A stretch of 41,225 nt of DNA. It comes from Methanothrix sp. (GTDB taxonomy: Archaea > Halobacteriota > Methanosarcinia > Methanotrichales > Methanotrichaceae). The stretch is taken from the NCBI GenBank assembly GCA_029907715.1, contig JARYLI010000014.1:1-41225 (forward strand), written 5' to 3'. Of the stretch, positions 1 to 41,225 are shown piece after piece. Each line of letters opens with the position of its first letter. Within the stretch, counting starts at the first letter, position 1. The notes under the pieces are model-generated. The model was not told the origin of the DNA. It worked only from the letters and a program-made list of their open reading frames with translations, and searched no databases. The translations under genes and the position numbers were made by a program.

Positions 1-75
1 CTTCCTGATGAAACTCTCAAGCTCATCTCGTTCGCCTTCTTTCAAACTCACTTCATGAACTCTCTTTCTACCCAT
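1..75 (-). CDS. IS630-like transposase, N-terminal fragment cut by window edge
   Basis: Reading the minus strand from the ATG at 75 gives 25 open codons to the window edge, beginning MGRKRVHEVSLKEGERDELE. A short basic start followed by an acidic/Leu helix resembles the N-terminal helix-turn-helix of IS630-type transposases. Only the start is visible, so the catalytic DDE domain cannot be checked. The 5' leader (76-181) contains a segment (132-181) that recurs at 1192-1300 and 17439-17547, as expected for an insertion-sequence end. The IS630 call is an inference from a very short stretch. Confidence 0.5.
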   Translation of the reverse strand, partial: MGRKRVHEVSLKEGERDELESFIRK

Positions 76-131
76 AGCCTGGATAGATCAACGCAATGGT
101 TAAAACATTTTGTTATGGAGCACTAGATATT

Positions 132-181
132 TCATACTTCATGGATGATTTTATGTAATGTGTAATATTATATCAACTTAT
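132..181 (-). repeat. Dispersed repeat, copy a (50 bp)
   Basis: On the minus strand this reads ATAAGTTGATATAATATT... to ...ATGAAGTATGA and matches the start of the repeat at 1192-1300 and its inverted copy at 17439-17547 with few mismatches. Here it lies in the leader of the IS630-like transposase, which suggests the orphan copies are IS-end remnants. Confidence 0.6.
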
Positions 182-254
182 GGATCATGCTCAATACGTT
201 GAGGTAAATTGCCCTCTTGGCGGATTTCTGGATGAACAACTATGCCCGATGATA

Positions 255-306
255 GCGGCTTCACTTGATCAGTAACTCAAGTACACTCACGATATTGAGC
301 AAATAC
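255..306 (+). repeat. Inverted dispersed repeat, copy e1 (52 bp)
   Basis: This segment matches the reverse complement of 17353-17404 at 47 of 52 positions. Both copies lie next to IS-like debris, so they are probably ends of the same kind of element. No coding potential is seen. Confidence 0.6.
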
Positions 307-343
307 TTTGTTTATCCGCAGGTTGTAGGTAGACGACCCGAAT

Positions 344-353
344 TCTTTTAATA
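344..353 (+). promoter_or_regulatory. TATA-like box of the SIMPL-domain gene
   Basis: The stretch cttttaatat lies about 38 bases before the ATG at 387. It would place transcription start near 375, with a G-rich ribosome-binding site (375-380) just before the start codon. Confidence 0.4.
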
Positions 354-386
354 TGGATTACGTTAACTAACGATGGGGGATTGGTT

Positions 387-1088
387 ATGGATTTGAAAGC
401 AGTTGCTGTACTGATGTTGATCTGCCTCTCTGCTGCATCAATCGCATCTGCAGCTGACGTTCCCACAATAACAGTTGTTGGGGAGGGCAGCGTGACAGTG
501 CCTGCGGATGTGGTGTACATCTCGGTATCGGCATCAAGCGATAATGAGAATGTGACTGAGGCGTATGCAGAGAGCTCTGAGAAGCTGAACGGCAGCCTTG
601 CTGCTATAAGGAACGCATGTGCTGAGAACTGTGAGATACTCCAGGGATACTCCACAGGGCTTCAGAGCACAAAGGTATGCAGCAGAGGCGCATCGAATGA
701 GAGCATTTGCATGAATCAGAGCATTGTGACCGTATCCGCGTCGATACGCCTGCAGAACCCTGATCAGAGGACAATAGAGAGCATCAAGCAGACCGCAGAG
801 AGCACAGGGGCTTACGCAGCTGTGACAGGCTATGCGCTGAGCGATGCCACGGCTGCAAAGAACGAGGCGAGGAAGAAGGCCGTTGAAAACGCCAGGGCGA
901 CAGCAGAGGCGATGGTCAGCGCAGCAGGCGGAAGGCTTGGAAAGATCGTGGACATCACAGAGAGCCCGCTTTACATCTGGGACATACCTTTCGGCATCTT
1001 CGGACCATCAGTAGAGCCGAGCACCACAGAGCCGGGCATGGTTGAGGTTAAGACGACAGTCATGGTCACCTACGAGATCGTGAGCTGA
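387..1088 (+). CDS. Secreted SIMPL-domain (DUF541) protein
   Basis: A 233-residue protein with a clear signal peptide (hydrophobic ALMLICLSA-type segment ending in ASA about residues 18-22). It is followed by a SIMPL domain: the N-terminal strand PTITVVGEGSVTVPADVVYI and the later helix rich in NEARKKAVENARATAEAM are typical of DUF541/COG2968 proteins. Family members are periplasmic or cell-surface proteins of poorly known function, sometimes linked to oxidative stress in bacteria. Two Cys pairs lie near residues 75-110. I chose ATG 387 over an in-frame TTG at 381 because a GGGGGA site sits just before it. The gene stands alone, with a repeat downstream. Confidence 0.85.
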   Translation: MDLKAVAVLMLICLSAASIASAADVPTITVVGEGSVTVPADVVYISVSASSDNENVTEAYAESSEKLNGSLAAIRNACAENCEILQGYSTGLQSTKVCSRGASNESICMNQSIVTVSASIRLQNPDQRTIESIKQTAESTGAYAAVTGYALSDATAAKNEARKKAVENARATAEAMVSAAGGRLGKIVDITESPLYIWDIPFGIFGPSVEPSTTEPGMVEVKTTVMVTYEIVS

Positions 1089-1191
1089 GAGAGAAATTCA
1101 CAGATCATCAAGGGCTGTCGTGACATGAATGCGGGAGCGAGAAGGCAGATCTGGAAGCCATGCCGCCGGGAAAGCTCGCTCCCATTCAGAT

Positions 1192-1300
1192 TATAGTATT
1201 CCGTATAAGTTGATATAATATTGCACGTCACATAAAATCATCTATGAAGTATGACACATCCAGTAGATTTTAAATGGATTTACATGAAGTGACGCAAAGG
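1192..1300 (+). repeat. Dispersed repeat, copy b (109 bp)
   Basis: It is nearly identical (about three differences) to the reverse complement of 17439-17547. Its first half also matches 132-181 on the minus strand. It lies between the SIMPL gene and the end of the MtrH-like gene, with no ORF of its own, so it looks like a MITE or an orphan IS end. Confidence 0.75.
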
Positions 1301-1343
1301 ATATAGATCACCCGGCAGGCCTGCCTCCTTGGGGGTGGGCAGC

Positions 1344-2258
1344 TCACACCATTCTGTTTCTGGGGTGTGACCACACCGGCCACACCTCCATCTCCTCCAG
1401 CGCCTCTGAGATCATGATGTCTGTCATGGCGACGGCGGGAAACACAATGCCGGCATTCTCGATCGGGCCGTAGAGGACGAGGCTGGCGCAGAACGATGCT
1501 GCGAGGGCTGCTGTGGATGCATCGCATGATCTCCTCACCTCTTTATCCCTGGATCTCAGCCACTCCCATGAGCTCGCAGCGTTGTGCATCCCTGAGCAGA
1601 TGGGCAGGCCGAGCTTCGCCTTCGCGACTATAGCGAACCTCAGCGCGGCTCCAGCTCCACTCCCAAGAGGCGCAACGCCCGGGTCCAGCAGCATGTTGTT
1701 GATCCCCGCCTCCCTGGCGGTTGCCAGGAGACCTCCCTCGCGGCTCAGCAGCTCCATCCTGGATTCAACGCTCGATGCATTCGGGCTGAATGCGAGCAGT
1801 ATTGCCGAGTCAAGATCGGATTCCTTAAGCAAGGCGAGCTCACTCTCAGTTGATGCCAGACCTATGCTGTTGTAGACTGTGCGATCCGCGTATCCGATCT
1901 CCGTCACATGTATCGCCATTTCTGCCCTTGTATTCGGATCGAACGAGTCTATTATCACTGGTCCGCTCCAGATGGGATCGATGAAATCGAGATACCTCTC
2001 GAAAGCGCGCCGCGTGCTCGCGAATATGTGCAGCATTCCCGGATTTCCGGTCTCCTCTGAGATCTCGGCCTGCCTGTTTATAAGCTTCTCAGCCCTCCTT
2101 CCGTCAAATATTCCCATCTCCTCATCGGAGACTATGTTATGGCCATGGTAGAACACAGTCCCGGCCAGAGCTGTGGGAAGCTCACCCGGCTGGCCTCCGA
2201 TACGAAGGCCAGCGATGTTGATCACCGGCTGATCCCTGGCAAACCTGAACAAACTCAA
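1344..2258 (-). CDS. mtxH: MtrH-like methyltransferase (MtxH type)
   Basis: A 304-residue protein aligned by eye with MtrH, the subunit that moves the methyl group from methyl-H4MPT to the corrinoid of MtrA. Landmarks are VINIAGLRIGGQPGE near the N-terminus, LAGTVFYHGHNIVSDE, INRQAEISEETGNPG, IIDSF, DRTVYNSIG, SGMHNAASSWEWLR and VLYGPIENAGIVFP. It lies 8 bases after an MtrA-like gene and outside any mtrEDCBAFGH cluster. Paired stand-alone copies of this type are the mtxA/mtxH genes described in Methanosarcina. The pair probably forms a soluble H4MPT:corrinoid methyltransferase; the physiological acceptor is unknown. The symbol is by analogy. Confidence 0.8.
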   Translation of the reverse strand: MSLFRFARDQPVINIAGLRIGGQPGELPTALAGTVFYHGHNIVSDEEMGIFDGRRAEKLINRQAEISEETGNPGMLHIFASTRRAFERYLDFIDPIWSGPVIIDSFDPNTRAEMAIHVTEIGYADRTVYNSIGLASTESELALLKESDLDSAILLAFSPNASSVESRMELLSREGGLLATAREAGINNMLLDPGVAPLGSGAGAALRFAIVAKAKLGLPICSGMHNAASSWEWLRSRDKEVRRSCDASTAALAASFCASLVLYGPIENAGIVFPAVAMTDIMISEALEEMEVWPVWSHPRNRMV

Positions 2259-2266
2259 TCACCTGC

Positions 2267-2878
2267 TCAAGCACCCACCGAAGTCATGTGCTGTTTCTGC
2301 GTTGTCAGAAACACTGCCCACGCCTCCACATCCAGATACACATCCGGTCCGAGGCTGATATCGAGATCCCCCGGCTGGACCATCGAGCTGTGCGTTTTTT
2401 TGACGACCTCAAACGGCGGCTCGGGAAATGGCTCTGCGATTCCACTGTAGTGATCAACGATCCTCTCGATCTCAGCGGCATCCTCGACCCCTCTCATATC
2501 CACCACATCGATCTGCCTGCGGAACCGCTCGACGGCCTCACGCTGAAGGTTCTGGATGAACGGTATCGCCCCTGCGGCGCCTATGATTCTACCGCTCTCA
2601 TCAATGCCGTTTCTGTGAAGGGAGACTATCGCGTCGCCAGGCAGGTGACCCCGCGACTCGGCGCCGCACACGATCAGATACCTTATATTCGGGTTGGAGA
2701 TGATGTTCGCCACGATCTTCTCCACCCCCAGATTCTCGGTCTTGCATGTCCCGACTATGGCTGCTCCTCTGATATCCAGCCTGCTTGCGAGCGTGACCAC
2801 TGCGACGCCCCGTCCCCTGTCACCAATCCTGTAATCTCCGCGAACCGGCGGCCAGTCGTCATGACAGTTATCATCCAT
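2267..2878 (-). CDS. mtxA: MtrA-like corrinoid protein without membrane anchor (MtxA type)
   Basis: A 203-residue protein matching the cobamide-binding domain of MtrA: GDYRIGDRGRGVAVVTLAS at the start, KTENLGVEKIVANIISNPNIR, then LIVCGAESRGHLPGDAI and GRIIGAAGAIPFIQN. The His at residue 78 (in RGHLPGD) corresponds to the cobalt-ligating His of MtrA. Canonical MtrA ends in a transmembrane helix; this one ends in a polar, Gln-rich tail, so it should be soluble and cannot couple to Na+ pumping directly. It is cotranscribed with the MtrH-like gene. The start at 2878 gives the expected N-terminus. Confidence 0.8.
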   Translation of the reverse strand: MDDNCHDDWPPVRGDYRIGDRGRGVAVVTLASRLDIRGAAIVGTCKTENLGVEKIVANIISNPNIRYLIVCGAESRGHLPGDAIVSLHRNGIDESGRIIGAAGAIPFIQNLQREAVERFRRQIDVVDMRGVEDAAEIERIVDHYSGIAEPFPEPPFEVVKKTHSSMVQPGDLDISLGPDVYLDVEAWAVFLTTQKQHMTSVGA

Positions 2879-2882
2879 CTGC

Positions 2883-3080
2883 TCACGCCCTCAGCATGCA
2901 CGACAGGAGAGTTCTCTGCACACCCGGGATCTCTCCCTGGACCTTCACATTCGCCCTCATCACTGGTATCCAAAGCACGGCGACAGCGGAGCCTACTGAA
3001 TATCGAAGCCCACCGTCCCGCTCTGGTTGGTTGTGAAAATAATATGATATAACATCTCCGTCCGGCCTTCGGGACACCAC
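2883..3080 (-). CDS. Possible small ORF upstream of mtxA
   Basis: A 65-codon frame from GTG 3080 ends 4 bases before the mtxA start, a spacing typical of an operon. The product has a hydrophobic stretch (VGSAVAVLWIPVM) and no family I recognise. Against it, a strong TATA-like box at 3085-3091 lies next to the proposed start and would place transcription start near 3062, inside the frame. This could therefore be just the mtx leader. Confidence 0.25.
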   Translation of the reverse strand: MVSRRPDGDVISYYFHNQPERDGGLRYSVGSAVAVLWIPVMRANVKVQGEIPGVQRTLLSCMLRA

Positions 3081-3084
3081 AGTC

Positions 3085-3091
3085 TATATAT
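3085..3091 (-). promoter_or_regulatory. TATA-like box for the mtxA-mtxH pair
   Basis: On the minus strand the sequence reads gagatatatagac. Transcription would begin near 3062, giving a leader of about 180 bases before mtxA at 2878. Confidence 0.4.
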
Positions 3092-3285
3092 CTCATGAGA
3101 TCCATCCTGAATGGCGGTGTCCTATCATCCAGGCCATGGATGCTCTGTCCGTGGCGACAGGCGAGGACGGGCTCCTGGCCAAGTGATAGTGCCTATTCGC
3201 CGGATCAGCGGATTGGTCAGGCATCAGATGCTTGGCTATGATACCATCAAACACTGTGAAGTTAGTTCCAAGGTGGTGACCAACC

Positions 3286-3555
3286 ATGGCAGAAGATGAT
3301 GTGGTGTTCGTCGGCAATAAACCAGTGATGAACTATGTACTAGCTGTAGTGACCCAGTTCAACAGCGGTGCAAAGGAAGTCAGGATAATGGCAAGAGGGC
3401 GTGCGATCTCAAGAGCTGTTGATGTCGCTGAGGTCTCACGCAGCAGGTTCCTGGGCGATGTTGTGGTAAAGGACATAAAGATATCGACCGAGACGTTGAA
3501 CACGGATAGAGGGGAGACCAACGTCTCTGCGATAGAGATCGTACTTGGAAAGTGA
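3286..3555 (+). CDS. albA: Chromatin protein Alba
   Basis: An 89-residue protein of normal Alba length. Landmarks are [23 protein letters not shown] (the conserved Lys and Asn of the N-terminal strand and helix), [19 protein letters not shown] and the C-terminal strand [11 protein letters not shown]. Alba dimers bind double-stranded DNA and RNA and help package the archaeal chromosome. A good ribosome-binding site (aaggtggtga, about 3269-3278) precedes the ATG. The last codons overlap the start of purN by 11 bases. Confidence 0.95.
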
Positions 3556-4204
3556 TACCTTTACCGGCTCGACGCCCCTTTCGCGCATTGGTGTTATCTC
3601 CTCAGGGCGCGGAGAGAATCTCAGGTACATAATAAAGGCCACCAGATCAGGTTACCTGAGGGCAGAGGTGGTTATTGTCCTGACCAACCAGCCGGACGCT
3701 GGAGCTCTCAGAATAGCCAGGGAGTTTGGCGTTCCGGCTGAGTTCATCGATCCGGAAGGCCTGTCCAGAGAGGAGTATGACAGGCGTCTCATCGAAAGGC
3801 TCGATGATGCAGGGGTCGATCTGGTGGTTCTGACAGGCTACATGCGCATCCTGTCGCCTGAGTTTGTGCGGCACTACAGGAACAGGATTCTGAACATACA
3901 TCCCGCGCTTCTGCCCTCATTCAGAGGAGTGGATGCCTTCCAGCAGGCTCTGGATTACGGGGTGAGATGGACCGGAACGACGATACACATCGTTGATGAG
4001 GAGGTCGATCATGGCCCCATCGTGTACCAGGTGCCGGTTCCGGTGAAACCGGATGACACACATGAGAGCCTCAAGGCCAGGATCCAGAGGGCGGAGTACA
4101 GGGCGTATCCCAAGGCCATCAAGATGTTTCTCGAGGGGAGGCCGAGGATAGAGGGGCGGAGGGTGGTGTTTGAGAGGGAGGCATCTGACCGCAAGAACAC
4201 ATGA
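3545..4204 (+). CDS. purN: Phosphoribosylglycinamide formyltransferase PurN
   Basis: A 219-residue GAR transformylase (step 3 of purine synthesis), which moves a formyl group from a formyl-folate donor to GAR. The fold begins [15 protein letters not shown]. The catalytic residues are visible: Asn117 and His119 in [13 protein letters not shown], and Asp155 in VDHGPIVYQ. No in-frame ATG occurs near the N-terminus. The start is most likely TTG 3545, inside the end of alba, which implies translational coupling. The C-terminus carries a short charged tail ([17 protein letters not shown]). Confidence 0.92.
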
Positions 4205-4273
4205 TCTTGAAAATTTCTGAGCGCGGGATGCGGCATTAGGCTGCATAGAAGCCGGCGTAAAGGGAGGCGACGG

Positions 4274-4768
4274 ATGGACGTTCTTTGGGCGCCTTGGCGC
4301 ATCGATTACATACTGAGCGAGAAGGGAAAGGGCTGTATCTTCTGCGAGAAGCCCAGAGAGAACAAGGACCGCGAGAACCTGATACTTCACCGTGGAAAGA
4401 ACCACTTTGTGATAATGAATGCTTTTCCGTACAACAACGGTCACATGATGGTTGTTCCCTACCGTCACACATCAACGCTATCAGGATGGAGCGGGAATGA
4501 GCTTCAGGAGTTCATGGAGCTTGCTGATCTGTGCGTATCCCTGCTCCAGAGAACGATGCGGCCGGATGGGTTCAATTTGGGGATAAACATGGGCGAGGTG
4601 GCAGGCGCAGGCATCGCGGAGCACATCCACCTTCACATCGTTCCGAGATGGAAGGGCGATACGAACTTCATGCCCGTTCTCGCTGACACGCGGGTGATAC
4701 CTGAGCACATCAGGGCAACCTACGAGAAGCTTCTGCAGAACCTGAAACTCATGATGCAGGAGAAGTAG
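4274..4768 (+). CDS. HIT-family nucleotide hydrolase/transferase
   Basis: A 164-residue HIT protein with the histidine triad HIHLH (His117, His119, His121) in AEHIHLHIVPRW. It has the N-terminal features of the Ap4A phosphorylase/hydrolase branch: WAPWRIDYI, a CIFC pair at residues 21-24 and LGINMGEVAGAG. Such enzymes cleave nucleotidyl phosphoanhydrides or phosphoramidates such as ApnA. ATG 4274 gives the conserved MDVLWAPWR start. It lies 69 bases after purN and could be cotranscribed. The exact substrate cannot be read from sequence. Confidence 0.9.
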   Translation: MDVLWAPWRIDYILSEKGKGCIFCEKPRENKDRENLILHRGKNHFVIMNAFPYNNGHMMVVPYRHTSTLSGWSGNELQEFMELADLCVSLLQRTMRPDGFNLGINMGEVAGAGIAEHIHLHIVPRWKGDTNFMPVLADTRVIPEHIRATYEKLLQNLKLMMQEK

Positions 4769-4906
4769 GAGCAGCTCTGTGTGGTCAGGCTGTCGCAATT
4801 TGAAAAGATCTCTTTAAATCCTTAATCAGAGTGCCAGGGGATTCCAACTCTGATCCCTTCCAGCTGGCGTCAGGGTCGTGAAGGCTGGCCTCATAAATTG
4901 TGAGCA

Positions 4907-4921
4907 GCGCCCGTCGGGCGC
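4907..4921. terminator. Hairpin between convergent genes
   Basis: GCGCCC-GTC-GGGCGC forms a perfect 6-bp stem between the ends of the HIT gene and the minus-strand secreted-protein gene. No strong T run follows on either strand, so terminator function is an inference. Confidence 0.35.
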
Positions 4922-4926
4922 GTATC

Positions 4927-5433
4927 TCACACCCCCAATTTTGAGATTATGCTCTGTGTGATTACCTGCCCCTGCGACTCCTGTGCTGAGGTGCTTCCCG
5001 ATTCCACTATCTGGAAGCTGGAGGGAAGCGAGATGGGCATGTATGCTGAGCTCCGATCGAGGCCGAACTTGTATACAGTCTCCCTCTCAAGCATCATGCT
5101 CGTCCAGACTGTCGGGCTGACGTTTCTCGCAGTGGTTGTGCCCATTGCGAATGTCGTCTCTCCAAGCTTGACCGGGCTCTCGAACTTGAGCGGGAATGTG
5201 TTGAACCATATGCTCATGCTCTTGCTGGCCTCTGTGCTGCCTGTACCCTTCTCGATATATGTGTTCCAGTAATTCTGAACATCCTGCTGGAAGCTGCCTG
5301 TGTCCGGACCGTTGAGGTAGATCAGCTGGTTTCTGCTGTACTGAGGCTCGGACATGGCATCAGCAGCTGCCCCCCCAACCAGGCACAGCAGTAGTAATAA
5401 TGCCATACATCTCATATTTTGATGTACCCCCAT
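4927..5433 (-). CDS. Secreted protein of unknown function
   Basis: A protein of about 168 residues with a signal peptide (RCMALLLLLCLVGGAAADA, residues about 8-26) and a polar mature part rich in Ser, Thr and Tyr, including QYSRNQLIYLNGPDTG and IWFNTFPLKFESPVKLG. I do not recognise a family. The frame opens with ATG 5433; an ATG at 5415 is an alternative start directly before the hydrophobic core. The TATA-like box at 5465-5473 supports the 5433 start with a very short leader. It is divergent from tgtA and the protein is probably extracellular. Confidence 0.7.
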   Translation of the reverse strand: MGVHQNMRCMALLLLLCLVGGAAADAMSEPQYSRNQLIYLNGPDTGSFQQDVQNYWNTYIEKGTGSTEASKSMSIWFNTFPLKFESPVKLGETTFAMGTTTARNVSPTVWTSMMLERETVYKFGLDRSSAYMPISLPSSFQIVESGSTSAQESQGQVITQSIISKLGV

Positions 5434-5464
5434 AATATCTGGCTTTGTACCGCCATCGGTCCCA

Positions 5465-5473
5465 ACCTATTTA
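5465..5473. promoter_or_regulatory. TATA-like box shared by divergent genes
   Basis: The sequence ctatttatg reads as a TATA box on both strands (cataaatag on the minus). It is about 30 bases from the tgtA ATG (5499) and about 36 from the ATG of the secreted-protein gene (5433). No second candidate is seen in the 65-base gap. Confidence 0.45.
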
Positions 5474-5498
5474 TGTCTATCCGTGGAGCCGATTGCAC

Positions 5499-6929
5499 AT
5501 GCAGGGCTGCTTTGAGATTCTACACAAAGACCTGGCTGGCAGGATAGGGAGGCTGCACACGCCACACGGCACTGTGGAGACGCCGGCGCTCATGCCTGTG
5601 GTGAATCCACACGTACTTCTGCTGAGCCCCCAGGAGCTGGTCGATCTCGGTGCTGATATGATCATAACAAACAGCTACATCATCCACCAGGACCCGATCC
5701 TCAGGGAGACGGCGCTGGAGCGCGGGGTCCATGGTCTTCTCGGGTTCGATGGGCCGGTTATGACAGACTCGGGCGCATTCCAGCTCTCCGTTTACGGTAA
5801 TGTGGACGTGGAGCCGCTTGAGATACTCGAGTTCCAGCAGGAGATCCGCTCCGACATCTCTGTACCTCTGGACATACCAACCGCTCCTGATGCTTCGAGA
5901 GAGCAGGCCGGGAGGGAGCTCGCAGAGACAGAGAGACGGCTCAGGGAGGCGGTGGCACACAGGAGAGAGGACCTCCTTATTGCAGGGCCTGTGCAGGGTG
6001 GCATCTACCCCGATCTCAGAGAATCTGCTGCGCGCAGGTTGAGGGGGATGGGCTTTGACGTGTACCCGATCGGCGCGGTCGTCCCGCTCATGGAGAGCTA
6101 CAGGTTCACGGAGCTGGTCGATGTTGTGGTCGCATCGAAGATCGGCCTGGGGCCGGGGGTGCCTGTGCACCTCTTTGGCGCCGGCCATCCAATGGTCTTC
6201 GCACTTGCTGCAGCCCTGGGGTGCGATCTCTTCGATTCCGCGGCATACGCACTTTACGCCCGTGATGGGAGGTACCTCACACCCACCGGCACATACAGGC
6301 TTTCTGAGCTGAAGTACCTGCCGTGCTCCTGCGATGTGTGCAGAGAACACACGCCTGCATCTCTCAACGATGACCCAAAGAGGGTGGAGCTCCTCGCCCG
6401 TCACAACCTCTTGGCATCATTCCAGGAGCTCAGGGCTGTGAGGCAGAGCATCCACGAGGGATCACTCTGGGAGCATCTCGAGAGAAGATGCAGATCCCAT
6501 CCGAGGATGTATCAGGCTTTCAAACACCTATCAAGATATGCGGAGTATCTGGAGAGGCTTGACCGTGTATCGAAAACGACTCTGTTCTATCTCAGCACCG
6601 AGTCTGCGAGGAGGCCTGAGGTCATACGCTACCGTAACAGGATCTGCCGGCTGGAGCTAAGGGGAAAGGTCCTGGTGACGGACAGGCATCCCGAAGAGGA
6701 GGATCGCACCAGGTATGATCACATCCTGGGTTTCCTGCCTCCTTTTGGGCCTTACCCGCTGGGACTGGAGGAGATGTACCCGCTGAACGCTGAGCTGCCA
6801 GATGAGATGGATGATAGTGCGGTAAAGGAGGCGCTAGATACGCTGCGATCACTCATCAGGGAGAACCCGGGGGCGGAGTTCCATGTAGAGATAAGCTGCC
6901 TGGAGGGCTGCAGGGATGCGGTTCTTTGA
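5499..6929 (+). CDS. tgtA: Archaeosine tRNA-guanine transglycosylase (TgtA)
   Basis: A 476-residue archaeal TGT that swaps guanine at position 15 of tRNA for preQ0, the first tRNA-level step of archaeosine synthesis. Visible features are the catalytic Asp90 in MTDSGAFQLSVYG, GPVQGGIYPDLRE, GHPMVFALAAALGCDLFDSAAY and the zinc site CSCDVC (Cys276, 278, 281). An open frame extends upstream to 5445, but ATG 5499 matches the usual MxxxFEI start and lies about 30 bases after the TATA box. It overlaps arcS by 14 bases. The C-terminal region after about residue 380 is the linker domain typical of archaeal enzymes. Confidence 0.95.
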   Translation: MQGCFEILHKDLAGRIGRLHTPHGTVETPALMPVVNPHVLLLSPQELVDLGADMIITNSYIIHQDPILRETALERGVHGLLGFDGPVMTDSGAFQLSVYGNVDVEPLEILEFQQEIRSDISVPLDIPTAPDASREQAGRELAETERRLREAVAHRREDLLIAGPVQGGIYPDLRESAARRLRGMGFDVYPIGAVVPLMESYRFTELVDVVVASKIGLGPGVPVHLFGAGHPMVFALAAALGCDLFDSAAYALYARDGRYLTPTGTYRLSELKYLPCSCDVCREHTPASLNDDPKRVELLARHNLLASFQELRAVRQSIHEGSLWEHLERRCRSHPRMYQAFKHLSRYAEYLERLDRVSKTTLFYLSTESARRPEVIRYRNRICRLELRGKVLVTDRHPEEEDRTRYDHILGFLPPFGPYPLGLEEMYPLNAELPDEMDDSAVKEALDTLRSLIRENPGAEFHVEISCLEGCRDAVL

Positions 6930-8622
6930 GGTCCTAAGAAGGGACGGTCCGGCGCGCCTTGGCAGGCTGGTGCTCGATCGGAACATCACAACGCCCTGCA
7001 TCCTGTCGCCAGAGGACTATGTGAGCGCTGGGAGCGTCTTCAGGTACAGGAACCTCGACGAGGCGAGGGATGCCATGAGATCCCTGGCGGGGTCCCTGCC
7101 GGAGGGGAGGCTGGTCATTCTTCCGCATCCATCAGATGTGGCTCAGGATATCGATATGGATATCGAGGGGCCAAGGGCTCTGGTCACAGACATCTCCTCT
7201 GTTCAGAGAGACGTTCAGAAGGATGCGGACGTGTATGTTCTCAGGGCGGCCGGGACCATCGCAGGCGCGAGGGATCTGGTCGATACGCTGATAGGTATAC
7301 GTGAATCGATACCCCCCGACTCCGCGCTCTACACCCCTGCGCTCGCAACCCCATCGAATCTCTCACTGCTGGTGTACCTGGGCGTGGATATCGTTGACTC
7401 TGTCAGGGTGGAGATGGACGGCCACTACGGCAGGTATCATACAAGGGATGGAGTCTTCCAGAGAGATGAGATCTCTGAGATTCCGTGCAGGTGCGAGCAC
7501 TGCTCCTCCGGAGAGACAGCAGCACACAACATACTGAAGCTCGAGGAGGAGCTGGTGTGGGTCAGGGAGTGCATCAGGTCTGGCACTCTGAGAGATTACG
7601 TGGAGCGCCAGGTCAGGTGTGTGCCGTGGATGACTGCGGCGCTCCGGCTGGCGGACATGCAGGAGCGGTACCTGGAGCGCAGGACGCCGACGCACAGGGG
7701 GAGTGTGATGTATGCGAACACATCCGAGTCGCTCCACAGGGTTGAGGTCAGGCGATTCGTGAGCAGAGTGCTCACCAGGTACAGGCCGCCGGAGAGCGAT
7801 GTTCTTCTCCTGCTTCCATGCTCTGCCCGGAAGCCCTACTCAAAGTCGAGGAGCCACAGGCTCTTCCGCTCTGTCATGGGAGGGATGCGGAGATTCGTCC
7901 ACGAGCTCATCCTGACCTCGCCGCTCGCGATAGTGCCAAGGGAGCTCGAGGATGTGTACCCGGCGGCGCACTACGACACGCCCGTGACAGGCGTGTGGGA
8001 TTTAGAGGAGAGGGCGTGGGTCATCAACTCCCTCAAATCGTACCTGGAGAAGCACAGGTACTCACGCATCGTTGCGCATCTTGAAGGAGAGCTCTGCGAG
8101 GCGCTTCGTGATGGCGGGATCGACGCGGTATACACAGGTGGGGGAACAGGGCCGGAGGAGCTTGAGAGGCTCAGAGAGGCGCTGGAGGTGGCGTGCACGG
8201 ATGCAAGGCCGATCTGGAACCTCAGGCTCCAGGAGTTCAGGGCGAAGGCAGACTACTGCTTCGGAGCCGGTGCGGGAGATGCTCTAATTCAGGGCGCGAG
8301 GGTTAAGGGGAACAGGCTCTTCGATTCATCAGGGAGATCGCTCGCATCGATCAGCAACGGCAGGCCTGCGCTCACGCTGGAGGGGGCGCGGAGGCTGCTG
8401 CCGCTCAACGTCTACAACGTCTGCATAGGTGATTTCATCCCCAGAGGATCGGTTCTTGCGCCGGGGGTGGTCGAGGCTGACGAGCAGATCCGGCCCGGGG
8501 ATGAGGTGATCGTTGTGAGCGATCGTTTCCTCGGGACAGGAAGGGCCAGGATGAGCGGATGGGAGATGGTCGCCTCCAGGCGCGGCGTGGCGGTGGAGCT
8601 GCGAGAGGGGGCGGAGGTTTGA
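6916..8622 (+). CDS. arcS: Archaeosine synthase ArcS
   Basis: A 568-residue TGT-like protein that has lost the TgtA catalytic signature. It carries the ArcS core motif PCSARKPYSKSRSH (about residue 300) and a C-terminal PUA domain (about 490-568; RGSVLAPGVVEADEQIRPGDEVIVV). A CRCEHC site near residue 195 mirrors the TGT zinc site. ArcS acts on preQ0-tRNA, adding lysine; in many archaea a radical-SAM partner (RaSEA) then finishes archaeosine. No RaSEA gene is seen in this window. The 14-base overlap with tgtA indicates coupled translation of the two pathway steps. Confidence 0.93.
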   Translation: MRFFEVLRRDGPARLGRLVLDRNITTPCILSPEDYVSAGSVFRYRNLDEARDAMRSLAGSLPEGRLVILPHPSDVAQDIDMDIEGPRALVTDISSVQRDVQKDADVYVLRAAGTIAGARDLVDTLIGIRESIPPDSALYTPALATPSNLSLLVYLGVDIVDSVRVEMDGHYGRYHTRDGVFQRDEISEIPCRCEHCSSGETAAHNILKLEEELVWVRECIRSGTLRDYVERQVRCVPWMTAALRLADMQERYLERRTPTHRGSVMYANTSESLHRVEVRRFVSRVLTRYRPPESDVLLLLPCSARKPYSKSRSHRLFRSVMGGMRRFVHELILTSPLAIVPRELEDVYPAAHYDTPVTGVWDLEERAWVINSLKSYLEKHRYSRIVAHLEGELCEALRDGGIDAVYTGGGTGPEELERLREALEVACTDARPIWNLRLQEFRAKADYCFGAGAGDALIQGARVKGNRLFDSSGRSLASISNGRPALTLEGARRLLPLNVYNVCIGDFIPRGSVLAPGVVEADEQIRPGDEVIVVSDRFLGTGRARMSGWEMVASRRGVAVELREGAEV

Positions 8623-8683
8623 GAATGCAGACAAAGCAGTTTCATGAGAGACGTAAAACAATGAGACGTGCAGAATGAAAAGA

Positions 8684-8698
8684 GAAGGGGACCCCTTC
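8684..8698. terminator. Palindrome between convergent genes
   Basis: GAAGGGG-A-CCCCTTC is a perfect inverted repeat in the 78-base gap between the ends of arcS and the matrixin-like gene. It may terminate both, but lacks a T run. Confidence 0.3.
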
Positions 8699-8700
8699 AG

Positions 8701-9978
8701 TTAGGAGGGGGTACCGTATAGCTTCTGAATTCCTGCGATATCTCCTGTGCCCAGCGTCCATCGCGAGGTCCCGTCGTTGTATCCGTACATGATCTTGTCT
8801 CTGTTATTGTAGGCGTACAGATCCGCCAGACCCAGCGTGTGTCCGAGCTCGTGGAGGGCGATGGTCTGGATGTCATAGGTGTTGGTACCAGCTCCACCAC
8901 CAGCGCTTGTATCGATGCGCCAGTTCAGTCTGTTGTTATACCAGCAGTCGGACTCCACTGCTCTGTTGTAGGAATTACCGTCTGCACCTTTTACCTTAGA
9001 AGATGTTGTGTACCATGTAACGGTCATCGCTATTGTGTTCGTGGATAGACCTTTGGAGGTCCACATATGCACATTTTTGCCATCTCGCTTGGAATACAAT
9101 GCAAAATTCCGGTTGAAGCCTTTTGCAGCGGTGTTGACAGGGTCGAAAAGGTTCTCCGCAGCTGCACCATCCCAAGTACCCTCTGCAGCTTGAATTTGCG
9201 ATTTCACACGATCTGCAGAAATCCCGGCTGGTAAATCATTGATGTTGGAGGATACTATGATATCTATACCTGGATTGTTTATCCATCGATATCCGGTCAG
9301 GATGTATGTAGGCTCCGAAGTCTCAGAATCCGTTGCGACCTTTCCTCTTGCGTTCTGTGCGATTACGCCAAACTCTCCCATCTTCCTGCCATCTGAGGCA
9401 TACAGCGCGTGGACGCTGACAGCGGCGTCCTGGCCGAGTATTCCCTGGGTCAGCTCGCCGTTGAAGCACTGAGTTCCGAGGGCTGAGGCCTGGCCTGTGG
9501 TCATTGCCTGATCCGCGGCCACGGATGTGAGCGAGACGCTCATATCCCCGCCATCTCCCAGGAATCCTCCAGCCACTGTCATCTCGTTCTCGCCGCCGCT
9601 GGAGACCGTTGAGAACATCCCTGCAGATCCGCTGAGCGATGCTTGCATTCCGGACGCGACCTCTCCGCCAGAGGCATCGTCACTGGCCGCATAGCCCAGC
9701 GCGCCATCAGATGCCACTGTCCTGCTCACAGAGCCCGATCCGCTGGATACGCCCTCTTTGATCATGTTGCCGCCTGTTCCAGCAGCCGCAGACTGCCTGT
9801 TAAGCGTTCCATCTCCAAGCGTGCTGTGCGAGACGAATGATGCATCGTCACTGAGGCTGTACGTGCCATGTGCTGCTGCCGCACCATGGCTGCCGGCAGT
9901 GTCCACGGAGACCGATATCGCGCAGGCAGGAGCTGCAAGCAGCACGAAAAGCGCAACAAGTGTCGGTAAAGATCTCAT
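8701..9978 (-). CDS. Secreted matrixin-type zinc metalloprotease
   Basis: A 425-residue protein with a signal peptide (RSLPTLVALFVLLAAPACA). It has a long Ser/Gly/Ala-rich region (about residues 20-190) and a C-terminal metalloprotease domain. The zinc signature is HELGHTLGLAD (His376, Glu377, His380, Asp386), followed by a Met-turn (KIMYGY). The third ligand position is Asp rather than the usual His, as in some metzincins. The frame extends to 10011, but a TATA box at 10010-10020 covers that region. ATG 9978, with GGGAG before it, is the better start. It is probably a cell-surface or exported protease; the low-complexity part may be a sheath or wall anchor (inference). Confidence 0.85.
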   Translation of the reverse strand: MRSLPTLVALFVLLAAPACAISVSVDTAGSHGAAAAHGTYSLSDDASFVSHSTLGDGTLNRQSAAAGTGGNMIKEGVSSGSGSVSRTVASDGALGYAASDDASGGEVASGMQASLSGSAGMFSTVSSGGENEMTVAGGFLGDGGDMSVSLTSVAADQAMTTGQASALGTQCFNGELTQGILGQDAAVSVHALYASDGRKMGEFGVIAQNARGKVATDSETSEPTYILTGYRWINNPGIDIIVSSNINDLPAGISADRVKSQIQAAEGTWDGAAAENLFDPVNTAAKGFNRNFALYSKRDGKNVHMWTSKGLSTNTIAMTVTWYTTSSKVKGADGNSYNRAVESDCWYNNRLNWRIDTSAGGGAGTNTYDIQTIALHELGHTLGLADLYAYNNRDKIMYGYNDGTSRWTLGTGDIAGIQKLYGTPS

Positions 9979-10009
9979 GAGATCGACTCCCTTGCACTGA
10001 CTCCCACTC

Positions 10010-10020
10010 ATATATTTTAA
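10010..10020 (-). promoter_or_regulatory. TATA-like box of the matrixin-like gene
   Basis: On the minus strand this reads ttaaaatatat. It predicts transcription start near 9989, just ahead of the ATG at 9978, and argues against the longer 10011 start. Confidence 0.45.
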
Positions 10021-10115
10021 GATGATTGGATGTCCATATAAACTCAGCGCTCTCAGACATCCATACTAAAGCATTTTTCGAACCTCTCTGCACTGCTGAA
10101 GGGATTGTGCGGGCA

Positions 10116-10676
10116 TCACATCACAGGCCTCGGGTAGATCGTCTCATCCCTTGAGTAGTGTATCTCGAAGAACCTGCTTTTTGTGGAGCTGGCAGCAACC
10201 GCAGTCTCTCTGGATTCTGTCGCAGATTCACGGTTTCCTGAAACCGATGTGATGTTTCCGAGGAAGTGGGGATCCGGGTTTGTGAGCGTGGCTATGAAGC
10301 TGCCCCGCCATGCTCTGCCATCTGATGCTGCTGCTACGAAGCTGCCTCTCAGGAGCCCAGAATCCTGGCTGCTGCCTTTGAGGGAGATTATGAGAACACG
10401 CCTCCTGTACATTGTTGCTGTGATCTCGAAGCCCTGCGGGGCATATGTGCCCGTGATCCTCCCCTCCATCTGCTCCGGCTCCTCGATGTATGCATCTCCT
10501 GTTATCACGCCACCGTTCTGAATGATGGAAAGGATCGAGCCTCCGAGCATATCAGATGTGGTAGACCATGCGACATCGTACCTGAAGTCCCAGAGCCCGG
10601 TGATCCCTGCTGCCTGTGCGGGGAAGACCGAGACCAAGATCATCACAATCAGGGCAGCACCTCTGCTTACACTCAT
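10116..10676 (-). CDS. Secreted protein of unknown function
   Basis: A 186-residue protein with a signal peptide (GAALIVMILVSVFPAQAAG). The mature part looks like a small beta-barrel: ITGLWDFRYDV, GGVITGDAYIE, MEGRITGTYAPQGFEITATM, GSSQDSGLLRGSFVAA and WRGSFIATL. Alternating strands with repeated G-x-W/T-G motifs suggest a lipocalin-like or META-like fold, but this is a guess. The C-terminal 45 residues are polar. The TATA box at 10694-10708 places transcription start at or next to the ATG. Confidence 0.75.
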   Translation of the reverse strand: MSVSRGAALIVMILVSVFPAQAAGITGLWDFRYDVAWSTTSDMLGGSILSIIQNGGVITGDAYIEEPEQMEGRITGTYAPQGFEITATMYRRRVLIISLKGSSQDSGLLRGSFVAAASDGRAWRGSFIATLTNPDPHFLGNITSVSGNRESATESRETAVAASSTKSRFFEIHYSRDETIYPRPVM

Positions 10677-10693
10677 CGTCTGACCATTGGATG

Positions 10694-10708
10694 CTATTAT
10701 TTATAAGC
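10694..10708. promoter_or_regulatory. TATA box shared by two divergent leaderless genes
   Basis: The sequence ctattatttataagc reads as gcttataaataatag on the other strand. Its centre (about 10701) is about 25 bases from the minus-strand ATG at 10676 and 26 bases from the plus-strand ATG at 10727. One box thus appears to drive two leaderless transcripts. Confidence 0.55.
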
Positions 10709-10726
10709 TGCACCATGGGTGATTGC

Positions 10727-11914
10727 ATGGTGGAGATCAGGGATCCTGTTCACGGGTATGTGAAGATAGATGGTCTTTGTCTATCGCTGCTGGACGCCCC
10801 ACAGCTTCAGAGGCTTCGCTGGATCAGGCAGCTCGGGCTTGCGTCTCTCGTGTATCCAGGAGCTTCTCACTCCAGGTTCGAGCACAGCCTGGGCGCGTAT
10901 CATCTTGCTGTGATCCTCAGCGACCGGCTGGGGCTCAGCGATGATGACGCGATGAAAATAAGGGCTGCGGCGCTTCTCCATGACATCGGCCACGGTCCCC
11001 TCTCACATGTGACTGAGCCGATACTATCCAGGTACCTTCGCCGCGGGCACGAGAGCATCATGGATCTGCTCAGATCTGAGGAGATCCGCACCCGCCTTGA
11101 GGAGTACGGGATAACGCCTGAGGAGATACAGAGGCTCATAAAAGGCGGGACAGAGCTGGGGAAGATAGTCTCAGGCGAGATAGATGTGGACAGGATGGAT
11201 TATCTCATAAGAGATGCGCACTACACGGGCGTCGCTTATGGTGTGTTTGACCACCTCAGGCTCATGGAGAGGATGCACCTGTCAGGAGGCAGGCTCATGA
11301 TCGACTACGGGGGTGTGCATGCCGCAGAGTCACTTCTGCTCTCAAGACTGCTCATGCAGCCCACTGTGTATCAGCACCACGTATGCAGGATCTCCGAGTG
11401 CATGGTTGCAGGTGCGCTGAGATGCATGGTAGAGGATCTCCGCTATGACCCCTCATCACTTTTGAGAATGGATGACTTCGAGCTCTTTGCGGCCATGAGA
11501 TCCGCGGGAGGGTATGCAGCTGAGATCTCAGAGCGAATCAAGACCAGGCGGCTCTTCAAGAGGGCGCTCTACGTCGGCGCAGAGTCCCTGGAGTTCGTGC
11601 CAAAGGCTGGAAGTGAAAGGAGGCTTGCAGAGGAGATAGCATCAGAGGCTGGCGTCGATCAGAGGTACGTGCTCCTGGACAGCCCGCCGGTCCCTGAGGT
11701 CCCGGAGGGGAGGTTCCCGGTGATGATCAACACAGATGTTTTGCAGCTGCGCGAGGTCTCGCCTGTGATAAGGATGCTGGAGGACGCACACAGGGCGACC
11801 TGGAGGCTCGGCGTCTACACACTTCCAGAACACAGGGAAACTGTCGCAAGAGCAGCGGAGCGCTGCCTGGGGGCTAGAAAGCCCCCTGTCCAGCACACAC
11901 TCGATTCGCTGTGA
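10727..11914 (+). CDS. HD-domain phosphohydrolase (dGTPase/SAMHD1-like)
   Basis: A 395-residue protein of the COG1078 type. It starts MVEIRDPVHGYV and carries the HD metal site: His in HSRFEHSLG (about 48-53), His85-Asp86 in LLHDIGHGPLSH, and a distal Asp in EIDVDRMDYLIRDAHYTG (about 153-158). These proteins hydrolyse nucleoside triphosphates or related phosphoesters; the substrate here is unknown. The frame is open upstream to 10616 but overlaps the divergent gene. ATG 10727 fits the TATA spacing, with ATG 10715 an alternative. It stands alone on its strand. Confidence 0.88.
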   Translation: MVEIRDPVHGYVKIDGLCLSLLDAPQLQRLRWIRQLGLASLVYPGASHSRFEHSLGAYHLAVILSDRLGLSDDDAMKIRAAALLHDIGHGPLSHVTEPILSRYLRRGHESIMDLLRSEEIRTRLEEYGITPEEIQRLIKGGTELGKIVSGEIDVDRMDYLIRDAHYTGVAYGVFDHLRLMERMHLSGGRLMIDYGGVHAAESLLLSRLLMQPTVYQHHVCRISECMVAGALRCMVEDLRYDPSSLLRMDDFELFAAMRSAGGYAAEISERIKTRRLFKRALYVGAESLEFVPKAGSERRLAEEIASEAGVDQRYVLLDSPPVPEVPEGRFPVMINTDVLQLREVSPVIRMLEDAHRATWRLGVYTLPEHRETVARAAERCLGARKPPVQHTLDSL

Positions 11915-11915
11915 A

Positions 11916-11945
11916 CGCTCTTATGTGCTTAGCGACTTGGGGCAG
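11916..11945 (+). repeat. Short dispersed motif, copy A
   Basis: CGCTCTTATGTGCTTAGCGA and the following CTTGGGG match 17321-17347 at 23 of 27 bases, all differences being transitions. Weaker copies lie at 14946-14970 and 24378-24403. The rest of the 11915-12198 gap shows no convincing gene. Confidence 0.4.
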
Positions 11946-12198
11946 CGGTCTGGTCACTGGAAGCATCCGTCCGCTCTCCACGAGCGCATAGCAGACCAGT
12001 GCATCTTGCAGGTTATCAAATGGATATGGGCGCTGAATTCGCGGATCAAAACATTCAGATAAAGTAGGTTGTGGCCGTGATTCACTGAACTGGCTCCGCT
12101 GAACGGTATTCACCGGCAGCATGATGCATCTGCATGCGCATCTCGATGATGCGAGCACACAACAGAAAGGGGAGCTGAGGTTGAGGCCGGGGAGTTTT

Positions 12199-12444
12199 TC
12201 ACTCCTCTTCCTCTGTCGTCATGCTCTTTATGCCATTTGCAAGCTCAGCGATTATCGGCTCCATCGCGTCCCTGACATCCGGCCTGTACTTAACAAGCAT
12301 GTCTGTGATAAGCGGTATCCCTATGAACTTGAGTGTGCTGTTGAGCTCGGCCATCTCATCCGAGATCTCCGCGAGCAGAGATGCGATCTCCTCCAGGCTC
12401 TCCTTTATACTCTCCATGCCCTCATCTTTCGATTGCTTTGCCAT
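12199..12444 (-). CDS. Small acidic coiled-coil protein
   Basis: An 81-residue protein with a good ribosome-binding site (aaggtga) a few bases before its ATG. Residues about 8-35 (MESIKESLEEIASLLAEISD) form a strong amphipathic coiled coil. They are followed by a hydrophobic helix (FIGIPLITDMLVKY) and an acidic tail of Glu residues. It has no Cys or recognised domain. It looks like a soluble helical adaptor; the function is unknown. A TATA-like stretch (about 12474-12483) precedes it. Confidence 0.65.
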   Translation of the reverse strand: MAKQSKDEGMESIKESLEEIASLLAEISDEMAELNSTLKFIGIPLITDMLVKYRPDVRDAMEPIIAELANGIKSMTTEEEE

Positions 12445-12664
12445 ATGTTCACCTTGGCTGCAGCCTCTTGAGGTATAGTATTTGTATCTGACGAATGCCC
12501 GGCCTTTTACGGTATCTCATGGATGGCGGGATGGAGAACGGTAACTGAATCGATCCGGTTTGTTGGGGAGGCCAGCCAGCTGAGGGTGATCAGCTGGACG
12601 GAACTGCTCGAACAGGACCGGTGGAGCCAGCAGAGCTGTCATCGCGTGGATGTGTTTCACGGGA

Positions 12665-13198
12665 TCATGTCAGCCGGGAGAAACACTCCTTACACACGAT
12701 CTTGCCGTTCACAACCCTGCCCCTGATCTCCATGAAGCTCTCGCCGCACTCCTGACACCTTATGGAGGGATAAATCCTTGCTCTCGGAGGCTCGGGGATA
12801 TCCACCTCTCTCACTGAGAGTATGTTCTCCTCAGGAGCGCTCAGTATCGCTTCCATGGCCTTCGATCTCGCCTCCTCACCTCTTCCCGTGCTGAATATCT
12901 CCTGCAGGATCTCATCCCTGAAGTAGATCCTTATGGCCTTCCCGTCGCCCCTGTGGTAGAATGTGAAGACCTGCTTGCCGTTATCGACGAATATCAGGTT
13001 TCCCTTGCCGAAGGTGCATCCCAGCATCTCCTGAATTGCATCGACGCTGCATGAGTTGTTCTCGACAACCGCCACGAGCTCCTCGTCCTCGGATCTGCGA
13101 TAGTGGTTCATCACATATTTCGCCACCCTGTAGCCGATCGCGAGACCCGGGCACATATGGCCGTGAAACTCGACCGCTCTTTTTAAATCATCTTCCAT
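12665..13198 (-). CDS. FmdE-family protein with C-terminal zinc ribbon
   Basis: A 177-residue protein whose N-terminal domain is the FmdE/FwdE type: FHGHMCPGLAIGYRVA (residues 11-26), NNSCSVDAIQEMLGCTFGKGNL and FVDNGKQVFTFYHR. A C-terminal zinc ribbon follows (CQECGESFMEIRGRVVNGKI then CKECF). FmdE copurifies with molybdenum formylmethanofuran dehydrogenase in methanogens, but many homologues are not subunits of that enzyme. No fwd/fmd genes are nearby, so this is best named an FmdE-family protein, possibly binding a metal or molybdopterin-related ligand. It ends the minus-strand group 12199-13198. Confidence 0.88.
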   Translation of the reverse strand: MEDDLKRAVEFHGHMCPGLAIGYRVAKYVMNHYRRSEDEELVAVVENNSCSVDAIQEMLGCTFGKGNLIFVDNGKQVFTFYHRGDGKAIRIYFRDEILQEIFSTGRGEEARSKAMEAILSAPEENILSVREVDIPEPPRARIYPSIRCQECGESFMEIRGRVVNGKIVCKECFSRLT

Positions 13199-13394
13199 GG
13201 GTGTTAACTGATCACATCCATGACTTCAATCTGGCGATGGCACTTCGAGAGCTGAGCGCAGACGTTGAGCTCATCGGAGAAATGTGGATATGAAGAATGG
13301 GATATGCTGTGTGAAGCTGCAGGCGCAGCTATGGGACAAGCAAAGATATGAGAAGTCGTTTTGAGATCGCGATGCTATCGCTTGGGTGGATCAC

Positions 13395-13432
13395 GGTAGC
13401 GTATCAAATTACGAGGTCCATTGAATGCAACC
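13395..13432 (+). repeat. 38-bp direct repeat, copy 1
   Basis: It matches 13565-13602 at 33 of 38 positions, ending in the shared TCCATTGAATGCAACC. The start-to-start distance is 170 bases. Only two copies are present, so this is not a CRISPR array. Confidence 0.6.
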
Positions 13433-13454
13433 TGAGAGCCTGGTCCATACAACC

Positions 13455-13553
13455 GAGAATCACTAAAACCTGTTTTTTTGATATTAAATAGCATCTATAC
13501 AATTACTTAGCGACATGGGCAGATCGCAGAAAAGGGGGTTAATAGGAATACTC
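13455..13553 (+). repeat. Dispersed repeat, copy d (99 bp)
   Basis: It is nearly the exact reverse complement of 17549-17647. It includes the start ATGGGCAGATCGCAGAAAAG, a conserved MGRSQKR coding start seen in both copies. The sequences diverge after GGAATACTC. It is probably the 5' end of an insertion sequence. Confidence 0.7.
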
Positions 13554-13564
13554 AACCATCCGAA

Positions 13565-13602
13565 GGTGGCTTATCACATCACGAGATCCATTGAATGCAA
13601 CC
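13565..13602 (+). repeat. 38-bp direct repeat, copy 2
   Basis: Second copy of the 13395-13432 repeat; together they bracket the dispersed repeat at 13455-13553. Confidence 0.6.
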
Positions 13603-13673
13603 CGGCAGACCTCCTCTGTGAGATGGTCCTGATCCGGAAGATCTCTTCGGCGATTCGAGCCGCAACCATATCT

Positions 13674-14750
13674 TCAGGAGACATTACGCTGAATGCCCTG
13701 AACGAGCGCATCTCTTCTCTCTTTCAGACAGCTCATAACTTCATCCCTACCGGAGCCTGTTGCGAGAATCGAGAGCACAGGTTCCCCCGTCCCGATCACC
13801 GATCCTGGTGGGGGGACATCCGCTATGCATGGTGTTATCCTTCTGAGATCGCAATCTATACGGATGAGCTCGCTGGAGTAGAGGACAGCCCTGCCTGCGA
13901 AGCGCGTCTCTCTCTTCACCTCAGGTAAACGCCCATCAAAGGCGTTGAGATGCGCCTGGAACACTGAGATCCCTGTTGAGAGCTCCACGGAATCAAGACT
14001 GCCCTGGAAGCGCGGGTTAACCTCGATGACCACAGCGTCATTTTCTGTGAGAATGAAGTCGACGCCGTTCGAGCCGACGAGCCCGAGCCCTGCGACGATC
14101 TCCTCTGCGATGCGGGCGATTCGCCCTCTCGTATTCTCCTCCACATCCAGCGGCGTTATGTTTCCGCAGTATCTGAAACCATCCGCGTTCAGCCATGCTG
14201 CTCCTGAGAGCTGCTCATTGACAGCGATTGTTCTGGCATCCGAGCCGTCGCATATCACAGAGGCGCTTGCAGGAACCCCCTCGACGAACTCCTGGACGAT
14301 GTAACCAGGGGGAACTGCGCCTCCATCAAAGATCCTGCACCCGCAGCCACCGGCGCCGATCCTCGGCTTCAGCATCATCCTGCGATCGTCTGGTGGATCC
14401 CCATCCCATGTGTCTGGGTGCGGATACCCCCTCTCCTCAAGCCATCTCGCAAGCCAGAGCTTATCCGAGACCCTCAGAATCCGGTCCGGGCTGTTGTTCA
14501 TCACACTGTACCCATTTATGCGTACGGTCTCAACGCCCGGTCCCAGGACCACGGCATCTGGATCGACGCTCTCGATGATCGCATTTATCCTCTCAGCATC
14601 GAGTAGATCCTCGATATGGAGCCTGTGAGCCTCCACAGCCTCAACGAGATCGAGATCGCAGTAGCAGTCGGCAGCGACCACGGAGTATCCTGCCCTGAAG
14701 GCAGAGATGGCGATGTTCCGCACGCTCTGACCAATCACCAGTATTCGCAT
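13674..14750 (-). CDS. ATP-grasp carboligase-like protein (COG2232 type)
   Basis: A 358-residue protein with an N-terminal Rossmann-like domain (RILVIGQSVRNIAISAFRAG) and an ATP-grasp fold. Visible are the lid/phosphate-loop region MLKPRIGAGGCGCRIF, YIVQEFVEGVPASASVI and the Mg-binding end NDAVVIEVNPRFQGSLDSVE. Such enzymes join a carboxylate to an amine or thiol using ATP. Methanogen members occur in cofactor or amino-acid ligations, but the substrate cannot be read here. ATG 14750, with GGAGGA upstream, is better than the open frame to 14804. It lies near aTrm56 on the same strand, but 241 bases separate them. Confidence 0.82.
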   Translation of the reverse strand: MRILVIGQSVRNIAISAFRAGYSVVAADCYCDLDLVEAVEAHRLHIEDLLDAERINAIIESVDPDAVVLGPGVETVRINGYSVMNNSPDRILRVSDKLWLARWLEERGYPHPDTWDGDPPDDRRMMLKPRIGAGGCGCRIFDGGAVPPGYIVQEFVEGVPASASVICDGSDARTIAVNEQLSGAAWLNADGFRYCGNITPLDVEENTRGRIARIAEEIVAGLGLVGSNGVDFILTENDAVVIEVNPRFQGSLDSVELSTGISVFQAHLNAFDGRLPEVKRETRFAGRAVLYSSELIRIDCDLRRITPCIADVPPPGSVIGTGEPVLSILATGSGRDEVMSCLKERRDALVQGIQRNVS

Positions 14751-14945
14751 CAGATCCTCCGGATTCTCCTTTACATCAGATACAGCGGGTGGCGGAGGCC
14801 TCATCCTTCAGACAGGCAGGCTGGAAAGGGATGCTGATCACATCGATTTGCTCCTGCCCATTCTGAGAGCCTGACAGGAGCGGCACCGCCTCTATGAGTT
14901 CCTGGTGAACGAATGGGCGCTTCCAGCAGCCGCACTGCACGGCCT

Positions 14946-14970
14946 CCAGCTTGGCGAACACATAAGAGCG
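14946..14970 (-). repeat. Short dispersed motif, copy C
   Basis: On the minus strand it reads CGCTCTTATGTGTTCGCCAA, similar to the motifs at 11916 and 17321. It lies in the 241-base gap between aTrm56 and the ATP-grasp gene, where no convincing gene is seen. Confidence 0.3.
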
Positions 14971-14991
14971 AGGAGAAGTGCGAGGTGATTT

Positions 14992-15516
14992 TCACGACCT
15001 CCTCTCGAGAACCACCTTCCCTCTGGCAGCCGGTATGACCTCCAGCCTTCCCCCGAAATCCCTGTTCAGCTCCCTGCCCATGAACAGACGATCCAGAAAT
15101 ACTGCAAGGGCTGCGACCTCAGAGTGCGGCTGGTTTCCTATCGCCACGTTCCAGTCCGCCATGCTGTAAACATCAGGCGGGACCTTCTCAGCGCCAACCA
15201 CGACCATTATTCGTTCACAGGATCTTATCTCCCCGATCACATCATCGATCCTGCTTCCATACATCGTGAGGTGAACTATCTTTCCCCCGGAATCCCTGAA
15301 CCTTCTCAGCTCATCCCTCCAGACGATGCCGTCTGCAACACTGAATGATCCTCCCCATCGATTCACAACGTCTCTGAGGCTCTCAACAACGCCCTCATCT
15401 CTTCCATCTATGAGAATCTCATCGGCACCGAACGCCCTCGCCACCAGCCCCACATGTGTCGTTATCCTTTTGTCCCTCTCAGGGCGGTGCCCCAGACGGA
15501 GGACGGTTATTCGCAT
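14992..15516 (-). CDS. tRNA (cytidine(56)-2'-O)-methyltransferase (aTrm56)
   Basis: A 174-residue SPOUT-class methyltransferase of the archaeal COG1303 family. It begins [20 protein letters not shown] and has [20 protein letters not shown], the loop [12 protein letters not shown], and the knot region [29 protein letters not shown] that binds SAM. It methylates the ribose of C56 in the T-loop of archaeal tRNA. Length and motifs fit the family exactly. Pairs functionally with the other tRNA genes in the window (tgtA, arcS, alaX), though they are not linked in an operon. Confidence 0.93.
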
Positions 15517-15640
15517 GATCCCACCATCCTAGGATCGGGTTTATAGAGGTTGGGGTACGGAGATGACCCCATGCATGGAGTGGTCAGGCTTTGCATTGGC
15601 ATCCATCCGGCATTCGCGACGGTTTCCATGCGCTCGACAG

Positions 15641-15650
15641 CTTTAAATGG
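15641..15650 (+). promoter_or_regulatory. TATA-like box of the 15673 small gene
   Basis: The stretch ctttaaatgg centred about 27 bases before ATG 15673 fits a leaderless or nearly leaderless start. Confidence 0.45.
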
Positions 15651-15672
15651 TCCACCAGCCAAGTAAATAAAG

Positions 15673-15807
15673 ATGTACGAAGATCTTGACGAGGATTTGC
15701 CTGAGATCTACCTGGCCATTCTTGAGGATGAGCGGAGGCGCAGGTATCTCAAGGAGATCAGCGAGTGGCTTGTGGAGGAGTATTACACCCCTGATCAGGC
15801 GTCGTGA
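15673..15807 (+). CDS. 44-residue acidic small protein
   Basis: It begins MYEDLDEDLPEIYLAILEDE, followed by a charged amphipathic helix (RRRRYLKEISEWLVEEYYT). It starts about 27 bases after a TATA-like box and ends 8 bases before the zinc-ribbon gene, so the two are probably cotranscribed. The sequence is one long helix with clear heptads, consistent with a partner-binding peptide. No known family is recognised, but codon use and promoter placement make it likely real. Confidence 0.6.
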   Translation: MYEDLDEDLPEIYLAILEDERRRRYLKEISEWLVEEYYTPDQAS

Positions 15808-15815
15808 TATGAATT

Positions 15816-16139
15816 ATGGAGCTTTTTGGAATATGTGCCGGATGTGGCAGGGCTGCAAAGCTCTACACATGCCAGCTTTGTGGCGGTCTCTTCTGTATTG
15901 ATTGCTTCGTCCCTGAGCTGGGCGTGTGTAAGAGGTGCGCCAGAGGAAGAAGGACTGGAAAAAACTATTTTTATAGACATTTCTCAGCGTGGGGACCGCG
16001 CATAAGGCATGCCGCTCCATTTAACATCCATGCGGGTGAATCCACACATCTGTCGCGAAGCCTTTTTGGGGCGAATGTTCGCGAAAACACATGCGTTTCA
16101 CAGGTGTCGATTCACACCAGGCTGGGAGTGAATGAATGA
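15816..16139 (+). CDS. Small zinc-finger protein with atypical tail
   Basis: A 107-residue frame. Residues 7-42 form a cross-brace-like zinc finger: CAGC, then CQLC, CIDC and CKRC pairs (CAGCGRAAKLYTCQLCGGLF is the first half), similar to HIT-type or B-box-like zinc fingers in archaeal orphan proteins. After about residue 48 the tail (NYFYRHFSAWG...) is unrelated in composition and runs through a long imperfect palindrome (16036-16115). It may have been added when an element inserted and destroyed the original stop. The role is unknown; protein or nucleic-acid binding is expected. Likely in one unit with the 15673 gene. Confidence 0.65.
   Translation: MELFGICAGCGRAAKLYTCQLCGGLFCIDCFVPELGVCKRCARGRRTGKNYFYRHFSAWGPRIRHAAPFNIHAGESTHLSRSLFGANVRENTCVSQVSIHTRLGVNE
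16036..16115. repeat. Long imperfect palindrome
   Basis: The arms GTGAATCCACACATCTG (16036-16052) and CAGGTGTCGATTCAC (16101-16115) are inverted repeats with small gaps. The inner part contains the palindrome TTCGCGAA. It may be a transcript terminator or a small mobile palindrome inside the 3' end of the zinc-finger gene. Confidence 0.45.
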
Positions 16140-16266
16140 ATCTACATTGGATCGGACCTGTGAATACTATTAAGACTACTAATAGGAATTTTAAGCCTCT
16201 GAATACAAAAAATACCGATTTAAAACTGTTTTTATCTTGTATATACAGCTTAGCACTCTCGTAAAC

Positions 16267-16274
16267 TTTATATA
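16267..16274 (+). promoter_or_regulatory. Strong TATA box ahead of the small-protein operon
   Basis: The context gtaaactttatataccatag has an A-rich BRE-like flank and a consensus TTTATATA. Transcription should begin near 16296, about 29 bases before the first small gene. Confidence 0.6.
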
Positions 16275-16324
16275 CCATAGTGCCATGATGTTTGAGTGTT
16301 AAGAAGGGACTAAAATACTGCCTG

Positions 16325-16468
16325 ATGAGCGTGATCGCATTCGATCTGAATGCCATCACCGGGCATAAAAGGGGTAGCAACCTGGGGAGGTGCACGATTA
16401 ATTATTGTAGATTGGACTTTCTGGAAGAAGGGAGCCTGAAGGTCTGCTTTGTATGCGGAAGGGAGTAG
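16325..16468 (+). CDS. 47-residue zinc-ribbon-like small protein
   Basis: It starts MSVIAFDLNAITGHKRGS and carries four Cys in zinc-ribbon spacing: Cys23-x4-Cys28 and Cys41-x2-Cys44 (CTINYC ... CFVCGRE). It is the first gene after the strong TATA box at 16267 and stops two bases before the next ATG. I do not recognise the family. Metal binding is likely from the Cys pattern. The unbroken link to three further genes argues that it is real despite its size. Confidence 0.55.
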   Translation: MSVIAFDLNAITGHKRGSNLGRCTINYCRLDFLEEGSLKVCFVCGRE

Positions 16469-16470
16469 CA

Positions 16471-16659
16471 ATGAATGTCCGCTTTGAAGGGGGCGGACAA
16501 CGGGAAAGCGACCTCGTGCTGCAGTATACACTGCAGCCGATCCAATCCGGATGGGAAGGGCATCCGGTGAGGTACTTCAGATACGTATCTGAGTTAAGAA
16601 ACAGTCTTGAGCATGTGTATTTATCGGATGAAGATAGACGGGGGCTTGGATCTCGATGA
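16471..16659 (+). CDS. 62-residue protein, second gene of the small operon
   Basis: It starts MNVRFEGGGQRESDLVLQYT after a ribosome-binding site (ggaaggga, about 16458-16465). It ends with an ATGA overlap into the next gene (TGA 16657-16659, next ATG 16656). The middle is amphipathic and aromatic (GWEGHPVRYFRYVSELRNSL), followed by a charged tail. There are no Cys and no recognised family. Tight coupling on both sides suggests a stoichiometric partner of its neighbours. Confidence 0.55.
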   Translation: MNVRFEGGGQRESDLVLQYTLQPIQSGWEGHPVRYFRYVSELRNSLEHVYLSDEDRRGLGSR

Positions 16660-16814
16660 GAGGCCGCATCAAGCTGTTCACAATACCAGTCGATCTTGAG
16701 AATGCAGCGAAGTATAATATACAGGTTAATCCAGACCACATTGTGAATTATCGAAGTGTATGTAACAGGGAGAGGCCCCGTCAGATGATACATGCACTCC
16801 AGATCCACATGTGA
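16656..16814 (+). CDS. 52-residue basic protein, third gene of the small operon
   Basis: It starts MRGRIKLFTIPVDLENAAKY at an ATGA overlap with the gene before and ends 9 bases before the winged-helix gene. It is basic, with one Cys and a short Arg-rich stretch (RSVCNRERPRQ). The predicted mix is strand-helix-strand. No family is recognised. The overlap start is the main evidence that it is translated. Confidence 0.5.
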   Translation: MRGRIKLFTIPVDLENAAKYNIQVNPDHIVNYRSVCNRERPRQMIHALQIHM

Positions 16815-16823
16815 GGTCTGTCT

Positions 16824-17270
16824 GTGAAAATCGCAATAGAGATCGACGATAATGGTCTCAAGGCCAACATGTCGTTTGAGTTCGACAAGAAGTGCATGGA
16901 TGTGGCGGCATTACGTGAGATGCTCGCGGATAAGATTGTGGATATTCTGAACATCTCCGGCGTGATCTCAGAGAGCGCGCGGCCGGTTGCTGAAGAACAG
17001 CCGAAGACGCTGATGGACAGCCTGGCCGAGTTTATAAAATATGAATTCCGCGATCAGTGGTTCACATCCCAGCAGCTCAGAGAGAGGTATGAGACTGTTC
17101 GTGACGATATCAAGCTGAGCACGGTCTCGACCTACCTCTCCAGGATGCACCAGGATGGTATTCTCGACAGGAGGGGGAACAGAAACAACAGGGAGTACCG
17201 TCTGCTTTCGACAGCATCTGTGGAAGGCGCGGCTTACTCCAGAAAGAAACAATCCGCGTCAAAGCTTTAG
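16824..17270 (+). CDS. Winged-helix DNA-binding protein, last gene of the small operon
   Basis: A 148-residue protein from GTG 16824. The N-terminal part (KIAIEIDDNGLKANMSFEFD) looks like a small beta-sheet followed by a helix (VAALREMLADKIVDIL). After a linker, residues about 70-130 form a winged helix: FTSQQLRERYE, then the recognition helix LSTVSTYLSRMHQDGILDRR and the wing NRNNREYRLL. The C-terminus is basic (SRKKQSASKL). It is probably a transcription regulator, perhaps of its own operon. It lies 9 bases after the 52-residue gene. Confidence 0.75.
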   Translation: MKIAIEIDDNGLKANMSFEFDKKCMDVAALREMLADKIVDILNISGVISESARPVAEEQPKTLMDSLAEFIKYEFRDQWFTSQQLRERYETVRDDIKLSTVSTYLSRMHQDGILDRRGNRNNREYRLLSTASVEGAAYSRKKQSASKL

Positions 17271-17320
17271 ATGCTTAGAGTCCATATTCTGTCGATTCGA
17301 GCAAACTTCGAAGCCCGATT

Positions 17321-17353
17321 CGCTCTTATATGCTTGGCAACTTAGGGACATGG
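17321..17353 (+). repeat. Short dispersed motif, copy B
   Basis: CGCTCTTATATGCTTGGCAA and the following CTTAGGG match copy A at 11916 with four transitions in 27 bases. The part TTGGCAACTTAGGGACATGG also resembles TTTGGCAACTCAGGCTCATG at 25920-25939. Confidence 0.4.
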
Positions 17354-17404
17354 TATTTGCTCGATATTGTGAGCGTACTTGAGTTAATGATCAAGTGAAT
17401 CCGC
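17353..17404 (-). repeat. Inverted dispersed repeat, copy e2 (52 bp)
   Basis: The reverse complement matches 255-306 at 47 of 52 positions. Confidence 0.6.
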
Positions 17405-17438
17405 TACATACGTCATCGGTTAAGGATTGGTTTATAGT

Positions 17439-17647
17439 CCTTTGCGTCACTTCATGTAAATCCATTTAAAATCTAATGGATGTGTCATACTTTATAGATG
17501 ATTTTATGTGACGTGCAATATTATATCAACTTATACGGAATACTATAGGAGTATTCCTATTAACCTCCTTTTCTGCGATCTGCCCATGTCGCTAAGTAAC
17601 TGTATAGATACTATTTTATATCAAAAAGCAGGTTTTTAGGGATTCTC
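17439..17647 (-). repeat. Composite dispersed repeat c (209 bp)
   Basis: Bases 17439-17547 are an inverted, nearly identical copy of 1192-1300, and bases 17549-17647 an inverted copy of 13455-13553. The two halves therefore occur joined here and separately elsewhere. The second half contains a conserved MGRSQKR coding start on the minus strand that stops after about 14 codons. It is most simply a MITE or the remains of an insertion sequence. Confidence 0.7.
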
Positions 17648-17725
17648 TTAGGTTTGTGGTTGGTCATATGGTATGGTCGTGTTTGGATTTCAGTAATAAT
17701 AATTTGCTGATATAATATTTTTTTA

Positions 17726-18183
17726 GATCAGGCAGGAGTCGATACAAGTTTGGCGATTGATGGTGTGTTGTTTGATGAGCACCTTCAAAGGAACAAAATA
17801 ATCCATCTAAGAGTGTACTCAGCAAGAAACAGCATGACATCTCATGCATTCTTGAAAAGAGTCCTGAGCATGTGTAAGCCGGAGGAGATCGTTCTGGACA
17901 AAGGACCATGGTACAGAGACGCACTCTGCCGGCCTGGCGTAAAAGTCAGATACGAATCTTTTGGGGCTTCAACTTTGTTGAAGCCTCTCGACGACAGTCG
18001 AGAGTGACCGAAGCCTCGTTGAGTCTGTATTCTCCTCCTTCAAGCAAAGAGCTCTGCTCCATAACCGTGAACTTCAAACGCAAGGATAAGAAACCTGGAA
18101 GCCTGCGATGGACAAGAGCCATAGAATGCTGGAACAACTTCTGTAAAATGTTTATGTTCTACTATAACGTCGCAAGGAGGTAA
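17726..18183 (+). pseudogene. DDE transposase remnant (IS6/IS240-like), frameshifted
   Basis: Three reading frames together give a C-terminal transposase half. Frame one holds LAIDGVLFDEHLQRNKIIHL, a SMTSHAFLKRVLSMCKPEEI helix and the catalytic-type EIVLDKGPWYRDAL (Asp). From 18006 another frame gives DRSLVESVFSSFKQRALL, with the final catalytic Glu in VES. From about 18060 a third frame gives RWTRAIECWNNFCKMFMFYY to the stop at 18183. The N-terminal DNA-binding half is missing. At the first break two perfect hairpins are inserted (17965-18003). The element is inactive as it stands. Confidence 0.75.
17965..18003. repeat. Two back-to-back perfect hairpins inside the transposase remnant
   Basis: GGCTTCAAC-TTT-GTTGAAGCC (9-bp stem, 17965-17985) is followed directly by TCTCGAC-GACA-GTCGAGA (7-bp stem, 17986-18003). 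Removing 17966-18005 (40 bases) restores the motif FG-DRSLVES in one frame. Confidence 0.6.
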
Positions 18184-18570
18184 TAATGTTATTCGGACAG
18201 GTCCATCATGATTATGGAAATCTCTTTTACAGAATCGCTCATACGCTTCTCTTCCCGCACTCCTCCCCGGAGATGCACCCACCTCTGGCATACATTCCTT
18301 CTTCAGATCGAGCTGTTAGTTATTATCCTTCCTATCAGCTTGCATCTGCATCACGGAGCAATAATATATATTGTGTAATTTGATATTAATAAATATATGA
18401 CTTGTCTCTTATAATATGCAGGAAATGACCGGACAGCAGAGGGAGAGACAATCCCACTGCTGGTTCAAAGCAGCCACAAAAATCGCAGAAAACCAGGATC
18501 CATGAAGCCCCTGACAGGCCGATAGACAAACCCCCTCATCCACGGGATGGAGAACTCAAAGAAACAATCA
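18184..18570. other. AT-rich gap with no supported gene
   Basis: This stretch follows the transposase remnant. Its middle (18340-18420) is very AT-rich (aatatatattgtgtaatttg, and several TATA-like runs). A 29-codon frame from ATG 18418 (MQEMTGQQRERQSHCWFKAA...) follows a TATA-like run (ttataatatg) but is too short and unlike known proteins to call. Confidence 0.4.
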
Positions 18571-18571
18571 G

Positions 18572-18594
18572 CCCCTACCCTCGAGGGGGTAGGG
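18572..18594 (-). terminator. Hairpin terminator of the Lys-rich small gene
   Basis: CCCTACCC pairs with GGGTAGGG around a short loop. Read on the minus strand it is followed by ctgattgtttcttt, a T-rich tail, just after the stop of the 39-residue gene. Confidence 0.6.
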
Positions 18595-18600
18595 TTCTGC

Positions 18601-18720
18601 TCATACGCACGTGTCGAGGAGCCCCTTCTTCTTGCCGCCACGCTTCTCGCCAGGCTTTACAGGCTCAACCTTGGCGCCCTCTTCCTTCTTCTCCTCTTCC
18701 TTCTTCTCGTGATGGGTCAT
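18601..18720 (-). CDS. 39-residue Lys/Glu-rich small protein
   Basis: It starts MTHHEKKEEEKKEEGAKVEP and continues with a Lys/Gly-rich tail ending LLDTCV. A ribosome-binding-like ggtgg lies before the ATG, a TATA-like cttaataaatg lies about 35 bases upstream, and a strong hairpin follows the stop. Together these define a compact single-gene unit. The protein is almost entirely charged and probably disordered, with one Cys near the end. Nucleic-acid or ribosome binding is plausible but unproven. It is divergent from the helicase gene. Confidence 0.6.
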   Translation of the reverse strand: MTHHEKKEEEKKEEGAKVEPVKPGEKRGGKKKGLLDTCV

Positions 18721-18884
18721 TTTTCCACCATTTATTGTTAATTCCACTAACATTTATTAAGCTTTCCAGTACTTTGCGCCGTGAGCGTGCGCGGTTCCGC
18801 TGTGCTGCCAGCCACAGTCTCGAGCATGCCCAGCAGAACCCATGCAGCCAAGCTTTTATCTTCAGGAAGATCCACAGTGAGGCT

Positions 18885-21005
18885 GTGTATCTCGACTACA
18901 TCCCCTATCCATCGCTGCGCCCGCATCAGGACAAGATGCTCGATGCCGTCTACGAGGTGGTCTCCACAGGCGACCACGGCGTTCTGATGATAGATGCGCC
19001 CACAGGCTCAGGAAAGACGAGCTGCATATCAGCGGCACTTGCAGCTGCCCCTGGAAAGATCGTAGTGGCAGTCAGGACCGTGAGCCAGATAGGGGTTTAT
19101 CTTGATGAAATTAGCAGGATCTGGTCGAACACAAGACACAGACCCACCGTCTCCTACCTGATAGGAAAGCAGAAGGCATGCCCGCTTGCATCTGAGATCT
19201 GGGGGGAGAGCATTTACTTCGCGTGCATGAGGCTCAGAGAGGGATCGAAGAACTACATGGCATCGCAGATCGAGAAGGGTTACAACGATGTGTACGATCC
19301 AGCCAGGGACGGGATACCTGATGAGCCTCCTGGGGAGAGAACCGTCTGCCCTCATTACCTGAGAAGCAAAGAGGCGTTCGAGATCAACGGAAAGGTGTAC
19401 TTCAGGTCTTCCTCAGCTGCAGTGGATGCTGCAGAGAGGATGAGCAGGAGGATCGTCCCTGTTGATGCCCTCGAGAAGACCTGTAGAGGCGTCTGCCCGT
19501 ATGAGGTGATGTCGCTTCATGCGAAGAGCAGTGACATCATCATCCTGAACTACCATCACCTCTTCAGCCCGGATTTTCAGGACGCCATAATCCAGTGGCT
19601 CGGTCTTGAGGCAGACCGCATGACGGTGATAGTGGACGAGGCCCACAACCTCGGCGACTCTGTTAGGGAGATGAACACCAGGGTGCTCACGCCTAGGATC
19701 CTTGAGCTGGCAGAGCGCGAGATCGACAGATTCGAGAAGGCGCTGGGCCAGGCGAAGCTTGGAGAGGAGCACCACGACTGGCGCAGGGAGGGCCTGAAGA
19801 CTGCCAGGCATCTCATACCAAGAATCCGGAGGTTCATGGCCGCGAGGGAAGCCAGATCGAAGGATGGGGAGACTCTTCTCGATGGCGAGCTCTTCAGGCA
19901 GTACGTGTACGATGGCATCGACGATATAGATCTCGCTCTCTCCTATCTGAGCAATGTAGCGGTTGCGATCGCGGAGATGAAGCTTGCAGAGAGCGATCAC
20001 GAAACGCTCTACGGGGATATCCAGCCCAGCCTCGCCACAATGGTTCTCTTCCTCAGAGAGGTCGAGGAGGCTGAGCACGACCCGTCGTACCAGAGAAAGA
20101 TCGTGACGACATCGTCAGGGGAGAGGAGATGGACTCGCCTGGAGGTTACTAAGATCGATCCAGCTCCTGTGATAAGAAGGGTTGTCGATAACGTCAACGC
20201 AACCCTGATGCTCAGCGGCACCCTCTCGCCGATCGATGCATACGAGCTGTACTGTCTGGGCGAGCCAGGCAGAGCCAGAAAGATCTCCCTCCCAAATCCA
20301 TTCCCCCAGAGCAACCGCCTGATCATAGCAGCGGAGAGGGCGACAACGCAGCTCAGCGCTAGGGAGAATCCAGAGAACAGGAATCTGATATCCGGCTATA
20401 TCAGCGCCCTGATAGAGGAGGTGCCTGGAAACGTCGCAGTGTTCTTCACCTCATACCCGATGATGGCCTCGTACCGGGATGCATGCACCAGATTCGCACG
20501 AGGCGCAGGCAAGCGGGTGTTCACAGAGCCCAGATCTGCAGAGGATGTCCCTCAGATCCTGGAGGAGTTCTTCAGGGCAGGCAGGAGCAATGGCGCTGTG
20601 CTGCTCGGGGTCTCTGGAGGAAAGCTCGCAGAGGGAATAGACTACAAGGGTGAGGCTCTCAACGGGGTGGCTGTTGTCGGTCTTCCCCTCTCGGTCTTCG
20701 ATGAGATCCAGAAGGAGGTCATCTCCTACTACACTCAAAAGTACGGGAAAAAGCGGGGCACGCTGATAGCATACACCCTTCCAGCGATCAATCGTGGTCT
20801 CCAGGCGGCTGGCAGGGTCATAAGGGCGGAGAGCGAGAGGGGAGTCATACTCCTGTGCGACAGCAGGTTCGCGTCAAGGGGTCTGGGGGGTGTCAGGATG
20901 TATCTGCCAGAGTGGGTTCAGAGTGAGATGGTGATGGCAGATCCTGAGAGGTGCAGACTTCTGATAAGAGAGAAACTGAGGGAATGGAGGGAGGCTTCAC
21001 ACTGA
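18885..21005 (+). CDS. XPD/Rad3-family Fe-S DNA helicase
   Basis: A 706-residue superfamily 2 helicase. Motifs: Q-like YPSLRPHQ, Walker A DAPTGSGKT (38-45), four Cys between motifs I and II that can bind a 4Fe-4S cluster (CPLAS, FACMRL, TVCPHY, then KTCRGVCPYE), DEAH box VIVDEAHNLGDS, VNATLMLSGTLSPID, and motif VI QAAGRVIRAESERG. XPD-type helicases unwind 5' to 3' in DNA repair. The frame is open far upstream to 18735, but GTG 18885 begins right at the conserved N-terminus and lies about 29 bases after a TATA-like ttttatc (18854-18860). It probably starts leaderless. Confidence 0.92.
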   Translation: MYLDYIPYPSLRPHQDKMLDAVYEVVSTGDHGVLMIDAPTGSGKTSCISAALAAAPGKIVVAVRTVSQIGVYLDEISRIWSNTRHRPTVSYLIGKQKACPLASEIWGESIYFACMRLREGSKNYMASQIEKGYNDVYDPARDGIPDEPPGERTVCPHYLRSKEAFEINGKVYFRSSSAAVDAAERMSRRIVPVDALEKTCRGVCPYEVMSLHAKSSDIIILNYHHLFSPDFQDAIIQWLGLEADRMTVIVDEAHNLGDSVREMNTRVLTPRILELAEREIDRFEKALGQAKLGEEHHDWRREGLKTARHLIPRIRRFMAAREARSKDGETLLDGELFRQYVYDGIDDIDLALSYLSNVAVAIAEMKLAESDHETLYGDIQPSLATMVLFLREVEEAEHDPSYQRKIVTTSSGERRWTRLEVTKIDPAPVIRRVVDNVNATLMLSGTLSPIDAYELYCLGEPGRARKISLPNPFPQSNRLIIAAERATTQLSARENPENRNLISGYISALIEEVPGNVAVFFTSYPMMASYRDACTRFARGAGKRVFTEPRSAEDVPQILEEFFRAGRSNGAVLLGVSGGKLAEGIDYKGEALNGVAVVGLPLSVFDEIQKEVISYYTQKYGKKRGTLIAYTLPAINRGLQAAGRVIRAESERGVILLCDSRFASRGLGGVRMYLPEWVQSEMVMADPERCRLLIREKLREWREASH

Positions 21006-21064
21006 GAGCTGCTGAGCGATCGCGAATCGTGTGCTGCGCCCTGAAAACCGGTATCGTCTTTCCG

Positions 21065-22186
21065 ATGTCATCCATCGATCTGTCACTACACTCCTGCGGG
21101 ATATTCGGGCGCCATGCAGCAACTGCATCGGACCGTCCCAGATTACTGTTTCTCGTCTACATGATCTGTGTTCTGCTCGCATGCTCTTACACATCCACCG
21201 CGCTCGATACCGGCGCTCCGGTGCCTCCGGAGATGTTTGGGGATGATTACTACAAGGTATATGGAGTGCCGGATCTCACAGTCTCACTGGAGAGATCGTC
21301 CGTATATCAGGGGGAGCAGACATCAATTTTTCTGACCCTGACCAATCGCGGGAGGGTCACCGCCATAAAGGTGAACAGTGAGCCAGCGTCGGACAGGAGG
21401 GATGAGATCCTAGCGGCGCAGCGGGAGCTTGAGCTGGAGAGGCAGAGGACCACAGCACAGGACGTCTCTGTAGAGCTGGTCGCAGAGAACAGGAGCGCAA
21501 TAGATGTCAGGCGCGCTGTGGCCTATCCGGGGAGCATCCGTGAGGGTCAGACCTCAGCGCCGCTTGAGTTCCCTGTTGAGATATACAAAAACACACGTCC
21601 TGGGAGATACAGGATTTATGCGCTGATCAACTGCACATATCAGAGAGATGTTGCTGTTAAGAGCGACGAGGATCATCCTGAGAGCCCGGATGTGTATTAC
21701 TGGTACGATAGAATAGCCCAGGTGGTGCCACTGGAGCTCAGGGTTGAGCGAAGAAGCGATGTGGAGTTTGAAGTTCTGGGAGTGAAACCGGAGAGGCTTG
21801 CTGCCGGCTCCAGTGATAATGTCGTGAGGATATCCGTAAAGAACGTGGGGACAGATACAGCCAGGGATCTGGTCGCCAGGCTCAGGCCTGAGAGCGGGAT
21901 CTATGTGAGCGTGGATGAGTCGCCACTACCACGACTGGAGCCCGGTGAGAGCGCAGAGCTGGTCTACAAGCTGGATGTCTCAAAGGACGCAGTTCCAGGC
22001 AAGCTTTACCTGCTCAGGATTCTCTTCGAGTTCTCCGACACCTACAGGGACAACCTGAGCGACTCTGAGAATGTGTACATCACGATCGATCTCCAGAGGC
22101 GCGTCTTCCTCTGGGCTGCCGCGCTCCCTATCGTTGCTGTAGCATCCATCATTTTCATCATCAGAAAGAGGAGGGGTGGCGCATAG
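21065..22186 (+). CDS. Membrane-anchored COG1361-like protein linked to an ABC exporter
   Basis: A protein of about 373 residues from ATG 21065. A signal or anchor segment (RLLFLVYMICVLLACSYT) is followed by two Ig-like modules: PDLTVSLERSSVYQGEQTSI through the middle, and SDNVVRISVKNVGTDTARDL near the C-terminus. It closes with one transmembrane helix (VFLWAAALPIVAVASIIFII) and a basic tail. Such proteins, facing outward, often sit beside ABC-2 exporters. An open frame reaches back to 20951 inside the helicase; ATG 21161 is a later alternative. Its stop (TAG 22184-22186) overlaps the ABC ATPase start. Confidence 0.75.
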   Translation: MSSIDLSLHSCGIFGRHAATASDRPRLLFLVYMICVLLACSYTSTALDTGAPVPPEMFGDDYYKVYGVPDLTVSLERSSVYQGEQTSIFLTLTNRGRVTAIKVNSEPASDRRDEILAAQRELELERQRTTAQDVSVELVAENRSAIDVRRAVAYPGSIREGQTSAPLEFPVEIYKNTRPGRYRIYALINCTYQRDVAVKSDEDHPESPDVYYWYDRIAQVVPLELRVERRSDVEFEVLGVKPERLAAGSSDNVVRISVKNVGTDTARDLVARLRPESGIYVSVDESPLPRLEPGESAELVYKLDVSKDAVPGKLYLLRILFEFSDTYRDNLSDSENVYITIDLQRRVFLWAAALPIVAVASIIFIIRKRRGGA

Positions 22187-23079
22187 AGGAGGCTGTAGAT
22201 GCCCGTGGTCTTGTCAAGACCTTCCGTGGTCTCAGAGCCCTGGATGGCCTGAGCGTCAGAATACCGCGGGGTCTGACGTACTGTCTGCTCGGCCCGAATG
22301 GCTCCGGCAAGACCACGTTCATACGCGCCATTGTGGGACTCCTTCGCCTTGATGGTGGCGATCTGTATGTCCTCGGGGAACACGTCTCCAGCGTCAGGTC
22401 TCTTTATCACAGAATCGGATACATGACGCAGCACCGTGCCCTCTATCCGGATCTGACTGTGCAGGAGAACATGGAGTTCTTCGCCGGCCTTTACGGCATT
22501 GATGGCCAGAGGAGAAAGAGACGGATCGCAGAGCTTCTGGATATGGTGGAGTTATCTGATCACAGGGATCGCCTGGCAGGGGCCCTGAGCGGCGGGATGT
22601 ACCAGAGGCTCTCCCTCGCATGCACACTCATACACGAACCGGAGCTGCTGTTGCTCGATGAGCCGACTGTGGGGGTGGATCCAGCGCTGCGTCAGAGCTT
22701 CTGGATGTACTTCGATCAGCTCGCGTCAGAGGGGAAGACCGTGATCATAACCACCCACATGATGGACGAGGCCGGAAGGTGCAGGATTGTGGGATACATG
22801 CGTGCTGGGAGAATGGCCGCGGAGGGCAGCCCTGAGGAGATTCTGAGGGTTGCAGGTCTGAAGACGCATCTGGAGCTGCGGCTGGCGGATCCGGAGCGCG
22901 ACGCGTCCCGCCTGAGATCTGAAGGATATGATGTGGAGGTGTCAGGAGGGCTGGTCAGGATCCGGATCGATGGGCATGTGCAGATAAAAGAGATCCTGGA
23001 GATCGTCACGCCTCTTGATATGAGGCTCAGGGAGCCCAGCCTGGAGGAGGCATTTCTCACACTCTCAGGAGCAGCATGA
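22183..23079 (+). CDS. ABC transporter ATPase subunit, non-canonical start
   Basis: A 298-residue ABC ATPase of the ABC-2 exporter type: Walker A GPNGSGKT (37-44), Q-loop YMTQH, signature LSGGMYQRLSLA, Walker B LLLLDEPTVGVDP and H-loop TTHMMDE. It has a C-terminal regulatory part. The frame has no ATG, GTG or TTG between a stop at 22066 and GTG 22333, and that GTG lies after the Walker A. The best start is ATA 22183, overlapping the previous stop (ATAG), with a strong Shine-Dalgarno (gaggagggg, 22168-22176) before it. ATG 22199 is out of frame. Confidence 0.9.
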   Translation: MEEAVDARGLVKTFRGLRALDGLSVRIPRGLTYCLLGPNGSGKTTFIRAIVGLLRLDGGDLYVLGEHVSSVRSLYHRIGYMTQHRALYPDLTVQENMEFFAGLYGIDGQRRKRRIAELLDMVELSDHRDRLAGALSGGMYQRLSLACTLIHEPELLLLDEPTVGVDPALRQSFWMYFDQLASEGKTVIITTHMMDEAGRCRIVGYMRAGRMAAEGSPEEILRVAGLKTHLELRLADPERDASRLRSEGYDVEVSGGLVRIRIDGHVQIKEILEIVTPLDMRLREPSLEEAFLTLSGAA

Positions 23080-24122
23080 TGGATATCAGGCGTGTTTGCG
23101 TGGTCGCGCTTCGAGTGGTGCGCCAGCTCAAGAGGGACAGGCGGACGATCGGACTGATTACATTTGCGCCCATAGTTCTCATGATGCTGTTCGGCTACGC
23201 CCTCTCAGGAGAGATGAGCGGAATCCAGCTCGGGATCGTGGATCTGGGTGGGCATCCGGCGCTCAGGTCATATCTGGAGGGCGTGAAGGATTTCACAGTT
23301 CTTCACCTGGGATCCGTGTCTGATGCTGAGCGGCTCGTCTACGATGGAAGGCTCAACGGCGCAGTGGTTATATCGCCCTCTGAGATTCGCCTGCTCCTGG
23401 ACGCCACCAGCCCACAGATAGCCAGCGCGATAAGAGGTGCGGCTCTTGCCGGGGCCAGGGGCGAGCTTCCGGGGAGTGGCGCAGCAATCGTCGAGAGATA
23501 CGTATACGGCTATGATATGGACATGACTGACACGATCGGGCCGGCCATACTCGGTCTGGTGGTGTTCTTCTTCACGTTCATCAACGCAGCAGTGGCATTC
23601 GTCAGGGAGAGATCTCAGGGAACGCTGGAGAAGTTCATGGTATCGCCACTGAGCAGCACGGAGATCGTCTCGGGATACATCCTGGGATTCTCTCTTTTCA
23701 CGCTCCTGCAGTCCACAACCACGCTGCTTGTGGTGATCTTCGTCTTCGGTGTCCCCATTAGGGGCAGCCCGCTGCTTCTTCTCTCGATCGTCATCCTTCT
23801 GGGCGCTGGGGCTCTGGCCCTTGGAACATTTTTCTCAAACTTCGCCAGGAGTGAGTTCCAGGTGGTCCAGTTCATCCCGATGGTCGTGATACCGCAGATC
23901 ATACTTTCAGGCGTGTGGTGGCCTATTCAGTCGATACCGGATTTCGTCAGGCCTGTATCGTACATCCTGCCACTGACATATGCCACTGATGCTCTGAGGG
24001 CAGTTATGCTGAAGGGCAGCACTCTTATGGATGTTCTCTATCCTGATGTCACGGCACTGATAGTTTTCTTCACTCTGTCATTCGCATCTGCCATCCTGGT
24101 CTTGCACAGAGAGGTGACGTGA
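23076..24122 (+). CDS. ABC-2 type transporter permease
   Basis: A 348-residue membrane protein of the ABC-2 family. One N-terminal helix (LITFAPIVLMMLFGYAL) is followed by an extracytoplasmic domain (about residues 45-155). Five helices come next, including ILGLVVFFFTFINAAVAFVR and the conserved RERSQGTLEKFMVSPLSSTE loop. LSGVWWPIQSIPDFVRPVSY lies near the end. It begins four bases before the ATPase stop (ATGA overlap), so the exporter is one translational unit. The cargo is not evident; lipids, polysaccharide, drugs or ions are all possible for this family. Confidence 0.9.
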   Translation: MMDIRRVCVVALRVVRQLKRDRRTIGLITFAPIVLMMLFGYALSGEMSGIQLGIVDLGGHPALRSYLEGVKDFTVLHLGSVSDAERLVYDGRLNGAVVISPSEIRLLLDATSPQIASAIRGAALAGARGELPGSGAAIVERYVYGYDMDMTDTIGPAILGLVVFFFTFINAAVAFVRERSQGTLEKFMVSPLSSTEIVSGYILGFSLFTLLQSTTTLLVVIFVFGVPIRGSPLLLLSIVILLGAGALALGTFFSNFARSEFQVVQFIPMVVIPQIILSGVWWPIQSIPDFVRPVSYILPLTYATDALRAVMLKGSTLMDVLYPDVTALIVFFTLSFASAILVLHREVT

Positions 24123-24172
24123 GATCCACATGTTAGCGGTTGAGAATGGGTCATTGTGAAACCATGAGATAA

Positions 24173-24200
24173 GGTCGACCTCCTGCGTCGACCCATTTTT
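24173..24200 (+). terminator. Terminator after the ABC exporter operon
   Basis: GGTCGAC-CTCCTGC-GTCGACC forms a 7-bp stem followed by CATTTTT. An overlapping alternative pairing exists between ATGGGTC (24147-24153) and GACCCAT (24190-24196). Confidence 0.65.
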
Positions 24201-24377
24201 AACGAAACTGACAGCACATCAAAGCTTTCATCCTGTGATCTGGCGGCCCAGTAAACATTGCAGAAAACGCTCTCATCCATCTGATAACTTGTCCGCAGAG
24301 GCACCGGTCCTGCTGTGCGCTCGTTTCGACTTATCTTCGACGCAGTCGAAGGCCTGGCGAGCGAATGAGTGCATTCA

Positions 24378-24403
24378 GCAAAGTTGCGGAATACGTAAGA
24401 GCG
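24378..24403 (-). repeat. Short dispersed motif, copy D
   Basis: On the minus strand it reads CGCTCTTACGTATTCCGCAA then CTTTGC, a diverged version of motifs A and B. Confidence 0.25.
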
Positions 24404-24564
24404 GCAGAAAGACATGAAGTCGAATGCTGCTGGTTGAGGTTGTTCGCCTCTCCGACGATTCGACCACATGAGCATTCATCCTTTTGGCATGCATCTCCTG
24501 CTGCACCGCGGTTCAGAATACAAACTTCCAAAATTACTTATATTTTGAGGTAGATGCTAAATTC

Positions 24565-25881
24565 ATGGTGGAAGTTTCATCCTATCCGAAAGGGCTCACA
24601 ATCAAGAAGAGCTCAAACGCGTTGCTTTTAAAAAACACCGGCAAAAAAGACGTTAAGCTGACAGTCGAGCTTGGAGGCAGTAAAGCGTTTTCCGTACCTG
24701 AGAAGTACAGAACACTCAAAATTAAAGCAAATGGCTATGCAAGAATCCCATACAGTTTCGGGAAAACGGATATCGGATGGCCAATAGCTCTCAGTGGGTG
24801 GCATACAGGCGGGATCAGGCTTTGGAGCAAGGACCCGAAGAGCAAAAAGAAGGTATTGATCGCTAATGTGGTCGTGAAGACACGGTCTCCGATCTTTGTG
24901 CGTGAGCTGCACTGCCTGGAAGCCACAGAGCAGGAACAGCGGGCCATAAAGGGTAACAGTCCGCCTGTGATCACAATGAGCGCTGTGAAGCCCGGAACAG
25001 CGGTGCCGAAAAACACGGGTGAGGTCGAGCTTAGCTGGGAGATCGAAGATGCTGATGAGATGGAAGATTACATCTCTTATCCAGGCGCGGAGGTTCTGGA
25101 GCCCGGATCATTTACAGATGTGGGGGGCTGGGAATGTTCCCCCCATGTTACGCCCCACACCAACTCGTACATCTACGATGCAGATCTTCAAGGTACCATC
25201 ATCCAGACATTACATGCGCGAAATGCAGAGGGTGAGGTGTATGATCATGAGACCATATACTGCACAGTCGGTGTGGGCTACCATAATGCCAGATGTCCGG
25301 CTGGAGGAACAATACATACGGACGAGCTGGAGACCATCAGGAATTTTCTGGAGGATATCGATGCCCGCCTGAGATCCAATGCCCTTGAGGATCTGCCGGA
25401 TTTCGTTGAGGAGTGGAACAGAACGATAGAGGAGAGGATCGGGAGGGGAGAGCTTCCCGAGTATGCCAGGGACTACATGTTAACCGATTTTAGTGATATG
25501 GATTACCTGAGTGGCCGTGTTGGGACTGGCAGTCTGGCAGATGATATTCTAAGTGCCATGGAGAACGTCCTGATATATATCAAGCCGTACACGCTTCCGC
25601 GAGGGTACAGGCCGGGCACGCTTCCGTCAGGCAGGCGCGCCCTCTGCGATTGCGTGTACGGGAGAACATTCCACGCTGATGGGCATCCCGACTGCAACTG
25701 GATTGCTGTATGCACAGGCGGAGGATCTTGCGATGGTCATACTGGAAGTGCTGACGCCATCACGCTTCTCCATGAGCTGTATCACTATGCCACTCTCAGC
25801 GGCGATGAAGCGAAAGCAACGGTAGTGGCATGCTGCGTCTACGACTACATGGGGCCTGAACACTGGGAATGGGAAAGGTAA
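24565..25881 (+). CDS. Cys-rich HExxH protein, putative metallopeptidase
   Basis: A 438-residue protein with no signal peptide, so probably cytoplasmic. The N-terminal 120 residues look like an all-beta domain (GLTIKKSSNALLLKNTGKKD, then YARIPYSFGKTDIG). Residues about 165-245 are a second beta domain resembling an Ig-like module (PPVITMSAVKPGTAVPKNTG). The C-terminal part has many Cys (CDCVYGRTFHADGHPDC, CTGGGSC) and a zinc-protease motif HELYH (His403, Glu404, His407) near SGDEAKATVVACCVYDY. I do not recognise the family. ATG 24565 is about 24 bases after a TATA-like box, suggesting a leaderless start; the longer frame to 24484 is unlikely. Confidence 0.7.
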   Translation: MVEVSSYPKGLTIKKSSNALLLKNTGKKDVKLTVELGGSKAFSVPEKYRTLKIKANGYARIPYSFGKTDIGWPIALSGWHTGGIRLWSKDPKSKKKVLIANVVVKTRSPIFVRELHCLEATEQEQRAIKGNSPPVITMSAVKPGTAVPKNTGEVELSWEIEDADEMEDYISYPGAEVLEPGSFTDVGGWECSPHVTPHTNSYIYDADLQGTIIQTLHARNAEGEVYDHETIYCTVGVGYHNARCPAGGTIHTDELETIRNFLEDIDARLRSNALEDLPDFVEEWNRTIEERIGRGELPEYARDYMLTDFSDMDYLSGRVGTGSLADDILSAMENVLIYIKPYTLPRGYRPGTLPSGRRALCDCVYGRTFHADGHPDCNWIAVCTGGGSCDGHTGSADAITLLHELYHYATLSGDEAKATVVACCVYDYMGPEHWEWER

Positions 25882-25915
25882 CCTCCAGACTTTAGCGATA
25901 ATTTTATTAGACCAT

Positions 25916-25941
25916 GCGCGTTTGGCAACTCAGGCTCATGG
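25916..25941 (+). repeat. Partial copy of the short dispersed motif (E)
   Basis: TTTGGCAACTCAGGCTCATG (25920-25939) resembles TTGGCAACTTAGGGACATGG at 17334-17353. It lies just before a terminator hairpin. Confidence 0.25.
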
Positions 25942-25944
25942 AGG

Positions 25945-25970
25945 CGAGTGCCGAACGCACTCGTTATTTT
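25945..25970 (+). terminator. Terminator after the HExxH gene
   Basis: CGAGTGC-CGAAC-GCACTCG is a perfect 7-bp stem followed by TTATTTTT, a classic hairpin plus T-run. Confidence 0.7.
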
Positions 25971-26050
25971 TCGAGATCATACTGCCATACCAGCACCTCA
26001 GGTGGAGCAGATCATCGATTAGGCCAAATTTATTTGATCCGCATCGGCAG

Positions 26051-26060
26051 CTATAAAAGC
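26051..26060 (+). promoter_or_regulatory. TATA box upstream of RuBisCO
   Basis: The stretch ctataaaagc would start transcription near 26080, only a few bases before the small ORF at 26084 and about 100 bases before the RuBisCO ATG. A weaker box (aaatttattt, 26026-26035) lies upstream. Confidence 0.5.
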
Positions 26061-26083
26061 ATCTGAGAGCGATACATCTGGGT

Positions 26084-26224
26084 ATGGGGTGCTTTGAGGA
26101 TCTTGTGGAGCTGAGGGAGAAAGTCGAGGACGCCCGAAGGATGATCTCCCTGCGGCGCAGTTCATCAGAGAAGGTGGAATACGATGCACAGAGATGTTGT
26201 GGCGCGCTACCGCGTCGAGACTGA
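26084..26224 (+). CDS. Possible 46-residue upstream ORF overlapping RuBisCO
   Basis: It starts [20 protein letters not shown], a coiled-coil-like charged helix. It ends 41 bases inside the RuBisCO gene in another frame. The ATG is about 28 bases from the TATA box at 26051, the position expected for a leaderless start. RuBisCO has its own ribosome-binding site (gaaggtgg). It may be a real peptide, a regulatory upstream ORF or chance. Confidence 0.35.
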
Positions 26225-27356
26225 CCTTCCCATGAGAAAGGCTGCTGAGGCGATAGCTGCTGAGCAGTCGACGGGGACATGGACAGAGGTGAAGGGAGCT
26301 GAGAGCGATCTGGCGGCCAGGGTTCTTTCGATAGATGGCAATACCGTGGAGATAGAATTCCCTGTGGAGCTCTTCGAGCCGGGGAACATACCGCAGTATC
26401 TTTCTGTTATCGCGGGCAACCTCTTCGGTCTGGAGGCTCTGAAGAAGGTCCGGTTGATGGATGTCGATTTTCCAGAGTCGCTGGTCAGGGTGCACAGCGG
26501 CCCGAAGTTCGGGATAGATGAGGCAAGGAGGATCATCAATGTGCACGATCGGCCTCTCGTCGGCACGATAGTCAAGCCCAAGGTCGGGCTGAATCCCAGG
26601 CAGACCGCGGAGGTCGCAGGGGCTGCTGTGAGAGGCGGTCTCGATCTAGTCAAGGACGATGAGACCCTCACGGACCAGAGCTTCTGCCCGATGGAAGAAA
26701 GGGTCGAGGAGGTCATGGCGGAGCTTGACAGGGTCGAGAGCGAGACCGGAAAGAGGGCGTTCTACGCTGTCAACGTCACAGCTGGCGCTGACACGATCCT
26801 GGAAAGGGCAGATAGAGCGATCGACCGTGGTGCGAACATGCTCATGGTCGATGTTCTGACAGCTGGCTTCTCTGCGCTCGAGGTGCTCGCAAGAGGAGTG
26901 AATCTGCCGATACATGTGCACAGAACAATGCACGGAGCGCTGACCAGGGACAGAGCGCATGGCATATCGATGCTTGTCATAGCGAAGCTCGTGAGGATGG
27001 CGGGAGGCACTAATCTGCACACCGGCAGCTATGTTGGCAAGATGGCCAGCGATATCGAGGAGAACAACCAGTGCAGGGATGCTCTGCGTGGGGAGTGGTA
27101 TGGCCTGAAAAGAGTCTTCCCGGTGGCTTCAGGCGGCATACATCCCGGAAAGGTCGCAGGCAACCTGGACGGCTACGGCAGAGACTGCATAGTGCAGGCT
27201 GGTGGTGGCGTACACGGGCATCCTGATGGAACGACCGCCGGGGCGAGGGCGATGGTCCAGGCAGTCGAGGCGTGGCTGAGCGGCGTACCGGTGAGTGAGT
27301 ATGCGAAGAGCCACAAAGAGCTCGAGCGCGCGCTTGAGCGATGGGGTTCGAGCTAG
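26184..27356 (+). CDS. rbcL: Ribulose bisphosphate carboxylase, archaeal form III type
   Basis: A 390-residue RuBisCO large subunit. The active-site set is complete by eye (spinach numbering in parentheses): Glu27 (60), Asn79 (123), Lys131 (175) in TIVKPKVGL, carbamylation Lys157 (201) with Asp159 and Glu160 in [10 protein letters not shown], His246 (294), His279 (327), loop-6 Lys286 (334) in GSYVGKM, Ser316 (379) and the [12 protein letters not shown] phosphate loop. True carboxylase activity is therefore expected, unlike form IV. Archaeal enzymes serve AMP salvage or, with phosphoribulokinase, a reductive hexulose-phosphate pathway. No partner gene is in view. It is shorter than usual form III, mainly around loop 6. 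Confidence 0.93.
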
Positions 27357-27379
27357 CTCCAGGGGAGTGAAACCGAAGG

Positions 27380-27388
27380 TTTTATATT
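27380..27388 (+). promoter_or_regulatory. TATA-like box of the ATP synthase operon
   Basis: The context aaggttttatattcgtag predicts a start near 27408 and a leader of about 65 bases before atpH. Confidence 0.5.
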
Positions 27389-27435
27389 CGTAGATGGGGA
27401 TGGATTGACAGTCTGTCACGAATCAAGCGACGCGC

Positions 27436-27452
27436 GCTGTTTGAAAAACAGC
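27436..27452 (+). promoter_or_regulatory. Leader hairpin of the ATP synthase operon
   Basis: GCTGTTT-GAA-AAACAGC is a perfect 7-bp stem in the predicted 5' leader, ending 21 bases before the atpH ATG and its ribosome-binding site. It could stabilise the long transcript or affect translation; this is inferred from structure only. Confidence 0.4.
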
Positions 27453-27473
27453 ATGGATGTAGTGAGGGATCAG

Positions 27474-27800
27474 ATGGCGAGACACGAGATCTTGTCGAGA
27501 ATCAAGCAGGCAGAGGCGGATGCGAAGGCCAGTGTCCAGCAGGCCTTGCAGGAGAAGGAAAAACGCATCGCTGATGCCACTACCGAAGCAGCGAACATAG
27601 TGCGTACAGCTGAATCCGAAGCACAGGCCTTCTACGAGAAGGAACTCGCCAAGGCGGAGGGCGAAGTTAAGGCCAAGAAGCAATCGGTTATTAGCGAGGG
27701 CATGCGAAAGGTCGATGCCTTGAGGTCTAGTGCAAGCGCAAAACTGGACAAGGCGGTTGAATACATGCTAAAGGAGTTTATGGGGTTGTTGCATGCTTAG
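27474..27800 (+). CDS. atpH: A-type ATP synthase subunit H (AhaH)
   Basis: A 108-residue coiled-coil protein, MARHEILSRIKQAEADAKAS and on, rich in Ala, Glu and Lys. Subunit H pairs with E to form the peripheral stalks that hold the A1 head to the membrane part. ATG 27474 has a gtgagg ribosome-binding site and gives the usual family length; ATG 27453 and a longer open frame to 27405 are less likely. First gene of the ten-gene operon. The stop overlaps the start of atpI by 8 bases. Confidence 0.9.
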   Translation: MARHEILSRIKQAEADAKASVQQALQEKEKRIADATTEAANIVRTAESEAQAFYEKELAKAEGEVKAKKQSVISEGMRKVDALRSSASAKLDKAVEYMLKEFMGLLHA

Positions 27801-29817
27801 ACCCGTTGAGATGAGCCGTGTAGTCGTCGCCGGGTCGAAGAATGTGATGGAGTCTGTGGTGGAGAAGCTCCATGAGCTCAACCTCATGCACATCGTCAAC
27901 TACACAGGTGGGGCAGACTATTTTGAGCAGGGCAAGACGATGGGCAAAGGCAAGGAGTTCTCCGAGAACCTCATAAAGCTCAGATCGATTGAGAGATATC
28001 TGGATATAAAGCCAAAGGCTCCCGATGTCAGATTTGCGGAGTCCCAGATAGTATCCCAGATGGACGATCTGCTGGGAAGGCTTGCGAATGATGTGACCTC
28101 CACCTATGAGCGCATAACTGCGATCGAGGCTGAGGTCAAATCAAAGCAGGATCAGATCAATGCGCTTCGGCCACTGGCGGCGATCGACCTGCCCATAGAG
28201 CTGTACTCAGGCTACGAGACCCTGGCGGTCTTCGTGGGAACGGTTGAGTCTGCAGTTGATGCCGATGTCGCAAAGGTCGCTCCCAAGAGCGAGGTCTTCA
28301 CAGGGAGCGTCAAGAACACCAATGTGGTTGCGGTGTTCGTGCCCGTTGAGAAGGCCTCTGAGGTTCAGGCGGTCCTTGCTGAGCATGGGTTTGCAGAGAT
28401 CTCGGTTCCAAAGCTTACCGGAGCTCCCGATGTGGCCATAGCCACTCTGGAGGCGGAGATAAAGCGGCTGGAGTCCGAGAAGGAGCCACTGCAGAAGAAG
28501 CTCAAGGATCTGAAGAAGCAGTATGAGGATATCATACTAGCTGCGGATGAGTACCTGAGCATCCAGACCCAGAAGACCGATGCGCCTCTCAGGTTTGCAA
28601 CAAGCGAGAACGCGTTTGTCATAGATGGCTATGTTCCGTCAGCGGACTATGATAAGCTCAAGAGCGCGCTTGAGAGCACAACCGGCGGCAGAATACACGT
28701 TGAGAAACTCTCTGAGAGCGAGATGGAGGAGCTGGTCGAGAAGAAGGGCGAGGATATACCCACAAAGATCGAGAACCCCGGGATTGTGAAGCCTTACGAG
28801 CTCATAACCAGGCTTTTCGCGATACCCGAGTACAAGGAGTTCGATCCGACGCTTCTGATATTCGTGTTCTTCCCGATAATGTTCGGGATGATCCTCGGCG
28901 ACGTCGGATATGGCATCATGATAATACTAGTGCTCATGATGCTGAAGAAGAAGTTCAGAACTGAAGGGTGGACACAGCTGATAAACATCGTGATGATCGC
29001 AAGCGTCTGGTCTATAATCTTCGGCCTGATCTTCGGCGAGATCTTTGGGCCAATGGGCCTGTGGGGCAAGATCTTCGGGCAGCTGCCGCATGAGGAGATA
29101 CTGGCGCTGGAGGAATCCGGAAGGTTCTTCGGCGAGGGTGTCTTCGGTCCGCTTGGCAGGATCGGCCCGATGGGAATGTTCCCGCTGTACAGGCTGGCCA
29201 CTAATGCGGTGCTGATGCTGATCGGTGTCAGTATCTTCATCGGTGTTCTCCATTGTGGAATCGGTTCCATACTCGGCGTCAAGACAGAGCTCAATTATGG
29301 TGAGAAGAAGCACGCGTATTTCGAGCGGCTTCCGGTGCTGATCTTCCAGGTGGCTTTTGCGCTGCTGCTTCTCGGCCTGGTTCTGGGCTTCATGCCCCTG
29401 GTGTATCTCATGGGGCTCCTTGTTGTGGTGGCTATCGTCATGATGGTCATGGGCCCAGAGGGTGTGATGGGTGCCACGCATCTTCCGTTCTATGTGAGCA
29501 ACCTTATATCCTACCTGAGGCTTCTGGCCATTGGCCTCGCATCAGTTGGTGTCGCATTTGCAGCCAACAAGCTGGCCTTTGGCGTCATCATGCCGATGCT
29601 CAGCGGCGGTGAGCACCTCACGATGGTCGCTTACATCGTGGGAGTCATCGTGCTGCTTGTGGTGCACTTCATCAACCTGCTGCTTGGTATACTGTCTCCG
29701 TTCATGCACCCCCTGAGGTTGCATTACGTCGAGATGTTCACCAAGTTCTACAGCCAGCATGGTGGTGGAGTTGAGTACAGTCCCTTCGGACATGTCCGGA
29801 GGTATCTGAAGGTATAA
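27793..29817 (+). CDS. atpI: A-type ATP synthase subunit I (a-subunit homologue)
   Basis: A 674-residue protein. The N-terminal half is soluble and coiled-coil (about 1-330); the C-terminal half has about seven or eight transmembrane helices, starting LLIFVFFPIMFGMILGDVGY. It forms the ion half-channels next to the K ring; the essential Arg is expected in the late helix region HLPFYVSNLISYLRLLAIGL. The linker motif PTKIENPGIVKPYELITRLF is typical. The 8-base overlap with atpH suggests coupled translation. Confidence 0.95.
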   Translation: MLRPVEMSRVVVAGSKNVMESVVEKLHELNLMHIVNYTGGADYFEQGKTMGKGKEFSENLIKLRSIERYLDIKPKAPDVRFAESQIVSQMDDLLGRLANDVTSTYERITAIEAEVKSKQDQINALRPLAAIDLPIELYSGYETLAVFVGTVESAVDADVAKVAPKSEVFTGSVKNTNVVAVFVPVEKASEVQAVLAEHGFAEISVPKLTGAPDVAIATLEAEIKRLESEKEPLQKKLKDLKKQYEDIILAADEYLSIQTQKTDAPLRFATSENAFVIDGYVPSADYDKLKSALESTTGGRIHVEKLSESEMEELVEKKGEDIPTKIENPGIVKPYELITRLFAIPEYKEFDPTLLIFVFFPIMFGMILGDVGYGIMIILVLMMLKKKFRTEGWTQLINIVMIASVWSIIFGLIFGEIFGPMGLWGKIFGQLPHEEILALEESGRFFGEGVFGPLGRIGPMGMFPLYRLATNAVLMLIGVSIFIGVLHCGIGSILGVKTELNYGEKKHAYFERLPVLIFQVAFALLLLGLVLGFMPLVYLMGLLVVVAIVMMVMGPEGVMGATHLPFYVSNLISYLRLLAIGLASVGVAFAANKLAFGVIMPMLSGGEHLTMVAYIVGVIVLLVVHFINLLLGILSPFMHPLRLHYVEMFTKFYSQHGGGVEYSPFGHVRRYLKV

Positions 29818-29875
29818 CGGGACACGAACAAAACACACTGAATGGTTATAATAATAGTAAGGAGGTTTGAGGAAT

Positions 29876-30133
29876 ATGGCTATAACGGATGCAGGAGTAA
29901 TGTATGGGCTGTTGGCAGTTGGTGCAGGTCTTGCGACTGGGCTTGCCGGTATCGGTGCGGGTGTCGGTGAGCAGGGCATCGGAGCCGCCGTCGTCGGCGT
30001 CGTTGCAGAGGAGCCTGGATTCCTGGGCAAGGGCCTGTTCCTGATGCTGCTGCCCGAGACGCTGATCATCTTCGGGCTTGCCGTCTCGCTGATCCTGATG
30101 TTCGCCTGGTCACCCTTCGCCGCGTTACTCTGA
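29876..30133 (+). CDS. atpK: A-type ATP synthase proteolipid subunit K (c-ring)
   Basis: An 85-residue two-helix hairpin. Helix 1 is Gly-rich (GLLAVGAGLATGLAGIGAGV). Helix 2 carries the ion-binding carboxylate Glu61 in LLPETLIIFGLAVSLIL. A Glu-Gln pair after helix 1 (GEQGIG) resembles the Na+/H+ coordinating neighbourhood seen in other methanogens; ion choice cannot be decided from sequence alone. A strong ribosome-binding region (ggaggtttgagga) precedes the ATG, in line with the high copy number of this subunit. The 58-base gap before it is the largest in the operon. Confidence 0.95.
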   Translation: MAITDAGVMYGLLAVGAGLATGLAGIGAGVGEQGIGAAVVGVVAEEPGFLGKGLFLMLLPETLIIFGLAVSLILMFAWSPFAALL

Positions 30134-30161
30134 GCACCCCCATCCAAAAGGGTGAGAGGCA

Positions 30162-30710
30162 ATGGCACTAGATGCAGTGGTTGAGGATATTCTGGCAACA
30201 AGCAAGAGCAAGGTCGCCCAGATAAATGCGGAGGCCGAGCAGGAGGTTGCCAGAATACTTAGTGAGGCCAGAGAACGTGCCGCCGAGATAAAGTCCAGGA
30301 AAGAGGGAGAGGCAAAGCACGACATAGAGGCTCTTGTGCGCAGGGAGATGTCCAGCGCAAACCTGGAGCTCAAGAGGGCTGAGCTGAACGTTCACAAGGA
30401 ACTCCTTGAGCAGGTGAGGACGAAGTTCCTCGATGCAGTCGCAAAGCTGCCCAAGGACAAGAACGAGGCTCTTATAAAGAAGCTCCTGGAGCCCTATGAT
30501 CTCAAGGATATGAAGGTCTACTCCAACAAGAGAGATCAGGCCTTTGTATCCTCTCTTGTCCCCAATTACGGAGGCACGCTGGATATAATCGGTGGCGTGG
30601 TGGTCGAGAGCAAGGATGGGTCAGTGAGGTTCGATCTCTCATATGAGACTCTAGCGCGGGATATATTCAACGCCAAGGTCAAAGAGGTCTCCAAGCTCTT
30701 GTTCGGGTGA
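30162..30710 (+). CDS. atpE: A-type ATP synthase subunit E
   Basis: A 182-residue peripheral-stalk protein. A long N-terminal coiled coil ([20 protein letters not shown], continuing to about residue 85) is followed by a globular C-terminal domain with the conserved [20 protein letters not shown] stretch. It forms the EH stalk with AtpH. A ggtgag site precedes its ATG, and it ends just before atpC. Confidence 0.95.
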
Positions 30711-30715
30711 GAGCG

Positions 30716-31765
30716 ATGCCAGTACTACGTTTGCCGAAGTTCGGAAAACCGGTGAAGTACGCATACATCACGGGCAGGGTAAGGGCGATGAAGACCAAGC
30801 TCATACCCAACGAGATGTATGCCAGAATGCTGAACATGGATATACCAGAGATTGCAAGATACCTCGAAGAGACCCAGTACAAGGAGGAGATCGATGCTCT
30901 GGCCAAGGACTACTCTGGTGCAGAGCTGATCGAGCATGCGACCTTTGCAAATCTGGCAAAGACCTACAGGAAGCTCCTTGAGGTCTCGATAGACGAGCCC
31001 CAGTTCCTGATACTGGAGTACCTGAGGCGCTGGGACATCTGGAACATAAAGACGATCCTCCGCGGGAAGTTCTATGGAGCCAGCGACTCTGAGATAATGA
31101 AGTACATAGTGCCTGCGGGCGAGCTGGACAGGGAGTTCCTGGAGGGGCTTGCCAAGAAGGACTCGATCAATGATGTCATAGCCGCATTCGAGGGCACGGA
31201 CTTCGCTGAGGCTCTCTCCAAGTACGACGGGAAGTTCCTCGCCTCTGTGGAGAACGCCCTTGACAAGCTCTATTACTTCAGGATGGAGCGTGCTGTGGGC
31301 GGGACGCTATCAGTCGGCGGCGGTCTCCTTCTCAAGTACGTGAGGAGAGAGATCGATATCAAGAACCTCATAACCCTCTTCCGCATGAACAAGGCTGGAA
31401 TCGAGGCTAGCATCGTTCAGGAGAACCTGATACCTGGCGGCAAGCTCGGCGAGGAGCTGAGCCGGATGGCAGGACAGCCCTACGCGGATTTCGTCAGGGG
31501 GCTCGAGGGCTATCCGTTCTGGAGCGCAATCTCAGATGTGGCGACCGCAGACCTCGATGGCGTGAGCAGAATAGAGGCAAGATTGAAGGCATATCTGATC
31601 AGATACGCCTGGTCCCTCTCCAACTACCATCCGCTGTCGATCCTGCCTGTGCTTGGCTACATAGTCACAAAGGAGACAGAGGTTGCCAACATCAGGAAGA
31701 TCGTCAGGGGGAAGGAGGCTGGACTGCCTAACGAGCTCATCGAGGAGCAGATGGTGGTGGCATAA
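30716..31765 (+). CDS. atpC: A-type ATP synthase subunit C (central-stalk collar)
   Basis: A 349-residue helical protein of the V/A-ATPase C/d family, which couples the rotor shaft (D, F) to the K ring. Landmarks are [40 protein letters not shown] and [19 protein letters not shown] 30716, with ggtgag before it, gives [14 protein letters not shown] 30707 (overlapping the atpE stop) is an alternative adding three residues. The last base of its stop is the first base of atpF. Confidence 0.95.
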
Positions 31766-32064
31766 TGGAGATTGCAGTTATAGGTAATAGTGATGCGGTT
31801 ATCGGATTCAGCCTCGCAGGAATCAAGAAAGCCTACGAGGCCACCTCGGAAGAGGAGCTGATAAACAAGATAAATGAGGTAATGGCTGATCCGAAAGTAG
31901 GAATTCTGGTCCTGCACCAGAATGACTATAACAGGCTTCCTAAGAGGCTGCAGTCGACCTTATCTAACTCCGTTAGGCCTACTGTTATCGCTATCGGAAC
32001 CGAGCAAAGCACAGAGATGAGAGAGAAGATTAAAAGGGCAATAGGTGTCGATTTATGGAAGTAG
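31765..32064 (+). CDS. atpF: A-type ATP synthase subunit F
   Basis: A 99-residue CheY-like protein: [20 protein letters not shown] at the start, then [15 protein letters not shown] and TVIAIGTEQ, with a short C-terminal helix ([14 protein letters not shown]) that docks on the D shaft. It is a rotor component that can modulate activity. It overlaps both neighbours (1 base with atpC, 10 bases with atpA). Confidence 0.95.
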
Positions 32065-33785
32065 GAAGAGTAAAGAGAGTCGCCGGACCGGTCGTGCAGG
32101 CCGTTGGTCTGAAGGCTTCGATGTACGACCTGGTTCTGGTCGGCGAGGAAGGCCTGATGAGTGAGGTCATCGGCATTTCCGGAGATAAGCACATCATCCA
32201 GGTATACGAGGATACCTCGGGTATCAAGCCTGGTGAGCCGGTCAAGGAGACCGGAGGGCCTCTGGTGGCCCAGCTTGGTCCTGGCATCCTCACTCAGATC
32301 TACGACGGCGTTCAGAGACCGCTTCCCCTGCTGGCCGAGAGGTCTGGAGACTTCATCAGCAGAGGCCTCTTCGTCGATGGTGTAGATCACAAGAAGAAGT
32401 GGGAGTTCCAGCCCCTGGTTAAGAAGGGCGATACGGTAAAGCCCGGACAGCCCATAGGCGTTGTCCAGGAGCAGCTCCTGATCAAGCACAAGATCATGGT
32501 TCCACCGAAGCACAAGGGTGGGGTCGTAAAGGAGATCTACAGCGGGAACTTCACGGTTGAGGAGACTGTCTGTGTGCTTGAGGATGGCTCACAGCTCACG
32601 ATGCTCCAGAAGTGGCCTGTCCGTCAGGCGCGTCCCGTCGTGAGGAAGCTGCCTCCGACAATCCCGCTGAGAACAGGCCAGAGGGTCATCGATGGATTCT
32701 TCCCCCTGGCAAAGGGCGGAACCGCAGCCATCCCCGGAGGATTCGGCACAGGCAAGACTGTCATGCAGCAGACGCTCTCAAAGTGGTCTGACGTCGATAT
32801 AGTCATCTACGTCGGATGCGGCGAGCGTGGCAATGAGATGGCAGATCTGCTCCACGAGTTCCCCGAGCTGGTGGATCCGAGGACAAACAGGCCGCTGCTC
32901 GAGAGGTCGATCGTCTACGCCAACACATCCAACATGCCAGTTGCAGCTCGTGAGGCTTCGATCTACACAGGGATGACCACAGCAGAGTACTACAGAGACA
33001 TGGGTTATGATGTGCTGATGACCGCGGACTCGACATCGAGATGGGCTGAGGCCATGAGAGAGCTCGCCTCGAGGCTTGAGGAGATGCCTGGTGAGGAGGG
33101 CTATCCGGCGTATCTCGCTGCGAGGCTTGCAGACTTCTACGAGCGCGCTGGACGGGCTGAGATCCTGGCCGGCGGCGAGGGCTCGGTCGCGGTCGTGGGC
33201 GCAGTATCCCCACCTGGTGGAGACTTCACAGAGCCTGTGACTCAGAACACGCTCCGTATCGTCAAGGTCTTCTGGGCGCTCGACTCCAGGCTGACACAGC
33301 GCAGGCACTTCCCGTCGATCAACTGGCTCGATTCGTACTCGCTGTACGAGAAGGATCTTGAGGGCTGGTATGCGGAGAATGTCGCCCCTGATTGGAACCA
33401 GATGAAGAGGAGAGCGATGGCGATACTCCAGGAGAACGCCGAGCTCGAGGAGATCGTCATGCTTGTCGGCTCGGATGCGCTGCCTGAGGATCAGCAGCTG
33501 ACACTCGAGGTTGCCAGGATGATCATCAACTTCTGGCTGGCGCAGAGCGCGTTCCACCCGGTGGATACATTCTGCCCGTACAAGAAGCAGTATGATCTCC
33601 TGAAGGCGATACTGACATACAGGGACTACGCATTCGAGGCTCTCCACAGGGGTGTAGCGGTCGATCAGATCAAGAGCGTACCCTCCAAAGACGCACTAGC
33701 CAAGCTCAAGATGGTTGAGGACTACGAGCCCGAGCTCAAGAAGGTCATGGACCAGATGAAGGCTGAGTTCGAGGCTCTGAAGTAA
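32055..33785 (+). CDS. atpA: A-type ATP synthase catalytic subunit A
   Basis: A 576-residue catalytic subunit. After the N-terminal barrel ([20 protein letters not shown]) comes the non-homologous insertion characteristic of A subunits (about 110-200). Walker A follows in [14 protein letters not shown] (about 227-236), then [18 protein letters not shown] (catalytic Glu) and [14 protein letters not shown]. It makes or hydrolyses ATP at the A/B interfaces. No intein is present, unlike some archaeal copies. Confidence 0.97.
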
Positions 33786-33796
33786 GGGGGTTGCCA

Positions 33797-35188
33797 ATGA
33801 CCAAGGAATACAAGACTATAACCGAGATCTCTGGACCCCTGGTGTTCGTCGAGAAGACCGAGCCGGTAGGCTACGGTGAACTCGTCGAGATCAGGACGGC
33901 CAGCGGTGAGGTGAAGAGAGGCCAGGTCCTGGACACCTCGGATGAGATCGTCGTCGTCCAGGTCTTCGAGGGTACCGGTGGCCTCTCAAAGGATAGCTCC
34001 GTGAGATTCACCGGAGACGTCATCAAGATGCCGCTCTCTCCGAGCATCATAGGGAGGGTCCTCTCTGGCTCCGGCAGGCCGAGGGATGGTGGGCCACCCA
34101 TCGTTCCAGAGGTGGAGCGCGAGATCATCGGGGCTGCCATAAATCCGGCCTCGAGGGAGAAGCCGAGGGCTTTCATCCAGACGGGCATATCAACCATAGA
34201 CGGCACCAACACCCTTGTGAGGGGGCAGAAGCTGCCCATCTTCTCAGGTGCAGGGCTCCCGCACAATGATGTCGCCCTTCAGATCGCCCGTCAGGCAAAG
34301 GTCCTGGGAGAGGCAGAGCAGTTCGCGGTGGTCTTCTGCGCCATGGGCATCACAAACGAGGAGGCCCAGCACTTCATGGCGGACTTCGAGAGGACAGGCG
34401 CCCTCGAGAGGGCTGTGATCTTCCTCAACCTGGCGGACGATCCGGCTGTCGAGAGGCTTCTGACTCCAAAGCTCGGGCTGACCACAGCTGAGTATCTGGC
34501 ATTCGATCTGGACATGCACGTGCTGGTCATCTACACCGACATGACCAACTACTGCGAGTCCCTGAGGCAGATGGGAGCTGCCCGAGAGGAGGTTCCGGGA
34601 CGCCGCGGCTATCCGGGCTACATGTACACAGACCTCGCCACAAACTACGAGCGTGCCGGGATCATAAAGGGCAAGAAGGGATCGATCACGCAGTTCCCGA
34701 TCCTCACGATGCCAGGCGACGACATAACACATCCGATTCCGGATCTCTCAGGATACATCACAGAGGGCCAGCTCATCGTATCGCGTGAGCTCCACAGGAA
34801 GGGCATCTATCCGCCCATCGACATCCGCCCATCCCTGAGCAGGCTGATGAACTCAGGAATCGGCGCCGGACACACCAGAGAGGATCACAGGGCCGTATCG
34901 GATCAGCTCTATGCGTACTACGCAGAGGGTTGCGATCTGAGGGGCCTTGCAGCGATCGTCGGCAAGGAGGCTCTCTCAGAGCGCGACAAGCTCATCCTGG
35001 AGTTCGCCGACCAGTTCGAGCGCAGGTTCGTCAATCAGGGAAGGGATGAGGACAGGTCCATCATAGAGACCCTCACCATCGGATGGGAGCTCCTCTCGAT
35101 GCTGCCCGAGACGATGCTCACCAGGATCGACGACAAGTACATCAAGAAGTACCATCCGAAGTACGCAGGCACCGCAAAGAAAGAGTGA
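33797..35188 (+). CDS. atpB: A-type ATP synthase regulatory subunit B
   Basis: A 463-residue subunit that alternates with A in the head. It starts [20 protein letters not shown] and retains [12 protein letters not shown]-like and [20 protein letters not shown] segments. The P-loop is degenerate ([15 protein letters not shown]), as expected for a non-catalytic subunit. It also has [15 protein letters not shown] and [17 protein letters not shown] 33797 after aaggggg is preferred to TTG 33791. Confidence 0.97.
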
Positions 35189-35192
35189 GATC

Positions 35193-35891
35193 ATGGCCGT
35201 AATAAGAGGGACAAAGCCGACCAGGGCAGTGCTCATCGCCCTTCGAAGAAGGATAAAGGTGGCACAGACTGGTCACGAGCTCCTCAAGATGAAGCGCGAC
35301 GGCCTCATGATCGAATTTTTTGAGGTGCTGAACAGGGCGAAGACAATACGGCAAGAGCTCGTCCAGGATTACATCCGGGCGGAGCAGAGGCTCAGCATGG
35401 CGAAGGCCGCGGATGGCACCATAGCCATAAAGAGCGTGGCCTTCGCCCTGCAAAAAGAGCCTGTCGTGGATCTGCAGTCCAGAAACATAATGGGCGTTGT
35501 GGTTCCCAAGATATCCGCAGAGGCCGTGCACAAGAAGATGTACGAGCGAGGATACGGTATCATAGGGACAAGCGCCGCCATAGACGAGGCTGCAGATGCC
35601 TATGAGAGCCTGGTGGACAAGATAATCACAGCGGCCGAGGTCGAGACCTCGCTTATGAAGCTCATAGATGATATCGAGAAGACCAAGAGGCGTGTCAACG
35701 CTCTCGAGTTCAAGGTCATACCCGATATCAAGGACACCATCAGGTTCATAGGCTTCGCACTGGAGGAGATGGACAGGGACAACATAGTCAGGCTGAAGAA
35801 GCTCAAGGCGAAGGCTCAGAAGCGCGCCAAGGCTGAGGAGGCTGAAAAGGCGGCCAAGGCAGCTGCCGAGGCTGCAGCCTCCGCCACATGA
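35193..35891 (+). CDS. atpD: A-type ATP synthase subunit D (central shaft)
   Basis: A 232-residue protein dominated by two long antiparallel helices. The first is IRGTKPTRAVLIALRRRIKV then LLKMKRDGLMIEFFEVL. The second contains KTKRRVNALEFKVIPDIKDT-like sequence followed by IRFIGFALEEMDRDNIVRLK. It turns inside the A3B3 head as the shaft. The C-terminus is an Ala/Lys/Glu-rich tail. Its stop overlaps the ahaG start (ATGA). Confidence 0.95.
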   Translation: MAVIRGTKPTRAVLIALRRRIKVAQTGHELLKMKRDGLMIEFFEVLNRAKTIRQELVQDYIRAEQRLSMAKAADGTIAIKSVAFALQKEPVVDLQSRNIMGVVVPKISAEAVHKKMYERGYGIIGTSAAIDEAADAYESLVDKIITAAEVETSLMKLIDDIEKTKRRVNALEFKVIPDIKDTIRFIGFALEEMDRDNIVRLKKLKAKAQKRAKAEEAEKAAKAAAEAAASAT

Positions 35892-36082
35892 GCATGACCG
35901 GATGGGCCGAGCGCAAGGCAAAGGAGTGGTTTGGGACCCCCGAGAAGAAGATGAGGTTGCTGCAGTGGCTGGTGTACATCTCCAACCTCTACGTAATTCT
36001 CGGGGTATTCATATTAATTTATATTCTGTACGGAGAGCACCTTCACGCGCTCTGGGATGCGATCAGGAGCGGTGAGCTTTAG
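35888..36082 (+). CDS. ahaG: Small membrane protein AhaG of the ATP synthase operon
   Basis: A 64-residue protein: a basic, Trp-containing N-terminus (WAERKAKEWFGTPEKKMRLL), one transmembrane helix (YISNLYVILGVFILIYILYG) and a short acidic end. It lies at the 3' end of the operon with an ATGA overlap, matching ahaG of Methanosarcina in place and shape. Its role in the enzyme is not established; assembly or stability is often assumed. Too hydrophobic and well placed to be spurious. Confidence 0.85.
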   Translation: MSMTGWAERKAKEWFGTPEKKMRLLQWLVYISNLYVILGVFILIYILYGEHLHALWDAIRSGEL

Positions 36083-36200
36083 CTGATGTCGCAGGTTCTG
36101 TTTGGATCAAGCATGCTTTGTTCGGTGTTGTTCTCTGTTTTTCTGGTCTCGGCGTTATCATCATGATTTTGTGGTTCTCGCTTCTCTCACTCCTTTTTCT
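36083..36200 (+). terminator. T-rich region after the ATP synthase operon
   Basis: Several T runs follow ahaG (tgtttttctgg about 36137-36147; ctcctttttctg about 36190-36201). Archaeal polymerases can terminate at such T tracts without a strong hairpin. Nothing else is seen in the 208-base gap before alaX. Confidence 0.35.
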
Positions 36201-36290
36201 GCATCTCGATGCAGCGTGATCGCAGCATGAGATTCGCAGAATCGCACCAGAGGGAAACCGATATCTCCAACCTCCTGATATCTCACCATC

Positions 36291-36989
36291 ATGACTCAGG
36301 CTCTTTATCTGGATGACAGCTACATGCGCAGCTTTGATGCGATCGTCACCGGTGTTGATGACTCGGGAGTGTATCTCGACAGGACTGCATTCTATCCGAG
36401 ATCTGGCGGTCAGCCATCGGATCTGGGCATTCTGATCAGAGGCGATGAGGTGTTCAGAGTCGAAAGCGTGGAGCTCTCAGAGCGTGGCATATGCCATCGC
36501 GCTCATGGACTCTCTCCTGGAGATGAGGTCAGGGGCGAGATAGACTGGGAGAGGAGGTACAGGATCATGCGGAGCCATACAGCATGCCATATCCTGAGCG
36601 CGGTGATATTCAGGGAGACAGGAGCGCTGATAACAGGGAACCAGATCAACATCGACAGGTCCAGGGTTGACTTCAGCCTCGAGGCATTTGACAGAAGCAT
36701 GATTGAGACGTACGTGGGAATGGCAAACGATCTAATAAAAGAGGGTCACCCGGTGAGGGTTAGGGTTCTGACTAGAGATGAGGCGATGGAGATACCGGAT
36801 CTTGTAAGGCTGGCCATGAACGTTCCGGAGCGGGAGAGCGTGAGGGTAATTGAGATCGAGGGTGTGGATCTGCAGGCATGCGGGGGCACACATGTCAGGA
36901 ACACATCGGAGATCGGTGAGATGAGGCTCGTTAAGGCGGAGAACAAGGGGAAGAGCAACAGAAGGGTGTACTTCGAGCTGGTGGGATGA
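36291..36989 (+). CDS. alaX: Alanyl-tRNA editing protein AlaX
   Basis: A 232-residue AlaX protein of medium length, containing the editing domain of alanyl-tRNA synthetase plus the N-terminal SGGQPSD module. Zinc ligands are visible: HTACH (about 96-100) and the CGGTH motif (about 198-202). It hydrolyses Ser- (and Gly-) tRNA-Ala in trans. Overlaps the marker 8 gene by four bases, so both are probably translated from one message. Confidence 0.92.
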   Translation: MTQALYLDDSYMRSFDAIVTGVDDSGVYLDRTAFYPRSGGQPSDLGILIRGDEVFRVESVELSERGICHRAHGLSPGDEVRGEIDWERRYRIMRSHTACHILSAVIFRETGALITGNQINIDRSRVDFSLEAFDRSMIETYVGMANDLIKEGHPVRVRVLTRDEAMEIPDLVRLAMNVPERESVRVIEIEGVDLQACGGTHVRNTSEIGEMRLVKAENKGKSNRRVYFELVG

Positions 36990-37831
36990 TGCACATAATG
37001 GAGCTTCTCGGAAGATGCAGGGTGAAGGTGAAGGACGAGAAGGTGGTTGAGGCCACAGAGCCGCTCATAGAGTGGTGCCCTCTTTTCGACAAGGTCAGGG
37101 GAATAAAAAGGATAACATCCGAGGCTGCTGCCGGGAATGCTGAGTTCCGCATAAGAGAGCACGGGATGTTCACGCCCAGGCGGAAGCTTGAGACGAAGAC
37201 TTTCGTGAGCTTTGGCGCCTCTGAGACACTGATGACAGGCATATCCAGGGGTCTCATCGAGGCAGCGGTCACGGTCTGTGATGGAGCCGGTACAGTGATA
37301 TCCGACTCTCCATCGCTCGTCCAGGGTATGGGCGGCTGGATCTCCGGGCTTCTGGAGACCGAGCCGATACCGGAGGTTATAGAATACATCGAGCGAAAGG
37401 GCGGCACAGTGCTTTCCCCCAGGGACGCGCGAATCGATCAGGTGGAGGGCGCGAGAATCGCTGCGCAGAGATACAGGAGATTCGCGGTCACAGTCACAGA
37501 TGCGAAAACTGCATTTGAGCTGAGAAAGCTGGAGCAGGAGACCGGCTGCAGGATACTGATTGTGGGGGTGCATCTCACTGGCATATCGAGGGATGATGCC
37601 GAACTGCTTCTCTCTGCTGCTGATATAGTAACGGGCTGCGCATCGAAGCACATACGGGAGCTCGTGAAGCCACTCGTGCAGGTCGGAACTGCGGTGCCAC
37701 TCTTCGGCCTGACCCGGTGGGGCAAGGAGCTTCTCGTCGAGCGCGCGAAGGACGTGGAGCAGCCCATACTCATAAACACAATGCCCCTGCCGGTTCTGCC
37801 TGAGCATAAACAGCCAAGGCCTCTGGTCTGA
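36986..37831 (+). CDS. Methanogenesis marker protein 8 (DUF2099)
   Basis: A 281-residue protein of the DUF2099/methanogenesis marker 8 family, found in essentially all methanogens. Landmarks are VVEATEPLIEWCPLFDKVRG, FVSFGASETLMTGISRGLIE, VCDGAGTVISDSPSLVQGMG, VTVTDAKTAFELRKLE and NTMPLPVLPEHKQPRPLV at the C-terminus. The function is not settled; a link to methanogenesis cofactor or methyl-coenzyme M reductase maturation is often suggested. Several conserved Cys (Cys33, a CDG Cys, GCASKH) could bind metal. Coupled to alaX by an ATGA overlap. Confidence 0.88.
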   Translation: MMHIMELLGRCRVKVKDEKVVEATEPLIEWCPLFDKVRGIKRITSEAAAGNAEFRIREHGMFTPRRKLETKTFVSFGASETLMTGISRGLIEAAVTVCDGAGTVISDSPSLVQGMGGWISGLLETEPIPEVIEYIERKGGTVLSPRDARIDQVEGARIAAQRYRRFAVTVTDAKTAFELRKLEQETGCRILIVGVHLTGISRDDAELLLSAADIVTGCASKHIRELVKPLVQVGTAVPLFGLTRWGKELLVERAKDVEQPILINTMPLPVLPEHKQPRPLV

Positions 37832-37869
37832 CAAAAGATCAGGGAGTAATGATGGGTTGCCGGAGGCGT

Positions 37870-37894
37870 GCACCCCGGGCTGAGCATGGGGTGC
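37870..37894. terminator. Hairpin between convergent genes
   Basis: GCACCCC pairs with GGGGTGC across an 11-base loop between the ends of the marker 8 gene and orc1. It may terminate both. Confidence 0.35.
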
Positions 37895-37952
37895 GTCGTT
37901 GTCCCGCCCTCACCGAAGCGGAAGGCTGGGGATCCCAGGCAAAGAGGACCTG

Positions 37953-39074
37953 TCACTCTTCGACTCTGGTGATCACCTCTGCGGAATCGTACCTCAGGCG
38001 TATGATCCTGCTCCTTCCCCGCATACCGGAGCCGGTGAATCCTGTCTCTACAAGCCTCAGAGCCTCCAGTCTCTTCAGTATCTCGTAGAACTTCGTGTAG
38101 CCTGCCTGTGTGAGACCGTGGTAGGTGCTGTACAGCTCCCCGGACTGCGCCTTACCTCCGGGCTGTTCTGCGATGATCCTCAGCAGAGTCCTCTCGTCCC
38201 TGCTCAGAGATCTGATCGCATGCTCGAGATGCAGGAATCTGGAGCTACTGAACGCCCTTCTCACATCCTCCTCTGATATGCTCCTGGATGCTCGTCTCTC
38301 CGCTTCCATTCCGGCGCGCTTGAGCAGGTCTATCCCCACCCTGAGATCGCCGGATTCTGTGGCGAGATCCACCACGACATCAAGCACATCCTGGGACAGA
38401 ACACCTGGATAGAATCCGAGCTGAGCCCTTCGTGAGAGTATCGCGAATATCTCGTCTCTTTTGTACGGTGGAAACAGGATCTCCTCCGGCCTGAAGACTG
38501 ACTCTACCCTGGGATCAGGGATGTATTTCATGGATGGCTCGCTGTGTGCAGCCACCACACCTGCCCTGAATCCGGGCAGCGACTCATGAGATCTGAGAAG
38601 GGTGTAAAGGATCTGATCGATCTCCTTCTCGGGGAAGAGATAGCTGACATCGTCCAGAGCCACGATCAGAACTGCCTCCCTGGATGCGAGCTCATTTGCT
38701 ATTTTATCGAAGAGGCGCTTGAAGGAGATGCCGCTTGAGGGAGGAGAGATCCCAAATATCTTTTTGTATATCCTCGAGAAGATGCTGTACCGTGTCCCGT
38801 CTATCTGGCAGTTTATATGGACAGTGATCACGCTTCTTGTGTGCTTCTCTATCTCCTCGAACAGCTTTATTATCGCGGTGGTTTTGCCGGTGCCTGGGGG
38901 GCCCAGGCAGAGCGCATTAACAGGCCTGGCTCCACGAATGGCGGGCCGCACGCAGAACCTCAGGCTCTTCATCTGAGCCTCTCTGTGATCGAAATGCTCC
39001 GGCACATAATCCAGCTCGAAAACCTCAGGGTCCTTGAAGAGCGTCTCATCCCAGAGAAGCATGTCATCTTTCAT
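37953..39074 (-). CDS. cdc6: Orc1/Cdc6-type replication initiator
   Basis: A 373-residue AAA+ protein. It starts near MLLWDETLFKDPEVFELDYV, then HREAQMKSLRFCVRPAI, Walker A LCLGPPGTGKTTAI, Walker B VLIVALDDVSYLF and sensor regions. A C-terminal winged helix (SGELYSTYHGLTQAGYTKFY) binds origin boxes. ATG 39074 lies about 30 bases from a TATA box (39103-39110), so the longer frame to 39101 is unlikely. No origin recognition boxes are evident in the short gap to the neighbouring gene, so this may be a paralogue away from the main origin. Confidence 0.93.
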   Translation of the reverse strand: MKDDMLLWDETLFKDPEVFELDYVPEHFDHREAQMKSLRFCVRPAIRGARPVNALCLGPPGTGKTTAIIKLFEEIEKHTRSVITVHINCQIDGTRYSIFSRIYKKIFGISPPSSGISFKRLFDKIANELASREAVLIVALDDVSYLFPEKEIDQILYTLLRSHESLPGFRAGVVAAHSEPSMKYIPDPRVESVFRPEEILFPPYKRDEIFAILSRRAQLGFYPGVLSQDVLDVVVDLATESGDLRVGIDLLKRAGMEAERRASRSISEEDVRRAFSSSRFLHLEHAIRSLSRDERTLLRIIAEQPGGKAQSGELYSTYHGLTQAGYTKFYEILKRLEALRLVETGFTGSGMRGRSRIIRLRYDSAEVITRVEE

Positions 39075-39102
39075 CGGCTTCAATCCACTATTCGAGAACA
39101 AC

Positions 39103-39110
39103 TATATATA
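39103..39110 (-). promoter_or_regulatory. TATA box of orc1/cdc6
   Basis: Read on the minus strand as catatatatagttg. It predicts transcription start near 39081, eight bases before ATG 39074. Confidence 0.55.
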
Positions 39111-39145
39111 TGCCTGCGCATCGAAGAGTTCTACAAAAGGAGGGA

Positions 39146-39153
39146 GTATATAC
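39146..39153 (+). promoter_or_regulatory. TATA box of the Hfq-like gene
   Basis: The context ggagggagtatatacgacgg predicts a start near 39178 and a leader of about 25 bases before ATG 39203. Confidence 0.45.
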
Positions 39154-39202
39154 GACGGACACGCAGGCTGGAGCGCAGGAGCAGGAGGAATCAAAGACAA
39201 AG

Positions 39203-39391
39203 ATGCCGCAGTTCCTGCCGAAGCTTAGGGGCCAGCAGGTAATGGTAAGGATGAACGATGGCAGGCCGCTGAGTGGTAAGCTTGTCTCGTTCAACGCATA
39301 CGAGATAGTGCTCGATGCAGGACCCAGGACATATCTGCTCTTCAAGCACGCCATCGCCAGCATAGAGGTCCCGAAGGGCATCCTGGACTGA
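39203..39391 (+). CDS. Hfq-like Sm-fold RNA-binding protein
   Basis: A 62-residue single Sm domain. Sm1 is VMVRMNDGRPLSGKLVSFNA then YEIVLD. Sm2 is TYLLFKHAIASIEVP, whose KHAI sequence is the Hfq signature (YKHAI) rather than the eukaryotic/archaeal RGxx form. It probably forms a hexameric ring that binds small RNAs at U- or A-rich sites. The frame is open upstream to 39110, but the TATA box at 39146 and the domain boundary favour ATG 39203. Divergent from orc1/cdc6. No N-terminal helix is present before the strands apart from MPQFLPKLR. Confidence 0.8.
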   Translation: MPQFLPKLRGQQVMVRMNDGRPLSGKLVSFNAYEIVLDAGPRTYLLFKHAIASIEVPKGILD

Positions 39392-39534
39392 GACGTCCGG
39401 AATATGGTCCACGGTATGCAGCTGGATATCATAGCCCAGAGGTTATAACATCAGGTCTTCAGAGAACTTGCAGCATAAGTTAATATTCTATCAGTGTACC
39501 AGATCGATATAAAGGGTTTCAAGGGAGTGGTTGG

Positions 39535-40041
39535 TTGGATCGGGATTTCAGCAGGACTCTCGTCGGAGAGGCGCTGGTCGGGGACGGCCCCGAGGTTGCG
39601 CATATCGATCTGGTCATCGGGCCAAAAGGCGGGGCGGTTGATGCTGCATTCGTCACATCGCTGGCATCGCCGCGAAGGGGTCACACACCTCTTCTCGCGG
39701 TTCTGGAGCCGAATCTGCCAGCAAAGCCATCGACTCTGATCGTGAACAAGGTGACGATCAAAAATGCAAGGCAGGCGGCTCTGATGTTCGGGCCGGCCCA
39801 GGCAGCGGTCGCAAAGGCTGTGATGGACTGCGTCGCGGAGGGGGTTATACCCAGGGAGAGGGTTGAGGATCTTCTCATAGTGGTCTCTGTATTCATCGAG
39901 TGGGATGCAGAAGACAAGAGGAAGATCTATGAGAACAACTACCTCGCAACTAAGATGGCCATAAAGAGAGCAGTCACATCGGAACCTGGGGTCGATGAGA
40001 TCCTCTCAAGGAAGGATACTGCAAAGCACCCGTTTGCATGA
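39535..40041 (+). CDS. fae: Formaldehyde-activating enzyme homologue (Fae)
   Basis: A 168-residue Fae, which condenses formaldehyde with tetrahydromethanopterin to methylene-H4MPT. Family motifs are VGEALVGDGPEVAHIDLVIG (with the active-site His), TSLASPRRGHTPLLAVLEPN and KTVTIKNARQAALMFGPAQA-type sequence. No in-frame ATG lies near the N-terminus. TTG 39535 gives the expected start, 25 bases after the TATA-like gatataaag (39507-39513), suggesting a leaderless message. It is a stand-alone Fae, not the Fae-Hps fusion seen in some archaea. It probably detoxifies formaldehyde or links ribulose-monophosphate flow to C1 carriers. Confidence 0.92.
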   Translation: MDRDFSRTLVGEALVGDGPEVAHIDLVIGPKGGAVDAAFVTSLASPRRGHTPLLAVLEPNLPAKPSTLIVNKVTIKNARQAALMFGPAQAAVAKAVMDCVAEGVIPRERVEDLLIVVSVFIEWDAEDKRKIYENNYLATKMAIKRAVTSEPGVDEILSRKDTAKHPFA

Positions 40042-40221
40042 TAGTTTGAGTAAAAGATTCTCTGATACAGATTTCACCAGGAATAAGCTGCAAGTCCTGG
40101 TAACGGGCCTCAATGAGCTAGATGTGATCTACAAATGATTCATATTACTCATAGATGTCAGAGAATCGAGTAATGGAAGCCCTACATGAAAATTAGCTAC
40201 TTAAGCCGGTCAGTCTCCATG

Positions 40222-40254
40222 CCTGCTTGAGGTGTGAACCTCTGAGCGGGCAGG
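40222..40254 (+). promoter_or_regulatory. Nested hairpin before the repeat-protein gene
   Basis: CCTGC pairs with GCAGG around an inner GAGGT-GTGA-ACCTC hairpin. It lies 34 bases before ATG 40288 and could be a leader structure. The rest of the gap 40042-40287 shows no gene. Confidence 0.35.
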
Positions 40255-40287
40255 AGAGTGACAGGTTGGATGATCGGCAGGGGAATT

Positions 40288-41225
40288 ATGAGCGGGATGA
40301 TTTCGTTGTATGATAAAATTTGCAGTTACAGGAATGCGGATCGAGTTCTTATGGTCACGATCTCGATCATCTTCGGCATATTCCTGATCGTATCTGCGTC
40401 TGGGCAGGAACCCGGTTTTACCGGGCCGGATCTTGCCGGGAATCAGCCTCCAGCTATAACATCATTTGTATGCGATCTGCAGAGCCCGCAGGATGCGGGT
40501 GTGGAGGTGAAATGGACTGTTAGCGCGTTTGATCCTGACGGAGATGCGCTCGAGTACATGTTTCTGCTGAAGGGTCCGGCTACAGGAGACAGCTGGAAGG
40601 ACATGACCGGCTGGATAACCGAGCCGAGATGGGTTTGGAAGACATCTGAGAATGATGTCGGCTCCAGCGAGATCGAGGTTCGCGTGAGAGACGGATATGC
40701 GGATCTGGACGATGGTTACGATGTGAAAGAAACAGCAAGATACGTCATCAATCGGCCTGCTCCACCCAACCGTCCGCCACAGGTGACAGGACTGTTTGCA
40801 TCACCGGAGTCATCGCAGGTTGCAGGCGGTGCTGTCGTGTGGAGCGCGAGTGCATCAGATCCTGACGGGGATGCGCTCGAGTACCAGTTCATGGTGGATG
40901 GTAGCGTTGTGAGGGACTGGTCTGCTGAAAACACATGGACTTGGTCGACGACAGATAGAGACGTTGGATCTCACAGTGTGACGGTTGCTGTGAGGGATGG
41001 AAGGAACGAGCCTGTTTCCGCGTCATCCCAGTACACGATAATCATGCCGAACCGTCCGCCACAGGTGACAGGACTGTTTGCATCACCGGAGTCATCGCAG
41101 GTTGCAGGCAGTGCTGTCGTGTGGAGCGCGAGTGCATCAGATCCTGATGGGGATGCGCTCGAGTACCAGTTCATGGTGGATGGTAACGTTGTGAGGGACT
41201 GGTCTGCTGACAACACATGGACTTG
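40288..41225 (+). CDS. Secreted repeat protein with PKD/cadherin-like modules, cut by window end
   Basis: The frame is open to the window edge (312 codons seen). A signal or anchor segment (VTISIIFGIFLIVSASG) is followed by modules of about 94 residues. Module 1 (NQPPAITSFVCDLQSPQDAG onward) is diverged. Modules 2 and 3 start NRPPQVTGLFASPESSQVAG at 40768 and 41050 and are almost identical, each with SASDPDGDALEYQFMVDG. The DPDGD loop suggests calcium-binding Ig-like folds typical of surface adhesins or sheath proteins. ATG 40288 follows gcagggg; ATG 40270 and 40297 are alternatives. The number of modules is unknown. Confidence 0.8.
   Translation, partial: MSGMISLYDKICSYRNADRVLMVTISIIFGIFLIVSASGQEPGFTGPDLAGNQPPAITSFVCDLQSPQDAGVEVKWTVSAFDPDGDALEYMFLLKGPATGDSWKDMTGWITEPRWVWKTSENDVGSSEIEVRVRDGYADLDDGYDVKETARYVINRPAPPNRPPQVTGLFASPESSQVAGGAVVWSASASDPDGDALEYQFMVDGSVVRDWSAENTWTWSTTDRDVGSHSVTVAVRDGRNEPVSASSQYTIIMPNRPPQVTGLFASPESSQVAGSAVVWSASASDPDGDALEYQFMVDGNVVRDWSADNTWT

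Follow-up and report, generated by a model that had tools for sequence, protein, structure and literature searches.

The region upstream of a winged-helix gene in Methanothrix sp. is very probably the long 5′ leader of that gene's mRNA, serving as the base-pairing target of a dedicated trans-acting small RNA (sRNA) that would control its translation. The gene lies in a stretch of 41,225 nt, the whole of which we analysed and here call the window. An initial annotation had described a coupled four-gene operon at this place, with small proteins as its first three products and a winged-helix protein as the fourth; judged by comparison with related genomes, the actual layout is a leader, a short open reading frame (frame 3) and then the winged-helix gene (frame 4) (Table 1). 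The matched RNA pair, its co-evolution, and the predicted stems and promoters of the sRNAs can be read from genome sequences, and we infer that both RNAs are expressed and meet in the cell.

Table 1. Features of the locus, with coordinates in the window.
Feature	Position	Strand	Evidence
TATA box TTTATATACC of the transcription unit	16267..16276	+	sequence
Untranslated leader RNA with predicted sRNA-binding sites	16292..16655	+	conserved non-coding DNA; sense-strand AAGGG motifs
Site 1, GAAGGGACT, pairs with sRNA 3′ tail UCCCUUC	16303..16311	+	duplex prediction
Frame 1, 47 aa, non-gene	16325..16468	+	frameshifts in relatives, codon bias absent
Site 2, AAAGGGGTAGCAAC, imperfect repeat of main site	16368..16381	+	duplex prediction
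Site 3, GAAGAAGGGAG, pairs with sRNA 3′ tail	16424..16434	+	duplex prediction
Site 4 (main site), GCGGAAGGGAGTAGCAATGAA, 21 contiguous pairs (20 Watson-Crick, 1 GU) with sRNA loop	16455..16475	+	duplex prediction; conservation in genus
Frame 2, 62 aa, non-gene	16471..16659	+	stops or frameshifts in 5/5 same-genus relatives
Hairpin TGTCCGC-TTTGAAGGGG-GCGGACA, presenting site 5 (16483-16493)	16476..16499	+	fold, duplex
Hairpin CCGGATG-GGAAGGG-CATCCGG, presenting site 6 (16554-16565)	16547..16567	+	fold, sequence
Frame 3, conserved short ORF (probable), 52 aa	16656..16814	+	22/30 family loci, third-position bias
Frame 4, winged-helix gene, 148 aa, GTG start	16824..17270	+	conservation in class; structure model

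The TATA box and the four open frames, with gaps of 2, -4 and 9 bases, lie where the initial annotation had placed them. Its reading of the four frames as four genes holds for frame 4 and probably for frame 3, and fails for frames 1 and 2. Of five same-genus relatives, three (L003, L005 and L006) have frameshifts in frame 1 and all five have stops or frameshifts in frame 2, and the indels in both frames have lengths that are not multiples of three. Substitutions at codon positions 1, 2 and 3 number 17, 11 and 11 in frame 1, with no third-position excess, and 46, 55 and 64 in frame 2, with little excess; the same comparison gives 50, 24 and 145 in frame 4, a strong excess that marks it as clearly coding. 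Frame 3 has in-frame indels only and a weak third-position bias (12, 21 and 31) within the genus, where its 9-base spacing to frame 4 is maintained. Across the Methanothrix family it is found as an ORF of 46-56 aa with a conserved N-terminus, MRGHIKLFTLQMDLERA, in 22 of 30 loci (substitutions 63, 50 and 111), and it is probably a real short ORF. On this comparative evidence frames 1 and 2 are not genes, and the DNA beneath them is conserved nonetheless.

The open frames and short gaps of this single genome are what the four-gene operon of the initial annotation would display. With frames 1 and 2 broken in close relatives and devoid of codon bias, the operon is refuted for both frames and keeps hardly any likelihood; small frames broken beside a retained winged-helix gene, as seen for frames 1 and 2, is also the pattern named beforehand as speaking against it. 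Because these two frames are broken and non-coding in relatives, the proposed 47-residue, Cys4 zinc-ribbon-like partner does not exist, and two of the three small proteins of the four-gene operon disappear with it. The ATGA overlap at 16656, once thought hard to explain by chance, joins frame 2 to frame 3 and is a chance overlap because frame 2 is no gene. A toxin-antitoxin-like module is likewise unsupported, as frames 1 and 2 are non-coding and the winged helix is near-universal in the class, not patchy. The regulatory theme survives, as does a transcription unit that begins at the TATA box, though without small protein partners from frames 1 and 2. The small frames were also said to lack a known family, and a Pfam search of them returned zero matches; a tRNA search of the window found none. 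The locus accounts for a stretch that gene finders may populate with spurious small genes.

We now turn to what is conserved beneath frames 1 and 2. Although both are non-coding, the interval 16270-16510 is conserved within the genus to the same degree as coding sequence. The leader's most conserved portion, 16450-16479, holds the main site, inside which frame 1 ends with its stop codon and frame 2 begins with its start codon. The conserved content is RNA, in the form of predicted sRNA-binding sites, and an untranslated leader is the best reading of the 0.5 kb from the TATA box to frame 3; we placed the start of this leader about 25 nt downstream of the TATA box. In other genera of the Methanothrix family, a stretch of 0.5-1 kb precedes the winged-helix gene, and nearly all family loci have a TATA box, located 484-1024 nt before the winged-helix start. 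The motif AAGGG occurs in 4-16 copies on the sense strand of the roughly 1 kb upstream of frame 4, as compared with 0-2 copies on the opposite strand; the array begins just past the TATA box, and the strand asymmetry is not seen downstream of the start of the winged-helix gene. In the family leaders, motif copies are placed in hairpin loops 2-5 times more commonly than with shuffled flanks (29% versus 16% for stems of at least 5, and 12% versus 2.5% for stems of at least 7). A comparison of the leader and the sRNAs with 4227 Rfam covariance models gave no convincing match, only nearby tRNAs and sub-threshold hits.

The repeats might act as DNA operators for the winged-helix protein, since they follow the TATA box as direct repeats and the fold of frame 4 is of DNA-binding type. 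We consider this very improbable: operators leave unexplained why up to 16 copies extend over 0.5-1 kb of transcribed leader, why they have a hairpin context, and why an antisense RNA matches them.

The antisense RNA is encoded elsewhere in the genome. A search for tandem AAGGG motifs located a second locus with the near-invariant string GAAGGGATGGCACGAGATGCGAAAGGGAGTAGCAATGAAGGG, one per genome in most family genomes searched; the pattern used, RAAGGGR...AAGGG...AAGGG, has many chance matches besides the two conserved loci. In the window's own genome, this sRNA gene spans 169089-169208 of contig C2 (about 120 nt), flanked by a membrane-protein gene and trm1 (names from reading of translations). 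Conservation at the locus runs up to a TATA-like element, CCTAAAAYTTAATAA, which is conserved on the antisense side only, and ends past CCCUUCU at the other end; these limits therefore fix the direction of transcription. The predicted sRNA has two stems, covarying or conserved, the second of which holds an unpaired loop of about 31 nt around UUUAAUUACCCCCUUCAUUGCUACUCCCUUUCG, followed by a UCCCUUC tail. All eight pairs of stem 1 have changes on both sides, and the whole structure has 53 double changes versus 17 in shuffles (0 of 500 shuffles reach 53). The covariation of stem 1, together with the 31-nt unpaired loop, indicates that the RNA structure is conserved and leaves its pairing region exposed. 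A covariance model of the sRNA has matches in 48 of 50 family genomes, and the two misses are assemblies that are 66% and 81% complete.

A second sRNA carries the same antisense core on an unrelated stem and scaffold. In the own genome it is located on contig C3 (G000:C3) around 161843 (L253); its TATA box, GAAAACTTTATATT, is clear, and a stem runs into TTTTT, a putative U-run terminator. This sRNA is found also in L227-L230. It is clearly present in five of the six same-genus genomes, including the own, and G003 has a core with one mismatch. Both sRNAs, on C2 and C3, are thus separate genes unlinked to their target on C14, with TATA-like elements of their own upstream.

The predicted duplex between the sRNA and the leader is extensive. 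The loop pairs with the main site without interruption over its 21 bases, the tail pairs with site 3, and CCCCCUUC pairs with about 16486-16493. In the own genome, the loop-leader duplex has an energy of -46.4 kcal/mol, compared with -25.3 +/- 2.9 (sd) kcal/mol in 300 shuffled leaders, the best of which reaches -37.4 kcal/mol. Pairing is weaker elsewhere (z about -0.3 to -1.7 in L029, L013 and L011). Five of the six same-genus genomes contain the 16-mer AAGGGAGTAGCAATGA at exactly three places, once in the leader and in antisense in both sRNA genes; G003 has two exact copies and a third with one mismatch. Complementarity is beyond chance and co-evolving, and pairing between leader and sRNA is strongly supported by these sequence comparisons.

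We judged target specificity by pattern searches for the 16-nt core in the genus genomes. The core was confined to the leader and the two sRNA genes, with no further strong target seen, which points to a dedicated pair and not to a broad regulon. This result bears on the idea that the leader acts chiefly as a sponge, titrating the sRNA away from other mRNAs. Methanothrix-family leaders have about 5-15 sites each, far above what a simple target needs, which speaks for a sponge; the outcome of the core search, and the one or two sites per leader in other families, speak against it. We consider a sponge quite unlikely, and a dedicated target remains our preferred reading.

In other families of the class (f2, f3, f4, f5 and f7), the leader of the winged-helix gene is short and carries a GAGGGGAU-type motif once or twice; in f3 the motif is present twice, at a spacing of about 35 nt. 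Among these families the leader site falls within about 20-100 nt of the start codon, and in f2 and f7 within a few tens of bases of it. We obtained sRNA candidates in these five families by searching the genomes for the complement of the leader core; consequently, their 10-14 nt core match exists by construction, and the independent evidence consists only of pairing beyond the core, stems, promoters and terminators. The f3 candidate has a TATA box and then a GAGGAAACGG stem, and the f2 candidate has a GGGGCA stem with a TATA box. A GGGGCA stem is also found in f4 and f5, followed by a U-run in some, while the f7 candidates have a GAATTCG stem. Pairing extends beyond the core through UGUUUCC with GGAAACA in f5, CUA and UGUG with UAG and CACA in f2, and ACCA with UGGU in f7. 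The longest runs between an sRNA and its own leader, taking the best genome of each family, are 18 (f2), 20 (f3), 15 (f4), 18 (f5) and 17 (f7) pairs; one f4 genome, G118, has just 9 contiguous pairs. The antisense core is found 9-10 times in f2 versus once in a reversed control, and in g18 and g19, which are of Methanosarcina size and do not have the winged-helix gene, it is not in excess of that control.

When sRNAs were assigned to leaders, using one genome per family, the true family pairing had the lowest summed energy of all 720 assignments (rank 1). Several cross-family pairs are almost as strong as own pairs because the core GAGGGGAU is common to the families. The scaffolds and loci of the sRNAs differ between families, and the match to the own leader is retained. 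By this comparison, a matched leader-sRNA pair recurs with co-ordinated changes in six families of the class. As separate observations, several f7 genomes have two different sRNA candidates each (L304, L305, L309, L310, L287 and L317) with a common CCAUCCCCUC loop core, and L132 and L137 of f3 have an extra hairpin with an antisense core, CCATTCATCCCCTC, in its loop, away from the main sRNA gene.

A core shared by f2-f7 could also be a protein site. The G-rich loop motifs would then bind an RNA-binding protein in a CsrA-like manner, possibly the strongly conserved winged-helix protein itself in an autoregulatory arrangement, and the antisense RNA would be secondary; motif copies in loops on varied stems are compatible with this. 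But far more sequence is conserved than a protein motif would take up, this sequence is a base-for-base counterpart of the sRNA loop, and its flanking bases covary with the sRNA between families. A protein site is unlikely as the main explanation, and we continue with the sRNA as the partner of the leader.

The sRNA would act by exposing its C-rich single-stranded loop and tail, which would pair with leader sites of the GAAGGG/GAGGGGAU type; the window has six predicted sites, including one 21-bp core. In the Methanothrix family, the G-rich stretch before frame 3 is likely the ribosome-binding site of frame 3. Binding of the sRNA would most likely reduce translation of frame 3 and, via frame 3, that of the winged-helix protein. 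Because the site is near the start codon in f2 and f7, G-rich stretches of the same type come before frame 3 in the Methanothrix family, and frame 4 follows frame 3 after a 9-base gap in this genus, repression is the simplest reading, and we lean slightly towards it; the alternative is activation, by opening of the leader structure. On a broader scale, we tentatively propose, at somewhat below even likelihood, that a one-to-one sRNA-mRNA pair is ancient and has persisted throughout the class, its two members co-evolving at the level of single bases as the sRNA scaffold and genomic position were replaced between families. The Methanothrix-family leader would then have expanded to an array of about 5-15 sites, with control by sRNA stoichiometry and possibly a loop in which the winged-helix protein acts on the sRNA genes.

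The winged-helix gene is found in 148 of 200 class genomes (30 of 37 genera) and in 51 of 61 relatives; it is absent from Methanosarcina-like genomes (g18 and g19) and otherwise present throughout the class. Three genomes, G008, G013 and G018, have two copies each. The modeled protein has an N-terminal beta-hairpin and helix followed by a winged helix, over which the pLDDT is 84-92. Frame 4 had only sub-threshold Pfam matches, and a fold search with the winged-helix model gave generic MarR/ArsR/MecI-like winged helices, none at an E below 0.001; therefore, we assign no specific function to it.

In the bacterial sponge RNAs CsrB and RsmZ, a single RNA presents many motifs of GGA type, in one hairpin loop after another. 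The present leader has the same kind of arrangement, whereas its motifs are matched by a complementary RNA and its array is part of an mRNA leader, not a free RNA. In Methanosarcina mazei, sRNA162 is an intergenic sRNA with stem-loops and a single-stranded pairing region; its binding masks the ribosome site of its target, the bicistronic mRNA MM2440-MM2441, in which an ORF precedes a gene for an ArsR helix-turn-helix regulator (PMC3510493). Here too, a structured sRNA has a single-stranded pairing region, and the regulator gene comes second, preceded by an ORF. In contrast, the winged-helix gene is missing from the Methanosarcina-sized genomes, the sRNA gene is unlinked to its target whereas that of sRNA162 is adjacent, and the pairing is longer, covers many leader sites and recurs in six families. 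We therefore rejected an identity with sRNA162, whose target and context differ and whose homologs were found in Methanosarcina species only (PMC3510493). Two other M. mazei sRNAs, sRNA154 and sRNA41, act in trans through pairing loops and mask the ribosome-binding sites of some targets, which include several mRNAs (nif, gln and ACDS) (PMC5867862); for the present sRNA we see a single dedicated target. The predicted pair works like these M. mazei sRNAs and is none of the three.

A search of openly readable papers found no description of the motif or the sRNA. The sRNA may be listed, unrecognised, in a published transcriptome table; a Methanolobus dRNA-seq study reports 195 sRNAs (PMC5378194). 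As far as sequence comparison goes, the new elements here are the six-family spread, the exchange of scaffold and locus with the match kept, and the many-site leader. Target-assigned methanogen sRNAs in the searched literature are reported from Methanosarcina only. To our knowledge, targets have been identified for few archaeal sRNAs. The present pair can be followed across six families, its two RNAs changing in step, and this is evidence that archaeal regulation by trans base pairing is old and under selection. The pair is a ready test system in culturable relatives, and its many-site leader poses the question of how multiple sRNA sites on one mRNA act.

Several neighboring elements were also seen. 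In f3, f4 and f5 (L169-L186; L266 at 10263, L267 at 12259 and L269 at 10074), the winged-helix gene is preceded, at a distance of about 250-300 nt, by a solitary element, ACCCCYTTRTTTCNANTGGAAA, that resembles an archaeal origin recognition box (ORB); similar elements are paired at other places in some f3-f5 genomes. A link to a replication origin was considered and rejected: ORB-like elements near the gene are limited to f3-f5, and neither the window nor any of the four family loci scanned has one; they therefore remain outside the explanation. Directly upstream of the unit, at 15816-16139 of the window, is a 107-aa ORF whose N-terminus is rich in cysteines and resembles a zinc finger. A transposase remnant lies beyond the winged-helix gene on its downstream side, at 17750-18183 and 18065-18212; its end is 97% identical to DNA adjoining the second sRNA gene in L230, and the same element therefore lies near both partners.
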